DNA of 64,000 nucleotides from an uncultured Ulvibacter sp. Lineage in GTDB: Bacteria; Bacteroidota; Bacteroidia; Flavobacteriales; Flavobacteriaceae. Location: NCBI GenBank assembly GCA_938083445.1, contig CALKCP010000010.1, positions 1 through 64,000 on the forward strand. The letters are read 5' to 3'. A program made the position numbers and the translations under genes. Below the pieces are notes generated by a model. It saw only the letters and a list, made by a program, of their open reading frames with translations, ran no database searches and was not told the origin of the DNA. Positions 1 to 64,000 of this stretch are shown here, piece after piece; the first letter of the stretch is position 1; the number at the start of each line of letters is the position of its first letter.

Positions 1-1122
1 TGTTCTTTCAGAACCTTCAAACTTGTCGAAATTCCATCGTGGAATTTTCACAATCACATAATCTAAAGTTGGCTCAAATAAGGCGGACGTAGATTTGGTA
101 ATCTGATTACTCAATTCATCTAGGTGGTAACCAATTGCCAACTTCGTTGCGATCTTAGCAATGGGATACCCCGTCGCCTTCGATGCTAATGCCGATGAGC
201 GAGAAACCCTGGGGTTTATCTCAATTGCGATAATATCTTCTTTTTCATCGGGACTCACGGCAAATTGAACATTACAACCACCCGCAAAGTCACCAATACT
301 GCGCATCATTTTTATTGCGAGATCACGCATTCTTTGATAACAAGAATCACTTAAAGTCATTGCAGGTGCCACTGTTATTGAATCTCCTGTATGGATACCC
401 ATTGGGTCCATATTTTCGATTGCACAAATTATAACTACATTGTCATTTCGATCTCTTAGTAATTCTAACTCGTATTCCTTCCACCCTAATAATGCTTTGT
501 CTATTAACACTTCATGAATGGGAGATGCTTCTAAACCAAATGTCAATAAATCATCAAATTCTTCTTCTGTATGAACAAAAGACGCCCCTGTACCACCTAA
601 AGTGAAGGAGGGTCGAATAACCAATGGAAACCCAAATTCCTGGGCTATTTCTTTCCCCTGAAGGTAGGAGTTTGCAATTTTAGCAGGAGCCACTGGGACT
701 CCGATTTTCATCATTAAATTTTTAAACTGATCACGATCCTCTGTAATGTTAATGGCTGCAATATCAACTCCAATAATATCAACGTTAAAGTCAGTCCAAA
801 TGCCTTTGTCATCTGCCTCAATACAAAGGTTTAGAGCTGTCTGCCCGCCCATTGTTGGTAATACCGCGTCAATTTGAGGATGATTCTTCAAAATTTTAAC
901 CAAAGACTTGGTTGTTAATGGCAATAAATAAACATGATCGGCCATAGAAGGGTCGGTCATGATCGTAGCTGGATTCGAGTTTATTAAAACTGTTTCTATA
1001 CCATCTTCACGCAAGGAACGTAATGATTGTGACCCAGCATAATCAAACTCACAGGCTTGACCAATAACTATTGGACCAGATCCAATAATTAAAACAGATT
1101 TAATAGCATTATTTTTTGGCAT
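1..1122 (-). CDS. carB: Carbamoyl-phosphate synthase large subunit, N-terminal part
   Basis: This encodes the first 374 residues of the large subunit of carbamoyl-phosphate synthase, the cytoplasmic enzyme that makes carbamoyl phosphate for pyrimidine and arginine synthesis. The reverse-strand frame is open from the ATG at 1122 to the window edge, so the 3-prime end lies outside. The N-terminus carries the family signature GSGPIVIGQACEFDYAG, followed by SNPATIMTDP and, near residue 87, PTMGGQTALN. These belong to the carboxyphosphate (first ATP-grasp) half. The full protein is usually about 950-1070 residues. It is the next reverse-strand gene after rpmH, with a strong terminator between them, so it probably has its own promoter. 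Identification is secure; completeness cannot be judged here. Confidence 0.95.
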   Translation of the reverse strand, partial: MPKNNAIKSVLIIGSGPIVIGQACEFDYAGSQSLRSLREDGIETVLINSNPATIMTDPSMADHVYLLPLTTKSLVKILKNHPQIDAVLPTMGGQTALNLCIEADDKGIWTDFNVDIIGVDIAAINITEDRDQFKNLMMKIGVPVAPAKIANSYLQGKEIAQEFGFPLVIRPSFTLGGTGASFVHTEEEFDDLLTFGLEASPIHEVLIDKALLGWKEYELELLRDRNDNVVIICAIENMDPMGIHTGDSITVAPAMTLSDSCYQRMRDLAIKMMRSIGDFAGGCNVQFAVSPDEKEDIIAIEINPRVSRSSALASKATGYPIAKIATKLAIGYHLDELSNQITKSTSALFEPTLDYVIVKIPRWNFDKFEGSERT

Positions 1123-1167
1123 ATGTTTGGCTTTTTCCGTAGGTAAAAATACGACTCAATAGGGTAT

Positions 1168-1205
1168 AAAAAAAAGGTGTTGTTTTAAAAAACAACACCT
1201 TTTAT
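1168..1205 (-). terminator. Rho-independent terminator of rpmH
   Basis: A 15-bp stem (AAAAGGTGTTGTTTT and its complement) with a two-base loop is followed on the reverse strand by a run of eight T. It lies 17 nt past the rpmH stop and before carB, so it should end the rpmH transcript. Confidence 0.85.
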
Positions 1206-1221
1206 ATACATCTTATCAACA

Positions 1222-1383
1222 TTATTTTTTGTGACGCGTTTCGGATGACACAGAAATTTTCTTTCTACCTTTTGCTCTTCGAGCAGCTAGTACTTTTCTA
1301 CCGTTTACAGATGCCATGCGCTCTCTGAAACCGTGTTTGTTTCTTCTCTTTCTTTTTGACGGCTGAAATGTTCTTTTGCTCAT
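1222..1383 (-). CDS. rpmH: 50S ribosomal protein L34
   Basis: A 53-residue, highly basic protein of the large ribosomal subunit. It starts [20 protein letters not shown], the L34 signature, continues with [20 protein letters not shown], and has a short Ser/Thr-rich tail ending in HKK. L34 is usually 44-53 residues, so this is full length with the extended C-terminus common in Bacteroidota. The start ATG is at 1383. It has its own terminator downstream and a consensus Bacteroidota promoter about 110 nt upstream, so it is probably a monocistronic unit. Confidence 0.97.
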
Positions 1384-1495
1384 TATATTTTACTTTATCT
1401 TCTGGTAATCCTTATTCGTATATCTTTTTGTTGCTCCCATGCGTGTAGGGTAGCCAACCGGGGCATTTCACGATAGTGTTCTGCGTAGGCGGCTG

Positions 1496-1526
1496 CAAAT
1501 ATACAATGATTTTTTACTTTCACAAA
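1496..1526 (-). promoter_or_regulatory. Promoter of rpmH
   Basis: On the reverse strand a TTTG (-33 region, 1526-1523) is followed after 19 nt by TATATTTG (1503-1496), a perfect TAnnTTTG -7 element of the Bacteroidota primary sigma factor. The predicted leader is about 105 nt. Confidence 0.6.
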
Positions 1527-1589
1527 TGGAAAACATAAAATATTTTTGATTGTTTTTAGTACCTTTGACACCCAAAAAAAAAACACTTC

Positions 1590-2159
1590 ATGTTTCATAA
1601 GAATATCAAATTAATTTTAGCAGCCCTAGTAATCGCTTTAGCCGTTTGGCAGTTTACTGAAACCAATATTGGCAACGGAATAATGCTCATTCTATTAGCA
1701 TCTATGTTTGTCTTCCTCTACTTTAAAAATGAAATTATTTTACTCGCTTTTCTTAGACTGCGAAAGCAAGATTTTCCCGGGGCTAAAAAATGGCTCGACA
1801 AAATAAAGAATCCCGAGGCAGCTTTAGTTAGCAAACAGCAAGGTTACCACAGTTATCTTAATGGTTTAATGGTTTCGCAAACCAATATGAATGAGGCTGA
1901 AAGATTTTTTAAAAAAGCGATCGAGCTAGGACTTTCCATGGACGCAGACATGGCGATGGCTAAGCTTAATTTGGCTGGAATTGCTATGACAAAAAACAGA
2001 AAAAGAGAAGCGCAAACTCTCCTAACTGAAGCTAAAAAGCTAGACAAACACAATATGATGGACGATCAAATTAAGATGATGAAGGATCAAATGAAAAAGA
2101 TGGGACAACCCAAGCAACAATTTGGCAAAGCTGCCAGCCGCGGAGGAAGGTCTCGATAG
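1590..2159 (+). CDS. Membrane-anchored TPR-like protein
   Basis: A 189-residue protein with two N-terminal membrane helices (about residues 5-23 and 28-53). A cytosolic part contains two helix-turn-helix units that look like tetratricopeptide repeats (about 82-113 and 115-150). The C-terminus is Met/Lys-rich and ends in a Gly/Arg/Ser tail. The TPR-like motif NEAERFFKKAIELGL is the clearest signature. Such proteins act as scaffolds, but nothing in the neighbourhood indicates a partner: rpmH diverges on one side and a thioredoxin-like gene follows after 290 nt. It is a conserved hypothetical of Flavobacteriia by appearance; no function assigned. Confidence 0.75.
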   Translation: MFHKNIKLILAALVIALAVWQFTETNIGNGIMLILLASMFVFLYFKNEIILLAFLRLRKQDFPGAKKWLDKIKNPEAALVSKQQGYHSYLNGLMVSQTNMNEAERFFKKAIELGLSMDADMAMAKLNLAGIAMTKNRKREAQTLLTEAKKLDKHNMMDDQIKMMKDQMKKMGQPKQQFGKAASRGGRSR

Positions 2160-2449
2160 AGTTTAACGGATGTGTTTTCTCTAATGAAAAAAAATGGTTA
2201 ATCCCGAAATAGGAATAATTTACAAAAAGCAATTCCACAAAACGCATTACTACATCCCTTCGGTTGTTAAGAGGCTCCATCTTCGAAGCTTCAAATCGTA
2301 AATTTGAAAAAACACTGGTTGTGTTTTCTATAGATTAGAAGAATAACCCTACGATTAAGGGCAGATTGTCGAAAATAACATCTTTTTAATCTAAAAAAAT
2401 CTAATAATGCAAACGCAGGTTGTATATTTAATATTTACAATTGGTATGT
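2160..2449. other. Intergenic region, no gene seen
   Basis: A 290-nt AT-rich gap. I find no convincing reading frame, RNA fold or clear TAnnTTTG promoter in it; the short reverse frame across it has no coding character. Confidence 0.5.
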
Positions 2450-3154
2450 ATGGTTCATAAAATACTTCAACTATTTTTATTTATCTCCTTCTCTGCATTA
2501 GCTCAAGACTTTGGGTCTGAAAAATTATTCTCAAAAGAAATTGGAAAGAACATAAAAGCGTACCGGCTAAAATCTCAGCAAGCGCACAATGAACAAGATT
2601 TTGGGCGCGCGAAGGCGCTATTCGATTCACTTATAAGCAATGTGGTTAACAATAGTTATATGGATGATTTCAAGGTCAAGAAATTATCGGGAAGAACGAT
2701 ACGGTTTTATGATTTTAAAAAACCAGTCTTTTTAATTACGTATGCCTCTTGGTGCACACCTGGCGTGGGAGAAATTCCTGCCTTAAATGAAATAGCTGAC
2801 AAATATCATAAAGAAATTGACTTTATCATTTTATTTTGGGATTCTAAAAGTAAAGTAAGAAAAGCCACACGCGATTATAGCAAGAGGTTTACAATAGTGT
2901 ACGTCGATGAGATGGAAAACAATCAAGATCATATAGTGGAAACGATGAAACATAGTTTGGGTTTCCCTACAACGTTTTTTATTGATGAAAACAAGAAAAT
3001 AATGGATGTAAGACGAGGTGTCTTACATCCATATAATGAAGAATTCAGTGTTTCTTATAATTTAAACTACAATGCCTTTTCAAATGGAATCGCTCTTCTG
3101 AAGAATATCGTATTAAAAAAGGAAACATCATCGTTTTCAGAGAAGAAACCTTAA
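2450..3154 (+). CDS. Secreted thioredoxin-fold protein with a single cysteine
   Basis: A 234-residue protein with a signal peptide (MVHKILQLFLFISFSALAQ, cleavage about residue 20) and a C-terminal thioredoxin-like fold. The active-site region reads ASWCTPGVGEIP. In TlpA/ResA proteins this would be WCxxC, but here the second cysteine is Gly105, leaving Cys102 as the only cysteine. The cis-proline region GFPTTFFID is intact, so the fold is likely kept. It may act as a one-cysteine thiol peroxidase-like or disulfide-binding protein in the periplasm rather than a dithiol oxidoreductase. The ATG at 2450 is preferred over an upstream in-frame TTG at 2441 because it begins directly with the signal peptide. 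Family assignment is good; activity unknown. Confidence 0.8.
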   Translation: MVHKILQLFLFISFSALAQDFGSEKLFSKEIGKNIKAYRLKSQQAHNEQDFGRAKALFDSLISNVVNNSYMDDFKVKKLSGRTIRFYDFKKPVFLITYASWCTPGVGEIPALNEIADKYHKEIDFIILFWDSKSKVRKATRDYSKRFTIVYVDEMENNQDHIVETMKHSLGFPTTFFIDENKKIMDVRRGVLHPYNEEFSVSYNLNYNAFSNGIALLKNIVLKKETSSFSEKKP

Positions 3155-3164
3155 AAGGTGTCGG

Positions 3165-3536
3165 TTACTTCGAAAAAAACATTTTAACAGCAACCACTAA
3201 CAACACAAATGCAAATATCTTCTTCAAAATATTTTGAGGTACGGATACTGCAAATTTCGAACCGATCAACCCTCCTACGACAAAAAATACCGCTATTAAC
3301 CCCGCATATCTCCAATTTATTGGGCTGCCAGACACATGATAGGTATAAGCAGCAATAAACGTTACAGGGACTGCTAATACCGCCAAACTCGTTCCTTGTG
3401 CCTCATGCTGATTCATGCCAAGTAGAATAAGCATTAATGGAATCATAATAACACCTCCACCAACTCCTAAAAAACCACTAAGCATTCCTGCTAACAAACC
3501 AATAATTATTAAAGAAGCTATTAAAGTAAAATGCAT
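3165..3536 (-). CDS. Half-size TauE/SafE (TSUP) permease
   Basis: A 123-residue inner-membrane protein with four predicted helices. It has the family's GLLAGMLSGFLGVGGGVIMIP-type glycine-rich first helix (within residues 14-34) and a second motif around GGLIGSKFAVSVPQ. The family exports sulfite, organosulfonates or other small anions. Typical members have about 250 residues in two homologous halves; this has one half, complete from ATG to stop, so it would have to work as a dimer. It sits 9 nt upstream of the lytic transglycosylase end on the same strand, but no shared function is evident. The substrate cannot be inferred. Confidence 0.8.
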   Translation of the reverse strand: MHFTLIASLIIIGLLAGMLSGFLGVGGGVIMIPLMLILLGMNQHEAQGTSLAVLAVPVTFIAAYTYHVSGSPINWRYAGLIAVFFVVGGLIGSKFAVSVPQNILKKIFAFVLLVVAVKMFFSK

Positions 3537-3545
3537 ACGATACGT

Positions 3546-4475
3546 TTATTGTCCATTGCCATAAAAACCTTTTTCAGGAATTTCAATAACATATTCTTTT
3601 TTTGAAGCGTTCTTAATATAATTATCTCTCAACCAAGGGTTATGAAGCTTTAAAATTTTGTAATTAATACCTTTATCTTTCGCAAACTGAGCTAGATTTT
3701 GTACCGGTTCATTAACCACAATCTTATTTGTTGGAACTGCCAAATAAAGATCTTTTTCTCTATAATTAAATCCGTATTTTTCGGGATTAGTAAGAATTTC
3801 CTTAAATGCTAATATTCTAAAAACGTACCTGCTAGTCTCACTATTTAGTAAAAGCTCATAATATCCTGAAACTTCCTGCTTAACCATTTGCTTTTCAACT
3901 CCGGTATTTCCGGCGTTATATGCAGCAGCAGCAGCAGTCCAGCTGCCAAAATTCTCCTTTGAATTTTTTAGATAGAGTGCTGCTTTTTCTGTAGCCAATT
4001 TTAAATTATAGCGTTCGTCAACATACTCGTTTATTTCAAGACCATACTCTTTTCCGGTTCCTTTCATAAATTGCCAAAAACCAGCAGCTCCTGCAGACGA
4101 TTTTACATTGTCTAAACCACTTTCAGCAACCACCAAATATTTAAAATCGTCTGGCAACCCATACTCTTCTAGTAAAGGTTCAATCAATGGAAAAAATTTG
4201 TGGGCTCTTTTAATAATTAAAAACATATTTGAATGCCAAAAGGTATTTACTAATAGTTCTCTATCCAATCGCTCACGAATATCCGGATCGTTTAGAGGAA
4301 CAGACTCTCCAGCGAAATTTGCTGTTTCAGGCATCGGAAGCGCATAAACATTATAATTATTAATTAAATTAGTTTCCAAAATTTCATCGGTGGGTGGGTC
4401 TTGTACAGCATTAATAAACAAACCACACACACACAAAATAAAAATGGCTAGTCCAATTTTTGACAACGTATTCAT
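3546..4475 (-). CDS. Lytic transglycosylase (SLT/MltD-like)
   Basis: A 309-residue periplasmic peptidoglycan-cleaving enzyme. An N-terminal hydrophobic signal (residues 6-24) precedes a lysozyme-like SLT domain. VVAESGLD contains the catalytic Glu118, and GAAGFWQFMKGTGKEYGL and AAAAYNAGN are the other two conserved SLT motifs. This gives a muramidase-type cleavage with 1,6-anhydro product. The C-terminal 80 residues resemble the linker region of MltD enzymes, but no clear LysM repeat is visible. It is followed by the TauE gene after 9 nt, so they may be co-transcribed. Family assignment is firm. Confidence 0.9.
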   Translation of the reverse strand: MNTLSKIGLAIFILCVCGLFINAVQDPPTDEILETNLINNYNVYALPMPETANFAGESVPLNDPDIRERLDRELLVNTFWHSNMFLIIKRAHKFFPLIEPLLEEYGLPDDFKYLVVAESGLDNVKSSAGAAGFWQFMKGTGKEYGLEINEYVDERYNLKLATEKAALYLKNSKENFGSWTAAAAAYNAGNTGVEKQMVKQEVSGYYELLLNSETSRYVFRILAFKEILTNPEKYGFNYREKDLYLAVPTNKIVVNEPVQNLAQFAKDKGINYKILKLHNPWLRDNYIKNASKKEYVIEIPEKGFYGNGQ

Positions 4476-4539
4476 AACTCTGAATTTTTAATAAAGATAA
4501 AAAATAAAGGACGACTTTCTAAGTGTATTCAACGGATTT

Positions 4540-5199
4540 CTATTTAATAATTTCAATTAATTTTTCAGTAATCACCCTACCCTTGTTAAGGATCATAATA
4601 TGAGTACCTTCTTTAATTTGTAAACAGGCTTTGATGTTTTTAATTGGGAAAATTGGGTCACTATCTCCGTGGATATGAACTACCCCTTTTATTTCTTCCT
4701 GCCGTTTCCATGTAACCATTTGTTTAATCGCCCAATCCAAATAGGCTTTATCTCTCACATGAAGATATTCCTGATATAACTTTAATCGTTTTTCCGTTTT
4801 GGGACCAATTGCAAATTTTGTAAGATCGGAAGCGCTTAAAACCAAACGAGTAGGGACCAATTTATACGCTAAGGTCTTTGCGGCGACTTTTAGTCTTAGG
4901 GGTAACTCATTTCTTGTTTTGATACTGGACAAAATAATTAGTTTTCTAAGGTCTAAAAAAGTACTCATTTCCTGAGCAACAACACCACCAAAAGACACGC
5001 CTACAAGCACAGCATTCGGATCTGTAACTAAGGACGCCATTCTCTTGGAATAGACGCTTAGATCCTCATTTTTTAATGGGATAAGCCATTCTAAAATAGT
5101 AACTTTGTAGGTCGCTTCGGGTAGTAATATATTCCTGAATATTTCTTTTCCCGCTGCCAAACCTGGGACAAAATATACAGGTATTTTTTTATCGCTCAT
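4540..5199 (-). CDS. Alpha/beta-hydrolase family protein
   Basis: A 219-residue cytoplasmic alpha/beta hydrolase. PVYFVPGLAAG is the oxyanion-loop region, GVSFGG (Ser69) the nucleophile elbow, HGDSDPIFP supplies the acid, and GTHIMIL (His200) the catalytic histidine. I chose the ATG at 5199 because homology to the hydrolase fold begins there. An upstream in-frame ATG at 5322 would add 41 residues unlike the family, and a TATATTTG -7 element lies between the two. The substrate is unknown. It is separated from the transglycosylase by 64 nt on the same strand. Confidence 0.85.
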   Translation of the reverse strand: MSDKKIPVYFVPGLAAGKEIFRNILLPEATYKVTILEWLIPLKNEDLSVYSKRMASLVTDPNAVLVGVSFGGVVAQEMSTFLDLRKLIILSSIKTRNELPLRLKVAAKTLAYKLVPTRLVLSASDLTKFAIGPKTEKRLKLYQEYLHVRDKAYLDWAIKQMVTWKRQEEIKGVVHIHGDSDPIFPIKNIKACLQIKEGTHIMILNKGRVITEKLIEIIK

Positions 5200-5543
5200 G
5201 TGTTTAAATTCGATATATTCCTCTATATGAACAAAAGTTGTACGAATATTCGTAAATTTACCTGCAAATATAGGGATATCGGCATGGAAACATAGCTGTT
5301 GAAGATAAGGAAGTTGATCCAAAATACAATTGCCAAAGTGCCTAGATTTTTGAAAGAGTTAAACAACTTGCTTTTTATTGATTCGTTTTCTTTCAAAACA
5401 TGAAAAAAGTATTGATCTTGTATGACACATGACTTAAGAAAAACGGATGAAAAGTCAAGGCCGTACGTGAATCGTCGGTCATTTTTTCAATTAAATAGTA
5501 CCCTAACTAAGGATTCGTAAATTTTATTAAATAACGCCCGATT
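5200..5543. other. Intergenic region with reverse-strand promoter
   Basis: A 344-nt gap between divergent genes. On the reverse strand TATATTTG (5272-5265) is a perfect -7 element about 66 nt upstream of the hydrolase ATG. Nothing else with coding or RNA-fold character was recognised. Confidence 0.45.
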
Positions 5544-5843
5544 ATGATTGAGGATGTCGAAATAACAGATAATGAATTTTTAAGGCAATTCGAACTTGAG
5601 GTAGGCGATAATATGGCGCGGATAGAATACGCGCTTCAAGATCGAAAAATTTTTCTTACAAAGTATGCTATGCCCGATGAAATGGAAGAGCAGGGTTTCA
5701 GAAATATTTTCATCAAAGCTGTTTTTAATGAAGTCCGAGACCGCAATATTAGTCTTGTTCCAACCAGCCCAGAAATAGCCTCTTTTTTGCGAAGCAATCG
5801 AAGAAAATACAAAGATTTGCTTCCTGTAGGGATAAATATTTAA
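5544..5843 (+). CDS. Small GNAT-family N-acetyltransferase (YjdJ-like)
   Basis: A 99-residue protein of the short, single-domain acetyltransferase group (PF14542 type). It shows the usual order: an N-terminal strand with Glu/Asp-rich start, a middle MARIEYALQDRKIFLTKYAM strand pair, then a PDEMEEQGFRNIFIKAVFNEVR segment where the acetyl-CoA loop and helix lie, and a final IASFLRSNRR helix. The usual QGxG/A loop is reduced to EQGFRN. The substrate is unknown. It is a lone forward gene between two reverse-strand genes, with a hairpin directly after its stop. Confidence 0.8.
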   Translation: MIEDVEITDNEFLRQFELEVGDNMARIEYALQDRKIFLTKYAMPDEMEEQGFRNIFIKAVFNEVRDRNISLVPTSPEIASFLRSNRRKYKDLLPVGINI

Positions 5844-5863
5844 AAACCTGAATGCAGGTTTTT
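5842..5863. terminator. Hairpin after the GNAT gene, probably bidirectional
   Basis: AAAAACCTG-AATG-CAGGTTTTT forms a 9-bp stem with a 4-nt loop right at the GNAT stop. The A and T flanks would serve both the GNAT gene and the convergent mtaB gene, which ends 45 nt further on. Confidence 0.6.
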
Positions 5864-5907
5864 AAACGATTATTATAGAGGTGTTACTCTCTTTTTGGGT
5901 TGCTGTC

Positions 5908-7257
5908 TTAGCCAAGTATCGTTTCTCTAACAAACTCAAACCGCACAAGACCATCTTCGTCAATTTTCGTTAGTTGAATGCCGTGCATTGTATTAACCAG
6001 TGCTGGATTCCAGGGTGCTTTTACTTTGATATAGTTTTCAGTAAATCCATGAATATAACCCTCCTTATTTTCTCCTTCAAATAATGCAGTACGCATATTC
6101 CCTAAATCATTTTCATAAAAAGCGCGTCGTTTTTTTACAGATAGTCCTCGAAGCATTTTACTGCGTTTACTTCGTATGTTTTTTGGCACTACATCTTCCA
6201 TAAGCGCAGCAGCCGTATTATCACGCTCCGAATACGTAAAGACATGTAAATAAGAAATATCTAATTTGTTCAGAAAGTTATAGGTTTCCAAAAAATGTTC
6301 GTCTGTTTCGCCCGGAAAACCAACAATCACATCCACGCCAATACAGGCATGTGGCATAAGGTCTCTAATCTTAGCGACACGTTCTATATACAAATCGGTC
6401 ATATAGCGACGGCGCATCAATTTTAAGATTTCATCACTCCCACTTTGTAAAGGAATGTGAAAGTGCGGGACAAACGAGCGAGACTTTGAAACAAATTCTA
6501 TAGTCTCATTTTTTAATAAGTTAGGCTCAATTGAAGAAATACGTAATCGCTCAATACCCGAGACAGTATCTAAGGCTTCACATAGTTCAAAGAACGTGTG
6601 CTCATGCTTCTTATTACCGAACTCTCCTTTCCCATAATCACCAATATTAACCCCTGTTAAGACTATCTCCTTGATCCCTTTAGCTGAAATTTCTGCTGCA
6701 TTATGTAATACATTTTGCAATGCATCACTTCTCGAAATTCCTCTAGCTAGTGGTATCGTACAATACGTGCACTTATAATCGCATCCGTCCTGTACTTTTA
6801 AAAAAGCCCTAGTTCGATCTCCAAAAGAATAAGACCCCACATAAAAATCGGCCTCTTCTATTTCGCAAGAATGCACCTGGGCCTTACCTTGATTACGATC
6901 TGGTTGATTTAAAAGATCATTTAAATACTGTGTAATATTAAATTTTTCGGTAGCACCCAAGACGAGATCAACACCATCGACATCTGCCAATTCATTCGGC
7001 TTTAATTGAGCATAACAGCCAATGGCAATAACAAATGCATCAGAATTCGCCTTCTGAGCCTGCTTGACAATGCTTTTAAATCTTTTGTCTGCATTCTCAG
7101 TAACACTGCAGGTATTAACCACATAAATATCTGCCTTTTCAGAAAAATCAACGCGATCAAACGCTTCCGCAGAAAAACTTCGAGCAATGGTAGAAGTCTC
7201 ACTAAAGTTAAGTTTGCAACCTAAGGTGTAAAATGCGACTTTTTTTCTATCGTTCAT
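5908..7257 (-). CDS. mtaB: tRNA t6A37 methylthiotransferase MtaB
   Basis: A 449-residue radical-SAM enzyme that adds a methylthio group to N6-threonylcarbamoyladenosine-37 of ANN-decoding tRNAs. The N-terminal MTTase domain has its three iron-sulfur cysteines (Cys14 in TLGCKLN, Cys50 in VNTCSV, Cys81 in IGCYAQ). The radical-SAM cluster motif is CDYKCTYC (159, 163, 166), and a TRAM-like C-terminal domain follows. FYTLGCKLNFSETS at the start separates MtaB from MiaB and RimO. I start at the ATG at 7257: the longer frame to 7329 would run over the promoter and start of the divergent gene. A second methylthiotransferase (rimO) is at 21.1 kb. Confidence 0.93.
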   Translation of the reverse strand: MNDRKKVAFYTLGCKLNFSETSTIARSFSAEAFDRVDFSEKADIYVVNTCSVTENADKRFKSIVKQAQKANSDAFVIAIGCYAQLKPNELADVDGVDLVLGATEKFNITQYLNDLLNQPDRNQGKAQVHSCEIEEADFYVGSYSFGDRTRAFLKVQDGCDYKCTYCTIPLARGISRSDALQNVLHNAAEISAKGIKEIVLTGVNIGDYGKGEFGNKKHEHTFFELCEALDTVSGIERLRISSIEPNLLKNETIEFVSKSRSFVPHFHIPLQSGSDEILKLMRRRYMTDLYIERVAKIRDLMPHACIGVDVIVGFPGETDEHFLETYNFLNKLDISYLHVFTYSERDNTAAALMEDVVPKNIRSKRSKMLRGLSVKKRRAFYENDLGNMRTALFEGENKEGYIHGFTENYIKVKAPWNPALVNTMHGIQLTKIDEDGLVRFEFVRETILG

Positions 7258-7262
7258 TCTTG

Positions 7263-7290
7263 TATTTTTGGCAGTACGGATGCAAAAATA
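7263..7290. promoter_or_regulatory. Divergent -7 elements for mtaB and the peptide-binding protein
   Basis: Forward TATTTTTG at 7263-7270 and reverse TATTTTTG at 7290-7283 are both perfect TAnnTTTG boxes 12 nt apart. Predicted starts fall near 7276, leaving short leaders of about 42 nt (forward) and 20 nt (mtaB). The two polymerases would compete for the same DNA. Confidence 0.6.
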
Positions 7291-7317
7291 CAAACTATTA
7301 TTCGCTCCGAAAAACCT

Positions 7318-8955
7318 ATGAAACGTCAATTTAGACTAGTAACTTATTTTATATCAGCTACTTGCGCCTTACTAGTTCTTTTTTCTTGTACCAACGCTAC
7401 TACGTCCAACCGTGATCATCTCGTTTTTCGATACAACGAGCATAGTAATATTCCAACTCTTGATCCAGCATTTGCTCGAAACCCCCAAAGTATTTGGCCT
7501 GCAAATCAATTATTTAATGGATTGGTTCAATTAGATGATGCTCTCAATATTATACCCGATATCGCTAAAAGTTGGACCGTTAATGACTCAACTAACACCT
7601 ATACTTTCAATTTAAGATCTGATGTCTATTTTCATAAAAATAAAGTATTTAAGAATACTGAAACCACCAAATTAGACTCTACTAGAACTGTTATTGCTTC
7701 CGACTTTAGTTACAGTTTTGATCGATTAATCGACGAAAAAGTTGCGTCTTCAGGGAGCTGGGTGCTTCAAAATGTTCATTCCTATCGGGCCGAAAACGAC
7801 ACGACATTTAGCGTACAGTTAAAACGGCCATTTCCTGCTTTTCTAGGATTGTTATCTATGCGGTATTGCTCTGTTGTGGCAAAAGAGGCTGTCGAGTTCT
7901 ATGGAAGTGAATTCCGAAGAAATCCAGTTGGAACAGGGCCTTTTAAATTTCAACTTTGGGAAGAAAATATAAAATTAGTACTTCGGAAAAACCCTCTATA
8001 TTTTGAAAAGGACTCTGAAGGAAACCAACTTCCGTATCTAGAGTCGATTGCAGTCACTTTCTTGCCAGACAAACAGAGTGAGTTTCTTCAATTAGTACAA
8101 GGTAAAATTGATTTTATTTCAGGTTTAGATAGTTCGTATAAGGATGAATTAGTCACCACAAAAGGGCAATTACAAGACAAATACAAAGACCAATTAAAAT
8201 TGGTGACGGGGCCGTATTTAAATACGGAATATCTAGGGTTTTTCATGGAATCCAAATCGCCTGAAATTAAATCTAAAACGCTACGGAAAGCAATAAATTA
8301 CGGCTTTGACAGGGTGAAAATGGTCACTTATTTGAGAAATGGAATGGGCATTCCGGCCATACATGGTTTTATACCTAAAGGTTTGCCTGGGTTTGATGCT
8401 ATTGATGGTTTCACATATCAACCAAAAAAAGCGAGAGATTTAGTTGCCCAATACAAAGCGGAAACTGGTGATGAGTTTCCAGAAATTAGCATAGGTACGA
8501 ATAGTCAATATTTAGACTTATGCGAGTACATTCAGAGAGAATTACAGAAAATAGGAATAGCCGTGACTATCGAGGTAGTTCCTCCTTCCACCCTAAGACA
8601 GTTAAAGTCTAGTGGCGAACTGGATGTATTTAGAGCTAGTTGGGTAGCAGATTATCCTGATGCAGAAAATTACCTTTCACTCTTTTACAGCCCAAATTTT
8701 ACTCCTAATGGACCTAATTACACCCATTACAAAAATGAGGTTTTTGATAGTTTATATGTAAAAGCACAATCCATATCGAATATTGAAAAAAGAAAACTGT
8801 TGTATATAAAAATGGATTCTTTAGTGATAAATGAGGCGCCTGTAATACCGCTATTTTATGATATGGCGGTTCGCTTTGTGAATAAAAAGGTAACAGGCTT
8901 GGGCATCAATCCACAGAATTTTTTAGTGCTAAAACGGGTTAAAAAATCTAAATAA
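7318..8955 (+). CDS. Extracytoplasmic peptide-binding lipoprotein (SBP family 5)
   Basis: A 545-residue solute-binding protein of the DppA/OppA type. The signal peptide ends in a lipobox (LLVLFSC, Cys24), so it is an outer- or inner-leaflet lipoprotein. The mature part has the family hallmarks: the N-terminal PTLDPAFARNP segment, a NPVGTGPFKFQLWEENIKL motif near residue 200, and the C-terminal domain with ELDVFRASWVADYPDAENYL. Length is normal (about 530-550). No permease or ATPase genes are near, so it is an orphan binding protein. Its stop is only 4 nt before the ECF sigma gene, suggesting it is the first gene of that operon and shares the promoter at 7263. Confidence 0.88.
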   Translation: MKRQFRLVTYFISATCALLVLFSCTNATTSNRDHLVFRYNEHSNIPTLDPAFARNPQSIWPANQLFNGLVQLDDALNIIPDIAKSWTVNDSTNTYTFNLRSDVYFHKNKVFKNTETTKLDSTRTVIASDFSYSFDRLIDEKVASSGSWVLQNVHSYRAENDTTFSVQLKRPFPAFLGLLSMRYCSVVAKEAVEFYGSEFRRNPVGTGPFKFQLWEENIKLVLRKNPLYFEKDSEGNQLPYLESIAVTFLPDKQSEFLQLVQGKIDFISGLDSSYKDELVTTKGQLQDKYKDQLKLVTGPYLNTEYLGFFMESKSPEIKSKTLRKAINYGFDRVKMVTYLRNGMGIPAIHGFIPKGLPGFDAIDGFTYQPKKARDLVAQYKAETGDEFPEISIGTNSQYLDLCEYIQRELQKIGIAVTIEVVPPSTLRQLKSSGELDVFRASWVADYPDAENYLSLFYSPNFTPNGPNYTHYKNEVFDSLYVKAQSISNIEKRKLLYIKMDSLVINEAPVIPLFYDMAVRFVNKKVTGLGINPQNFLVLKRVKKSK

Positions 8956-8959
8956 ATAG

Positions 8960-9481
8960 ATGACATTTGAAGACATTTATAAAACTTATAAAGATTTAGT
9001 TTATAACCTTTCGTTGCAATACATTCAAAATATTGAGGAAGCTGAAGAAATTACCCAAGATGTATTTCTCACGGTCTACAAAAGCCTATACTCCTTCAAA
9101 AAAAAATCGTCTGTAAAAACATGGCTGTACCGCATTACAGTGAATAAATCTCTGGACTACATAAAGGCTAAACAGCGAGATAAACGACGAGCTATAACCA
9201 ATACATTAAGTTCGGAAGCATATGGCAATCACATTGAAATAGCTAATTTTAATCACCCAGGAGTTGCACTAGAACAAAAAGAAGCAATTGCTGCAATTTT
9301 CGCTACTCTTAATAAACTACCGGATCAACAGAAAACAGCAATCATTCTATTAAAAATTGAAGGTTTGTCGCAAGTTGAAGCCTCGGAGGTAATGAAAATT
9401 AGTCCAAAAGCTATAGAGTCCTTATTCCAAAGAGCTAAAAAGAATTTGAAGAATTTATTACACAAAAGCGAAGGAAAATGA
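8960..9481 (+). CDS. ECF-type RNA polymerase sigma factor
   Basis: A 173-residue sigma-70 family factor with only regions 2 and 4. Region 2 (about 5-75) includes EAEEITQDVFLTVYKSLYSF and the WLYRITVNKSLDY core of 2.3/2.4. Region 4 (about 118-170) has LPDQQKTAIILLKIEGLS and the helix-turn-helix with SPKAIESLFQRAKKNL. Followed after 22 nt by a one-helix membrane protein and then a periplasmic metal-sensor-like protein, this matches the order sigma, anti-sigma, sensor seen functionally in CnrH/CnrY/CnrX of Cupriavidus. I infer that it is held at the membrane until a periplasmic signal frees it. Target promoters are unknown. Confidence 0.92.
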   Translation: MTFEDIYKTYKDLVYNLSLQYIQNIEEAEEITQDVFLTVYKSLYSFKKKSSVKTWLYRITVNKSLDYIKAKQRDKRRAITNTLSSEAYGNHIEIANFNHPGVALEQKEAIAAIFATLNKLPDQQKTAIILLKIEGLSQVEASEVMKISPKAIESLFQRAKKNLKNLLHKSEGK

Positions 9482-9503
9482 ATAAAACGTCGTCTAAAAA
9501 GAT

Positions 9504-9752
9504 ATGAAAGAGCCTCTTAACTTATTCGAAAACATAAAAAAAGTAAAGGCTCCTGAGGAGCTTTACGTGAAAATAGAGTCTAGAGTAAAACAACAGCATG
9601 TTTCTTGGAGCCTAGCAACGGCCGTGGCAGCTGTATTTACTTGTCTTATAATTAGTGAGATATACCTTATTCAAACTACCTCGGACGCAAATAAACTAGC
9701 GACCCTTGAATTGGTTTTACCACAAAATAATAATCTACTATACAATGAATAA
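9504..9752 (+). CDS. Small one-helix membrane protein, candidate anti-sigma factor
   Basis: An 82-residue protein: about 30 charged residues on the cytoplasmic side (PEELYVKIESRVKQQ), one membrane helix (about residues 35-57), and a short periplasmic tail of about 25 residues. It has no zinc-binding HxxxCxxC motif. The size and layout fit minimal anti-sigma factors such as CnrY (about 95 residues). The 3-prime end overlaps the sensor gene by 8 nt, so the two are translationally coupled. I do not recognise a named family; the role is inferred from position between a sigma factor and a periplasmic sensor. Confidence 0.6.
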   Translation: MKEPLNLFENIKKVKAPEELYVKIESRVKQQHVSWSLATAVAAVFTCLIISEIYLIQTTSDANKLATLELVLPQNNNLLYNE

Positions 9753-10227
9753 GAAATACTTTTTAATTATCATTATAATAGGTCTATTACTCTCTAACCT
9801 GCTGCTAATAGGATTTATTAACTCTCAGAAAAAAGAAAAAAGACAGGGTCCAATACAGCCTAAAAACATAATCATTGATAGGCTTCATTTTAATGAAAAT
9901 CAGGTTTTAGCGTACGAACTTCTTGTTAAAAATCATTTGAATAAGGTGCAACCAAAAGATCGTGAAATCAGAGATGCCAAGAACGCACTATATCGGCAAC
10001 TTCTCTTCGTAAGTAATGAAGTGACTGTAGATTCGCTAACCACAAGAATTTCACTTATTCAAAAGCAAATTGAGCATATACACTATGATCACTTCAAGGA
10101 TATTAAAGAACTGTGCTGGCCTGAACAAGAAGAAGCATATGTTACACTTCTTGACGACTTAGCGCATATTTTCTCCATAAAAAGACCTAAAAGGAATCGA
10201 AAGAACGGTTTGAAGAGCCCTAAATAA
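9745..10227 (+). CDS. Periplasmic heavy-metal sensor (CnrX/CpxP/Spy-like)
   Basis: A 160-residue protein with an N-terminal membrane anchor (about 5-25) and a helical periplasmic domain ending in a Lys/Arg-rich tail. The Bacteroidota heavy-metal-sensor signature is present: HIHYDHFKDI (His111, His113, His116) followed by ELCWPEQEEAYVTLLDD (Cys124). Several His and one Cys could bind Cu, Ni or Zn, as His residues do in CnrX. The ATG at 9745 overlaps the preceding stop; a longer frame from a TTG at 9706 lacks a signal-like start and is rejected. The downstream MbnP gene starts 1 nt after the stop. The metal is not identifiable from sequence. Confidence 0.8.
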   Translation: MNKKYFLIIIIIGLLLSNLLLIGFINSQKKEKRQGPIQPKNIIIDRLHFNENQVLAYELLVKNHLNKVQPKDREIRDAKNALYRQLLFVSNEVTVDSLTTRISLIQKQIEHIHYDHFKDIKELCWPEQEEAYVTLLDDLAHIFSIKRPKRNRKNGLKSPK

Positions 10228-10228
10228 T

Positions 10229-10921
10229 ATGAAACATTGTTGTATTTTAATTTTATTTCTGATCTCTTTTACTTCTCAGTCTCAAAACGATCCTGAACTA
10301 ATTCAAATAAACCCCTTGTTTAATAATGAACATCTCGAGTTAAATAAGCCATATTTTTTAGCTTCAGTCAACGACAGTATTAAAATAGAAACCTTAAAGT
10401 TTTTTATTTCAAATGTGCAATTTTTTCAGGATGAGAAACTGATTGATTCGCTTTCTAAAAAACAGCACTTGATCGATTTAGAAAAAGAAAAGTCATTGCA
10501 AATAGAGATGAGCAGGAGCAACAGATTAAGGTATAATATGATTAAATTTAGCGTTGGCATTGATAGTATTACGAATGTTTCTGGAGTTTTTGGAGGTGAC
10601 TTAGACCCAACAAACGGTATGTATTGGACTTGGCAAAGCGGTTATGTCAATTTTAAATTAGAAGGCAAATCGGAGGCTTGTAGCGCTCGGAATAATTTTT
10701 TTCAATATCATCTTGGAGGGTATCAGGCTCCATACAAAACAATTAGCAACATAGAATTAAAGGTCTCCCAACAAAATTTAATAGTCATTAATTTTAAGAT
10801 TGATGCTTTTTTAAATGGCATTGATTTGGCAAAATCACATAGTGTCATGAGTCCAAACGACACTGCAGTTGCACTTTCTAAAAGATTTCAAAAAATCATA
10901 ACCATAGGAGATGAAAAATAG
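10229..10921 (+). CDS. MbnP-family copper-associated periplasmic protein
   Basis: A 230-residue secreted protein with signal peptide (about 1-18). The MbnP family signature FGGDLDPTNGMYWTWQSGYVNF is present around residues 121-142, with Trp133 and Trp135. In Methylosinus trichosporium OB3b a tryptophan of MbnP is converted to kynurenine by the partner di-heme enzyme MbnH, and the modified protein binds copper. This gene lies directly between the metal sensor (1-nt gap) and the MbnH-like gene (11-nt overlap). Which Trp would be modified cannot be told from sequence alone. No methanobactin precursor gene is visible nearby, so the pair here works outside a methanobactin operon. Confidence 0.85.
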   Translation: MKHCCILILFLISFTSQSQNDPELIQINPLFNNEHLELNKPYFLASVNDSIKIETLKFFISNVQFFQDEKLIDSLSKKQHLIDLEKEKSLQIEMSRSNRLRYNMIKFSVGIDSITNVSGVFGGDLDPTNGMYWTWQSGYVNFKLEGKSEACSARNNFFQYHLGGYQAPYKTISNIELKVSQQNLIVINFKIDAFLNGIDLAKSHSVMSPNDTAVALSKRFQKIITIGDEK

Positions 10922-11942
10922 CCGTTCTTATGTAATTCTTGTAGTTCTCATCGCAACGGCTTTTGGATTCTCAAAATATCAAGACCTTCAGTACCCCGAT
11001 TATTTTCCTGTTCCTGAATATAATTTTGATAACAACCGTCTTTCCGACGAAGGAATAGAACTCGGAAGAAATCTATTTTATGATCCTATTTTATCAAGAG
11101 ACAATAGCGTTTCATGTGCATCCTGCCACTCGCCATATAATGCTTTCGCTCATACCGATCACGATTTAAGTCATGGTATTGATGATCAAATTGGGACCCG
11201 GAATGCTCCTGCACTGTTTAACTTAGCTTGGCAAAAGTCTTTTATGTGGGATGGCGCAATTAATCATCTGGATATGCAAGCCTTAGCCCCTATTAGCCAC
11301 TCAGGTGAAATGGATGAAAGCATACAAAATGTAGTGTTAAAACTGCAACAAAAAGAACGGTACTTACATTTGTTTAAAGAGGCATTTGGCGATACACCTA
11401 TTAGCGGTGCACATGTTTTAAAAGCCTTATCACAATTTCAATTGACTCTTATTTCAGCTAATTCAAAGTACGATAAGGTAAAGCATGGCAGTGATCTTTT
11501 CAATGAGCAGGAAAACAAGGGCTACGCTCTGTTTAAAGCAAACTGTAACTCCTGTCATACCGAACCCCTTTTTTCAAATTATAGTTTTGCCAACAACGGA
11601 CTTATCGTGGACACTACTTTAAATGACTTCGGAAAGTATGCAATAACCAAACAAAGCAAGGACAGCCTCTTATTTAAAGTTCCAAGCTTACGGAATTTGA
11701 AGTTTTCAAGCCCGTATATGCACGATGGAAGGTTTCGGAGGTTGAATGAGGTATTGAATCATTATACTTCAGAAATAATAAACACTGAAACATTAGACCC
11801 TCAATTTGAACAATCGATTGCCTTATCTTCAAATGACAAGGCAGACCTGATGGCTTTTTTACAGACACTCAACGATACTGACTTTGTTTTTGATCCAAAA
11901 CATCAATTTCCTTTAAATAAATCGAAAAACCCGAAAGAATAA
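10911..11942 (+). CDS. Di-heme cytochrome-c-peroxidase-like enzyme (MbnH type)
   Basis: A 343-residue periplasmic protein of the bacterial di-heme peroxidase/MauG superfamily. Two heme-c motifs are present: CASCH (Cys69, Cys72, His73) and CNSCH (Cys212, Cys215, His216). FMWDGAINHLDMQALAPI and SPYMHDGRFRRLNEVLNHY are also typical of the family. An N-terminal hydrophobic stretch (about 7-20) is the export signal. Placement overlapping an MbnP gene identifies it as the MbnH-type member, which forms a bis-Fe(IV)-like state and oxidises a Trp of MbnP, rather than a detoxifying peroxidase. It needs a cytochrome c maturation system encoded elsewhere. It ends 52 nt before the HxlR gene. Confidence 0.88.
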   Translation: MKNSRSYVILVVLIATAFGFSKYQDLQYPDYFPVPEYNFDNNRLSDEGIELGRNLFYDPILSRDNSVSCASCHSPYNAFAHTDHDLSHGIDDQIGTRNAPALFNLAWQKSFMWDGAINHLDMQALAPISHSGEMDESIQNVVLKLQQKERYLHLFKEAFGDTPISGAHVLKALSQFQLTLISANSKYDKVKHGSDLFNEQENKGYALFKANCNSCHTEPLFSNYSFANNGLIVDTTLNDFGKYAITKQSKDSLLFKVPSLRNLKFSSPYMHDGRFRRLNEVLNHYTSEIINTETLDPQFEQSIALSSNDKADLMAFLQTLNDTDFVFDPKHQFPLNKSKNPKE

Positions 11943-11994
11943 AAAAATAGTGTCGTCTAATACTACAAACCTATAATGATTAAAAAATCTATAA

Positions 11995-12444
11995 ATGTTG
12001 AGTGAAAAACCAAAACATACCTGTGCAATTGCCAAATCGATTAATGTTCTAGGTGATAAATGGTCGCTCCTAATATTGAGGGATGTCATTTGCCATAAAA
12101 AGGCAAGATTTAAGGAGTTCAGAAATTCGAAAGAAAAAATTGCAACTAATATTCTAACAAATAGGCTCTCTTCTCTCACGGAAGCCGGACTTATTAGAAA
12201 GTTAGACCCGTCAGGAACAAAAAAAAGCACTCGTTATATAGCTACTGATAAAGGAATTGAAACTCTGCCTATAATCGTTAAACTGTTTCTCTTCTCTATA
12301 GAGTCAATCGATGAACAATTTTTGAATGAGTCTCAAATAAATATCAAACATCAGATTACCTCCGACTCTGCTCTATTTGAAGAAAATAGAAAGAAAGAGT
12401 ATCTAGCCTTTCGAGGCGAGTTAGAAAAGGGACTAACTAAATAA
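11995..12444 (+). CDS. HxlR-family winged-helix regulator
   Basis: A 149-residue transcription factor. TCAIAKSINVLGDKWSLLILRDV is the HxlR hallmark region (residues 9-31), followed by RFKEFRNSKEKIATNILTNRL (recognition helix) and a wing around KLDPSGTKKSTRY. Cys10 and Cys33 are present. In redox-sensing members of this family (for example YodB and HypR) an N-terminal cysteine senses quinones, diamide or hypochlorite. The C-terminal 40 residues after the winged helix are an extension. It lies 52 nt after the MbnH gene on the same strand, but a link to that operon is only positional. The target is unknown. Confidence 0.87.
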   Translation: MLSEKPKHTCAIAKSINVLGDKWSLLILRDVICHKKARFKEFRNSKEKIATNILTNRLSSLTEAGLIRKLDPSGTKKSTRYIATDKGIETLPIIVKLFLFSIESIDEQFLNESQINIKHQITSDSALFEENRKKEYLAFRGELEKGLTK

Positions 12445-12649
12445 ACCCGATACAATTTCTGAAAGTCTACAAACACTAGCTATTTCGTTATCGACTCCAG
12501 TTGTCTATTTTTTAAAAATCAATTAGGAACATTTAGAAGCACCCAAAAAGTTCTTAAAGAATTAGAATCTATTACAGATATCACAATGCTCAAGAGAAGT
12601 CTATTTTTCTGAAGCATTTTTTTTATCTTGCCTCCCATCTTTATTTATT
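12445..12649. other. Intergenic region between HxlR gene and recR
   Basis: A 205-nt gap. A forward frame stays open from 12463 to a TGA at 12612 (49 codons) but has no start near its beginning and matches no family I know; it could be chance or a decayed gene end. No terminator or clear -7 box was seen. Confidence 0.3.
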
Positions 12650-13270
12650 ATGGATTTCTCGTCAAAACTATTAGAAAATGCTGTTAATGAAATGTCTCAG
12701 TTGCCAGGTATTGGTAAGCGAACGGCACTTAGATTGATGCTTCATTTGCTGAAACAGCCAAAAGAACAAACCCAAGGGCTTTCTAAGAGCCTTCAGCAAA
12801 TGCGCGATGAAATTAATTTCTGCATTAATTGTAATAATATAAGTGATACAGAACGCTGCGAAATATGCGCAAACCCAAGTAGAAATGAAGAAATCGTTTG
12901 TGTAGTGGAAGACATTAGGGACGTTATGGCTATCGAAAACACGAGTCAGTACCGGGGACATTATCATGTATTGGGAGGTAAGATTTCGCCCATGGATGGA
13001 ATAGGGCCAAGTGAATTAAATATAACGAGCCTTGTAGAAAAGGCAAAGGCAGGAGTTATCAATGAGATCATTTTTGCGCTGAGCTCAACCTTGGAAGGTG
13101 ACACCACCAACTTTTATATTTTTAAGCAAATTGAGCCATACGACGTTATAACAACAACAATTGCTAGAGGTATTTCGGTTGGAGATGAATTGGAATATGC
13201 TGACGAGATCACCTTGGGAAGAAGTATTTTAAACCGAATACCGTTTGAAAATTCATTAAAGAGTTCATAA
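12650..13270 (+). CDS. recR: Recombination protein RecR
   Basis: A 206-residue DNA-binding ring protein that works with RecF/RecO in loading RecA at gaps. The N-terminal helix-hairpin-helix is [17 protein letters not shown] (about 18-34). The zinc motif is [16 protein letters not shown] (about 58-73), followed by a Toprim domain starting [14 protein letters not shown] and containing [15 protein letters not shown]. Length is normal for the family. It is followed after 1 nt by a glycosyltransferase gene, a neighbour order common in Bacteroidota, so both are probably one transcript. Confidence 0.97.
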
Positions 13271-13271
13271 T

Positions 13272-14393
13272 TTGAAAATATCAGTCATTATTCTAAATTA
13301 CAATGTTCGTTATTTTCTCGAGCAATGCATTTTAAGTGTTGAGTCGGGTCTAAAATATTTGGACGGTGAAATTATTGTAATTGATAATAACTCCAAGGAC
13401 GATAGTTGTGAAATGGTAAAGCAACGTTTTCCTCATATTACCTTACTTCAGAATAAAGAAAATGTCGGGTTTAGTAAAGCAAATAATCAAGCCGTTGCTG
13501 TGGCAAAAGGAGAATACATTTGTATTTTAAATCCCGATACAGCTGTACAAGAAAACACCTTTAAAAAATGTATCGATTATGCCGAAACGATCGATAATAT
13601 AGGAGCCCTTGGAGTTCATCTAATGGATGGGACAGGTAATTTTCTTCCTGAAAGCAAAAGAAACATCCCCACGCCAAAAGTGTCATTACTTAAGTTATTG
13701 GGTTTTGAAAAAAAATACTATGCAGACCATGTTTCTGAAAGGGGTAATGGACCTATTGAAGTTTTGGTGGGAGCCTTTATGTTTATCAAACGAAGTGTAT
13801 ATGATGAGGTGAATGGATTTGACGAAGATTATTTTATGTATGGTGAAGATATTGATTTGTCGTATAAGATTAATAATGCTGGCTACCAGAATTATTATTT
13901 AGGTTCCGTAAACGTCTTGCATTATAAAGGAGAGAGTACGGCGAAAGATCGAGTCTATTTCGACCGCTTCTACAATGCCATGCTTATTTTTTATAAAAAG
14001 CATCTTTCTCATAATTTATTTTTAAGCTTTTCGGTAAACGTGGCTGTTGCAATAGCAAAAGTTATTCAAATATCTAGAGGAAATAGAAAAGAAATTCCGG
14101 CAGCAAAAATCGAAAAAGCTTTTGTTTTTACAGAAGATTTAAATGTGTATAGAAAGCTTTCAGAAAAGATGGAAATTGAGCTTAGAAATTCATCGAAATC
14201 ACTCTTCGAGGATGGTAGCTTAAAAAACTGTCTCTTTATATTTGATGTTAATTATATGCCATATTCTCAAATTTTTTCCGTGATGTCAAAATTTAAGAAC
14301 AGAAACAATCAATTCCGTATTTGTCCGCCGCTGTCTAACTTCACAGTTGGCAGTGATAAAAGCGATGAAAATGGCAGTGTCACTGTTTTTTAG
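13272..14393 (+). CDS. Glycosyltransferase family 2 with C-terminal extension
   Basis: A 373-residue GT-A fold enzyme. The N-terminus ISVIILNYNVRYFLEQCI, VIDNNSKDDS, and NPDTAVQ (DxD-like) are standard GT2 motifs; EDIDLSYKINNAGY is the acceptor-site region. Catalysis is expected on the cytoplasmic face, transferring a sugar to a lipid-linked or polysaccharide acceptor. About 90 residues after the GT domain form an unassigned extension rich in Lys/Glu that may be a separate small domain. The start is TTG at 13272, directly at the typical MKISVII N-terminus and 1 nt after recR. Acceptor and donor are unknown. Confidence 0.88.
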   Translation: MKISVIILNYNVRYFLEQCILSVESGLKYLDGEIIVIDNNSKDDSCEMVKQRFPHITLLQNKENVGFSKANNQAVAVAKGEYICILNPDTAVQENTFKKCIDYAETIDNIGALGVHLMDGTGNFLPESKRNIPTPKVSLLKLLGFEKKYYADHVSERGNGPIEVLVGAFMFIKRSVYDEVNGFDEDYFMYGEDIDLSYKINNAGYQNYYLGSVNVLHYKGESTAKDRVYFDRFYNAMLIFYKKHLSHNLFLSFSVNVAVAIAKVIQISRGNRKEIPAAKIEKAFVFTEDLNVYRKLSEKMEIELRNSSKSLFEDGSLKNCLFIFDVNYMPYSQIFSVMSKFKNRNNQFRICPPLSNFTVGSDKSDENGSVTVF

Positions 14394-14425
14394 ATAAATT
14401 AAATCAAATCCGAGCTTTTTTTAAC

Positions 14426-14433
14426 TAATTTTG
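14426..14433 (+). promoter_or_regulatory. -7 element of the E2 gene
   Basis: TAATTTTG is a perfect TAnnTTTG box 38 nt before the ATG at 14472. No good TTG is seen at the usual distance upstream. Confidence 0.45.
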
Positions 14434-14471
14434 CGTCGACTTAATATTGAATAAATATCGAAAAGTAGGTT

Positions 14472-15782
14472 ATGGCAAAATTTGAATTGAAACTTCCAAA
14501 GATGGGTGAAAGTGTAGCGGAAGCTACATTAACTAATTGGCTCAAAAATGTTGGAGATTCTATCGAAGCAGACGAAGCAGTTCTTGAAATAGCAACAGAC
14601 AAGGTGGATAGTGAAGTTCCAAGTGAAGTGGATGGTATTTTGGTAGAGCGATTGTTTGAAATAGATGATGTCATTCAAGTTGGTCAAACGATTGCTGTGA
14701 TTGAAACGAACTCTGACGCCGCGGCAAGTACTAAAGTTGAGGTTGCTCTAGATACTCCTTCGCCTACTGTTATTGAAAAAATTGAAGCGCCTATTGTTTC
14801 AACTGTAGCTACTGAAACGGCGACTATCTCAAATTCAGAAGAACGGTTTTATTCTCCCTTAGTAAAAAATATAGCCGCAGCAGAGGGTATCCCTCAAGGT
14901 GAACTTGACGCCATCGCTGGATCTGGAAAGGATGGCAGAGTAACCAAGAATGATATACTAGCATACATAAAAAATCGTGGTGCTAAGGTTGCCGATTCTG
15001 GAACCAAACACACAGAAAAAACAGACACAGCCGCCAAATCTGCTGTTGTGACAAAAGCTGTCTCCATCAATGGAGGAGACGAAATTATTGAAATGACCAG
15101 AATGGGTAAACTCGTTGCACATCATATGGTTGAAAGTATTCAAACTTCAGCACATGTGCAGTCATTTATCGAAGCGGATGTAACCAAGATATGGAATTGG
15201 CGTAAGAAAGTGAAAGACGCCTTTATGAATCGTGAGGGCGAAAACCTCACCTTTACACCAATATTTATGGAAGCTGTAGCTAAGGCTATCAAGGACTTCC
15301 CAATGATAAATATTTCAGTTGAAGGCGATACTATTATAAAGAAAAAGAATATCAATTTAGGGATGGCTGCCGCTCTAGGGAATGGAGACTTGATCGTTCC
15401 AGTTATTAAAAATGCCGATCAACTTAATTTAGTTGGGATGAGTAAGGCTGTTAACGACCTCGCAAGAAGAGCAAGAGAGAATACATTGAAACCGGATGAT
15501 GTTCAAGGTGGCACCTATACAGTCACCAATGTTGGAACTTTTGGCAGTATCATGGGAACTCCAATTATCAATCAGCCACAGGTCGCTATTTTAGCTCTTG
15601 GAGCTATCCGTAAAGTGCCTGCAGTTATAGAAACTGAAGAGGGAGATTTTATTGGGATTCGCTATAAAATGTATTTATCACATAGCTACGATCACAGGGT
15701 TGTGAACGGGGCGTTGGGTGGACAGTTTGTAAAGAGAGTCGTAACGTATTTAGAGGCCTGGGATTCAAATCGAGAGATTTAA
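14472..15782 (+). CDS. 2-oxo acid dehydrogenase E2 (dihydrolipoyl acyltransferase)
   Basis: A 436-residue acyltransferase core of a 2-oxo acid dehydrogenase complex. One lipoyl domain (1-77) has the lipoyl lysine Lys44 in IATDKVDSEV. An E1/E3-binding domain (about 127-165, YSPLVKNIAAAEGI..GRVTKNDIL) and a catalytic domain (about 205-436) follow. The catalytic HxxxDG motif reads HRVVNG here (His408, Asn412), with Asn for Asp. As I recall, this variant also occurs in other Bacteroidota E2 proteins. Sequence style suggests the branched-chain or a general 2-oxo acid complex rather than succinyl transferase, but the substrate cannot be fixed. E1 and E3 genes are not adjacent. Confidence 0.88.
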   Translation: MAKFELKLPKMGESVAEATLTNWLKNVGDSIEADEAVLEIATDKVDSEVPSEVDGILVERLFEIDDVIQVGQTIAVIETNSDAAASTKVEVALDTPSPTVIEKIEAPIVSTVATETATISNSEERFYSPLVKNIAAAEGIPQGELDAIAGSGKDGRVTKNDILAYIKNRGAKVADSGTKHTEKTDTAAKSAVVTKAVSINGGDEIIEMTRMGKLVAHHMVESIQTSAHVQSFIEADVTKIWNWRKKVKDAFMNREGENLTFTPIFMEAVAKAIKDFPMINISVEGDTIIKKKNINLGMAAALGNGDLIVPVIKNADQLNLVGMSKAVNDLARRARENTLKPDDVQGGTYTVTNVGTFGSIMGTPIINQPQVAILALGAIRKVPAVIETEEGDFIGIRYKMYLSHSYDHRVVNGALGGQFVKRVVTYLEAWDSNREI

Positions 15783-15864
15783 AAAGCAAGTGTCGCCAAG
15801 GTTTTTCTAAGCAGAACGGGTGATAATAGTAATAAATGATACCTTTATATCAATAGCCAAACCA

Positions 15865-16638
15865 ATGGAACTAAATTTAAAAAAACCTATTTGTTTTTTC
15901 GATCTTGAAACAACGGGTATAAACATCGCGACCGATCGAATTGTTGAAATTTCGATCCTTAAGGTATTTCCAAATGGCAACAAGGAAAGCCATACTTGGC
16001 GCGTAAATCCTGAAATGCCGATTCCTGAAGAGGTGACTGCTATTCATGGAATTTCGGATGAGATGGTGACTAATGAACCAACCTTTAAAGAATTAGCCAA
16101 GAAAGTATCTGTTTTAATTAAAGACTGTGATTTAGGAGGCTTTAATTCAAATCGATTTGATATTCCGCTGCTCGCTGAAGAGCTGTTGAGGGCAGACATT
16201 GATTTTGATATGAAGAAAGCACTTTCTGTGGATGTGCAAACTATTTTTCATAAAATGGAAAAACGCACCTTGGAAGCAGCATATAGGTTCTATTGTAATA
16301 AAAATCTTGACAATGCCCATAGTGCCGCTGCAGATACAAATGCGACTTATGAGGTTTTGAAAGCGCAATTAGATACGTACTCAGACCTTAAAAATGATGT
16401 AACATTTTTATCCACTTTTAGCTCTCATAAAAATTTTGCTGATTTTGCCGGGTATATAGGATATGATGCAAATGGAGCTGAGGTTTTCAGCTTTGGTAAG
16501 CATAAAGGGTCGCTGGTATTGGATGTATTAGAAAAGGAGCCAGGGTATTTTGGATGGCTTTTGAATGCCGACTTTCCATTATTTACAAAAAAAGTGTTAA
16601 CAGGTATTAAACTGAGGAAACTGAATACGAAGTTATAG
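15865..16638 (+). CDS. DnaQ-like 3'-5' exonuclease with ExoX-type C-terminus
   Basis: A 257-residue DEDDh exonuclease. Metal-binding residues sit in FFDLETTGIN (Asp13, Glu15), GFNSNRFDIPLL, and HSAAADTNATYEVL (catalytic His plus Asp). The C-terminal 60 residues (about 195-245) carry FSFGKHKGSLVLDVLEKEPGYFGW, a small domain seen at the end of exodeoxyribonuclease X-type proteins and related to DUF3820 (compare the gene at 40.7 kb). I start at the ATG at 15865; an upstream in-frame GTG adds 15 residues unlike the family. It probably proofreads or degrades DNA in repair, separate from the polymerase III epsilon subunit. Confidence 0.88.
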   Translation: MELNLKKPICFFDLETTGINIATDRIVEISILKVFPNGNKESHTWRVNPEMPIPEEVTAIHGISDEMVTNEPTFKELAKKVSVLIKDCDLGGFNSNRFDIPLLAEELLRADIDFDMKKALSVDVQTIFHKMEKRTLEAAYRFYCNKNLDNAHSAAADTNATYEVLKAQLDTYSDLKNDVTFLSTFSSHKNFADFAGYIGYDANGAEVFSFGKHKGSLVLDVLEKEPGYFGWLLNADFPLFTKKVLTGIKLRKLNTKL

Positions 16639-16699
16639 TATGATTATAAAACCGACTTTCATTCATTTGACTTTGGTTTTTAATTAATTAAAAAACGTT

Positions 16700-17311
16700 T
16701 TGAAGATAATTTGTATAGGCCGAAATTACACCGATCACATTGCCGAATTGGACAATGAGCGACCGGAGCATCCGATTATATTCATGAAACCGGATACTGC
16801 TATATTACTAAAAAAACAACCCTTTTTTATTCCCGATTTTTCAAATGACGTGCACCACGAAGTCGAGATTCTAATTAAGATATCTAGGGTAGGAAAACAC
16901 ATAGATCGCAAATTTGCTCATAAATATTACAATGAAATTGGTTTAGGAATCGATTTCACCGCTCGTGATCTTCAGCAAGAACTGAAGTCAAAGGGATTGC
17001 CTTGGGAAAAGGCAAAAAGTTTTGATGGTGCAGCTGTCATAGGAGATTTTATACCTAAAGGAACGTTTAAAGACTTAGATAAGATAGGTTTCAGCCTTAA
17101 AAAAAACGAAGAAATAGTTCAAAAAGGGAATACAAGCCTCATGCTATGGAATATTGATGCGTTAATCGAATATGTTTCGAAATATTTTACTTTAAAGATT
17201 GGAGATGTTATATTTACAGGTACGCCTTCAGGAGTTGCAAAAGTAAACCCCAATGATAGGTTAAGTGGTTTTATTGAGGAAAAAGAAATTTTTTCCATAA
17301 AAGTGAAGTAA
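16700..17311 (+). CDS. Fumarylacetoacetate hydrolase family protein
   Basis: A 203-residue enzyme of the FAH superfamily, which hydrolyses or decarboxylates beta-diketo acids with a divalent metal. Motifs: CIGRNYTDHIAEL at the N-terminus, IFMKPDTAIL, HHEVEILIKI (metal-binding Glu pair), GIDFTARDLQ (metal Asp), and FTGTPSGV near the C-terminus. Length matches the short, single-domain members such as FAHD1-like oxaloacetate or acylpyruvate hydrolases. The start is TTG at 16700, giving the common MKIICIGRNY N-terminus; no ATG fits. It abuts the Hpt gene with no gap. Its true substrate is unknown. Confidence 0.87.
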   Translation: MKIICIGRNYTDHIAELDNERPEHPIIFMKPDTAILLKKQPFFIPDFSNDVHHEVEILIKISRVGKHIDRKFAHKYYNEIGLGIDFTARDLQQELKSKGLPWEKAKSFDGAAVIGDFIPKGTFKDLDKIGFSLKKNEEIVQKGNTSLMLWNIDALIEYVSKYFTLKIGDVIFTGTPSGVAKVNPNDRLSGFIEEKEIFSIKVK

Positions 17312-17650
17312 ATGGATAAACATTATTCGATAGAGAGTTTAAAGGAAATCGCAGGAGACGATCAAGAGTTTATGGCCATTGTGGCCCAAACATTTTTAGA
17401 AGAAATTCCACCCGATTTGAAGGCAATGGAAGAAGCTATAGAAAATGATAACAAGCCGCTGGTATATCAATTTGCGCATAAGATGAAGCCTAATTTGGAA
17501 ATGTTTGGGATATCATTAAAAAAAGAAATCAGTTCTATAGAAAAATGGACCAGATCAACAAAGAATAAAGATACAATAGCAAATACTGCACACACTGTTT
17601 CCATCACCTTACGAGAAGTTTTTAAGGAGATCATGGCAGATTTTTCATAA
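17312..17650 (+). CDS. Hpt-domain phosphotransfer protein
   Basis: A 112-residue single-domain histidine phosphotransferase. The phospho-acceptor is His56 in FAHKMKPNLEMFG, the classic HxxKxxxxxxG pattern. The whole protein is predicted to be a four-helix bundle. It would shuttle phosphate between a hybrid sensor kinase and a response regulator, neither of which is encoded nearby. The ATG follows the FAH stop directly (no intergenic base), so it is co-transcribed with it and probably with cinA 4 nt downstream. Confidence 0.85.
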   Translation: MDKHYSIESLKEIAGDDQEFMAIVAQTFLEEIPPDLKAMEEAIENDNKPLVYQFAHKMKPNLEMFGISLKKEISSIEKWTRSTKNKDTIANTAHTVSITLREVFKEIMADFS

Positions 17651-17654
17651 AATC

Positions 17655-18902
17655 ATGTTAGCTGAAATAATTACAATAGGTGATGAGATACTCATCGGTC
17701 AAATAGTAGACACAAACTCGGCATATATTTCGAAAGAACTCAACAAGATCGGGGTTCAAGTATATCAAATTACATCCATACAAGACGACAAAGATCATAT
17801 TCTACAGGCGCTTGCAAATGCCCAAAAGAAGGCTGATTTGGTCATAATAACGGGTGGACTTGGACCTACTAAGGATGATATTACAAAACACACTTTGTGT
17901 GACTATTTTGAGGATCATCTTGTAGAGAATTTAGACGTCCTGGCCCATATTAATACCTTGTTTTCAAAGCACCTCAATCGCGCACCTTTACCTGCCAATA
18001 GATTACAGGCTCTGGTGCCCTCTAAGGCACGCGTTTTTCTTAACAACCATGGAACAGCCCCGGGCCTTTGGCTTGAAAAAGAGAATACCGTATTTGTTTC
18101 TATGCCTGGAGTTCCATATGAAATGAAGTATCTAATGCAAGATGCTGTTTTGCCCAGTATAGTAAAGAAGTTTAATCGACCTTTTATATACCATAAAACG
18201 CTTTTAACCTATGGCAAAGGAGAAAGTCAGATTGCGAAAATTATTGAAGATTGGGAAAACGACTTGCCTTCGGATATTAAATTAGCATACCTGCCAGCTC
18301 TTGGAAAGGTGCGTCTCCGATTGTCATCAAAAGGTTTGGACGAACATTTGTTGCAAAAGAATGTGGATACGCAAATGCAACTCTTAAGTGATTTGCTAGC
18401 AGATATTGCGATAGGCTACGAAGATGAAACGAGTATAGAAAAAAGAATTGGGTCTCTATTAACAAATAGAGGTCAATTTTTAAGTGCAGCAGAAAGTTGC
18501 ACTGGTGGTGGGATTGCAAGCCTATTAACTGCAAATGCGGGCTCTTCTAGTTATTTTAAAGGAGGTCTTATCCCATACGCGACAGGTTTGAAAATCGATG
18601 TTTTAGGTGTCGACGCCGCGCTTATTAAAGAGCATTCGGTGGTGAGTATTCCGGTAGTGGAGGCAATGGCTTCTTGTTCTAATAAATTGTTTGGAAGTGA
18701 TTATGCGATCGCAACTACGGGTATAGCCGGTCCAACAAAAGGCGATGGAAGAGATGAGGTAGGCACCGTATGTATTGCAATAGCATCACCTCAAGGTATA
18801 ATATCAGAAAAATTCAACTTCGGAAAAGCAAGGGAGAGAGTTGTTTCCAAAGCAACAAATAAGGCCCTTGAAATGCTTCATAAAGAAATATTGAAAAACT
18901 AG
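17655..18902 (+). CDS. cinA: CinA-family nicotinamide-nucleotide amidohydrolase
   Basis: A 415-residue two-domain protein. The N-terminal MoaB-like/COG1058 domain (1-170) starts AEIITIGDEILIGQIVDTNS and has TGGLGPTKDDIT; it has ADP-ribose pyrophosphatase activity in studied homologues. The C-terminal PncC domain (about 255-412), with SAAESCTGGGIASLLT, hydrolyses nicotinamide mononucleotide to recycle NAD. TTGIAGPTKGDGRDEVGTV is another conserved stretch. Full length and intact. It ends the FAH-Hpt-cinA run; the ribosomal protein operon that follows has its own promoter. Confidence 0.93.
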   Translation: MLAEIITIGDEILIGQIVDTNSAYISKELNKIGVQVYQITSIQDDKDHILQALANAQKKADLVIITGGLGPTKDDITKHTLCDYFEDHLVENLDVLAHINTLFSKHLNRAPLPANRLQALVPSKARVFLNNHGTAPGLWLEKENTVFVSMPGVPYEMKYLMQDAVLPSIVKKFNRPFIYHKTLLTYGKGESQIAKIIEDWENDLPSDIKLAYLPALGKVRLRLSSKGLDEHLLQKNVDTQMQLLSDLLADIAIGYEDETSIEKRIGSLLTNRGQFLSAAESCTGGGIASLLTANAGSSSYFKGGLIPYATGLKIDVLGVDAALIKEHSVVSIPVVEAMASCSNKLFGSDYAIATTGIAGPTKGDGRDEVGTVCIAIASPQGIISEKFNFGKARERVVSKATNKALEMLHKEILKN

Positions 18903-18912
18903 ATTTCTTTTG

Positions 18913-18943
18913 TTGTGTTAAAGGATAAAATTACTTAAATTTG
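18913..18943 (+). promoter_or_regulatory. Promoter of rpmB-rpmG-DUF4295
   Basis: TTG at 18913-18915, a 20-nt spacer, then TAAATTTG at 18936-18943: a full match to the Bacteroidota primary promoter. The predicted leader is about 30 nt. Confidence 0.7.
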
Positions 18944-18979
18944 CAGCCTGTTATAAAATAACATTAAATATTTTAAGTA

Positions 18980-19219
18980 ATGTCGAGAGTTTGTGAGCTT
19001 ACGGGCAAAAGAGCAATGGTTGGGAATAATGTTTCTCACGCCATGAATAGAACAAAACGCAAGTTTAATGTAAACTTAGCTAAAAAACGTTTTTACATAC
19101 CAGAAGAAGACAAGTGGATTACCCTGCGTGTTGCAACTTCAGTGTTAAAAACAATCAATAAAAAAGGGATATCTGCTGTTATTAAAGAAGCCAGAGCAAA
19201 AGGCTTTCTTACTAAGTAA
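18980..19219 (+). CDS. rpmB: 50S ribosomal protein L28
   Basis: A 79-residue large-subunit protein. It opens MSRVCELTGKRAMVGNNVSH and continues AMNRTKRKFNVNL, the L28 signature, and ends in the basic VIKEARAKGF helix. Only one cysteine (Cys5) is present, so this is a zinc-free type. First gene of a three-gene ribosomal operon with rpmG 27 nt downstream. Confidence 0.97.
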   Translation: MSRVCELTGKRAMVGNNVSHAMNRTKRKFNVNLAKKRFYIPEEDKWITLRVATSVLKTINKKGISAVIKEARAKGFLTK

Positions 19220-19246
19220 TCGCACTAATTTATAAAGTCTATTACA

Positions 19247-19429
19247 ATGGCTAAAAGAGGAAATAGAGTACAAGTGATTTTAGAATGTACAGAGCATAAA
19301 GAAACTGGTAAAGCAGGAACGTCGCGCTACATTACAACAAAAAATAAAAAGAACACTCCAGACAGAATGGAATTGAAGAAATTCAATCCAATTCTCAAAA
19401 AGATGACTGTTCATAAAGAAATTAAATAA
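19247..19429 (+). CDS. rpmG: 50S ribosomal protein L33
   Basis: A 60-residue large-subunit protein. [19 protein letters not shown] and [19 protein letters not shown] are the L33 signatures. Of the four zinc cysteines found in C+ paralogues only Cys14 remains, so this is the zinc-independent form. It lies between rpmB and the DUF4295 gene with short gaps. Confidence 0.97.
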
Positions 19430-19476
19430 CAAGTGATTTTCAGGGATCTGAAGATTATAAATTAAAGTATAGCGTC

Positions 19477-19629
19477 ATGGCAAAGAAATCGGTAGCATCA
19501 TTACAGACAGGATCTAAGCGTTTAACCAAAGCAATTAAAATGGTTAAATCGCCTAAGACAGGAGCATATACATTTACCGAGTCAATTATGGCTCCAGAAT
19601 TGGTAAATGAGTGGTTGGCTAAGAAATAG
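19477..19629 (+). CDS. DUF4295 protein, Bacteroidota ribosomal protein bL38
   Basis: A 50-residue basic protein starting MAKKSVASLQTGSKRLTKAI and ending in VNEWLAKK, read directly from the DNA between rpmG and the terminator. It matches the DUF4295 family, which is confined to Bacteroidota and always sits after rpmB-rpmG. From memory, cryo-EM of the Flavobacterium johnsoniae ribosome showed a protein of this type as a lineage-specific large-subunit component named bL38; I cannot verify the reference here. It shares the rpmB promoter and the terminator right behind it. Confidence 0.88.
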   Translation: MAKKSVASLQTGSKRLTKAIKMVKSPKTGAYTFTESIMAPELVNEWLAKK

Positions 19630-19642
19630 TTAAAACCATTGC

Positions 19643-19690
19643 AAATAGAAAAAGCCACTTTTTTTTAAAAGTGGCTTTTTCTATTTGTAT
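19643..19690 (+). terminator. Terminator of the rpmB operon
   Basis: A 20-bp perfect inverted repeat (arms 19643-19662 and 19667-19686, core AAAAGCCACTTTT) with a TTTT loop and T-rich 3-prime arm, 13 nt after the DUF4295 stop. Confidence 0.85.
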
Positions 19691-19702
19691 CTTTATCATC
19701 GT

Positions 19703-19843
19703 TCATTTTTTATTTGAGCGATTAAGAATGAGCATTCGTATTGAGTTGTGCATTTTGTGACGTAGATCTAATAGGTTCACTTCCTGAATTTTGATCGGTA
19801 GAACTTCAACAAGATTATAATCTTCCTTGATGTAAGATAGGGA
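19703..19843 (-). pseudogene. Possible relic of an acyltransferase-like gene
   Basis: The reverse strand is open for 46 codons between stops. The peptide includes NLVEVLPIKIQEVNLLDLRH and resembles the first strand and helix of GNAT proteins that begin with ..I.PI...EVL.LRHKVLRP. The similarity is lost right after LRHKM, there is no upstream start, and the frame ends soon after. If real, it is a 5-prime fragment of a decayed gene between the rpmB operon and ftsY. The call rests on pattern memory only. Confidence 0.25.
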
Positions 19844-19899
19844 TTATGGTGCCTTAAAGAACCCAATTCTAAGTAGATATTTTAATTTTAAACGAACAA

Positions 19900-20853
19900 A
19901 TGAGCTTTTTTAAGAAAATATTTTCGAAAGAAAAAAAAGAAACTCTCGATAAAGGATTAGAAAAAACCAAAACATCTTTTCTTGATAAATTAGGGAAAGC
20001 GGTTGTAGGGAAGAGTAAGGTAGATGCCGATGTACTTGATAATCTAGAAGAGGTATTGGTATCAAGCGACGTTGGTGTCACGACCACTTTAAAAGTAATA
20101 GACCGCATTGAGGCCCGTGTTTCAAAAGACAAATACTTAGGGACCGACGAACTTAATAAAATTCTAAGAGAAGAGATTGCAGACCTATTAAGCGAAACCA
20201 ATAGTGGAGAGGCTACTGAATTTGAAATCCCTGAGCAAGAGGCTCCATATGTAATTATGGTGGTGGGAGTAAACGGTGTTGGTAAAACGACTACCATTGG
20301 AAAACTTGCCCATCAATTCAATGCACAAGGCAAGTCGGTTTTGTTGGGAGCTGCGGATACATTTCGAGCTGCGGCAATTGATCAGTTACAAATCTGGGCA
20401 GATCGTTCAAACGTGCCTTTGGTTCGACAGGAAATGGGAAGTGACCCAGCGAGTGTTGCTTTTGACACCTTAGAGAGTGCCTTGAAGCAAAATGCAGATG
20501 TGGTTATTATTGATACGGCCGGCCGTTTGCATAACAAGATCAATTTAATGAACGAACTAACGAAGGTGAAACGTGTAATGCAAAAGGTTATTCCGGGAGC
20601 ACCCCACGAAGTTCTTTTAGTTCTTGATGGTTCTACAGGACAGAATGCTTTTGAACAGGCAAAACAATTTACCGCCGCGACTGAGGTGAGTTCCTTAGCT
20701 GTTACTAAATTAGATGGAACAGCCAAAGGTGGAGTCGTTATTGGTATTAGTGATCAATTTCAAATTCCTGTCAAATATATTGGCGTAGGAGAAGGAGTTG
20801 AGGATTTACAAGTGTTCAATAAGATTGAATTTGTGGATTCGTTCTTTAAATAG
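19900..20853 (+). CDS. ftsY: Signal recognition particle receptor FtsY
   Basis: A 317-residue SRP GTPase that docks ribosome-SRP complexes at the inner membrane. It has a short charged N-terminus, the NG domain, and the G-motifs GVNGVGKTTTIGKLA (P-loop, about 123-137), DTFRAAAIDQL, DTAGRLHNKINLM, and TKLDGTAKGG. The large acidic A domain of the E. coli protein is absent, which is normal in Bacteroidota. It is preceded by a 270-nt gap and followed by a gap with a small reverse frame. No close operon partner. Confidence 0.97.
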   Translation: MSFFKKIFSKEKKETLDKGLEKTKTSFLDKLGKAVVGKSKVDADVLDNLEEVLVSSDVGVTTTLKVIDRIEARVSKDKYLGTDELNKILREEIADLLSETNSGEATEFEIPEQEAPYVIMVVGVNGVGKTTTIGKLAHQFNAQGKSVLLGAADTFRAAAIDQLQIWADRSNVPLVRQEMGSDPASVAFDTLESALKQNADVVIIDTAGRLHNKINLMNELTKVKRVMQKVIPGAPHEVLLVLDGSTGQNAFEQAKQFTAATEVSSLAVTKLDGTAKGGVVIGISDQFQIPVKYIGVGEGVEDLQVFNKIEFVDSFFK

Positions 20854-20944
20854 AGATAAGAAGAAAGACGGGAGTCATTATATTCTGGGCTTGCAAAAGG
20901 CTACATCCTAAAAAAGCAAGGAATAAAGTGTGGTACATTTTCAT
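20846..20944 (-). pseudogene. Signal-peptide-only frame: decayed gene start or tiny secreted peptide
   Basis: From an ATG at 20944 the reverse strand encodes 32 residues starting MKMYHTLFLAFLGCSLLQAQ, an excellent flavobacterial signal peptide with a typical LLQAQ cleavage site. It then stops after 12 more residues inside the end of ftsY. No mature domain follows. The likeliest reading is the left-over 5-prime end of a secreted protein gene lost by deletion; a functional short peptide is possible but unsupported. Confidence 0.35.
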
Positions 20945-21065
20945 AATAGTTTTATTTAGAAGAGCGTAAAGCGATCCAAAACAGAAGCATTTAAAAAGTA
21001 AATAAGAGGCGACATTGGCTGCATTTTTATAGTCCTTCTTTAGGCAAACTCTACTTAATAACATC

Positions 21066-21095
21066 TTGGAATCTTAGTATTAAGCATTATCTTTG
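21066..21095 (+). promoter_or_regulatory. Promoter of rimO
   Basis: TTG (21066-21068), 19-nt spacer, TATCTTTG (21088-21095): a full match to the Bacteroidota primary promoter, with a leader of about 17 nt to the ATG. Confidence 0.7.
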
Positions 21096-21117
21096 CAGGC
21101 TTTTAAATATGTAGCAT

Positions 21118-22419
21118 ATGAGAACTAAAACCTTAAAGAAGAATAAGATTAACGTCGTTACCCTTGGGTGCTCCAAAAATGTATACGATAGTGAAATTCT
21201 TATGGGTCAGCTAAAGGCAAACAATAAGGAGGTAGTTCATGAGGAAGAAGGAAATATTGTTGTAATCAATACCTGCGGATTTATTGCAAATGCAAAAGAA
21301 GAAAGTATCAATACGATTTTAGAATACGTTCAGAAAAAAGAAGAGGGCGTTGTTGATAAGGTTTTTGTAACAGGATGCCTCTCTGAGCGATATAAGCCAG
21401 ACCTTCAAAAAGAAATTCCTGCTGTCGATCAATATTTTGGAACGACTGAACTTCCTGGTTTACTAAAAGCATTAGGTGCAGACTATAAGCATGAGCTTAT
21501 AGGGGAACGCTTAACTACAACACCGAAAAACTACGCCTATCTTAAAATTGCTGAAGGCTGTGATCGTCCTTGTTCGTTTTGTGCGATTCCAATTATGCGA
21601 GGAAAACACAAATCTACTCCAATAGAAGATTTGGTAATCGAAGCGGAAAAACTAGCTGCAAATGGAGTAAAAGAATTGATTCTTATCGCACAGGATCTCA
21701 CCTATTATGGTCTTGATATTTACAAAAAAAGAAATTTAGCAGAACTTCTACAGGCTCTTGTAAAAGTTGAAGGTGTTGAGTGGATTCGATTGCATTATGC
21801 TTTCCCAACAGGATTTCCAATGGATGTCTTGGAACTGATGCGAAACGAGCCTAAAATTTGTAATTATATTGATATTCCGCTGCAACATATCGCAGATCCA
21901 ATACTAAAATCCATGCGACGCGGGACCACAAAAGCGAAGACTACTAAATTGCTTCAAGACTTTAGAGCTGCTGTGCCCGAAATGACTATTCGAACGACCT
22001 TAATTGTAGGGTATCCAGGCGAAACCGAAGAAGATTTCCAAACATTAAAAAGCTGGGTTGAAGAAATGAGATTCGAGCGCTTGGGTTGTTTTACCTATTC
22101 TCATGAAGAAAACACGCACGCATACAATTTAGAAGATGACGTGCCAGAAGATGTAAAAATGGATCGGGCCAATCAGATAATGGAAATCCAATCACAAATT
22201 TCATGGGAATTGAATCAGCAAAAAATTGGGCAAGAGTTCAAAGTAGTTATTGATCGTAAAGAAGGTAGTTATTTCGTTGGGCGAACAGAATATGATAGTC
22301 CAGATGTTGATAACGAGGTGCTTATAAATGCTGAAGTCGGTTACCTGCGCACGGGTGAATTCACCAAAGTGAAAGTAACAGCTGCCGAAGACTTCGATTT
22401 ATATGCAGAAATAGTGTAA
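21118..22419 (+). CDS. rimO: Ribosomal protein S12 methylthiotransferase RimO
   Basis: A 433-residue radical-SAM enzyme that methylthiolates the conserved aspartate of ribosomal protein S12. The N-terminal MTTase domain has Cys18 (VVTLGCSKNVYDSE, diagnostic for RimO), Cys53 (NTCGF) and Cys87 (TGCLSER). The radical-SAM cysteines are in CDRPCSFC (148, 152, 155), and a C-terminal TRAM domain starts about residue 368. Length is normal. It has a clean promoter and is followed by an unrelated lipoprotein gene after 45 nt. Confidence 0.96.
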   Translation: MRTKTLKKNKINVVTLGCSKNVYDSEILMGQLKANNKEVVHEEEGNIVVINTCGFIANAKEESINTILEYVQKKEEGVVDKVFVTGCLSERYKPDLQKEIPAVDQYFGTTELPGLLKALGADYKHELIGERLTTTPKNYAYLKIAEGCDRPCSFCAIPIMRGKHKSTPIEDLVIEAEKLAANGVKELILIAQDLTYYGLDIYKKRNLAELLQALVKVEGVEWIRLHYAFPTGFPMDVLELMRNEPKICNYIDIPLQHIADPILKSMRRGTTKAKTTKLLQDFRAAVPEMTIRTTLIVGYPGETEEDFQTLKSWVEEMRFERLGCFTYSHEENTHAYNLEDDVPEDVKMDRANQIMEIQSQISWELNQQKIGQEFKVVIDRKEGSYFVGRTEYDSPDVDNEVLINAEVGYLRTGEFTKVKVTAAEDFDLYAEIV

Positions 22420-22464
22420 TTTGGCAATCGTCTTTGGAGTTATCCCTCACTAAAAAAAAACGAT

Positions 22465-23694
22465 ATGAAGATACCTATTCTTTGCTTCACCATATTTCTT
22501 TTGATTTCGTGTAAATCTGAAACAAAGAAAGTGGTGCCAAGCGAAACACCTACAAAGGAAATTCAAGTTTTTGAAAACCCGGCCACAGCTACTAGTTCCC
22601 TTCCTCGACTTTTTAGTACGGAAAACAATTTATTTCTTAGCTGGGTAGAAAAAAAAGATACGGTATCGATTTTAAAGTATTCAATTTTCGAAAATGAGCA
22701 ATGGAGCCCTTCAGTAGATGTTGCTTCCGGCTCAGATTGGTTTAATAATTGGGCAGACTTCCCTGCGATAGCAGCAACGCCCAACGGTAATATTCTAACC
22801 AGCTTTCTTCAGAAATCGGCAAAGGAAACCTATACCTACGATATTAAATTAAACCTCTACAATGCCGAAACGAACACTTGGAAAAAGGATTTTATTCTTC
22901 ACAATGACGGAACGAAGAGTGAGCATGGTTTTGTTTCAATCCAACCCTATACCGGGAATTCATTCCTAGTAGTTTGGTTAGATGGTAGAGAAACTGTTGG
23001 GAAGGAACACGGCGGAGGTCAAATGACCTTGAGAGGCGCCATTGTTTTTGAGGACGGAACAATTGCCTATGATACATTACTAGATAATCGGATCTGTGAT
23101 TGCTGCCAAACAGGGGTTACAATCGGACCAAACGATGAGATAATTGCTGCGTATCGCGATAGGAGTGACGATGAAATTCGGGATATTTCGATAGTTAGAT
23201 GGCAAATGGAAGGTGGCTGGTCCAAACCTCAAACCATTGGAAATGATAATTGGAAGATTCCAGGGTGCCCTGTAAATGGACCCGCTATCGATTCATTCGG
23301 GAGTAATGTGGCTGTGGCTTGGTATACAGCAGCCGATGACTCTCCAAAAGTGCAAGTTGCTTTCTCACAAGATATTGGAGTGACCTTCGGCTTGCCCTTC
23401 CGTGTTGACAATGGAAATGTACTGGGAAGAGTCGATATTACGATGATTTCTGATACTGAGGCTATCATTTCTTGGATGGAGAACAAAGGAGACGATACGC
23501 TGATTCAAGTGATGAAAATTGAAAGTAATGGCTCAATGGGTTCCCCTATCACAGTTTCAAAAACGAGCGCAGAACGCGCAAGTGGTTTTCCTCAGTTAGA
23601 AGTGCTGGGCGACCAAATCTATATCGCTTGGACCAATGTTAACGGTGAAACCTCATCGATTAAGACAGCAGTATTGACCGTAGAAAATTTGTAA
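22465..23694 (+). CDS. BNR/sialidase-fold lipoprotein
   Basis: A 409-residue lipoprotein (lipobox LLISC, Cys16) predicted to be a beta-propeller like sialidases. Repeating FxxxTxLFLSWxxxxD-type blades are visible, for example around residues 55-65, 168-175 and 280-290. A conserved ICDCCQTGV motif at about 210 has three closely spaced cysteines. The sialidase catalytic Arg triad and Asp boxes are not obvious, so enzymatic activity is doubtful. It may bind a glycan or metal on the cell surface. Downstream is a glycosyltransferase; no functional link is clear. Confidence 0.7.
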   Translation: MKIPILCFTIFLLISCKSETKKVVPSETPTKEIQVFENPATATSSLPRLFSTENNLFLSWVEKKDTVSILKYSIFENEQWSPSVDVASGSDWFNNWADFPAIAATPNGNILTSFLQKSAKETYTYDIKLNLYNAETNTWKKDFILHNDGTKSEHGFVSIQPYTGNSFLVVWLDGRETVGKEHGGGQMTLRGAIVFEDGTIAYDTLLDNRICDCCQTGVTIGPNDEIIAAYRDRSDDEIRDISIVRWQMEGGWSKPQTIGNDNWKIPGCPVNGPAIDSFGSNVAVAWYTAADDSPKVQVAFSQDIGVTFGLPFRVDNGNVLGRVDITMISDTEAIISWMENKGDDTLIQVMKIESNGSMGSPITVSKTSAERASGFPQLEVLGDQIYIAWTNVNGETSSIKTAVLTVENL

Positions 23695-23748
23695 GACAGA
23701 TTTATTTGATACATTTCTAGACACCTTTCTAATTCGTATATTTAACGA

Positions 23749-24975
23749 TTGAAAACCCTTCTTATCATAGGACATACTTTTCCTGAACCTACTACTACTG
23801 CAGCGGGAGGAAGAATGATGCAGTTAATTGATTTATTCTTAGAACAGGAGTATGAGATTAGCTTTGCGAGCACTGCGAATTCTTCGGAAAGGTCTGAGGA
23901 TTTATCTAAGCTTGGAATCGCCACTGAAAATATTGAGTTAAATGATAGTAGTTTTGATGTGTTTATTTCAAAACTGAAACCTGCCGTCGTTGTTTTTGAT
24001 CGTTATATTACGGAAGAACAATTTGGATGGAGGGTTTCTGAGCAAGCTCCAGACGCCTTAAGAATATTAGATACTGAAGATTTGCACTTTCTTAGAAAGG
24101 CTAGGGAGGAAGCCATTAGAACAAATAGACCTGTAACTGAAGCCAATGTATTTACCGATACTGCAAAGAGAGAATTGGCGAGTATATTGAGGTCGGATAT
24201 TTCACTAATTATCTCTGAATATGAAATAGAATTGCTTCAGAAGACATTTCGGATTTCTTCAGAAATACTTCATTATTTGCCTTTTTTAGTCAATAAACGA
24301 TCAAAAAGAGCCAAAAAAGAGCCTTTTTTTGAAAAAAGAGCAGATTTCATCACTATTGGTAATTTGCTTCATGCTCCGAATGTGAATTCCGTTTTACGGT
24401 TAAAAAAAGACATTTGGCCGCTCATTCGCAAAGAACTCCCTCAAGCCAATCTATGTATTTATGGCGCTTATGCTCCGCAGCAAATTGCTGAATTACACAA
24501 TGAAAAAGAAGGCTTCCTTATTCTTGGTTGGGCGACAGATGTTTTTGAAGTAATGCAGGCTGCTAAAGTTTGTTTAGCTCCAATTCAATTTGGAGCAGGT
24601 CTTAAAGGAAAACTATTGGATGCTATGATGCACGGAACACCATCGGTAACCACAGCTATTGGTGCCGAAGGTATGTGTGGAGATCTTCCTTTTTCGGGTA
24701 GTATCCAAGAGGATTCAAAAGAATTTGCCAATGCTGCAGTCAGGTTGTATACGCAGCAAAAATTATGGTTAAAATGTCAAGCTTATGGATTCGATATTAT
24801 TGATAATCGCTTTTTGAAAGAACTATTTTCTGAAGACTTCAAGCAACTTTTAATACGTATTCAAAGCAATATAAAAGAACACCGCGAGCATCATTTTATC
24901 GGTCAGGTCTTGCAAGATCAAACCTTAAAAAGCACCAAGTATATGAGCAAGTGGATAGAAGAGAAGAATAGCTAA
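23749..24975 (+). CDS. Glycosyltransferase, GT-B fold (GT4-like)
   Basis: A 408-residue GT-B enzyme. The N-terminal Rossmann domain opens with LLIIGHTFPEPTTTAAGGRMMQL; the C-terminal donor-binding half has FITIGNLLHAPNV, LGWATDVFEVMQAAKVCLAPI, and GAGLKGKLLDAMMHGTPSVTT, the typical E(x7)E-like region with Lys. It would transfer a nucleotide-activated sugar in the cytoplasm, maybe to a cell-surface polysaccharide. The start is TTG at 23749, giving a standard N-terminus. It ends 5 nt before the convergent TPR gene. Donor and acceptor unknown. Confidence 0.83.
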   Translation: MKTLLIIGHTFPEPTTTAAGGRMMQLIDLFLEQEYEISFASTANSSERSEDLSKLGIATENIELNDSSFDVFISKLKPAVVVFDRYITEEQFGWRVSEQAPDALRILDTEDLHFLRKAREEAIRTNRPVTEANVFTDTAKRELASILRSDISLIISEYEIELLQKTFRISSEILHYLPFLVNKRSKRAKKEPFFEKRADFITIGNLLHAPNVNSVLRLKKDIWPLIRKELPQANLCIYGAYAPQQIAELHNEKEGFLILGWATDVFEVMQAAKVCLAPIQFGAGLKGKLLDAMMHGTPSVTTAIGAEGMCGDLPFSGSIQEDSKEFANAAVRLYTQQKLWLKCQAYGFDIIDNRFLKELFSEDFKQLLIRIQSNIKEHREHHFIGQVLQDQTLKSTKYMSKWIEEKNS

Positions 24976-24980
24976 TGGTG

Positions 24981-25934
24981 CTATTTATAGAATCTAGCCA
25001 AATCACTTTCTGCGGCTATAAATCCGAAGGAATTCCAATCCTCACCAGCGACTATTTCCTTTAGAATTTCACTGGCGTTCTCTTTATAACCATTGTAGTA
25101 TAGCCAATTTGCAAAGGTATATTTTAGAGCAGTATTGGATGAATTAGCATTCGTTGAGGTTGGGTAAATGTCGTTCTGTTCTAGTTCGCCTTTGTAAAAT
25201 AAACAAGCGCGGTAATAAGCCGTGTTCTCAATAACATGCATCCCTGGTTTAATATTGCGTAAATAATTTTCACCAGCAGTTTTACGTCCAAGTTTATTAA
25301 AAACCATATATATCCAATGTGTAGCAGAAACAACATTATCTGGATTGTTCGATGTTTCGAGGCATCTCTTAAAGGCTTGAACCGACGCCTCCTTTTCATC
25401 AATTAAATAATAGGCCAATCCCAAATGATAATAGATATTACCATGCAAAGTACTTACCGGTATGTTTTGTGCATTTGGCATTCCATCTTCCTCAATCTGG
25501 TTTTCTTTTCCCTTGATAAGATCGGCGGCTCTTGTAAGATCGAGAATAGCTTTGTCAAACGCCCGAATCGTGATATATCGATGCCCGCGATGGCGATACA
25601 AACGCGCATCATTTGGATATTTTTTTAGTGCTTCTGAATATATTTCGATAGCCTCCAGATAGTTTCCCATATACGCGGTGAATCTACCAAGCCAGATTAT
25701 ATTTTCAATGTTGTTAGATTCGAGTTCAAAGGCTTCTTTTTTAGCTGTAAACCTCTTGATTAATTCTTCTGAAGGAGCTTTGGATCGGAGCGTATCTCCG
25801 CTCAAAGAAATGGCTTCATACGCTTGGTTTATAAATTCCGACTTGCTCGTTGTGCCGGTATCTGTATTTTTCGTATTCGAATTATTACAACCAAAAAGGG
25901 AAGTTATAAATATTAAAGCGATGAGTCTTTTCAT
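24981..25934 (-). CDS. TPR-repeat lipoprotein
   Basis: A 317-residue lipoprotein (MKRLIALIFITSLFGC, lipid Cys16) with a Thr/Ser/Asn-rich linker and at least four tetratricopeptide-like repeats. The clearest are at about 82-115 (GNYLEAIEIYSEALKKYPND), 116-145 (FDKAILDLTRAADL) and 172-200 (EKEASVQAFKRCLE). Such proteins form scaffolds at the periplasmic face. It is monocistronic and faces the long gene-free stretch upstream. Confidence 0.8.
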   Translation of the reverse strand: MKRLIALIFITSLFGCNNSNTKNTDTGTTSKSEFINQAYEAISLSGDTLRSKAPSEELIKRFTAKKEAFELESNNIENIIWLGRFTAYMGNYLEAIEIYSEALKKYPNDARLYRHRGHRYITIRAFDKAILDLTRAADLIKGKENQIEEDGMPNAQNIPVSTLHGNIYYHLGLAYYLIDEKEASVQAFKRCLETSNNPDNVVSATHWIYMVFNKLGRKTAGENYLRNIKPGMHVIENTAYYRACLFYKGELEQNDIYPTSTNANSSNTALKYTFANWLYYNGYKENASEILKEIVAGEDWNSFGFIAAESDLARFYK

Positions 25935-26146
25935 GTTGTTTTTAATTCTAATTGTAAATATAAGCGTTTTGATATTTTGAAACTAAAAAGACAAGAGCGT
26001 TTATTGCCTTCAAAGTTTGCAAGAAAAGACCTCAGATAGTGCCAAAGTTTTTGATAAATTCCTTCAGTATAATGGAAGAATCTTCCTAAGAGCTTTGTTG
26101 GTGCATAGCTTCATCTTTTAAGGGTGAAATTCACTATTTTTTAAAT

Positions 26147-26164
26147 ATACGTGTATACACGTAT
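26147..26164. repeat. 18-bp perfect palindrome, possible operator
   Basis: ATACGTGTATACACGTAT is its own reverse complement. It ends exactly on the first base of a TTG that could be a -33 element, the position expected of a repressor or activator site. Confidence 0.5.
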
Positions 26165-26303
26165 TGTGCGCATTGAATAGTAGAAGTATCTTGCATTCAG
26201 GTTAATAAACAATAAGTATTACATCTTGAAGTCATCACTCTTGCTACGATGTTGAGGACAGATATCAAAAAGAAGCTCACTTGCTACTGAGCTTCTTTTT
26301 TTT
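26164..26303 (+). ncRNA. Candidate small RNA unit (promoter to terminator)
   Basis: TTG (26164-26166), a 20-nt spacer and TATCTTG (26187-26193, one T short of consensus) form a promoter-like element predicted to start near 26199. About 100 nt later comes a strong terminator. Between them only a 13-codon ATG frame exists (26249-26290, reaching into the terminator stem). The octamer CTTGCTAC occurs twice: in the body (26240-26247) and as the terminator loop (26280-26287). This looks like a stand-alone RNA, but there is no family match I can name. Confidence 0.35.
26268..26303 (+). terminator. Strong orphan rho-independent terminator
   Basis: A 12-bp stem AAAAGAAGCTCA/TGAGCTTCTTTT, loop CTTGCTAC, followed by more T (nine T in a row in total at the end). 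No forward gene lies upstream of it within 1.2 kb. Confidence 0.75.
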
Positions 26304-26550
26304 GTTTACATCCTTCTCAAAATGTAAGTCTTCATCATCTTCAATTCAAACGAATTTTCGGAGTACAATCCAACATTTTTTCAACACAAATAAAGGAGTT
26401 TCCTTATCTCTAGCGGAATCACTAACGGGGATAGCTTTCTTTATCCGGTTTTTTAGCTAGCATTTAATAATCGTAATTGATACAGGAGTTGCGAATAAAT
26501 TTCAATTTTAAACTACAGAAAATAATTTAATGGTTATTTTTATAGACCAT

Positions 26551-26595
26551 TGTAACTATTGTTACACAGGTATCCGTCAGAAAATTATATTTTTG
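26551..26595 (+). promoter_or_regulatory. Operator dyad and promoter of the sulfite dehydrogenase operon
   Basis: TGTAAC-TATT-GTTACA (26551-26566) is a perfect 16-bp dyad. After exactly 21 nt comes TATTTTTG (26588-26595), a perfect -7 box. The dyad centre falls near -41 of the predicted start, the class II activator position of Crp/Fnr proteins. The same dyad with the same spacing is found before the convergent membrane protein gene at 29.9 kb. Confidence 0.65.
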
Positions 26596-26625
26596 ATTGA
26601 TATAATTTGTTATTCTCTTGAATAC

Positions 26626-27846
26626 ATGAAAAGACGAAACTTTGTTAAGAAGGCTGCGCTTGCATCGATGATTTCATTGGTAGGAATTGATATCGTTTTT
26701 GGGAGTTCAATTCCGGAAGGATATCAACCACTAGCTTTACAAGATCCAGATCCATTTAAATTATTCGATTTGGACAAAGGGATGGTCGTTCTCAACGATA
26801 AACCATGGAATATAGAGGCTCAAGCACATTTGCTAGATGACAAAATTACGCCCAATAAGCATATGTTCATTAGAAATAATGGCCTTATACCAGAAAATAT
26901 AGATGCAAATACATGGTCATTGACTATCGACGGGGAATCGGCACAAGAGGTTAAATCATATTCTATATCCGAATTAAAATCTAAATTTCAAGAGTATACG
27001 TATCATCTAACCTTAGAATGTGGAGGAAATGGTCGTAGCGAATTTGATCCACCTGCCAAGGGAAATCAGTGGACTATCGGGGCAGTTTCCTGTGCAACCT
27101 GGACGGGAGTTCGACTTAAAGATGTCTTAGAAGATGTCGGTATAAAAGAGAATGCGGTGTATATTGGATATCATGCTGCCGATATTCATCTTAGCCTTGA
27201 CCCCAAAAAGGAACCCATTTCGCGTGGTGTGCCTATGATAAAGGCCTTACAAGATGAAACGCTTATTGCTTACAAAATGAATGGTGCCGATATTCCGTTG
27301 GCGCATGGATATCCATTGCGTTTGGTAGCTGGTGGCTGGCCGGCTTCGGTTTCGGGTAAATGGTTAAATGGTATAAGCGTTCGAAATATTGTCCATGACG
27401 GAACTAAAATGACCGGTACTGCATACCGAGTGCCCTGCAACCCTGTTGGGCCGGGTGAGAAGGTGAAAGACGAAGAGATGTGTATTATCGAATCGATGCC
27501 CGTAAAATCACTCATTACCTACCCCAAAACGGGTGCGACCATAAGGGAGGGAACGAAGCTTTCGATAAGAGGGCATGCTTGGGCAGGCGAATTAGAAGTT
27601 TCAAAAATGGAATATTCTATCGATTTTGGATCGTCTTGGGATGATTGTGGCATAGAGCTGCCTTCCAATCGTTTGGCATGGCAACATTTTTCAGCAGCGA
27701 TTTCGTTCCCTAAAAAAGGCTATTATGAAGTTTGGGCTCGAGCAACAGATGCTCAAGGGCTAAGTCAACCCATGCTTTTACCTGGATGGAATCCAAAAGG
27801 CTATCTCAATAATGCGTGTCATAGAATCGCAATAAAGGTTGTTTAG
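26626..27846 (+). CDS. Sulfite dehydrogenase, molybdopterin subunit (SoxC/SorA-like)
   Basis: A 406-residue exported enzyme of the sulfite oxidase family. The N-terminus KRRNFVKKAALAS is a twin-arginine-type signal, fitting export of a folded Mo cofactor protein. The molybdopterin domain has the Mo-ligand Cys132 in TLECGGNGRSEF and IGAVSCATWTGVRLKDVL; the C-terminal dimerisation domain begins about residue 305 (MPVKSLITYPKTGA). It should oxidise sulfite to sulfate and pass electrons to the cytochrome encoded 2 nt downstream. The ATG at 26626 is preferred; the longer frame from 26530 would include the operator and promoter. Confidence 0.88.
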   Translation: MKRRNFVKKAALASMISLVGIDIVFGSSIPEGYQPLALQDPDPFKLFDLDKGMVVLNDKPWNIEAQAHLLDDKITPNKHMFIRNNGLIPENIDANTWSLTIDGESAQEVKSYSISELKSKFQEYTYHLTLECGGNGRSEFDPPAKGNQWTIGAVSCATWTGVRLKDVLEDVGIKENAVYIGYHAADIHLSLDPKKEPISRGVPMIKALQDETLIAYKMNGADIPLAHGYPLRLVAGGWPASVSGKWLNGISVRNIVHDGTKMTGTAYRVPCNPVGPGEKVKDEEMCIIESMPVKSLITYPKTGATIREGTKLSIRGHAWAGELEVSKMEYSIDFGSSWDDCGIELPSNRLAWQHFSAAISFPKKGYYEVWARATDAQGLSQPMLLPGWNPKGYLNNACHRIAIKVV

Positions 27847-27848
27847 GA

Positions 27849-28328
27849 ATGGAAGAAGGTCTTAAGTTTAAACAACAGGTGAAGCATATTTATCGAGCCT
27901 TAGCAACCTTTGTAGTGCTTTCTGCTGTAATCACAAGTACAATAATATATGTAATGACAGACCCAACATTATCATTATTCAAAAAGACACCATTGGAAAG
28001 TGACTATGTGATGTCACCAATGGAGGTAGATGACGATAGAATAGAAAATGGAATTCATGTACGCACGGGTCTAATTGAGGCTGAAGGTTTAATGGAAGTT
28101 GTTTACAATTGCACCAATTGCCATTCTTCCAAATTGGTTATCCAGAATAGAATGAATAAAGAAAATTGGATGGCTACAATACGCTGGATGCAGGAAACTC
28201 AAAATTTGGCAGATCTTGGATTAAACGAAGAAATAATAGTCAATTATTTAGTGAGCAATTATCCTCCTGTCAAAAAAGGAAGAAGAACCCTATTATCGAG
28301 TATTGAATGGTACAATCTTGAAGATTAA
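27849..28328 (+). CDS. Membrane-anchored monoheme cytochrome c (SorB-like)
   Basis: A 159-residue protein with one N-terminal membrane helix (about 15-36) and one heme-c motif, CTNCH (Cys88, Cys91, His92). After the heme site, MNKENWMATIRWMQ provides candidate Met ligands. It starts 2 nt after the molybdopterin subunit, so it is almost surely its electron acceptor, as SorB is for SorA. Unlike SorB it is anchored in the membrane, which would deliver electrons toward the respiratory chain. The heme-binding call is firm; the pairing is inferred from position. Confidence 0.82.
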   Translation: MEEGLKFKQQVKHIYRALATFVVLSAVITSTIIYVMTDPTLSLFKKTPLESDYVMSPMEVDDDRIENGIHVRTGLIEAEGLMEVVYNCTNCHSSKLVIQNRMNKENWMATIRWMQETQNLADLGLNEEIIVNYLVSNYPPVKKGRRTLLSSIEWYNLED

Positions 28329-28362
28329 TTTTTGAGATAATTTATAGAATAAAAAAGTTGTT

Positions 28363-29238
28363 ATGGAAAAGTATTTACAAGCATTTATTGATTCATTTAT
28401 AGGAAATTTGAATTGGACTTGGGATTCAATAATATTTCAGGTTCCCTGGTATACTAATTATTTTTGGGGGCTAATAGTAATTTCAATAGTAGCATGGGCA
28501 CTAGAGATTGTATTTCCTTGGCGGAAAGACCAATCTATCATTAGAAAAGACTTTTGGTTAGACGGGTTTTATATGTTTTTTAATTTTTTCATTTTCTCTA
28601 TTGCTATTAGTGGCTTTTATAAGTTGTTGGAAGTCTTTTTTATTGATTTTGGGATTACAGCCAAAAGCTTATCCATAATAGATATTTCTACCTTTCCAAG
28701 TTTGTTGCAACTTTTAGTCTTTTTTGTATTGTTAGATTTTGTTCAATGGGCTACCCATATATTACTTCATAAATACCCCCTTCTTTGGAGGTTTCATAAA
28801 GTACATCATTCGGTAAAAGAAATGGGGTTTGCCGCACATCTTCGCTACCACTGGATGGAGAATATTTTTTACAAGCCATTAAAAGTATTTGCTGTAATGC
28901 TATTAGGTGGATTTGAACCAGAACAAGCTTATATCGTGCATTTTATTGCGATCACAATTGGGCATATAAACCATTCCAATGTGAAAATAACTTGGGGACC
29001 CTTTAAATATATATTTAACAATCCTGTGATGCATTTGTATCATCATAGTTTGGTGCTTCCTGAAGGCAAGTACGGCGTAAATTTTGGCATTAGCCTAAGT
29101 CTGTGGGACTATATATTTAAAACCAATTACATCCCTGAGGACAGTGGAAATGTTGAGCTAGGATTTCCTGGAGATGATACCTTCCCAACAGATTTTATTC
29201 GTCAGGAAGTATATGGTTTTGTAAAACCAAAAAAATAG
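28363..29238 (+). CDS. Sterol-desaturase/fatty-acid-hydroxylase superfamily protein
   Basis: A 291-residue integral membrane di-iron enzyme with about four helices. The histidine boxes are visible: HILLH (about 130), FHKVHHS (about 145), HLRYHWMEN (about 160), HINHS (about 205) and HLYHHS (about 225). The superfamily hydroxylates or desaturates lipids. It follows the cytochrome gene by 34 nt and should be in the sulfite dehydrogenase operon, which is not a textbook pairing. Its substrate is unknown. The convergent membrane protein gene ends 4 nt after it. Confidence 0.85.
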   Translation: MEKYLQAFIDSFIGNLNWTWDSIIFQVPWYTNYFWGLIVISIVAWALEIVFPWRKDQSIIRKDFWLDGFYMFFNFFIFSIAISGFYKLLEVFFIDFGITAKSLSIIDISTFPSLLQLLVFFVLLDFVQWATHILLHKYPLLWRFHKVHHSVKEMGFAAHLRYHWMENIFYKPLKVFAVMLLGGFEPEQAYIVHFIAITIGHINHSNVKITWGPFKYIFNNPVMHLYHHSLVLPEGKYGVNFGISLSLWDYIFKTNYIPEDSGNVELGFPGDDTFPTDFIRQEVYGFVKPKK

Positions 29239-29242
29239 GAGG

Positions 29243-29920
29243 CTATTTTGTTTCAGAAAGCCTAAGACCATCGATCAATATGGTTGCTCCCATAACTAAG
29301 AGCCATAGTGCTTTTATGTGAAAAAGAGGTTTGTAAATTTCGAAGTTATCTGGAATTCCAAGTATGATTGCCATGGCAGTAAGTCCAAACAATATTGTGA
29401 ACCAGCCCACGTATCTGCTTACTATCTTCCATTTTACAAATCCTGCTCCTAACAAAACGAAGCCTACGCCCGAAAAGATTCTCCCAAAACGCACAAAACA
29501 AGTTACATATTGGTTTGTGAAAAGGGTTCCTGTCATGAACTCTTCAATTTCTAAAGCCGATTTTCCGAGTGTTTGGCCAATACCCCAGGCGCCATAGTTA
29601 TAATAAAATGCCGCTGCAATTGCTAAGGTAAAAGTCCCTATAACAATCATTCCTGCTCCCGGTAATATTAAAATCCCATAAGGTCTTCTTCCTATAATAG
29701 AGGTGAGTGCAAAAATTGCAATTCCCATCGTTACCCATCCAAAAATATGAATTCTGTACATCCAAATCCAATACCATAAATTTTCATTTACTGCCGTAAA
29801 GTCGGAAGCTACAAGATATTCACCAATATGATGTGGGGAAAGTATCCATCCTCCCCATAGCATGAGCGCTGCAAGAAGGAACATCCATCCTGTAAACCTA
29901 GTTTCGAAATTTTTCAACAT
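29243..29920 (-). CDS. Polytopic membrane protein of unknown function
   Basis: A 225-residue protein with about six or seven membrane helices and several His, Trp and Tyr residues at helix ends (for example WYWIWMYRIHIFGW at about 50). I do not recognise a family; the DoxX and cytochrome b561 patterns are not clear. I start at the ATG at 29920: the longer frame to 30034 would run through the dyad and promoter. Because it shares the operator of the sulfite dehydrogenase operon, it is probably expressed under the same condition, for instance as a transporter or membrane electron carrier; this is inference only. Confidence 0.65.
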   Translation of the reverse strand: MLKNFETRFTGWMFLLAALMLWGGWILSPHHIGEYLVASDFTAVNENLWYWIWMYRIHIFGWVTMGIAIFALTSIIGRRPYGILILPGAGMIVIGTFTLAIAAAFYYNYGAWGIGQTLGKSALEIEEFMTGTLFTNQYVTCFVRFGRIFSGVGFVLLGAGFVKWKIVSRYVGWFTILFGLTAMAIILGIPDNFEIYKPLFHIKALWLLVMGATILIDGLRLSETK

Positions 29921-29940
29921 ACCTTTTAAGATCTTTTGGG

Positions 29941-29984
29941 CAAGGTACTTATTAAGAGCATATCCGAATGTAACATTGGTTACA
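29941..29984 (-). promoter_or_regulatory. Operator dyad and promoter of the unknown membrane protein
   Basis: TGTAAC-N4-GTTACA (29969-29984) is followed on the reverse strand, after 21 nt, by TACCTTG (29947-29941), a near-consensus -7 box. Dyad, 4-nt spacer and 21-nt distance equal those at 26551-26595. Confidence 0.6.
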
Positions 29985-30088
29985 CAGACTGGAATAAATC
30001 CACGTTTGTTCAGGAAGTGATGTGCTTTCAGCATAAAGGTTATAGCTCATTCTTAGTAAATCCATATCTTCGCTTCTTAATATTAATT

Positions 30089-30541
30089 ATGCCATTGAAT
30101 ATTGTCCTTTTTGAACCAGAAATCCCTACGAACACAGGAAATATAGGCAGGCTTAGTTTGGCAACCGGAAGTAAACTACACTTGGTGAAACCTTTCGGCT
30201 TCGAACTTAGCGATAAGCGTGTTAAACGGGCTGGTCTTGATTACTGGCAGCATTTGGATCTAAAGATCTACGAAAGCATAGGGGAGTTCTTCGAGATACA
30301 TCGAGACAAGTCATTCGCCTTCTTTTCGAGTCACGGAACCAAAGATTATTGGGATATTGATTATGAAGAGGATTTGTTTTTAATTTTTGGAAAGGAGTCA
30401 GTTGGCCTGTCTGAGGCTGTTACCAAAGCCCATTCTAATAAACTATACAAAATACCACTTCATAGTTCGCATATAAGAAGTATCAACCTAGCAAATGCTG
30501 TGAGCGTTGCTGTGTATGAAGGACTGCGTCAACTTCGTTGA
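30089..30541 (+). CDS. trmL: tRNA (cytidine34-2'-O)-methyltransferase TrmL
   Basis: A 150-residue SPOUT methyltransferase that methylates the 2'-hydroxyl of the wobble nucleotide of tRNA-Leu isoacceptors. Motifs: MPLNIVLFEPEIPTNTGNIG at the start, KPFGFELSDKRVKRAGLDYW, FGKESVGLSE (motif 2), and HSSHIRSINLANAVSVAVYE (motif 3, trefoil knot). I start at the ATG at 30089; the longer upstream frame overlaps the divergent gene's control region and is not family-like. Confidence 0.92.
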   Translation: MPLNIVLFEPEIPTNTGNIGRLSLATGSKLHLVKPFGFELSDKRVKRAGLDYWQHLDLKIYESIGEFFEIHRDKSFAFFSSHGTKDYWDIDYEEDLFLIFGKESVGLSEAVTKAHSNKLYKIPLHSSHIRSINLANAVSVAVYEGLRQLR

Positions 30542-30610
30542 TTTGTTTGAATCGTCCTATGCTATGAGCACTATATCCTCATAAACCAAATAATCAGTAG
30601 TACTTTATAG

Positions 30611-30618
30611 TATCTTTG
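30611..30618 (+). promoter_or_regulatory. -7 element of the DEAD-box helicase gene
   Basis: TATCTTTG, a perfect TAnnTTTG box 24 nt before the ATG. A half-site TGTAACACAG follows at 30629 but its second arm is missing. Confidence 0.45.
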
Positions 30619-30642
30619 CCAAAACATTTGTAACACAGACCT

Positions 30643-31878
30643 ATGCACTTTACCGAGTTTGCCCTTAATAAACCCATTCTAAAAGCAATTTTTGAAAAGA
30701 ATTACGATACCCCTACCGATGTCCAAAAAGAAACGATACCCCTAGTTTTAGCAAAAAAAGATGTCGTTGTTTCTGCGCAAACGGGTACTGGAAAAACAGC
30801 AGCTTTTGCATTGCCTATTCTTCAGTTATTGTTTCATCAGCAAGATGCAAGTTCGAATGTGAAGCATATAAGGGCACTGGTTATAAGTCCAACGAGGGAA
30901 CTCGCAGTTCAGATTGAAGAGGAGTTTAAGGATTATGGAAAATACACCCACTTGAAATCAACCTGTGTTTTTGGAGGTACCTCAATAGAAGCGCAGAAAA
31001 ATATTCTTAGAAAAGGTGTGGATATCCTTATTGCAACGCCGGGCAGGTTGCTCGATCTTCGTAAGCAGGAAGTAATAAATTTTGACAAAGTTGAGGTGCT
31101 GGTTTTAGACGAAGCCGATTTAATGCTCGATATGGGCTTTATTGATGATGTTCAGAAAATAGAGCGCATGTGTCCTGAAACAAAGCAGACGCTCATGATT
31201 TCAGCGACGATGCCAGCGAAGGTCGTTCAATTGGCGCGTACAATTTTAACAGAACCTGAACGAGTGGAAATTACGCCTTCAGTTGCTGCTGCTAAGAGTG
31301 TGAATCAGTTGTTGTATTATGTGCCAAAACCAGATAAAATTGAATTGTGTTTGCAATTGCTTCGGAAAGAAATAGAAGGAAATATTTTAATTTTCAGAAG
31401 AACAAAAAATGGTGTTGAAAAACTAGAGCAGACCTTATTAAAAAATAATTTTAAAGCGGAAAGTTTGCACGGAGATAAAACGCAGAGCGCTCGTCAAAAG
31501 GCGTTAAACAGTTTTAAAAACGGCGAAGTTAATATTTTGATTGCTACAGATGTCGCTTCTAGGGGGATCGATATTGAGGATTTAGACGCGGTTATAAACT
31601 TCGACTTACCAAATGTTCCTGAGACGTATATCCATAGAATTGGTCGAACAGGAAGGGCTGGAAAGACAGGGACATCGCATTCATTTTGCGCTGCCGATGA
31701 AAAAAGTTATGTAACGAGTATTCAGAAATTAATTAAAAAATCAATTCCAGTCGTTGAAGACCATCCCTACGTGCTAGACCCAAAAGCGAAGCCACAAGTT
31801 CATAAGAAAAAGGGAAGCAAACATAAGTCCGGTCGAAAATCTGCAGCTTCAAAGAAGAATAAAAAGCGGTGGTATTAA
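30643..31878 (+). CDS. DEAD-box RNA helicase (RhlE-like)
   Basis: A 411-residue ATP-dependent RNA helicase. Motifs in order: Q-motif TPTDVQKETIPLVL (about 23-36), motif I AQTGTGKT (45-52), Ia SPTRELAVQ, II LDEAD, III SATMP, and in the second domain RGIDIEDLDAVINFD and VI HRIGRTGRAGK. A Lys/Arg/Ser-rich tail of about 30 residues ends the protein and probably binds RNA. Role: ribosome assembly or mRNA turnover, often cold-induced. RhlE is the closest subgroup by architecture, but the exact orthologue is not certain. Confidence 0.93.
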   Translation: MHFTEFALNKPILKAIFEKNYDTPTDVQKETIPLVLAKKDVVVSAQTGTGKTAAFALPILQLLFHQQDASSNVKHIRALVISPTRELAVQIEEEFKDYGKYTHLKSTCVFGGTSIEAQKNILRKGVDILIATPGRLLDLRKQEVINFDKVEVLVLDEADLMLDMGFIDDVQKIERMCPETKQTLMISATMPAKVVQLARTILTEPERVEITPSVAAAKSVNQLLYYVPKPDKIELCLQLLRKEIEGNILIFRRTKNGVEKLEQTLLKNNFKAESLHGDKTQSARQKALNSFKNGEVNILIATDVASRGIDIEDLDAVINFDLPNVPETYIHRIGRTGRAGKTGTSHSFCAADEKSYVTSIQKLIKKSIPVVEDHPYVLDPKAKPQVHKKKGSKHKSGRKSAASKKNKKRWY

Positions 31879-31883
31879 ATGTA

Positions 31884-34370
31884 TTATAATTCTGGTTTAT
31901 TGTTGTTTACAAAGAAGATAGCATTCGCGAAAAATAATTTTCCATTTTCCCAAAACGAACGAAATAGGACGTCATCTGCTAGATAAATAATACTGCCTTT
32001 ACCCATACGGGCTTCGCCAAATACCATTGAATTTTTAAGTCCCGCTTTGGCATCTTTACCTGAGAAGCCAGAAACGCTTATGGCGTCATCTTTTATATAA
32101 CCTACATTATATCCGTCCCCTAAGAACTGATAAGAATCCTTTCCTTGCTTTAAGCTAAAGTAGGTGTTGGAATACCCAAAGGCCATAGGATGCGAGTTAT
32201 CGATACTCAGTTTGTAAATACTTCCGGTAATGAAATCTTTAACACTTTCACGCTCTCTTTGGTCGTAAGGTGTAAGGTTCGGTTTCTTAGTCTTGGTAGA
32301 ATCTTTTTTAGAAGCGTTTTCATTGTTCGCCAGTTCAAATCCTTCTTTCCCGGCAAAGGATGCAGCTGCGCGTCCCAAAGCGATTACTTTTCCTCCACCG
32401 CGTACCCATGTTTTTAATTTTTTAAGAGTGTCTTCATTTAAAACACGGCCGTAGAATCCTTCTGGCATAATAAGCACGTTGAACTTGGCAAGAGACGTTC
32501 TGTTGAGGTTGTCGGTATCAATATTTGTAACAGGGTATTTTAATTGGGTTTCAAAAAAGTGCCAAGCCGATCCGAAACTTAAGGAGCTAACACCCTCTCC
32601 TTTTAACATGGCTATTTTTGGGGTGTTTATTATTTTAACATCTGGGGATCCAAAATCCGTTTTATTGTCACTAAAGCTACTGGGAGCCGCATATAATTCT
32701 CTTTGGTGTTTGTTTGCGATGCTTATAAGCCTGCTGTGAAATGCCTCGTTTTTCCGATTGTCACTTTTTGTTATTACAAGACTTCCTCTTCCGAAATCTA
32801 TTCCCTGGAAACGCATTTTCTTTTCTGAAAAGCGAACGCGAATTCCGTTTTGAAGTAATGCCGCTAAAAATGTTGCATCACTAATATCGTCCCACTTGGC
32901 AATGTAACCTGCACCATTTGGCATGGGTGTATTATTAGTGAAAAGTTCAGGTTGATTTCCATTGGCCTTTACGGTAGAGGTTGTTGCAATTGTCTCAAGA
33001 CCATACGCATATGGCAAACTCCAAGCTGTGATATCATAGGTAAGTGGCTCTTCTAATTTTGCGTCTGGTTCAAACAATACCTTTACCATTTTTCCTTTTG
33101 GCTGGTTGGTACTTATAACCAAGGCCCCCGCAGCGTCCATGGAGCCCTCTTTGGCAGTGCTGAAATTGTAACCGCTCACTTTTCCTCCAGAAGAGAAACC
33201 GTATCTAATCTCATGACGGTCTAATAAAGTGGTTACAGCTTTTATTTTATCAGCTTTTCCTTTAAGTACATAACTTTTGTATTTTAAGTTGTTGTTTGTG
33301 AAAAACTTTTTGAATTCAGTGTTTAGTCTAGCTGCATTCTTCGAAGCTATTTCAACAGTAGATAAACCAGTGGTGTTGTGATGTGCAACACGATCAACTA
33401 AAGTTAAGACATAGCCTTCATCTGTATTAATACCTAAACCTGCACGGCCGTGGCCTGCTTGCTCATAAGTCATGCCAATCGCTCCCATAAACGTAGGATA
33501 GGTGTCTCCATAACTCGGGTACAGCAAATCAAATCGTTCTCTGGTAAAGAACAACCAACCTTCTTCATCGAAATAGCGTGCATGATTTTTGCCAATTTCG
33601 GTTTGAAAGTCCCTCTGAAAGGGGGTGATGATTTCATGAAATGGCTCTGCTGCAGGTGCAAAGTAATAGGGTTCATTAATTCCTTGCTCATGAAAATCTA
33701 CGTGCACGTGAGGCATCCAAGTATTGTACACTTTTAGCCGTTCCTGGCTTTCAATTTGCGTTGCCCAGGCCCAATCCCGGTTCAGGTCAAACAGATAATG
33801 ATTTGGTCGCCCCCCTGGCCAAGGTTCATCATGTTCTGTAGCCGATTGTTCTACATTATAAGGAGTCGATTTTACCTGATTGTACCAATTGGCGTAACGA
33901 TCTCTTCCGTCGGGGTTGATACAAGGGTCTATGATAACGACGGTATTTTGCAACCAGCTTTGTTTTTCTGTGATAAGTTTGTAGAGCGTTACCATTGCGG
34001 CTTCTGTGCTAGAAGCTTCATTTCCATGTACATTGTAACTTAGCCAAACAATGGCTTTTTCAGGATTTGCACTGCCATTTTCAAGTCCTATATTTTTCAA
34101 ATTGTCTTTTCGAATGGCCTCGATATTTGTCATATTTTCGGGAGAGGAAACGACGGCGTAGGTAAGCGGACGGCGCTCATTGGTCTTACCGTATTCGGTG
34201 TAAGTCACCCTATTAGAATTGGCAGCTACGTGCTCAAAATAGCGCACCACATCTGCATGCCTTGAGAACTCTGACCCAATTTCATATCCCAGGAATTCGG
34301 ATGGTGATTGTAGTTGGGCAAATACATTGGTGATTAAAAAAAGGAAAACAAAAGTGAGGAAACGCGTCAT
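31884..34370 (-). CDS. Secreted M14-family zinc carboxypeptidase
   Basis: An 828-residue exported peptidase with signal peptide (about 1-18). The catalytic domain (about 40-330) has the zinc ligands in NVHGNEASSTEA (HxxE) and the third His in HVDFHEQG; MTYEQAGHGRAG supplies the catalytic Glu. The C-terminal half holds a region resembling class I glutamine-amidotransferase/ThuA folds (LIMPEGFYGRVL and LKTWVRGGGKVIALG, about 620-660). Its role is likely degradation of external protein or peptide for nutrition. No T9SS sorting domain is seen at the C-terminus, so it probably stays periplasmic. Confidence 0.88.
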   Translation of the reverse strand: MTRFLTFVFLFLITNVFAQLQSPSEFLGYEIGSEFSRHADVVRYFEHVAANSNRVTYTEYGKTNERRPLTYAVVSSPENMTNIEAIRKDNLKNIGLENGSANPEKAIVWLSYNVHGNEASSTEAAMVTLYKLITEKQSWLQNTVVIIDPCINPDGRDRYANWYNQVKSTPYNVEQSATEHDEPWPGGRPNHYLFDLNRDWAWATQIESQERLKVYNTWMPHVHVDFHEQGINEPYYFAPAAEPFHEIITPFQRDFQTEIGKNHARYFDEEGWLFFTRERFDLLYPSYGDTYPTFMGAIGMTYEQAGHGRAGLGINTDEGYVLTLVDRVAHHNTTGLSTVEIASKNAARLNTEFKKFFTNNNLKYKSYVLKGKADKIKAVTTLLDRHEIRYGFSSGGKVSGYNFSTAKEGSMDAAGALVISTNQPKGKMVKVLFEPDAKLEEPLTYDITAWSLPYAYGLETIATTSTVKANGNQPELFTNNTPMPNGAGYIAKWDDISDATFLAALLQNGIRVRFSEKKMRFQGIDFGRGSLVITKSDNRKNEAFHSRLISIANKHQRELYAAPSSFSDNKTDFGSPDVKIINTPKIAMLKGEGVSSLSFGSAWHFFETQLKYPVTNIDTDNLNRTSLAKFNVLIMPEGFYGRVLNEDTLKKLKTWVRGGGKVIALGRAAASFAGKEGFELANNENASKKDSTKTKKPNLTPYDQRERESVKDFITGSIYKLSIDNSHPMAFGYSNTYFSLKQGKDSYQFLGDGYNVGYIKDDAISVSGFSGKDAKAGLKNSMVFGEARMGKGSIIYLADDVLFRSFWENGKLFFANAIFFVNNNKPEL

Positions 34371-34454
34371 GAAAGTGGTTTTAGTATACTTGGCTAAAAT
34401 TACTAAAGTTTTACCAAAATAGTCATTGAGAATACTGAATTCTGATTTAAACCG

Positions 34455-34462
34455 TATTTTTG
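34455..34462 (+). promoter_or_regulatory. -7 element of bshC
   Basis: TATTTTTG, a perfect TAnnTTTG box 22 nt before the bshC ATG. Confidence 0.45.
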
Positions 34463-34484
34463 ATTTAACTTTCTTAAAAACACT

Positions 34485-36080
34485 ATGAAAATTCGTACGC
34501 TTCCTTATTCTAAAACCGGTTACTTTTCAAAATTAATGTGCGATTATCTTTCTGAGAATGATCAGTTACATGATTTTTATGGAAGATTCCCAAACTTAGA
34601 AAGTTTCAAAGAGCAGATGGAAGAAAAGAAGCTTTCATTTGGTCTCGAATCAAGAGAAACATTGGTTCGTGCGCTTCAGAGACAGTATGAAAACACAACT
34701 ACTTCAGAGGCAACAGCAAACAACATTTCGTCTCTTTCCGAAGCAAATACTTGTAGCATTACCACCGGGCACCAACTCAACTTATTTACAGGACCCTTGT
34801 ATTTTTTATATAAAATATTCTCGGTGATCAATCTTTCCGAAAAACTCAAAGAAGCATATCCCGATTCTAATTTTGTTCCGATATATTGGATGGCGACAGA
34901 AGATCACGATTTTGATGAAATTAATTATTTTAATCTCTTCGGAAAAAAACTTGAATGGAACCGCGCGAGTGGAGGGGCCGTTGGGGATCTTTCTACGGAG
35001 GGGCTTTCAAATATTTTGAAGGAATTGAAAATGCAATTGGGCGACAGTGAAAATGCGAAGATGCTTGCGGCTCTTTTTTCTGAAGCGTATACAGTCCATA
35101 AAAATCTTGCGGACGCTACGCGTTATATTGGTAATACATTGTTCTCAGACTATGGTCTCGTTATTTTGGACGGAAATGACGCAGCCTTAAAAGAGGAGTT
35201 TGCGTCTTATGTAAAGCAAGATCTTCTCGAGGGCACCTCACATACTGAAATCAATGCGACGTCAAACCGATTAACGAAATTGGGCTATCCTCAACAAGTG
35301 TTTCCTCGCGAAATTAATCTGTTTTATCTGGCGGATGGCCTTCGGGAGCGGATCATAGAGAAAGAAGGTCAATTTTATGTAAATGATACTTCCATTGTGT
35401 TTTCTCGCGATGAAATCTTAGTTGAGTTAGAAAAGAATCCACAAAATTTTTCACCCAATGCGTTGTTAAGACCACTTTACCAGGAAGTTGTTTTGCCAAA
35501 CCTATGTTATGTTGGAGGAGGAGGAGAGCTGGCATATTGGTTTCAGTTGAAAGACTATTTTAAAAGTGTAAAAATTCCTTTTCCAATCTTATTATTGCGG
35601 AATTCGGCTTTATTGATGAGCGAGAATGACGCTAAAAAAATTGAAAAGTTAGAGGTCACATTGGATGATTTGTTCTTACCAAAACACGAATTAGAAGCAA
35701 AATATACGCGACAACTTTCAGAAATTACTATTGATTTCACAAAACAAAAGGCTCATTTGATAACTCAGTTTAAAGCCTTATACGTTTTGGTAAAGCAAAC
35801 CGATGCTTCTTTTGAAGGAGCTGTCGCAGCCCAAGAAAAAAAACAAATTAACGGGCTCGTTCATCTAGAAAAAAGATTATTGACAGCGCAGAAGCGAAAA
35901 CATGCCGATCAATTAAAGCGTTTAACTGCTATGCAGCATATGCTCTTTCCAAATCAAAGTCTGCAAGAGCGTCTTGTTAACTTTTCAGCATTTTATTTGG
36001 AGTTTGGGGATGAATTGCTATCTGAATTAAAACAAAATTTGGATCCACTCGCACATGAATTTACAATAGTAACGTTATAG
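34485..36080 (+). CDS. bshC: Bacillithiol biosynthesis cysteine-adding enzyme BshC
   Basis: A 531-residue enzyme proposed to add cysteine to GlcN-malate, the last step of bacillithiol synthesis. Diagnostic stretches: the N-terminal KTGYFSKLMCDYLSENDQL, TTGHQLNLFTGPLYFLYKI (about 94-112), YWMATEDHDFDEINYF (HxxH-like nucleotide-binding region), and RPLYQEVVLPNLCYVGGGGE (about 335-355). A long coiled-coil segment (about 395-490) is usual. Full length. bshA and bshB are not in this window. Confidence 0.95.
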   Translation: MKIRTLPYSKTGYFSKLMCDYLSENDQLHDFYGRFPNLESFKEQMEEKKLSFGLESRETLVRALQRQYENTTTSEATANNISSLSEANTCSITTGHQLNLFTGPLYFLYKIFSVINLSEKLKEAYPDSNFVPIYWMATEDHDFDEINYFNLFGKKLEWNRASGGAVGDLSTEGLSNILKELKMQLGDSENAKMLAALFSEAYTVHKNLADATRYIGNTLFSDYGLVILDGNDAALKEEFASYVKQDLLEGTSHTEINATSNRLTKLGYPQQVFPREINLFYLADGLRERIIEKEGQFYVNDTSIVFSRDEILVELEKNPQNFSPNALLRPLYQEVVLPNLCYVGGGGELAYWFQLKDYFKSVKIPFPILLLRNSALLMSENDAKKIEKLEVTLDDLFLPKHELEAKYTRQLSEITIDFTKQKAHLITQFKALYVLVKQTDASFEGAVAAQEKKQINGLVHLEKRLLTAQKRKHADQLKRLTAMQHMLFPNQSLQERLVNFSAFYLEFGDELLSELKQNLDPLAHEFTIVTL

Positions 36081-36245
36081 TTTCTCAATGATTTATGGCT
36101 GTAACTCTGTGACCGCAGCACTTTGTTTATTCCTTTTGAATTCAAAATGATTCAAATTACCAAGTCTGTATTTGGGTATTGGCTTTTTGTTAAAAAAAGC
36201 TGTTAAAATTATCCAATAGGTTTTAGTCAGTTTACTTTTTTAAAT

Positions 36246-36253
36246 TACTTTTG
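36246..36253 (+). promoter_or_regulatory. -7 element abutting the guaA start
   Basis: TACTTTTG, a perfect TAnnTTTG box that ends only 3 nt before the ATG at 36257. If used, the transcript would start at or within a few bases of the start codon. Confidence 0.4.
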
Positions 36254-36256
36254 CCT

Positions 36257-37786
36257 ATGCAAAATAACGTCCTAATTTTAGATTTCGGATCACAGTACAC
36301 GCAGTTAATTGCTAGACGCGTTCGAGAACTTAACATTTATTGTGAAATTCACCCATATCACAAAGTCCCTGAAAACTTAGATCCATTTAAAGCCGTAATA
36401 TTATCCGGTAGTCCATTATCTGTGCGGGGTGACGATGCAGCACATCCGGATCTATCCAAGATAAAAGGTAAAATGCCTTTATTAGGTGTTTGTTATGGGG
36501 CACAATATTTGGCTCATTTTAATGGCGGAAACGTGGCGCCATCGAACAATAGAGAATATGGTCGCGCAAAACTATCGACCATCCATACCCAAGAAGGTTT
36601 GTTTGACAATATTGGTGAGGGCACTCAAGTATGGATGAGTCATGCAGATACCATAGCAGTATTGCCTGAAAATGCCGTTTTGTTAGCAAGTACAGATGAT
36701 GTGAAGAATGCTGCCTATCGCATAGCTGATGAAGAGACCTACGCGATTCAGTTTCACCCTGAGGTGTATCACACGACCGATGGGAAGTTATTATTAGAAA
36801 ATTTTCTTGTGCATATTGCAGGTGTAGCCCAAACATGGACACCGGCTGCTTTTGTTGATACCACGGTAAACGAGTTAAAAGAAAAATTAGGCAAGGATAA
36901 AGTGGTCTTGGGGCTTAGTGGAGGTGTAGACTCTACAGTTGCTGCCATGTTATTGCATGGGGCCATTGGGTCTAATTTATACTGTATTTTTGTGAACAAT
37001 GGGTTGCTTCGGAAAAACGAATTTGATTCCGTTTTAAAACAGTATGAAGGGATGGGACTCAATGTGAAAGGAGTTGATGCTGCGGCTCGCTTTTTATCTG
37101 CTCTAGAGGGTGTTAGTGACCCAGAAAAGAAACGTAAAGCCATTGGAAATTCGTTTATCGAAGTGTTTGATCAAGAAGCAAATTTAGTTGAAGATGTGCA
37201 TTGGTTGGCTCAGGGAACTATTTATCCTGATGTGATAGAGAGTGTTTCAGTAAACGGTCCATCGGTTACGATTAAATCGCACCATAATGTTGGTGGTTTG
37301 CCAGACTTTATGAAGTTGAAAGTGGTAGAGCCTCTTCGCATGTTATTTAAAGATGAGGTGAGACGCGTTGGTAAACAAATGGGTATAGATGCAGAATTAT
37401 TAGGAAGACATCCTTTTCCAGGACCTGGATTGGGGATTCGAATTTTGGGAGATATAACTGCCGAGAAAGTTCGTATCTTACAAGAGGTTGATGCTGTTTT
37501 TATTGATGGATTAAGAAAATGGAATCTGTACGATAAGGTGTGGCAAGCAGGGGCGATGTTACTTCCAGTTCAGAGTGTCGGAGTTATGGGTGACGAGCGA
37601 ACCTATGAAAAAGTTGTTGCTCTTCGTGCTGTTGAGTCAACAGACGGAATGACGGCAGACTGGGTAAATTTACCTTACGAGTTTTTACAAGAAACATCAA
37701 ACAATATAATAAACCGTGTAAAGGGCGTTAATAGAGTAGTATACGATATTAGTTCAAAACCACCTGCGACCATCGAGTGGGAATAG
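36257..37786 (+). CDS. guaA: GMP synthase (glutamine-hydrolysing)
   Basis: A 509-residue cytoplasmic enzyme converting XMP to GMP. The class I glutamine amidotransferase domain (1-190) has the catalytic Cys79 in GVCYGAQ and the His/Glu pair in QFHPEVYH. The ATP-pyrophosphatase domain has the P-loop LSGGVDSTV (about 215-223), and the dimerisation domain ends KPPATIEWE, the invariant C-terminus. I use the ATG at 36257 rather than TTG at 36251. It is followed 35 nt later by the LysM protein gene, a common flavobacterial neighbour. Confidence 0.97.
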
Positions 37787-37821
37787 AAATGGATACGTAT
37801 TTCAAATAACCTAAATTATAA

Positions 37822-39711
37822 ATGAGAGTAGCAATCTATCTAAGTTTTCTTTTTTGCTTTAGTGCACTAGCGCAGGAGCAATACAAAAGCCATAGCGTAA
37901 AGCAGGGAGAGACCGTATTTAGTATTGCCAAAGAATATGGTGTTGGTGTTGAAGATATCTATCGCTTAAATCCGAATGCTAGAGAAGGGCTTAAAATGAA
38001 TGCCATTTTAGTGGTTCCTGATAAAGAAAACCTCGCCATAATAAATCAAGATGTTCGATTTAAAAAGCATCGTGTAAAAAGAAAGGAAACACTCTTTAGT
38101 ATCTCTAAAAAGTACGATGTGAGCATCGATATGATAAAGAGGTATAACAAAGAATTATATTCTAGAGCTATCAAGAAAGGCGAACGTTTACGTATTCCGA
38201 TTGGCGTAAAAGAGCTTGGGGTTTCAGTAAATACTGGGTTAGAAGCGAATTCAAAGAACATTCAAACACATAGGCTTGAACCGAAAGAAACCAAATACGG
38301 AATTGCTCGAAAATATGGAATCACCATTGCTGAGCTAGAAGCATTGAACCCAGGTATGGGGGCAATTATCTCAGTGGGTGCCGTTATAAACGTGCCAGCA
38401 ACCGAGGTCATAGCATCAGCTCAACTAGCTGAAGATTTTATGTTTTATGAAGTGCAACCTAAAGAAGGGTTTTTTCGTTTAAAGGTGAAGTTAGGACTTA
38501 GCGAGGAAGAAATCACTAGCCTCAATCCTTATGCTAAAGATGGTCTTAAAGAGGGAATGGTTTTAAAAATCCCGAAGAAAAACAAGATGAGTGCGGGTTT
38601 TGACAATGTTCAAATAGTCAATCTTGAAAATGGAATTTACAATAAAGAGAAGAAAAGCCTAGCAGTTATTTTGCCATTTCAATTACAAAAGGTAGGGGTG
38701 GATACAATCAATACCAATACGGTACTTATTAAAAAAGGAGGGATGCTTCGTGTTGCTCTTGATTTTTACAGTGGTGTTCTTATGGCAGCTGAATTTGCCA
38801 AAGATAAAGGGATTTCGGTGCATATTGATGTGTATGATAACGAAGGAAGTAATAGTAAGACGTCTTCAATTATTACAGAGAATGACTTTAGTAAGGTCGA
38901 TGCAGTTATTGGTCCTCTTCGTCAAAAGAACGTTGAAAAGGCAGTTTCCATGCTACGCGAATCAAAGACAGCTGTTTTCTCTCCCTTGAGTAATCGAGAA
39001 ATGACAACCTCATCAAACTTCTTTCAAACGCTACCATCGGACGCAATGCTCAGAAAATCAATGATGGATTTTTTACTTGCCAATAAAGCAGATAAAAATA
39101 TGGTATTAATCTCTGATACAGAACGAAGTAGTCAAAAGGCAAAAATTTTAAAGTCCTTTCCCAGTGCAATTGCATTGTCACCGCATGAAAAAGGGTTTTT
39201 ACAAATAACTGATTTTGATGAAAAATTAAGTGAAGAGAAAGAAAATTGGGTGATTCTAGAATCTATACAACCGGGAATTATTAGTAATACTTTAGGTCTT
39301 TTGAATGGGATGACCGATTCATTAAAAATAAGATTGTTCACGCTACATAAAAATGATGCATACAAATTTCATGATGTTTCTAATACTCATTTAGCGAAGC
39401 TCAATTTTACGTTTCCATCCGTAAATAGAACCTACAGCTATTCCGATAAGAATCCATTTGTGATAAGTTATAAGAATAAATATGGTGTCTATCCAAACCG
39501 TTATGCAGTTCGAGGTTTTGATATAACCTATGACATTTTGCTTAGGTTGGGAACTGCAGAGGATGTCTACGCATCTGCTAAAAATGATTATGTAACAGAG
39601 TACGTCGAGAATAAGTTTAGATACACGATGAATGCATCTAAGGGGTATAAAAATCAGGCGGTTTATATAATTAAGTTCAAAGAAGGACTTGAATTTGAAA
39701 TTATAGAATGA
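37822..39711 (+). CDS. LysM-repeat protein with periplasmic-binding-protein domain
   Basis: A 629-residue exported protein (signal about 1-18). Four LysM repeats are visible: about 22-65 (SVKQGETVFSIAKEYGV), 84-125 (RVKRKETLFSISKKYDV), 150-190 (RLEPKETKYGIARKYGI) and 210-250 (VQPKEGFFRLKVKLGL). The rest (about 275-629) resembles a type 1 periplasmic binding protein fold (LALDFYSGVLMAAEFAKDKG, DAVIGPLRQKNVEKAV). LysM should hold it to peptidoglycan while the other half binds a ligand or partner. No transporter genes are near. It overlaps the OsmC gene by 4 nt (ATGA), so the two are coupled. Confidence 0.8.
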   Translation: MRVAIYLSFLFCFSALAQEQYKSHSVKQGETVFSIAKEYGVGVEDIYRLNPNAREGLKMNAILVVPDKENLAIINQDVRFKKHRVKRKETLFSISKKYDVSIDMIKRYNKELYSRAIKKGERLRIPIGVKELGVSVNTGLEANSKNIQTHRLEPKETKYGIARKYGITIAELEALNPGMGAIISVGAVINVPATEVIASAQLAEDFMFYEVQPKEGFFRLKVKLGLSEEEITSLNPYAKDGLKEGMVLKIPKKNKMSAGFDNVQIVNLENGIYNKEKKSLAVILPFQLQKVGVDTINTNTVLIKKGGMLRVALDFYSGVLMAAEFAKDKGISVHIDVYDNEGSNSKTSSIITENDFSKVDAVIGPLRQKNVEKAVSMLRESKTAVFSPLSNREMTTSSNFFQTLPSDAMLRKSMMDFLLANKADKNMVLISDTERSSQKAKILKSFPSAIALSPHEKGFLQITDFDEKLSEEKENWVILESIQPGIISNTLGLLNGMTDSLKIRLFTLHKNDAYKFHDVSNTHLAKLNFTFPSVNRTYSYSDKNPFVISYKNKYGVYPNRYAVRGFDITYDILLRLGTAEDVYASAKNDYVTEYVENKFRYTMNASKGYKNQAVYIIKFKEGLEFEIIE

Positions 39712-40112
39712 GCACAGCAAAAGTAACGTACCTAGGAAACCTGCGCACTGAGTGTGAACACCTAAAATCAGGAGCCACTTTTATAACCGATGCGCCTTTA
39801 GATAATAATGGGAAAGGAGAAGCTTTTTCTCCAACAGATACTGTGGCAACTGGTTTGGCAAGTTGCATGATTACGATGATGGGTATTAAGGCAGCATCAT
39901 TGAATATTTCGTTGGAAGGCACGACAGCCCAAGTAACTAAAACGATGGATGTAAATCCACGTAGAATTTCAAGAATTGATGTTGAAATTGACGTGCCGAC
40001 CAAAATGAGTGAAAAGTTTCAAAAGATTCTAAAAAATACGGCAAATACCTGCCCAGTATTATACAGCTTGCACCCAGATATTGAAAAAGAAATTGTTTTT
40101 CATTGGGGTTAA
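39708..40112 (+). CDS. OsmC-family peroxiredoxin-like protein
   Basis: A 134-residue protein of the OsmC/Ohr family. A first cysteine (about 16, TECEHLKSG) lies outside the usual place; the catalytic pair appears as GLASCMITMMG (about 50) and NTCPVLYSL (about 122). These proteins reduce organic or fatty-acid hydroperoxides or act as YhfA-type variants. Its start overlaps the LysM gene stop (ATGA). The family is clear, the specific subtype is not. Confidence 0.85.
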   Translation: MSTAKVTYLGNLRTECEHLKSGATFITDAPLDNNGKGEAFSPTDTVATGLASCMITMMGIKAASLNISLEGTTAQVTKTMDVNPRRISRIDVEIDVPTKMSEKFQKILKNTANTCPVLYSLHPDIEKEIVFHWG

Positions 40113-40165
40113 TGCATTTCTTTATTTGAAAAAAATAAAGATGGGATTTATTCGTTTTTGAGTTT

Positions 40166-40708
40166 ATGAAAGCAGTCACAATCTTCACTTTTTTATTAAT
40201 TTCCTTTTTTTCTTCTGAAAGCGATGGTATTAAAATTGAATGGAGTGAATCAAAGAAATTAACCTGGGCCGATTTTCAGGGAACACAATCAAGAAGCTCT
40301 GATTATGCTGCAAGTTCTAGCACTGGCTTGTCATTTACATATTCAGTTAAGGTACATGGAGAGAGTGTAGGTTTAGATTATGATGTGAAGTGTCACTTTT
40401 ACCCCGAAGAATCCTGGTACGATCGCTCCGCTGCATCTGCCTATATTCTCAAACACGAGCAGACGCATTTTAATATATCTGAATTACACGCTAGAATACT
40501 TCGAAAATTAATCTCTGAAGCCAGTTTTTCTAAACATATGAAAACGGAAATGAAGGCAATTTATAAAGAAGTTGAAAAACAAAGAGTAAAAATGCAACAC
40601 CGATTTGACGCTGAGACGGAACATTCCATAAAAAAGGAAAAAGAGTACCTTTGGGAAGAATTTGTAGATAAAAAACTAAGAGCATATGATCTCTGGAAGC
40701 AGCCCTGA
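40166..40708 (+). CDS. DUF922 predicted zinc protease, secreted
   Basis: A 180-residue protein with N-terminal signal (about 1-17). LTWADFQG is the typical DUF922 start, and KHEQTHFNISELHAR (His97, Glu98, His101, with Glu106/His108 beyond) is an HExxH zinc motif. A Lys/Glu-rich helix follows. Function is unknown; peptidase activity is presumed from the motif only. Its end overlaps the next gene by 23 nt. Confidence 0.75.
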   Translation: MKAVTIFTFLLISFFSSESDGIKIEWSESKKLTWADFQGTQSRSSDYAASSSTGLSFTYSVKVHGESVGLDYDVKCHFYPEESWYDRSAASAYILKHEQTHFNISELHARILRKLISEASFSKHMKTEMKAIYKEVEKQRVKMQHRFDAETEHSIKKEKEYLWEEFVDKKLRAYDLWKQP

Positions 40709-40934
40709 CCCAAAACACCTCATCGAATTAGCAAATTATAGAATGCCCTTCGGAAAATATAAAGGAGAGCTTTTAGTGAAAATTCCTGAGGCATATTTCA
40801 CTTGGTTTAAACAAAAAGGCTTCCCAGAAGGAAAGCTTGGTAATATGATGAGAGAAATGGACGAAATAAAGGTCAATGGCCTTGAGCATTTAATGAAACC
40901 TCTCATAGAAAAAAAACGAAGGAACTTTTATTAG
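40686..40934 (+). CDS. DUF3820 family protein
   Basis: An 82-residue cytoplasmic protein with the DUF3820 motif MPFGKYKGELLVKIPEAYFTWF (about 20-41). The same FGKxKG element occurs at the C-terminus of the exonuclease at 15.9 kb, so it may be a small nucleic-acid- or nuclease-associated module. The ATG lies inside the end of the DUF922 gene (23-nt overlap), which points to coupled expression. No function is proven. Confidence 0.75.
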   Translation: MISGSSPDPKHLIELANYRMPFGKYKGELLVKIPEAYFTWFKQKGFPEGKLGNMMREMDEIKVNGLEHLMKPLIEKKRRNFY

Positions 40935-41074
40935 TTAATGAGATTTCAAAGTTCTTTTAGTACAGAGGGTTTTAATTGTATCTGTGTTTTTTTATACAAG
41001 GTCTAATTAGGAATAAAGGGATTGGATTGTAATGGAAGGTTTTCTTGAAATTAGTTCTTTTCCTTCCGCAATAA

Positions 41075-42736
<1,662 letters not shown>

Positions 42737-42897
42737 TGCGACAATTTGACGTATCTCGAAAATGGGTGTTATAATTGTAAGTAGAAATAGAAGAACGGTG
42801 AAAAATTCTTTCTGAAAGCGCGGTTAATCCATGCTCATAAGAATTATAAAATGTAAGAATAACTAATCAAAGTTCCAGATCAAGCTCTGGATAAGCC

Positions 42898-44790
42898 ATG
42901 GAAGAAAAGAAATTTGACATAAACACAACTATTGGTTTCGTATTAATGGGAGGAATTCTCATTTGGATGTTATACCTAAACCAACCCACTGAGGAAGAAA
43001 TTCAGGCTGAAAAGGTGAGAACTGAGGTAGCTGCCCAAGAGAAAGCAGCGAATGATGCTGCCCAGGTTTCAGATATTAAAATGGAGCAAGCGCTTCAAGA
43101 TGTTTCTGTTGTCAAGACTGGGGATTCAATGTCTTTTGAAAAACTTAAAAACAGACTGGGTTCTTTTGCGTTCTCAGGAACACTTCCATCTGCCACAGCA
43201 AACACGACTGTTATAGAAAATGATGTGCTAAGTCTAACCATTAGCAATAAAGGGGGGTATGTTACTGAAGCCAAGCTCAAACAAATAACGACTTACGACT
43301 CGCTTCCTGTAGAAATAATAAAAAATGGGAATGCATCCTTGAACCTCCAATTCACTTCGGAAAACAGAATACTAAATACGCAAGATTTATATTTTGAACC
43401 TTCTTTGAGTCAAAATGGTGAGAATACTGTGTTAACGATGCGCCTAAAGACATCTAATGACGCATTTATTGAATATCGTTATGAACTAATGCCAGAGGAG
43501 TATATGCTCGGCTTTAGTCTAAAAACTCAAGGATTGGACGGTATTATTAACACATCGCAGCCCATGTATTTGGATTGGAGACTTAAGGGGTACCGGCATG
43601 CTAAAAGTATTAGTTATGAAAATAGGTATTCACGCTTAACCTATGAGTATGAAGATGAAAAACACTCTAAATTATCGCCCACTGGTGAAGACGATGAATT
43701 AGAGAAGGATGTTACTTGGATGAATTTCCGTCAGCATTTCTTTAGCTCAATGTTGCTCACAGATACACCATTTAAGGAAGTTGCGTTTAGCTCAATTGAT
43801 TTTGTAAAAGATGAAGAAATAGATACTGTTTTTACGAAACAATATGGCGCGAAAATGCTATTGGAGCCTAAGGGCGGAGGTTTGGATTACAATATGAATA
43901 TGTATTATGGTCCAACAGATTACAGAATTTTTAAAGAATACGGAAGAAACTTAGATGAGGCGATGCCTTTAGGTTGGGGTATTTTTGGAATGATTAATAA
44001 GTATTTTATTATTCCATTATTTGGATTTTTAAGCGGATTCCTTCCAGCCGGTATAGCCATTATAGTGCTTACCATATTATTAAAGCTTATGCTTTCTCCG
44101 GTGCAGTACAAGCAGTACTTGTCTCAGGCAAAACTAAAGGTCTTGAAGCCTGAATTAGATGCAATTAAAGAGAAGCATGGCGATAATAAAATGAAGATAC
44201 AGCAAGAGACAATGAAGCTTCAGAATATTGCGGGGGCGAGTCCTCTTAAAGGCTGTTTGCCGGCCTTATTGCAAATTCCGGTATTCTATGCGTTGTTTAC
44301 ATTTTTTCCAACGGCTTTTGATTTGTATCAAAAGAGCTTTTTGTGGGCGGACGATTTATCAAGTTTTGACACCATAGCCGAGCTTCCTTTTTACATACCG
44401 TTTTATGGGGATCACGTTAGTTTATTTCCAATTTTAGCTTCCATTGCCATCTTTATTTACATGATGATGACAACTGGACAAACGATGCAGGCACAGCAAC
44501 AACCGGGCATGCCAAACATGAAGTTTTTAATGTATTTGTCACCCTTATTTATGTTGGTATTCTTCAACAACTATGCAAGTGGATTGTCGCTCTATTACTT
44601 TATATCTAATCTTATTACTATCGGGATCATGCTTGTGATAAAGCACTACATTATCGATGAAGAGAAAATTCATGCCAAGATTCAGATAAACAAAAAGACA
44701 CCTAAGAAACAGAATAAGTTTCAGAAGAAAATGGCTTTAATGATGGAGCAGGCTGAGGAACAAAAGAGAGCAGGTGGGAAGAAAAAATAG
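42898..44790 (+). CDS. yidC: Membrane protein insertase YidC
   Basis: A 630-residue inner-membrane insertase. The first helix (about 10-27) is followed by a large periplasmic beta domain (about 60-340) and the conserved five-helix core (about 355-600), with GIFGMINKYFIIPLFGFL, LSPVQYKQYLSQAKLKVLKPE and KGCLPALLQIPVFYALF. The C-terminal tail is Lys-rich, as is usual for ribosome contact. It lies 161 nt after pyrG and appears to have its own leader. Confidence 0.96.
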   Translation: MEEKKFDINTTIGFVLMGGILIWMLYLNQPTEEEIQAEKVRTEVAAQEKAANDAAQVSDIKMEQALQDVSVVKTGDSMSFEKLKNRLGSFAFSGTLPSATANTTVIENDVLSLTISNKGGYVTEAKLKQITTYDSLPVEIIKNGNASLNLQFTSENRILNTQDLYFEPSLSQNGENTVLTMRLKTSNDAFIEYRYELMPEEYMLGFSLKTQGLDGIINTSQPMYLDWRLKGYRHAKSISYENRYSRLTYEYEDEKHSKLSPTGEDDELEKDVTWMNFRQHFFSSMLLTDTPFKEVAFSSIDFVKDEEIDTVFTKQYGAKMLLEPKGGGLDYNMNMYYGPTDYRIFKEYGRNLDEAMPLGWGIFGMINKYFIIPLFGFLSGFLPAGIAIIVLTILLKLMLSPVQYKQYLSQAKLKVLKPELDAIKEKHGDNKMKIQQETMKLQNIAGASPLKGCLPALLQIPVFYALFTFFPTAFDLYQKSFLWADDLSSFDTIAELPFYIPFYGDHVSLFPILASIAIFIYMMMTTGQTMQAQQQPGMPNMKFLMYLSPLFMLVFFNNYASGLSLYYFISNLITIGIMLVIKHYIIDEEKIHAKIQINKKTPKKQNKFQKKMALMMEQAEEQKRAGGKKK

Positions 44791-44908
44791 TTTGACGTAT
44801 TGAAAATTTGATCTTTATAATTGAATTTGGCGAGCGGTTTTTTTTGAATGTTTACTTCTCAGTGCAATAGTGTTGATACTCCAAGCGTTTTTGTAATAAA
44901 TAAAAAAA

Positions 44909-45604
44909 ATGAAGTTTCTAGTTTTATTAGTATTTGGAAGTTTCTTAAGTCTTACAACACTTGTTGCACAAGGCGTAAATCAAGTAGACGCCAATGGTGA
45001 GCGAGATGGTCTTTGGCAAAAGTTCTACGAAGGTACAAGTCAATTGCGCTATGAAGGAAACTTCCAACATGGTAAGGAGGTTGGAACCTTTAAATTTTAC
45101 TGTCAAGAATGCAAAACAGTTCCTACTGTAGTGAAGGAATTCAAGGCAAATAGTGTTCTTTCCAATGTGAAATACTACACTCCAAAAGGCGATTTAGTAA
45201 GTGTGGGGGCTATGGATGGAAAAGAACGAATCGGCGAATGGGTATACTATCATAAAAACTCCCAGAAGGTAATGACTCGTGAATTTTACAAAAATGGAAA
45301 GCGCGATGGAAAAAAAACAACATTTTATTTAAACGATCTTATTACAGAGGAAACTACCTATTTAAATGGAGTGAAGGAAGGTGCAAATAATTACTATTCA
45401 CCTGACGGGGTCCTCTTAAAGAAACTACAGTATAGAAACGACGCGCTTTTTGGCGCTGCGATATACTACGATGCTGTTGGGAATATTTCAATTGAAGGAA
45501 CCTATAAAAATGACAAAAAGCATGGCCTTTGGAAGTATTACAAAAACGGTGAGCTAACCTTGGAAGAAATATATCCCAAACCTTTAAAGAAGTCACAAAA
45601 CTAA
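44909..45604 (+). CDS. Secreted MORN-repeat protein (YwqK-like)
   Basis: A 231-residue exported protein (signal about 1-20, LTTLVAQG) made of MORN-type repeats: NGERDGLWQKFYEG, GNFQHGKEVGTFKFY, GAMDGKERIGEWVYY, NGKRDGKKTTFYL, NGVKEGANNYYSPDG and KNDKKHGLWKYYKNGE. Databases often label these YwqK toxin-antitoxin antitoxins, but nothing here is a toxin. The repeats form an extended beta sheet, probably an envelope scaffold. No function is known. Confidence 0.82.
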   Translation: MKFLVLLVFGSFLSLTTLVAQGVNQVDANGERDGLWQKFYEGTSQLRYEGNFQHGKEVGTFKFYCQECKTVPTVVKEFKANSVLSNVKYYTPKGDLVSVGAMDGKERIGEWVYYHKNSQKVMTREFYKNGKRDGKKTTFYLNDLITEETTYLNGVKEGANNYYSPDGVLLKKLQYRNDALFGAAIYYDAVGNISIEGTYKNDKKHGLWKYYKNGELTLEEIYPKPLKKSQN

Positions 45605-45688
45605 TTTGTGTTAATAAAGACCTATTATCGTTCATTAGAATATAGTACCTAAATACTAGCTGGAGTAATTATTCAAATCATTTTATTG

Positions 45689-45696
45689 TATTTTTG
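45689..45696 (+). promoter_or_regulatory. -7 element of mnmA
   Basis: TATTTTTG, a perfect TAnnTTTG box 12 nt before the ATG. Confidence 0.5.
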
Positions 45697-45708
45697 CATT
45701 TTTAAATT

Positions 45709-46902
45709 ATGAAGCAAAAACGTGTCGTTGTTGGACTTAGCGGTGGTGTAGACTCCAGCGTAGCAGCCTTTCTTTTAAAAGAACAAGGCTATGACGTTAT
45801 TGGCTTATTTATGAAAAACTGGCATGATGATTCTGTCACGATTTCTAACGAGTGTCCGTGGTTAGAAGATAGCAATGATGCGATGCTTGTTGCAGAAAAG
45901 CTAGGGATTCCATTTCAAACAGTTGATTTAAGCCTGCAATACAAAGAACGCATTGTAGATTATATGTTCCATGAATACAAGATGGGGCGAACACCCAATC
46001 CGGATGTGCTTTGCAATCGCGAAATAAAATTTGATGTCTTCATGAAAATTGCGCTGCAACTAGGAGCCGATTATGTAGCTACAGGGCATTATTGTCGCAA
46101 AGGTATTCTTGATCTTCAAGGAACAGAGACCTACCAATTGCTATCTGGGAAAGATCCAAATAAAGATCAGTCTTACTTTTTATGTCAGCTATCTCAGTCA
46201 CAGTTAGAGAAAACCTTATTCCCGATTGGAGAATTATTGAAGCCCGATGTTCGTAAAATTGCTATGGAACAAGGGTTGATTACTGCTGAAAAAAGAGATT
46301 CTCAGGGATTGTGTTTCATTGGAAAGGTAAGGCTTCCAGAGTTTCTTCAGCAAAAGTTAGCGCCGAAAGAAGGCGTTATTATTGAAGTGCCATCAGACTA
46401 TTCAGAATACCATCGAGAATTGCCTCAGTTTTCCTCTACTGGGGACGAATTGAAGTATCTTTCAGAAAAACAGCAGTATACAATGGCTGATGGGAAGGAA
46501 GTAGGAACCCACCAAGGGGCTCATTATTTTACAAAAGGACAGCGAAAAGGATTGCAAGTTGGGGGAACGCCCGAACCATTGTTTGTAATAGACACGGATG
46601 TTATTGATAATATAATTTATACAGGACAAGGAAAGACACATCCAGGCCTTTATCGTCGTGGACTATTTGTAAAGAATGACGAAGTTCATTGGGTGAGAAC
46701 TGACTTAAAGATATTAGAGAATGAAACGCTTGAAGTAATGGCGCGTATTCGGTATCGCCAAGATTTGGAAAAAGCAACATTACATCAAACACTTTCAGGG
46801 CTTTATGTTATATTTGATAAACCGCAATCGGCAATCACCGAGGGGCAGTTCGTCGCTTGGTATTCGAACGAAGAATTGCTTGGAAGCGGTGTTATAGCTT
46901 AA
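45709..46902 (+). CDS. mnmA: tRNA-specific 2-thiouridylase MnmA
   Basis: A 397-residue enzyme that thiolates U34 of tRNA-Lys, -Glu and -Gln. The PP-loop [16 protein letters not shown] (about 9-24), [13 protein letters not shown] (catalytic Cys), [20 protein letters not shown] and the second cysteine in SQGLCFIGK are all present. A C-terminal beta-barrel follows. Length is a little above the E. coli protein because of a loop around residues 225-250. It precedes the subtilase gene by 8 nt. Confidence 0.97.
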
Positions 46903-46910
46903 AAGAAAAA

Positions 46911-48530
46911 ATGAAAAAACTCACCCTATTAGTAGCCGTTTTGGCGGCTTCGTTTATGAATGCACAGGTGCAAGATGCATTGGTTTTTCTAACAGATAAA
47001 GAAGATGTGGCAGCCTCTATTGCGAATCCGATCTCTATTTTAACACAAGATGCTATAGATCGAAAGACCCTTCAGAGTACGCCAATAGATGCGCGTGATG
47101 TTCCTGTAAATGAGGATTATATTACACAACTTAAAAATAGTCCAGGGATAAGTGTCTATGCCAAATCTAAATGGATGAACGCCGTTTATGTTCGTGGTAC
47201 GCAAAATGATATTGAAGACTTAATTACCGCTGGTTTCGTGAGTTCCGTTGAGTTTATGGACAAGTCTTTAAATTTTAGACCCGGTGGCACTATCCCAGAT
47301 AAATTTGCTATTGAGAACCAACAAAGCCGGATTGTTTACAATTATGGTGATGCAGCCAATCAAACGACTATGATCAGAGCAGATTATTTACACGAACAAG
47401 ATTTTACCGGTGACGGGATGGTCGTAGCTGTTTTGGATAGTGGTTTTCCGAATGTGATGAATAACCCTGCCTTCTCTAGTATTGTTGCTGAAGACAGGTT
47501 GCTAGGAACCTATGATTTCGCATTGCGTCAAGAAAATGTTGATGGAACAGGGTCACATGGAGCGAGGACCTTTAGTGATATTGGCGGGTTTATCTTAGAT
47601 CAATTTGTGGGTACTGCACCTGAAGCCTCTTTTTATCTTTTTAGAACAGAATATGGTCCTACCGAAAACCCAGTTGAAGAAGCATGGTGGGTTGAAGCAT
47701 TAGAACGTGCAGATAGTTTAGGTGTTGACGTTGTAAATACATCTTTAGGATATAGAGCTTATGATAATGCTGCATACGATCATAGTTATGAAGATTTAGA
47801 CGGTCAAACTACGATTGGCGCGCGTGGTGCAAATCATGCTTTTGATAAAGGAATGATCTTAGTTACTTCTGCGGGGAACGGCGGCAGTTCTAGTTTTCCT
47901 ACTGTTGGAACTCCGGGAGATTCACCCGGAATGTTAACTATTGGCGCAGTTGATTCGGATGGAGATTACGTAAGCTTTAGTTCGATAGGACCTACAGTTG
48001 ATGGTAGGGTGAAACCAGATGTAATGGCTCAAGGCCTAAACGCAGCCGTTGTGAGTCAAAACGGTACTGTATCCACAGGGAGTGGAACTTCTTTTAGTTC
48101 TCCTATAATGGCAGGAGCCGTAGCTTCTTTGTGGCAAGCCCGACCCGAAATTCCGAACGGACAGATCATGCAGGTTGTGAGAGAATCGGCACATCTATTC
48201 AATAACCCAACAGACGAAATGGGCTATGGAATTCCAAATTTTGAGGATGCTCTTACTATTCTATTGACCCTTGGACTTGAAGATCAATTGCGCGCTGAGC
48301 AGTTTGCATTGTATCCAAACCCTGTAAAAACCAGTGTTAATGTGTCGTTTCCTAATGGCGTAACAGAGGCTGATGTAAGTCTTTATAATATCATCGGAGA
48401 GCAAATCTTAACAGTTAAGATATCCAATGTTACAAATTGGATTAATTTGTCTGAACTGGGAAGCGGTATGTATTTTGCCACGATAAAATCTAATTCAAAA
48501 ACAAATAGTTTCAAGCTAATCAAAGAATAG
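46911..48530 (+). CDS. Subtilisin-like serine protease with T9SS sorting domain
   Basis: A 539-residue secreted S8 peptidase. Signal peptide about 1-19 (LAASFMNAQ), a propeptide to about 115, then the catalytic triad Asp176 (VLDSGFP), His216 (GTGSHGART) and Ser394 (SGTSFSSP). The last 75 residues (LYPNPVKTSVNVSFPNG to KLIKE) form a type A T9SS C-terminal sorting domain, which sends it through the type IX secretion system to the cell surface or outside. I start at the ATG at 46911; an in-frame upstream start lies inside mnmA. The role is probably nutrient proteolysis. Confidence 0.92.
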   Translation: MKKLTLLVAVLAASFMNAQVQDALVFLTDKEDVAASIANPISILTQDAIDRKTLQSTPIDARDVPVNEDYITQLKNSPGISVYAKSKWMNAVYVRGTQNDIEDLITAGFVSSVEFMDKSLNFRPGGTIPDKFAIENQQSRIVYNYGDAANQTTMIRADYLHEQDFTGDGMVVAVLDSGFPNVMNNPAFSSIVAEDRLLGTYDFALRQENVDGTGSHGARTFSDIGGFILDQFVGTAPEASFYLFRTEYGPTENPVEEAWWVEALERADSLGVDVVNTSLGYRAYDNAAYDHSYEDLDGQTTIGARGANHAFDKGMILVTSAGNGGSSSFPTVGTPGDSPGMLTIGAVDSDGDYVSFSSIGPTVDGRVKPDVMAQGLNAAVVSQNGTVSTGSGTSFSSPIMAGAVASLWQARPEIPNGQIMQVVRESAHLFNNPTDEMGYGIPNFEDALTILLTLGLEDQLRAEQFALYPNPVKTSVNVSFPNGVTEADVSLYNIIGEQILTVKISNVTNWINLSELGSGMYFATIKSNSKTNSFKLIKE

Positions 48531-49471
48531 TGAAAAATCGAATTACGGATCTTTTTAACATTCAATTTCCGATTGTTCAAGCTGGAATGATATGGAACAG
48601 TGGTTGGCGACTCGCTAGTGCAGTAAGTAATGCCGGCGGTTTAGGTCTTCTTGGAGCTGGATCTATGTATCCCGAGGTATTGCGTGAGCATATTATAAAA
48701 TGCAAAAAAGCAACATCCAAACCATTTGGGGTTAATGTTCCTTTGCTGTATCCAAACATTGAGGAGCTTATGGAGGTAATTATTTCTGAAGGGGTTCAAA
48801 TTGTATTTACTTCAGCAGGAAACCCGAAAGTCCATACGGCAAGACTCAAAAAAAACAATATTATTGTAGTCCATGTTGTGAGTAGCGTGAAATTTGCTTT
48901 AAAGGCTCAAGAAGCAGGAGTAGATGCCATAGTGGCTGAAGGTTTTGAAGCAGGTGGTCATAATGGAAGAGAGGAAACGACAACCTTTACCTTGATCCCT
49001 ATGGTGAAAGAAAAATTACAGCTTCCTTTAATAGCGGCCGGAGGCATAGCTAATGGCAAAGGGATGCTTGCTGCCATGATTCTAGGTGCTGATGGAGTAC
49101 AAGTTGGTAGTCGCTTCGTAGCTTCAAATGAAGCTTCCTCCCATCCAGATTTTAAAAAAATGGTCATAGCTTCAAAAGAGGGTGATACCCAATTGACATT
49201 TAAAGAATTGGCTCCTGTTCGAATGCTCAAGAATCATTTTTATGAGGAAGTAATGCAACTCTATAGCACGAACCCCACAAAGGAACAGCTTATCAAATTA
49301 CTTGGACGCGCACGTGCGAAAAAAGGGATGTTTGAAGGCGATATGGAAAATGGTGAACTTGAAATTGGACAAATTGCTGGTCTTATTCACGATATTAAAC
49401 CTGCGGCACAAATCGTTCAAGAAATGATTTTTGAATTTGAGGGAGCTAGAAAAACAGTAAACTTGCTTTAG
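48530..49471 (+). CDS. Nitronate monooxygenase family flavoprotein
   Basis: A 313-residue FMN-binding TIM-barrel enzyme. IQFPIVQAGMIW (N-terminal strand), VAEGFEAGGHNG, LIAAGGIANGKGMLAAMILGADGVQVGSRF are the family signatures, with the FMN-phosphate loop in the last. Members oxidise nitronates, or reduce enoyl-ACP in the FabK subgroup; FabK would also show this pattern, so the reaction is not fixed. The GTG start overlaps the subtilase stop by one base (TAGTG), suggesting coupled translation. Confidence 0.85.
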   Translation: MKNRITDLFNIQFPIVQAGMIWNSGWRLASAVSNAGGLGLLGAGSMYPEVLREHIIKCKKATSKPFGVNVPLLYPNIEELMEVIISEGVQIVFTSAGNPKVHTARLKKNNIIVVHVVSSVKFALKAQEAGVDAIVAEGFEAGGHNGREETTTFTLIPMVKEKLQLPLIAAGGIANGKGMLAAMILGADGVQVGSRFVASNEASSHPDFKKMVIASKEGDTQLTFKELAPVRMLKNHFYEEVMQLYSTNPTKEQLIKLLGRARAKKGMFEGDMENGELEIGQIAGLIHDIKPAAQIVQEMIFEFEGARKTVNLL

Positions 49472-49591
49472 AACTCTTGTGGTTTATTTTATAAAACAGA
49501 TTCTTAATGAAGAGTAAAAACTTGCACAGAATGGCGGTGTATCGTTTAATTTCGATATCGTGTGGTTGCACTTTTGTAGATACTATTGCGC

Positions 49592-49623
49592 ATAAAAAAA
49601 GCCCCGATTTAAATCAGGGCTTT
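49592..49623 (-). terminator. Terminator of the cold-shock gene
   Basis: On the reverse strand AAAGCCCTGATTT/AAATCGGGGCTTT forms a 13-bp stem with one U-G wobble, then seven T. The wobble pairs only in the reverse-strand RNA, so it serves the cold-shock gene. Confidence 0.8.
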
Positions 49624-49649
49624 GCATTTTAAAAAAGTTAAAGCGTATA

Positions 49650-49841
49650 TTATAAAACTTTTACGTTTACTGCGTTCAATCCTTTTTTACCTTCTTGTAA
49701 GTCAAATTCTACTTCATCACCTTCACGAATTTCATCGATTAATCCAGAGATGTGTACAAAATGTTCTTTGTCTGATCCTTCTTCAGTGATAAAGCCAAAT
49801 CCTTTGGTGTCATTGAAAAATTTTACTGTTCCTTTATTCAT
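49650..49841 (-). CDS. CspA-family cold-shock protein
   Basis: A 63-residue single OB-fold RNA chaperone. MNKGTVKFFNDTKGFGFITE holds RNP1 (KGFGFI, 13-18), and EHFVHISGL holds RNP2; the end GLNAVNVKVL is typical. It binds single-stranded RNA and DNA and prevents secondary structure. Upstream on the reverse strand lies a very AT-rich leader with a TATCTTCG near-match to the -7 box. It is monocistronic, with its own terminator. Confidence 0.95.
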   Translation of the reverse strand: MNKGTVKFFNDTKGFGFITEEGSDKEHFVHISGLIDEIREGDEVEFDLQEGKKGLNAVNVKVL

Positions 49842-49996
49842 TACTAAATATTAAATATTATTATTAGAAGCGAAGATAGAATTCTTTTATAATAAAAGCT
49901 AAAATTATTAAAATAATTTTAAAATTGTGATTTTAAGTTGTTTATGGAATTAAAATGAATCTATTTTTTCAGTCTGTAGTATGTTAAAATATCATG

Positions 49997-50004
49997 TACC
50001 TTTG
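49997..50004 (+). promoter_or_regulatory. -7 element of the DUF1456 gene
   Basis: TACCTTTG, a perfect TAnnTTTG box 8 nt before the ATG at 50013. Confidence 0.4.
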
Positions 50005-50012
50005 TTTAACTT

Positions 50013-50252
50013 ATGGGACTAACAAATAATGATATATTTAAAAAATTAAGAGTTGCACACAAATTACGTGATGAAGATATTGTCAAGATTTGTGAGTTGG
50101 TAGATTTTAAAGTTTCAAAAAGTGAATTAGGAGCTTTTTTTAGAAATGAAAATCATTCAAAATATGTTGAATGCGGAGATCAAATACTTCGAAATTTCCT
50201 CAATGGATTGGTCATTCATTTAAGAGGGCCGATGCCGCCTAAAAAGAAATAG
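50013..50252 (+). CDS. Single-repeat DUF1456 protein (YehS-like)
   Basis: A 79-residue protein with one DUF1456 unit: LTNNDIFKKLRVAHKLRDED and SELGAFFRNENHSKYVECGDQILRNFLNGL. E. coli YehS and most relatives have about 156 residues with two such units; here the protein ends in PPKKK after one. The DNA after the stop shows no second unit in any frame, so it is a short form, not a frameshift. Function unknown. Confidence 0.78.
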   Translation: MGLTNNDIFKKLRVAHKLRDEDIVKICELVDFKVSKSELGAFFRNENHSKYVECGDQILRNFLNGLVIHLRGPMPPKKK

Positions 50253-50466
50253 GACCGTTCGAATCTAGCCCTTTGCAAAAACGATCGCTAAGGTCTTCTT
50301 TTTCTTGGCGAAGTTCATTCTTTTTCATCAGGTCAATCGATATTCAATCATCCGCGATTACAAACTCGAAATAGGATTTCTACTTTCAAAAAATGAGCAT
50401 CTATTTACCTTCTCCTTGTTTGTAAAGAACGGTTCAAAAAGATTAGTCCAAGACTAGAACATTTAT

Positions 50467-50474
50467 TATTTTTG
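50467..50474 (+). promoter_or_regulatory. -7 element of sucC
   Basis: TATTTTTG, a perfect TAnnTTTG box 28 nt before the sucC ATG. Confidence 0.5.
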
Positions 50475-50502
50475 CCCTTCAAAACACCTATACCTTTCCA
50501 TT

Positions 50503-51693
50503 ATGAATTTACACGAATATCAAGGCAAAGAAATATTGAATAGTTTTGGAGTTGAAATCCAACGAGGTATTGTAGCTACAACTCCTGCCGAAGCTGTTTT
50601 AGCGGCAAAAAAATTAACTGAAGATACTGGAACAGGCTGGCACGTAATTAAGGCGCAGGTTCATGCAGGAGGGCGAGGAAAAGGCGGTGGTGTAAAACTA
50701 GCTAAGAATCTTGAACAAGTAGAGCAAATTGCAGATGATATTATCGGTATGATGCTTATTACACCTCAGACGAGTGCTGAGGGGAAAAAAGTGAATCAGA
50801 TTTTAGTTGCTGAAGATGTGTACTATCCAGGTGACAGTGAACCGGAAGAATATTATATAAGTGTTCTTTTGAATAGAGGCACTGGAAAAAACATGATCAT
50901 GTATTCTACTGAAGGAGGTATGGATATAGAAACGGTTGCTGAAGAAACACCACATTTAATATTCACTGAAGAAATTGATCCTGCTGTAGGATTGTTAGGG
51001 TTCCAGGCAAGAAAGATTGCTTTTAACCTTGGTTTAAGTGGTAAAGCATTTAAGCAAATGACAAAATTTGTGAGCGCACTATATAAGGCATACCTAAATA
51101 GTGACTCATCTATGTTTGAAATAAATCCTGTTCTGAAAACGAGTGATGATCGAATCATTGCAGTTGATGCTAAGGTAAGTATCGATGATAATGCCTTATT
51201 TCGTCATCCCGATTATGTTGCAATGCGCGATTTAAGAGAAGAAAATGCAATAGAGGTAGAGGCTAGTGAAGTGGGACTAAATTATGTGGATCTTGATGGT
51301 AATGTTGGCTGTATGGTAAATGGTGCAGGCTTGGCAATGGCAACAATGGATCTTATTAAACAAGCAGGTGGTGAACCGGCTAACTTTCTAGATGTTGGAG
51401 GTACAGCTGATGCCGAAAGGGTAGAGTTGGCATTCAAGTTAATCCTACGAGATCCAAATGTAAAGGCTATTTTAATTAATATTTTTGGAGGAATAGTTCG
51501 TTGCGATAGAGTTGCGCAGGGAATTGTTGATGCTTATAAAAACATGGGAACTATAAAAGTGCCGATAATTGTGAGATTACAAGGAACGAATGCAGATATA
51601 GCGAAAGAGTTGATAGACAATAGCGGTCTGGATGTTCAAAGTGCTGTCGAATTTAAAGAGGCTGCAGATAAAGTACAGAAAGTATTGGCATAA
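50503..51693 (+). CDS. sucC: Succinyl-CoA synthetase beta subunit
   Basis: A 396-residue TCA-cycle enzyme subunit with an ATP-grasp domain. MNLHEYQGKEILNSFGVEIQ opens the protein; KAQVHAGGRGKGGGVKLA binds nucleotide; MFEINPVL and DAKVSIDDNALFRHPDY follow; LDVGGTADAERVELAF and NIFGGIVRCDRVAQGI form the CoA-ligase half. Length normal. sucD is not adjacent, which is common in Bacteroidota. A strong terminator follows. Confidence 0.97.
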   Translation: MNLHEYQGKEILNSFGVEIQRGIVATTPAEAVLAAKKLTEDTGTGWHVIKAQVHAGGRGKGGGVKLAKNLEQVEQIADDIIGMMLITPQTSAEGKKVNQILVAEDVYYPGDSEPEEYYISVLLNRGTGKNMIMYSTEGGMDIETVAEETPHLIFTEEIDPAVGLLGFQARKIAFNLGLSGKAFKQMTKFVSALYKAYLNSDSSMFEINPVLKTSDDRIIAVDAKVSIDDNALFRHPDYVAMRDLREENAIEVEASEVGLNYVDLDGNVGCMVNGAGLAMATMDLIKQAGGEPANFLDVGGTADAERVELAFKLILRDPNVKAILINIFGGIVRCDRVAQGIVDAYKNMGTIKVPIIVRLQGTNADIAKELIDNSGLDVQSAVEFKEAADKVQKVLA

Positions 51694-51715
51694 AATAAGC
51701 GGTTTCAATCAATTT

Positions 51716-51749
51716 AAAAGCCTTGAAGATATTCAAGGCTTTTTTTTTA
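51716..51749 (+). terminator. Terminator of sucC
   Basis: A 12-bp stem AAAAGCCTTGAA/TTCAAGGCTTTT with loop GATA, then a T run, 22 nt after the sucC stop. Confidence 0.85.
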
Positions 51750-51846
51750 CGTATTCGTAAGAGGAGACTGTCAAATGGGTTTACAGAAAAGATAAGGGAT
51801 TCTTCTAAAATACACTATTTTTTATAGACAGCGATCCTTTTGAAAC

Positions 51847-52617
51847 CTAACGGCCCCTGCGCTCCCTGCCTTCTATCTTCCTTGCAGCGGGTGCGTTATT
51901 AGAATCTAAAACAGCGTCTTGCAATCCTTTAATTTCTTCAGTTGTTAAATCGCGCCATGTGCCAATTTCTAGATTTCCGAGGGAAATATTCATAATGCGT
52001 TCCCGCTTGAGGCTTACAACATCAAACTCTAGATATTCACACATTCTACGAATTTGACGGTTCAGACCCTGGACTAAAATAATTCTAAAAACAAACCTAC
52101 TAAGTCTCTCCACAAAACATTTTTTTGTAGTCGTTTCTAGTTCGTGTAAAGGAACTCCACTGCTCATTTTTTTAATAAACTCATCCGTAACTGGGCGATC
52201 TACCTTTACGATATACTCTTTTTCATGTTTATTTCCCGCTCGAAGTATTTTGTTGACAATATCACCATCATTTGTCATTAGAAGCAGACCTTCACTTGGT
52301 TTGTCTAGCCTGCCAACATGAAATATTCTTTCTTTATGCCCAATAAAATCAACAACATTTCCATCAACTCTTTTGTCGGTAGTGCAGGTAATGCCCGTTG
52401 GTTTATTCAAGGCAATATAAACAAGGGTGTCATTGCTTACAATACGTTTTCCATCAACCCGTATTATATCACCTGGCATGGCTCTATCACCAAGGGTCTT
52501 CTTCTCGCCATTAATCGTTACAAGACCTTTTTCTATAAGCACATCTGCTTGGCGACGCGAACAATAGCCACTATCGCTTATGGCTTTATTTAATCTAGTG
52601 GAATCCGGATGGTTCAT
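51847..52617 (-). CDS. rluF: 23S rRNA pseudouridine synthase RluF-type
   Basis: A 256-residue RsuA-family enzyme. An N-terminal S4 domain (about 8-55, RLNKAISDSGYCSRRQADVLI) precedes the catalytic domain with VGRLDKPSEGLLLMTNDGD (catalytic Asp in GRLD) and QGLNRQIRRMCEYLEFDV. The EYIVKVDRPVTDEFIKKMSSG pattern agrees with RluF, which modifies U2604 of 23S rRNA and tRNA-Tyr U35. Assignment to RluF rather than RluB/E is likely but not certain. Confidence 0.85.
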   Translation of the reverse strand: MNHPDSTRLNKAISDSGYCSRRQADVLIEKGLVTINGEKKTLGDRAMPGDIIRVDGKRIVSNDTLVYIALNKPTGITCTTDKRVDGNVVDFIGHKERIFHVGRLDKPSEGLLLMTNDGDIVNKILRAGNKHEKEYIVKVDRPVTDEFIKKMSSGVPLHELETTTKKCFVERLSRFVFRIILVQGLNRQIRRMCEYLEFDVVSLKRERIMNISLGNLEIGTWRDLTTEEIKGLQDAVLDSNNAPAARKIEGRERRGR

Positions 52618-52710
52618 TGTTTTTGTATAAATTTCAGTATTGCAAAGATACGTAGTTTCAGAGTTTAAGAATTACAAGTAGCTGAGAATACATTTTCAAT
52701 CATTTATAAT

Positions 52711-54714
52711 TTACATCTTGGTCTTTTCCAATTGACCCTGAAGTGACTTAATTTTATCTCTTAATGAAGCAGCCATCATAAAATCCAAATCTTTTGCTGC
52801 TTTTTCCATTGCCTTTCTAGTATCGCGAACTTTCTTTTCAATTTCAGGTCCGGACAAATACTCAGTTTCATTTTCTGCAGCCAAACTAGCGGCTGCTTCT
52901 ATTGTGTAGGCATCTTGTTTTGATTTTGTTAGCGCATTGTCGAACGATTTCTTTATCGCAGTAGGCGTAATGTTATTTTCTTTATTGTATGCAATTTGTC
53001 TTTCCCTGCGATAATTTGTTCCGTCGATAGTGGCCTGCATGCTTTTGGTAATTTTATCTGCATACATAATTGCCTTTCCATTAAGATTCCTTGCTGCACG
53101 ACCTACCGTTTGAGTTAAAGATCGGGCACTTCTTAAAAATCCCTCTTTGTCTGCGTCTAATATAGCAACTAGTGACACTTCAGGCAAATCCAATCCTTCT
53201 CTCAATAAATTGACGCCGACCAATACATCAAATAATCCAAGACGCAGGTCTTGCATAATCTCTACCCTCTCTAAAGTATCAACATCACTGTGAATATAGC
53301 GGCAGCGGATAGAAATGCGCTCTAGATATTTCGTCAGTTCTTCGGCCATTCGTTTGGTAAGTGTGGTCACTAAAATTCTTTCATCAGCTTCAATACGCAA
53401 ATGAATTTCTTCAATCAAATCGTCAATCTGATTCAAACTTGGACGTATTTCAATCGGTGGATCGAGCAAGCCAGTTGGACGAATTATTTGCTCTACAAAA
53501 ACACCATCCGTTTTTTCCAATTCATAATCTGCCGGTGTTGCACTTACATAAATCACCTGATTTTGAATGGCCTCAAATTCTTCAAATTTCAGTGGGCGAT
53601 TGTCCATGGCTGCAGGTAGCCTAAATCCGTAATCAACTAAGTTTTCTTTTCTACTGCGGTCACCACCATACATAGCACTTACCTGTGGAATCGATACGTG
53701 GCTCTCATCCACAATCATTAAATAATCATCTGGAAAATAATCTAACAGACAAAAAGGACGTGTGCCTGGCAATCTTTGATCTAGATAGCGTGAATAGTTT
53801 TCGATACCACTGCAATATCCTAATTCGCGAATCATTTCTAAATCGAAATTAGTCCGTTCATCCAGCCGCTTGGCTTCGAGATGCTTGCCTATTTCTTTGA
53901 AATATGCAACCTGCTTCACCAAATCATCTTGAATACCACGAATGGCTCCTTGCAGCACGTCTGGAGATGTAACAAACATATTCGCTGGATAAATCGTGAG
54001 TCGCTCGTGTTTTTCAATTACCGTATTCGTTTTCGGATCAAATGCTTCAATCTCTTCAATTTCATCACCAAAAAAATGAATTCTGAAGGCGTCGTCTGCA
54101 TATCCTGGGAAGATGTCTACAGTATCTCCTTTAATTCTGAAATTACCGTGACTAAATTCCATTTCAGTTCTGGAATAAAGACTCTGAACCAAACGATGTA
54201 AAAGTTTTGTTCTGGAAATAACCTGTCCCTTTTCTAAAGGGATGACGTTTTTCTGAAATTCTACAGGATTCCCAATACCATATAAACAAGACACGGATGA
54301 AACAACAATAACATCGCGTCTTCCTGAAAGTAAGGAGGAAGTTGTGCTAAGTCGCATTACTTCAATTTCCTCATTAATGGAAAGGTCTTTTTCTATGTAG
54401 GTTCCACTCGACGGAATGAACGCTTCTGGCTGGTAATAGTCATAGTAGGATACAAAGTATTCTACAGCATTTTCAGGAAATAAGTTTTTGAATTCAGTAT
54501 AAAGTTGTGCTGCAAGGGTTTTATTATGCGCTAAAACCAATGTCGGTTTTTGCACTTCTTCAATCACATTGGCTACACTAAACGTTTTTCCACTGCCCGT
54601 AACACCCAAAAGTGTTTGGTACTTTTCACCGGCATTTAACCCCGCAACTAAAGATTTAATTGCTGTAGGTTGGTCTCCGGTTGGAGAAAATTCCGATTTA
54701 ATTTTGAATTTCAT
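52711..54714 (-). CDS. uvrB: Excinuclease ABC subunit B
   Basis: A 667-residue damage-recognition subunit of nucleotide excision repair. GVTGSGKTFSVANV is Walker A, YYDYYQPEAFIPSSGTYIEKD the beta-hairpin region, and DESHVSIPQVSAMYGGDRSRK the helicase motif II region; LREGLDLPEVSLVAILDADKEGFLRS follows. The C-terminal UVR domain (about 630-665) binds UvrC. Length normal. It lies 93 nt upstream of rluF on the same strand. Confidence 0.97.
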   Translation of the reverse strand: MKFKIKSEFSPTGDQPTAIKSLVAGLNAGEKYQTLLGVTGSGKTFSVANVIEEVQKPTLVLAHNKTLAAQLYTEFKNLFPENAVEYFVSYYDYYQPEAFIPSSGTYIEKDLSINEEIEVMRLSTTSSLLSGRRDVIVVSSVSCLYGIGNPVEFQKNVIPLEKGQVISRTKLLHRLVQSLYSRTEMEFSHGNFRIKGDTVDIFPGYADDAFRIHFFGDEIEEIEAFDPKTNTVIEKHERLTIYPANMFVTSPDVLQGAIRGIQDDLVKQVAYFKEIGKHLEAKRLDERTNFDLEMIRELGYCSGIENYSRYLDQRLPGTRPFCLLDYFPDDYLMIVDESHVSIPQVSAMYGGDRSRKENLVDYGFRLPAAMDNRPLKFEEFEAIQNQVIYVSATPADYELEKTDGVFVEQIIRPTGLLDPPIEIRPSLNQIDDLIEEIHLRIEADERILVTTLTKRMAEELTKYLERISIRCRYIHSDVDTLERVEIMQDLRLGLFDVLVGVNLLREGLDLPEVSLVAILDADKEGFLRSARSLTQTVGRAARNLNGKAIMYADKITKSMQATIDGTNYRRERQIAYNKENNITPTAIKKSFDNALTKSKQDAYTIEAAASLAAENETEYLSGPEIEKKVRDTRKAMEKAAKDLDFMMAASLRDKIKSLQGQLEKTKM

Positions 54715-54785
54715 CTGTCAGTTTGAGAGCTTACAAAAGTACTGAAATTTGACGGAGTTCCTTTAAAACTATTTGGTGTAGAATA

Positions 54786-55229
54786 TTACTTCACCGTTTT
54801 AAAGACGAGCGTTTTTTTCTTGTAACTCAATGTAATTTTGTCGGCAACTTTGCTTGAAATATACTTCGTTTGATCTTTTGAAATATCAAAACTCATGGTA
54901 GTGATCCAAATTTTAGCTGGGTTTGAATTGTCAGATTCAATTTCCTCCTCATCTGAAGTCAATTCTAAATTGCTGCTACCACTAAATAAGATTTTGCAAT
55001 GGCTCTTTGTGCGAATATTGATTCTACTAAAAATCATTAAATTCATAAACTCGAAGCCTCCTAATTCTTGGTAGTTTACATATAGCAGACCATCGCTTGA
55101 TTCTGCGATTCGTTCACCATCTACTTCTAATTTTAAATTTTCAGCAAACGATGGCAATTCAGAATCCTCATTTGCCTCTGTCTTATCTTTTCCTGAAAAA
55201 ACCTTGCTTAATCCTTTAAGTATGCCCAT
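54786..55229 (-). CDS. Conserved small cytoplasmic protein, unknown
   Basis: A 147-residue soluble protein without signal peptide: a basic start (MGILKGLSKVFSGKDKTE), an acidic linker, and a beta-rich body (SFAENLKLEVDGERIAESSDG, MNLMIFSRINIRTKSHC). I recognise no family. It lies 71 nt upstream of uvrB on the same strand; no function can be assigned. Confidence 0.6.
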   Translation of the reverse strand: MGILKGLSKVFSGKDKTEANEDSELPSFAENLKLEVDGERIAESSDGLLYVNYQELGGFEFMNLMIFSRINIRTKSHCKILFSGSSNLELTSDEEEIESDNSNPAKIWITTMSFDISKDQTKYISSKVADKITLSYKKKTLVFKTVK

Positions 55230-55401
55230 TGCTGTTATTCGCTAGATTCGATTAATCTATTTATAATTTTTAAAAGTATTGGCTACTAAGTGCAATTCAA
55301 CAGATGTAGGAGTGCGTATAGATGCACAGTATCTTCATACTGCATTGCGTAATTGTACTTATAGTGCCTGTTACAGTAAAGAACAAAAGCGTCTTGAACA
55401 A

Positions 55402-55767
55402 TTAATACTCCATCTTACTGTCTGCGAAGTGCAGCGTAAATTGTTCTGACCCCCGAGTACCAATATAGTTACTGATATATACATCGGTGAGCGTAAAAAC
55501 ATAACGATTGCCATTCTTTGCATTTTGCCAAAGACGCGCCCTATCAAATATACGTCCAATCGTCGCTGCATTTTTTAGTTCGTCAGAAATTCCATCGCGA
55601 TTTTTTTTCACGATATAGCTCAATGTGCCTTCTAATGAAACTGTTTTTAAGACCATCATACTATCCGAAGAATCGTCGTTTAATCCATCAATAATCAACT
55701 GCCCGTCTTGAGCTATTGCCGTAGTTCCGATAAAAAGGAAGAGTAAAAGTATCTGAATATGTTTCAT
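55402..55767 (-). CDS. Small secreted beta-rich protein, possibly Hcp-like fold
   Basis: A 121-residue protein with signal peptide (about 1-19, GTTAIAQ). The mature part contains TVSLEGTLSYIVKKNRD and ends YVFTLTDVYISNYIG..SEQFTLHFADSKMEY. The last strands resemble Hcp/phage-tail-tube proteins, which end ..ITLT.A.I...EEVSF.Y..IEW. With a cleaved signal it would not be a type VI tube protein; a free Hcp-like fold or unrelated small periplasmic protein are both possible. Confidence 0.55.
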   Translation of the reverse strand: MKHIQILLLFLFIGTTAIAQDGQLIIDGLNDDSSDSMMVLKTVSLEGTLSYIVKKNRDGISDELKNAATIGRIFDRARLWQNAKNGNRYVFTLTDVYISNYIGTRGSEQFTLHFADSKMEY

Positions 55768-55904
55768 TTAAAGAAGTTTTATTTTAGGTGCCTAAAGATA
55801 CTAAAATTTATGAATGTGTGTTTCAATCCGAATGATTTTCAGTGCATTCCTTGAGACGGTCAAAATACCAAGTTTCTTGCATAGGCTTTATTAAATAAGA
55901 GCCC

Positions 55905-56741
55905 TTATAGGTCGCGACGTTTTAGAATTACATACGACCAATAAATGAAAAGTCCGGTCCAAACGAAGTTGATTAATAAGGTTTGCCATTCAACGTCATA
56001 GTTCTTATCAAAGGCTTCTCCTAATTGATTTGCTGCAGACTGAACCGCGCCAAGTCTAGATAAAGGTTCTTTTATAAGGTTTGACATCGCTTCCAATGGG
56101 AAGAATTGTGAGATGCTTTCGGCAATGTCACTATCCTTAAATATTTTCCATTTTAAGAGACCGTAGCTTATTTTTTCTAAAATAAACCAAATAATTAAAA
56201 ACCCTAATGCGAAGGCAGAACGCTTTACCAGAATACCTAAAAAGAGGCAGAACGAAAAGAAAGCAACCAATTTCACAAAGTAGGCTAGCAAATATTCTAA
56301 GTCGCTAAAAACGATGCCGATTTCATTATAGTCGGAAAAACTGAATCCTAAAATCAAGGATACGACGCCTAAAAAGAGGGTAGAAATCGCCGCATAAAGT
56401 AGAACGGTAATAAACTTTGATAAAATAAATTCCTTCTTGCTCAGACCATCAATTAAATTCTGTTTTAAAGTACGATAGCTGTATTCGTTAGCCATCATAG
56501 AAACGATTACAATGGCCAGAAATATCTTCAATATTGCCGCCACATACGCATTAAAGTGCCAGATAAAGGGGAAGTTAAATATTCCCTGGTCTGCAACTCT
56601 AAAATTGAAGTTACCGAAGTTGAATTCGATCGAAGCAATAAGCGCTATGAATGTAATTAATACAAAATATACGAGTGTAATAAGTCGTGCTGCTTTGTTG
56701 TATCTTATTTTCTGCAATTCTATGTTTAGAAGTCGAAGCAT
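55905..56741 (-). CDS. ABC-2 type transporter permease
   Basis: A 278-residue inner-membrane protein with about six helices, beginning MLRLLNIELQKIRYNKAARL, the usual ABC-2 N-terminus before helix 1. Features include MANEYSYRTLKQNLIDGLSKKEF, the cytoplasmic coupling helix typical of NosY/ABC-2 permeases. It starts 4 nt after the stop of the ATPase gene; an in-frame ATG at 56768 inside the ATPase gene is less likely. With the ATPase it forms an export or gliding-type ABC system; the substrate is unknown. Confidence 0.82.
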   Translation of the reverse strand: MLRLLNIELQKIRYNKAARLITLVYFVLITFIALIASIEFNFGNFNFRVADQGIFNFPFIWHFNAYVAAILKIFLAIVIVSMMANEYSYRTLKQNLIDGLSKKEFILSKFITVLLYAAISTLFLGVVSLILGFSFSDYNEIGIVFSDLEYLLAYFVKLVAFFSFCLFLGILVKRSAFALGFLIIWFILEKISYGLLKWKIFKDSDIAESISQFFPLEAMSNLIKEPLSRLGAVQSAANQLGEAFDKNYDVEWQTLLINFVWTGLFIYWSYVILKRRDL

Positions 56742-56745
56742 GTTC

Positions 56746-57642
56746 TTAGGTGTGTTTGGTAAGTTCAAGGAATTGTTCTTCTAGACTTTCTTTACGTTTT
56801 AATAAGTGAGACACTATGATGCCTTTACTAAAAAGGTATTCGTTCAATGCTGAAGCATCCATTGATTCCTTTAGATACGCAATGAGGTTTTCACCATCTG
56901 GTTTCAGACTACCTATGGATTCATGACCCTCCAGTGCTGCTTGCAAGGCTAGCATATCCTTGCTTTTTACAATGAAAAAACCATGACTCGCGTTCATTTC
57001 TTCAACGCTACCTGTATACAAGCTTTTTCCTTTTCGAAGAATGACAACATGAGAACAAACTTTCTCAACTTCATCCAATAAATGGGAAGCCAATAAAATG
57101 GTTGTTCCTTCGGAAGCAATTTTCTTGATAATCTCACGTATTTGATGAATTCCTTGGGGATCGAGACCGTTGGTTGGTTCGTCCAGAATCAGTATTTCAG
57201 GATCATTAAGCAAGGCCGACGCAATGGCCAGACGTTGTTTCATTCCAAGAGAGAAGGTGTCGAATTTACTCTTCTTGCGATCGGCTAGAGCTACCAATTC
57301 TAATTTTTCTTTGATTTTATCTTTTGAAACCCCCTTAATTTTACAAACCAACTCCAAATTCTGAAAGGCCGTCATATAGGGGTAAAAGTTTGGCCGTTCT
57401 ATAATCGCACCTACTTTTTTAAGGGCTGCATGCGTAGTGCCAGAGCCATCAAACCAATGAAAATCTCCTGAGGTTTCATTTACAACATTTAAGACAATCC
57501 CTAAGGTTGTTGATTTTCCACTACCATTGGGACCGAGAATGCCATAGACGTTTCCTCTTTCAATAGAGAAAGACAAGTTATCTACTGCAGTAAGGTTTCC
57601 AAATTTCTTTGTAAGATTGTTAATCGTGAGTATCGTGTCCAC
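56746..57642 (-). CDS. ABC transporter ATP-binding protein
   Basis: A 298-residue ATPase. Walker A GPNGSGKST (about 38-46), signature LSLGMKQRL-type (FSLGMKQRLAIASALL, about 135), Walker B ILDEPTNGLDP and the switch His in LLASHLLDEVEK are all intact. The C-terminal 80 residues are a DUF4162-like extension seen in ABC-2 exporters. Partner permease directly follows. Unlike GldA it has no gliding genes around it. Confidence 0.93.
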   Translation of the reverse strand: MDTILTINNLTKKFGNLTAVDNLSFSIERGNVYGILGPNGSGKSTTLGIVLNVVNETSGDFHWFDGSGTTHAALKKVGAIIERPNFYPYMTAFQNLELVCKIKGVSKDKIKEKLELVALADRKKSKFDTFSLGMKQRLAIASALLNDPEILILDEPTNGLDPQGIHQIREIIKKIASEGTTILLASHLLDEVEKVCSHVVILRKGKSLYTGSVEEMNASHGFFIVKSKDMLALQAALEGHESIGSLKPDGENLIAYLKESMDASALNEYLFSKGIIVSHLLKRKESLEEQFLELTKHT

Positions 57643-57750
57643 TGAAAAGTTGGTTGTTATTTATTTAAAGGTAAGACGAACCATCGCAGCTATTGTTACA
57701 ATAAGATGATTTTAATGCACTCCTAAAAGAAAAGAAGAGAACACCAATGC

Positions 57751-58809
57751 CTATGTTTTCTGTTCTTTATTGAAATAAACTAAGTAATAATACATCTGTT
57801 TTTCTTCATCCCATCCTTTTTCTACAAATTTATCCGCATTTTCAGGATTTATAAAATCTAGTTTTATTTGGATGTTGGTGTCGAGATTGATTGTGTTTTT
57901 TATTTTTTTCCGAGCTGCTGATACTGCTGTGTTTGCTATAGGGAAGGTGGTAAGGTCTTCGATGCTATACTTTGGTGCCTTCTCAATTTTATAATTATTA
58001 AACTCTGGTATAAGGTCTGGATTATCAATTACTTCATTGATAAAAGCCGATTCTTGGAAGTTGTCATTTTTCGCAAAATGGTTCACAGCACGGTTCATAA
58101 AAAGAACTTCTTCTTTTCTATCTTCGGCAGGAAGAACAACGTCTTTGGCAAAGTCCTGGCAAAACTTTAAATATTTTTTAGTTTTAAAGTTGTCATCCTC
58201 AAAGGCATTCACACCGAGAAAACTTTCAAGCCAATAACGAGCGTCGTAGCGATTGCTGTCTACAGATAGTATTTTATATCCCTCTTCCTTTTTAACCTCA
58301 AAAATCAAACACCCCTTGTCTAGCTTATTCAGGCTAACCCCTTGTTGTAAGAATGCTTCTAACTGATTCTCTTTTTCTGAAAACTGAAGGAAATCTTGTT
58401 TGATTTCTGATTTAAAGATTCCAATGCCGTTGACTTTTTCATTGTCAATCTGAAGACCTTCAAAAAAGGCAACATAGACTTCCCCACTCTTTATGTGTGG
58501 ATGCGTAGATTGATCATATAAATGCTGTGTAATTTTTTTACTGTTTTCGTGAATGCTTTCTGGGTTCTCAAATATTTCTGAAGCTATATTGAATAACTCA
58601 TTAAATGAAACATCCACATCGTTACCAAACTGAAAATAATTCTCCTCTTTGTCTCTAAAGGGTTTGAGGAAAAACTCTTTGAGTAGGGGCGTGATTTCGT
58701 CATCCGTTTTATAGATTTCTTTGGAAAGCAAAATCGGTTCACTTTTACTTTTGTTTCCAACGCGGTGTATTGATAAAGAAGCAATGTGAGCGGAATATAG
58801 GTTAATCAT
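57751..58809 (-). CDS. Nucleoid-associated protein (YejK/NdpA family)
   Basis: A 352-residue protein of the PF04245 family. NLYSAHIASLSIHRVGNKSKSE at the start, then QHLYDQSTHPHIKSGEVYVAFFEGL and VNGIGIFKSEIKQDFL, are recognisable. E. coli YejK is found on the nucleoid, with an unclear role. The Bacteroidota version is longer at the C-terminus. It is a single gene with about 100-180 nt on each side. Confidence 0.83.
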   Translation of the reverse strand: MINLYSAHIASLSIHRVGNKSKSEPILLSKEIYKTDDEITPLLKEFFLKPFRDKEENYFQFGNDVDVSFNELFNIASEIFENPESIHENSKKITQHLYDQSTHPHIKSGEVYVAFFEGLQIDNEKVNGIGIFKSEIKQDFLQFSEKENQLEAFLQQGVSLNKLDKGCLIFEVKKEEGYKILSVDSNRYDARYWLESFLGVNAFEDDNFKTKKYLKFCQDFAKDVVLPAEDRKEEVLFMNRAVNHFAKNDNFQESAFINEVIDNPDLIPEFNNYKIEKAPKYSIEDLTTFPIANTAVSAARKKIKNTINLDTNIQIKLDFINPENADKFVEKGWDEEKQMYYYLVYFNKEQKT

Positions 58810-58989
58810 TTGGAGTTATGGGGTTAATTATTATTGTCTATTGTTTATTAATTATTCTACCCTAATGCTGAAAAACCACTTACTTCGGCTAGGCTCAGCA
58901 GAAGTCGCTATTAGAAGAAAGACTTATTTATTACCATCTTAAATTGAAGTTATTAATTGTTTACGAGATGCTATTTTTTTATCTAACAC

Positions 58990-59520
58990 CTAATTCCAAT
59001 TTTCATCAAAATCCATATCGTCTAAGTCTTCTGAGTCGATGTCGAATTCTTCATCGTACATAGAATCCTCGTCTTCTTCATCACCGTTCACAACTTCTAC
59101 AATAAAATCTTTGTCTGGCGCCTCATCTGGTATTTCGCCTTGCGCGAACATTAAATTTGGGTAAATCATCCCACTTTCAAAGTCAGCAATATCTGCCAAT
59201 TCTACAAGGAATGTCCACATGTTCAAAAAATCATAGATGTAAATAAGTTTCGTTTTTTGTTTTGATACGACTTCATTTATAAGCGTTTCACTCATTACTT
59301 GCACAGGTTTTTCTTCAACGCTCATATCGAAGAGAGCAATTTCATCGTGTTGTTCCCATTCGTCATTACTTGTGTAGAATGAAGCCATTTCCTGGCCTTC
59401 AAAACCAAAGGCTTGAGTGAGTGCATTATGAAAGTCCTCGAGGCTCGAAGTTTCTTCAATTTCGATATCGCGGATTACGTCGTCATGGGTGTCAAGGATA
59501 ATTCTAAAGCGGTAGATCAT
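58990..59520 (-). CDS. pRiA4b ORF-3-like protein with acidic tail
   Basis: A 176-residue protein of the plasmid pRiA4b ORF-3 family (PF07929): YRFRIILDTHDDVIRDIEIE, FHNALTQAFGFEGQEMASFYTS, KLIYIYDFLNMWTFLVEL are the conserved elements. The last 40 residues are almost all Asp/Glu. Despite the family name nothing here marks a mobile element. Function unknown. Confidence 0.85.
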   Translation of the reverse strand: MIYRFRIILDTHDDVIRDIEIEETSSLEDFHNALTQAFGFEGQEMASFYTSNDEWEQHDEIALFDMSVEEKPVQVMSETLINEVVSKQKTKLIYIYDFLNMWTFLVELADIADFESGMIYPNLMFAQGEIPDEAPDKDFIVEVVNGDEEDEDSMYDEEFDIDSEDLDDMDFDENWN

Positions 59521-59604
59521 TGGAAAAATATTATGTTGTAAATATATTCTTTTTAGGTAAAAGCAGGAATCAAATGAAGAAACAAAATTTGATTTGATTC
59601 TTCA

Positions 59605-60618
59605 TTATTTACTAAACCGGTGTAAGGTAAAAGTAAGCGCAGCAAGCAGGAAAAAGGCAACGACCTGATGCAGCACTCCCAGCCATACTGGAACTTGTAA
59701 TAACAGGGTAAATACACCTAGAACAAATTGCAGTAAAACCAATCCAGTCAACATGTTTATTCCATTTTTCTGCGGAATAGTGAGTAGGAGCGAACGTGAT
59801 TTAAACCAAATGTAGGCAATGATAGCCACAACAAAATAGGCTAGATATCGGTGAATGAATTGCACACCGCTTTTACCTTCCACGAAATTCTTCCAAACAG
59901 GATTTTTCTCGAGAGTTACTGTTTCATGTATTAGTTTTCCATCATTCATAAGAGGCCAGTGGTTGTGAATCCAACCTGCGTCGAGACCTGCAACAAAGGC
60001 ACCCCAAATTATCTGAACAATTAATAATCCAAGTGCTATTCGAAGGATAGACTGCAGTTTTTTGTTCGCTTCTTTTGTATTGGGATAGATAAGATCGAGA
60101 GCCACCCAAAAAGTATAAGCAAAGGTTATAAAGGCCGTTGTGAGATGCATTGCGAGTCTATAATGACTTACATCTGGATTATCTACCAAACCGCTTTTAA
60201 CCATATACCAACCCAAAAACCCTTGAAATGAACCAAGCACCAAAAGCACAGCACATTTTTTAAGCGTTGCTTTTGAAAACTGCTTTTTTATGAGAAAATA
60301 TAAAAATGGAATTAAGAAAACCAGTCCGATAAATCGCCCAATAACACGATGTATCCATTCCCAGAAATAGATGTCTTTAAATTCTTCAAGAGACATGCTG
60401 GAGTTGATTTTTTGATATTCGGGATACTGCTTATACAAATCAAATGCCGTCACCCATTCTACTTCGTTCAATGGGGGTAAAGTTCCGGAAATGAGTTTAT
60501 AATTAGATATTGATAAGCCAGAATGAGTAAGTCGCGTAATGCCTCCCACAATGACCATGATGAAAATCAATGTGCATCCTGTTAATAGCCAATAGATTAT
60601 TTTTTTGTTGTCTTTCAT
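59605..60618 (-). CDS. ctaA: Heme A synthase (COX15/CtaA)
   Basis: A 337-residue inner-membrane monooxygenase with eight predicted helices that oxidises heme O to heme A for cytochrome oxidase. GGITRLTHSGLSISNYKL near the N-terminus, FWEWIHRVIGRFIGLVF, GFLGWYMVKSGL, HYRLAMHLTTAF and the late HQVVAFFLLAALT are the conserved heme-ligand regions. Length is typical of the COX15 type. ctaB and oxidase genes are not in this window. Confidence 0.93.
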   Translation of the reverse strand: MKDNKKIIYWLLTGCTLIFIMVIVGGITRLTHSGLSISNYKLISGTLPPLNEVEWVTAFDLYKQYPEYQKINSSMSLEEFKDIYFWEWIHRVIGRFIGLVFLIPFLYFLIKKQFSKATLKKCAVLLVLGSFQGFLGWYMVKSGLVDNPDVSHYRLAMHLTTAFITFAYTFWVALDLIYPNTKEANKKLQSILRIALGLLIVQIIWGAFVAGLDAGWIHNHWPLMNDGKLIHETVTLEKNPVWKNFVEGKSGVQFIHRYLAYFVVAIIAYIWFKSRSLLLTIPQKNGINMLTGLVLLQFVLGVFTLLLQVPVWLGVLHQVVAFFLLAALTFTLHRFSK

Positions 60619-60739
60619 TTTCCTTGTTAGGTAACATATAGTCGTGAGCTCTTAAATTTTTGTACTAAAAACTTTAGGACCACGAACGGGGTTCCAATTG
60701 CATTATTAATCATTTTATCAGCCCAACATTGATCCTTTG

Positions 60740-62164
60740 TTATTTTTTAACAACCAATCCAAGCGCTGCTCCTTTTTTTAGCATAAAATCTTTTGCGGCT
60801 TCATATTCATTCGAAATCTCACCTTCTAGAATGGCTTCTTTTATAGCATCTTTAATAAGGCCAATTTCTCGCGATGGCCCTAGGCCAAATGTGTTCATAA
60901 TTTCTTCCCCACTCACTGGAGGCTGAAAATTCCGAACATGATCGCGTTCTTCTACTTCCACAATTTTGTCGCGAACAAGCTTAAAATTATCGTGATACTT
61001 GCTAAACTTTCTAGGATTTTTAGTTGTGATATCGGCTTCACAGAGGGTCATGAGATCTTCCACATGTTCTCCCGCATCGAACACCAACCTTCTTACGGCA
61101 CTATCCGTTACTTCAGAGGCCAAAACGATAGGTCTTGAACTCATTAATACCATCTTTTGAACAAACTTCATCTTCTCATTGAGCGGCATTTTAAGACGTT
61201 TAAAAAGTTTGTAAACCATTTTAGAGCCTATAAATTCATGCGCGTGAAACGTCCAGCCAATTTTCTTATCAAAACGCTTCGTAGGCGCTTTACCAATATC
61301 ATGAAGCAATGCGGCCCAGCGCAACCATAGGTTGTCGGTTGTTCTGGCTATATTATCAACTACTTCTAATGTGTGCCAAAAATTATCTTTGTGTCGCTGA
61401 CCTTCCTTCTCATCGATTCCTTGTAGGGCTACTAATTCAGGCAGGAGATGTGGTAGAAGACCCGTTTTGTGAAGCAAGCTAAAACCTTTCGAAGGCACTT
61501 TTGAAGCCAATATTTTATGTAACTCGTCAACAATTCGTTCTTTTGAAATAATTTTTATTCGGTCGGCATTCTGAGTAATAGCTTCTAGAGAACCCTTTTC
61601 AATAGTAAAGTCTAATTGTGCTGCAAACCGAATGGCCCGCATCATTCGCAAGGGGTCGTCACTATATGTGATGTCTGGATCTAAGGGGGTTTTTATAACT
61701 TTATTATCAATGTCTTGCATCCCATCAAATGGGTCCAGAAGCGCACCAAAAGTTGCTTCGTTAAGACTAATGGCCAGTGCATTGATCGTAAAATCTCTTC
61801 GGTTTTGATCATCGGCTAAAGTTCCAGACTCAACTTCCGGATTTCTACTTTCTTCTGAATATGATTCTTTACGCGCACCAACGAATTCAAGCTCAATGCC
61901 TCCTGTCTTTAGCATAGCGGTACCATAGGTTTTGAATACTGAAACCTTCGGTTTGCCAGGGAGTAAGTTTGAAACCTCCTGTGCCAATTCAATTCCGCTA
62001 CCAATAGCAACGATGTCAATGTCTTTAGCAGTGCCACGTTTCATGATATAATCGCGAACAAAACCACCAATCACATAACTCTCCAAACCAAGATTGGATG
62101 TGGCTTGCGACACTGTATTAAAAACAGGATTCTCTAAAGCATTTTTGAGATTGTGATGTGTCAA
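60740..62164 (-). CDS. CCA tRNA nucleotidyltransferase/HD-domain protein
   Basis: A 474-residue class II nucleotidyltransferase. [25 protein letters not shown] is the head domain with the catalytic [30 protein letters not shown] and [17 protein letters not shown] follow. A central HD domain (about 240-320, with [13 protein letters not shown]) would give phosphohydrolase activity. This matches fused CCA-adding/HD proteins common in Bacteroidota. It matures tRNA 3-prime ends; poly(A) polymerase is a less likely alternative. Confidence 0.88.
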
Positions 62165-62239
62165 TAGGGTGATTGTTTATTTGTAAATCAATGGTAGCAT
62201 TAAATTACAAAGGATTTCAATATTTAAAACACGGCTTTT

Positions 62240-62800
62240 TTATTCTCGAATAACTTTTACGGTTCCATCATTCTTGATTTTGATAATGGTCGATGGTTTA
62301 TCCGATTTTTTAGCCTGCTGCAAATTTACGACATAGTCAACTCCCTCCAAAATCTCCTTGCTTATTTCTTGAAAATTTGAAGGTGTTTTTTCACCGCTTA
62401 TATTGGCCGAAGTAGAAACCAATGGTCTTCTAAATTTACGAATAAGTTTTTTGCAGAATTCATCGTCAGCGATGCGTATAGCAAGTGAGTTATCCGCTGC
62501 AATCAGGTTTTCAGAAATCCGTATGGGATCGTCGTATACAATCGTTGTTGGAGTTACTGAAAACTTAAGAACGTCGTATGCTGCTTTTGGCACCTTTTCT
62601 ACATATTGTTCTAGCATGTTTAAGTCGGCAACCAAACAGATAAGTGATTTATCATTGAGTCGCTTCTTTAGATTGTAAATGCGCTCTATTGCATTGGGAT
62701 GCGTTGCATCACAGCCTATTCCCCAAACCGTATCCGTTGGGTATAAGATGAGCCCGCCTTTTTTTAAGGTTGCGATAGCGTTTTCAATTTCAGTTCTCAT
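62240..62800 (-). CDS. L-threonylcarbamoyladenylate synthase (Sua5/YrdC)
   Basis: A 186-residue enzyme making threonylcarbamoyl-AMP for the t6A37 modification of tRNA, the substrate that MtaB (5.9 kb) later methylthiolates. LILYPTDTVWGIGCDATHPNAIERIYNLKKR and VSTSANISGEKTPSNFQEI are the family motifs. The short YrdC form without the Sua5 C-terminal domain. It overlaps the glycosyltransferase gene upstream by 11 nt, so it is the last gene of that reverse-strand run. Confidence 0.92.
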   Translation of the reverse strand: MRTEIENAIATLKKGGLILYPTDTVWGIGCDATHPNAIERIYNLKKRLNDKSLICLVADLNMLEQYVEKVPKAAYDVLKFSVTPTTIVYDDPIRISENLIAADNSLAIRIADDEFCKKLIRKFRRPLVSTSANISGEKTPSNFQEISKEILEGVDYVVNLQQAKKSDKPSTIIKIKNDGTVKVIRE

Positions 62801-63704
62801 CGAAATATGTTGATTGTTGTAAATGTTTTAATGATGCCTTGGAAGGATTCCACTTCAAAAGTACTGAAAGTAAGAACCATTTTTTAGGTTTTAGAAGGAT
62901 AACAAAAATCAAGTACTTCCTAATCCAAAGATATTTTATTAGGTTATTGTTCTTCCGAAGCACGTACAAATAAGAAATATAAGCCTCGCTATCGATTTTT
63001 TCAGAATGTCCAATACTTACGCCTTGATAATGCATTATTTTGGCCTGTGGAACTAATGCACTGCTATAGCCATTTTTCCGAAGTCTGTGACAAAGGTCCA
63101 TTTCTTCCCAATAGAGAAAGATGTTGGCGTCGAAGCCATCAATTTTTTGAAAAGCTTCATTTCTGAAGAACAAAAAGGCACCATTAACCCAATTTACTTC
63201 CAGGGGAGTGGCGTACTCTTTTTTTCGTTTCGGATATATCTTCGGATTTATTCTTTCCAGAAAACTTCTTCCAAATAGCAGGCGTCGTATGCCTTTATTA
63301 TGGTCGAAAGATGGCACAAATGCATCGTGCTCGTCGTAGTTTTGTGCTGTACAGACACCTACCTTCTGGTTTTCTTCCATAAATTGATAGAGCATGTGAA
63401 GGCAATCGTTCTTCAGCATTGCATCGTTATTCAGAAATAGCAAGTAACGCGCGTTCGCGAACTGAGCTCCAAACATATTACCACCGCCAAAACCAGTATT
63501 TATATCACTTCGATGGAGAGCGATATTTGGCTGCGCCGGAAAATGCTTTTTGAGGTTTTTATAGTCCGAAATCTCCGAGTTGTTATCGACGACGATAATT
63601 TCATAAGAAATTGCTTCCGAAGTTTTATCAATCACGGATTGTATGCACTCCAAAGTAAATTTTGAAGTATTGTAGTTAATAATAATTACAGCGATTTGCT
63701 TCAT
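62790..63704 (-). CDS. Glycosyltransferase family 2
   Basis: A 304-residue GT-A fold enzyme: [40 protein letters not shown] (DxD-like) and [19 protein letters not shown] are the usual motifs. It resembles rhamnosyltransferase-type polysaccharide enzymes. It overlaps the next-upstream glycosyltransferase by 4 nt (ATGA) and Sua5 by 11 nt, giving a tight operon probably for surface polysaccharide. Donor and acceptor unknown. Confidence 0.88.
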
Positions 63705-64000
63705 CTGTTTAATAGTGTTCTATAAACCTCGGCATATTGCTTTGCGGTTGTTTCCCAATTAAAGCTTTTAGCGCGCTTAATGTACCAATTTTCATAAAAT
63801 TCTTGCGCATTATAAAAGCGAGCCATGCCCACTTTTAGAGTGTTGGCCATATATTCAGGATCGTAATGCTCCCAATAAAAGCTGTGTTCACCACCCACTT
63901 CAGGGAGTGATGTATTGTTTGAAATAAAGACTGGTTTTCCAAAGCGCATTGCCTCAATGGGAGGTATTCCAAAACCTTCTCTTAAAGACGGAAAAACAAA
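63701..64000 (-). CDS. Glycosyltransferase (GT4-like), C-terminal part
   Basis: The last 99 codons of a GT-B glycosyltransferase; the frame is open to the window edge. [20 protein letters not shown] and [19 protein letters not shown] are the E(x7)E donor-sugar motif of GT4 enzymes. The start lies beyond position 64000. It is the first gene visible of the reverse-strand glycosyltransferase operon. Confidence 0.9.

Follow-up and report, generated by a model that had tools for sequence, protein, structure and literature searches.

A candidate metal-responsive sigma-factor regulon built around an MbnP–MbnH pair in Bacteroidota

Six genes of an uncultured Ulvibacter sp. make up a real, conserved and well-bounded regulatory unit. 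They encode an ECF sigma factor, a putative anti-sigma factor, a CnrX-like membrane-anchored sensor, MbnP, the MbnH-type di-heme protein and a YHYH protein. The first five are adjacent in the window, the 64,000-nucleotide stretch of DNA analysed here, and the sixth lies elsewhere in the same genome (2.3 Mb in 38 contigs, 93.8% complete). With moderate confidence, we propose that they belong to a periplasmic metal-responsive sigma regulon, copper being the most likely metal, in which the first three products would form the switch and the other three the effectors.

Gene order and its conservation

All five genes in the window lie on the forward strand. The sigma gene (8960..9481, 173 aa) is separated by 22 nt from that of the putative anti-sigma factor (9504..9752, 82 aa, one membrane helix), which overlaps the sensor gene (9745..10227; 160 aa, counted from the ATG at 9745) by 8 nt; the MbnP gene (10229..10921, 230 aa) follows after 1 nt and overlaps that of MbnH (10911..11942, 343 aa) by 11 nt. 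The layout, coordinates and overlaps agree with those of an initial sequence-only reading, which had joined these five genes in one operon. The five do belong together, but a sixth member, the YHYH gene, had been overlooked.

Scanning a genome collection for MbnP gave 64 loci, all with record titles within the Bacteroidota, and the upstream trio was scored with profiles built in this analysis. Sigma, anti-sigma and sensor genes stand directly ahead of MbnP and MbnH in 23 of 60 testable loci (four of the 64 are too short upstream). The sequence-only reading had agreed to be judged by the conservation of this order in relatives, and the order is kept there; its recurrence across the Bacteroidota indicates more than chance. 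In the other 37 loci the trio is not directly before MbnP; in one of these (L044) a CotH gene separates the trio from MbnP. A search with the sensor instead found matches in 48 of the 247 genomes of the class. Among the best 30 sensor loci of the class, sigma and anti-sigma genes are ahead in 29, MbnP is directly behind in 19, the window included, and a YHYH gene takes the place of MbnP in L160, L162, L167 and L174; trios without MbnP occur next to EF-hand, CotH and YHYH genes. The three same-genus genomes examined contain no sensor match, so the distribution of the trio is patchy, and 72,556 plasmid records gave none either. In a tree, the sigma factors of MbnP-linked trios form one group (support 96/99), which includes one trio without MbnP. 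Loci repeating others (L001, L002, L010, L011, L033–L038 and L103) were excluded from at least one count. Among the papers listed by searches of an open-licence library, none was seen to deal with the operon or with YHYH and MbnP together.

A YHYH gene (PF14240) follows MbnH at no more than 3.2 kb, mostly directly, in 51 of 56 testable loci (the 64 minus 8) and is absent from that place in 5. All five scanned YHYH proteins of this length carry a type IX secretion tail, and an AF2 model (mean pLDDT 36) was too low in confidence for a fold search. The YHYH protein is a constant and, judged from its sequence, secreted partner of MbnP–MbnH. The window contains no YHYH gene; that of the genome sits on contig C11, preceded by a broken MbnH tail that matches window positions 11686..11992 (forward strand) at 287 of 307 columns, counted by eye. 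This 307-bp duplicated stretch holds the MbnH tail, a promoter-like element described below and the first YHYH bases, and the window copy ends after a few bases of the lost gene's start. To the left of the window operon is a solute-binding gene, and beside YHYH on C11 is a nucleotidyltransferase gene; in three other genomes (G001, G003 and G015) these two are separated by only one gene of ~100 aa, and the contig of a fourth, G002, ends too early for comparison. From the duplicate and these neighbourhoods, the most likely history is that of a six-gene operon broken up by a rearrangement, which moved YHYH to C11. Assembly error is disfavoured because the duplicates differ at 20 positions.

The predicted switch and its effectors

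The sigma factor scores above the Pfam cut-offs for PF04542 and PF08281, ECF regions 2 and 4, and reaches 97.5 bits against a cut-off of 42.9 for TIGR02937. The 82-aa protein has no Pfam or NCBIfam family over cut-off and is a putative anti-sigma factor by its position and a 27-row alignment, from which rows under 30 bits (L106, L107 and L109 among them) were left out. Its C-terminal tail follows an N-x-LY pattern (N in 22, L in 19 and Y in 26 of the 27 rows), a possible handle for the sensor. According to one survey, only 6% of ECF sigma factors in Bacteroidota are near a class I anti-sigma factor (PMC7406223).

The sensor likewise has no Pfam or NCBIfam family over cut-off. Its AF2 model (pLDDT 88) consists of a membrane helix and a periplasmic four-helix hairpin. 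CnrX structures top both fold searches with Z of 10.3–11.4, in a range where helical bundles match easily and Z up to about 13 can reflect arrangement only; no Foldseek match to the model had E < 0.001. In the fold alignment, residues 39..142 pair nearly gaplessly with CnrX 42..145, but of the CnrX ligands His42, His46, Glu63, His119 and Met123, only His119 is matched, by H116, and Ile120 occupies the place of Met123. The CnrX-like assignment made in the sequence-only reading therefore survives as a best fold match and falls short at most of the ligands; because these ligands, the feature compared, are largely absent, we do not assign the sensor to CnrX. Met123 is described as needed for CnrX signalling (PMC7689651).

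Other residues are well conserved. All 22 MbnP-linked sensors, and all 29 rows of another alignment, have H64 and H116, and C124 is present in 20 of the 22. The sequence-only reading had pointed to H111, H113, H116 and C124; all four are there, yet H111 (5 of 22) and H113 (16 of 22, both by eye) are less conserved than the other two. H64 is an invariant residue that it had not named. From the alignments, H64, H116 and C124 are the likely metal residues, and they may form a single site.

The trio resembles CnrH–CnrY–CnrX of Cupriavidus metallidurans, in which an ECF sigma factor, a short one-helix anti-sigma factor and a membrane-anchored four-helix sensor are also encoded together. It differs in gene order, in its Bacteroidota host, in having H64, H116 and C124 instead of the CnrX ligands with no equivalent of Met123, and in its predicted targets, which are MbnP, MbnH and YHYH here and an efflux pump there. 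Anti-sigma factors of the CnrY type (class II) bind their ECF sigma factor by means of a short N-terminal part. By analogy, we infer that the switch works like CnrYXH, in which the sigma factor is set free once CnrX binds metal (PMC7689651).

The trio might instead sense another metal, or envelope stress in the manner of Spy and CpxP, with MbnP–MbnH merely answering. By sequence, the sensor profile matches Spy best among PDB entries (E 0.013 and 0.0059, compared with about 0.8 for NccX), the fold lists contain structures of both Spy and CpxP, and MbnP-less trios exist. Against this, CnrX entries rank higher than either of these proteins in both fold searches, the putative metal residues are almost fully kept, and MbnP is the direct neighbour in most of the best 30 sensor loci. 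We regard this alternative as rather unlikely.

Turning to the effectors, MbnP is a member of its Pfam family (PF20243, 137.9 bits against a cut-off of 27) and MbnH a member of the CCP/MauG superfamily (PF03150, 183.1 against 25.6). Both score below the NCBIfam cut-offs: MbnP reaches 40.8 of 140 bits for the equivalog TIGR04052, and MbnH 208.8 of 362.85 bits for TIGR04039, still its best NCBIfam match. MbnP residues M131, W133, W135, H161 and M207 are kept in 25 of 25 aligned rows, and neither a single-sequence nor a profile search matched MbnP to a PDB sequence; MbnH matches PDB 6e1c over residues 24–334. As the sequence-only reading had it, an MbnP with WxW (W133, W135) adjoins a di-heme MbnH with two CxxCH haem motifs, CASCH and CNSCH. 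In Methylosinus, MbnH reportedly turns the first Trp of the WxW motif of MbnP into kynurenine, and Cu(I) is said to sit beside the kynurenine, with His and Met. The same genome has a second MbnP–MbnH pair on contig C3, the MbnP of which lacks WxW.

The MbnP and MbnH genes are adjacent here as in methanobactin operons; in Methylosinus such pairs can also be close to the sigma/anti-sigma-type genes MbnI and MbnR (PMC3621798). Unlike those operons, the present one has no TonB-coupled FecIR-type regulation, its pair scores below the NCBIfam cut-offs and it has a YHYH partner. Moreover, PF05114, the methanobactin-type MbnB family, has no match in the 93.8% complete genome, which agrees with the earlier remark that no methanobactin gene is visible. 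A further parallel is with CorA/CorB and MopE of methanotrophs, where a kynurenine copper protein is encoded beside a di-heme peroxidase gene (PMC3912023 and PMC3621798); MbnP is described as having no marked sequence similarity to MopE or CorA (PMC3621798).

Copper is the likely metal sensed and handled, and a small number of neighbouring genes in relatives point to it. In L077 and L079, genes for multicopper oxidases that carry secretion tails separate MbnH from YHYH (a 576-aa gene takes this position in L080 and L081), and an SCO1 gene lies near the MbnP–MbnH–YHYH locus of G003 (L110). The sign of the response could be the reverse of that proposed, with the metal-free sensor freeing the sigma factor under copper shortage and MbnP–MbnH together with YHYH scavenging copper. 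CorA, a kynurenine-copper protein only distantly similar, is repressible by copper and has a suggested role in copper acquisition (PMC3912023), and YHYH as a second type of exported gene fits surface capture. The CnrYXH precedent runs the other way, however, and the multicopper oxidase neighbours suit copper stress no less than shortage; we consider a shortage response possible, with a probability well below that of release by bound metal.

A promoter-like element at the sigma/anti-sigma junction

An element of the form GAAGGA-N15-CGTCTAA was first noticed in two places, before YHYH and where the sigma and anti-sigma genes meet. The junction copy (exact, 9470..9497, forward strand) ends 6 nt upstream of the anti-sigma start codon, with its −35-like hexamer in the last codons of the sigma gene; a second copy with one mismatch, GAAAGA-N15-CGTCTAA, lies at 11933..11960 on the same strand, where the relocated YHYH gene once followed, and YHYH has kept its own element on C11. 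Of 57 junctions, 19 carry the element exactly, 40 with no more than one mismatch and 49 with no more than two, and in 8 it is further off. These comprise a first set of 30, the one that had brought the element to notice, and 27 of 30 class loci, which were found with a profile made from that set. Dropped from the class loci were L146 (the window), L150 (a repeat of G040) and L153 (without a sigma gene), and the two sets overlap in that L147 and L055 show the same site. A control of 200 dinucleotide shuffles, covering the exact and one-mismatch levels, produced no exact match and never more than 1 with a single mismatch or fewer. Alternative spacings between 8 and 23 nt gave, with one mismatch, 0/30 and at most 2/27 junctions in the two sets, and with two mismatches at most 3/30 and 10/27.

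The genome to which the window belongs has three exact copies of AAGGA-N15-CGTCTAA, one at the junction, one ahead of YHYH and one within a 175-codon pyrophosphatase-like frame, the last taken as chance. With two mismatches allowed the genome is not enriched (172 sites versus 330 for the reversed pattern), and no site with up to one mismatch per half lies near its other eight sigma-region-2 genes. In 15 other genomes we found 18 exact sites versus 2 for the reversed pattern. Six are at junctions, five before YHYH genes and two before PqqD genes, with one each before CotH, MauG-type, VTC, urea-transporter/M23 and 145-aa genes. An exact site is present in 8 of the 12 sensor-bearing genomes and in none of the other 4; the remaining three of the 15 (G003, G160 and G165) have neither sensor match nor site.

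The fixed spacing and the CGTC-type −10 fit an ECF promoter, which we infer is read by this sigma factor. The CGT box recalls the SM6 promoters of Flavobacterium psychrophilum, whose genes include an ECF sigma/anti-sigma operon; SM6 genes, unlike those here, also encode parts of the type IX secretion system and are switched on when nutrients are low (PMC9723704). A coding or different constraint where the sigma gene ends, in place of a promoter for this sigma, would suit the 40 of 49 junctions (two mismatches or fewer) in which the first hexamer lies wholly inside the sigma ORF, but is very improbable, given that the same element with its 15-nt spacing precedes YHYH and unlinked CotH, VTC and PqqD genes and that another sigma clade has GCAAGT (ACAAGT in one)-N15-CATCTAA or near in the same place (G020, G022 and G032; three loci, by eye).

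From its position at the junction and before YHYH, the element suggests that the sigma factor probably induces the anti-sigma factor, sensor, MbnP, MbnH and YHYH, and usually not itself. A common element before the sigma gene was considered and rejected: sites with one or two mismatches are seen there only in L050 (1 of 28 in the first set) and in L159 and L170 of the class set. The sigma gene is hence usually predicted to lie outside its own regulon, and in these three loci self-induction is predicted from the upstream sites.

Proposed mechanism and significance

In the scheme that we favour, the 82-aa membrane protein would hold the sigma factor at the membrane at rest, its periplasmic tail contacting the CnrX-like sensor. 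Metal binding around His64, His116 and Cys124 would change the sensor so that the anti-sigma factor lets go of the sigma factor, which would then direct RNA polymerase to GAAGGA-N15-CGTCTAA promoters. The promoter behind the sigma gene would drive anti-sigma factor, sensor, MbnP and MbnH, and that on C11 would drive YHYH, such that the switch would raise its own inhibitor and sensor, a negative feedback, along with the effectors. MbnH may oxidize the first Trp of the MbnP WxW motif to kynurenine, creating a Cu(I) site, and YHYH, by virtue of its type IX secretion tail, would go to the surface. More tentatively, a wider copper regulon could be served by this one promoter type, with the switch inducing its own inhibitor, MbnP, MbnH, YHYH, CotH and multicopper oxidase and, in some species, a PqqD/ATP-grasp/PLP-decarboxylase/urea-transporter–M23 cluster that might make a copper-handling molecule.

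These observations bear on the role of MbnP–MbnH pairs outside methanotrophs. The pair described here comes with a switch of its own, a defined promoter-like sequence and a YHYH partner, so that direct tests become feasible for the inducing metal, for the regulon and for the kynurenine. Moreover, the element itself predicts which genes may belong to the regulon in uncultured Bacteroidota.

Spacing between the element and the anti-sigma gene

At the sigma/anti-sigma boundary (window 9491-9503), only 6 nt separate the CGTCTAA half of the promoter-like element from the ATG of the putative anti-sigma gene, and the same distance recurs in 6 of the 15 other loci having a site. The anti-sigma transcript may therefore have little or no 5' leader.

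Other genes preceded by the element

Since the departure of the gene for YHYH, a secreted PF14240 protein, a near-intact element has stood 34 nt upstream of an HxlR-type regulator gene (window 11933-12444), which may be a new entrant to the predicted regulon. A 479-aa ORF on contig C30 is a possible further member: an apparently intergenic site with one mismatch lies 61 nt upstream (L128, G000:C30:26840-26866). In two genomes, an exact element precedes a PqqD/ATP-grasp/PLP-decarboxylase/urea-transporter-M23/TPR cluster that may synthesize a small molecule; in a third, a similar urea-transporter-like gene and TPR genes also follow an exact element (the three together, L208:2461-9631, L207 and L212:3688-6043).

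MbnP-MbnH pairs and sensor trios in other settings

The second MbnP-MbnH pair of the genome that carries the window, whose MbnP has no WxW, follows a PKD-free T9SS-type gene row encoding three similar 469-477-aa proteins and one 474-aa protein (L104:4797-12501). Behind the sigma, anti-sigma and CnrX-like sensor trio of genome G022 (L106:5133-10067) stand EF-hand, CotH-like, short YHYH and MORN-like genes. As this trio has a YHYH gene but no MbnP, YHYH may be an older partner of such switches.
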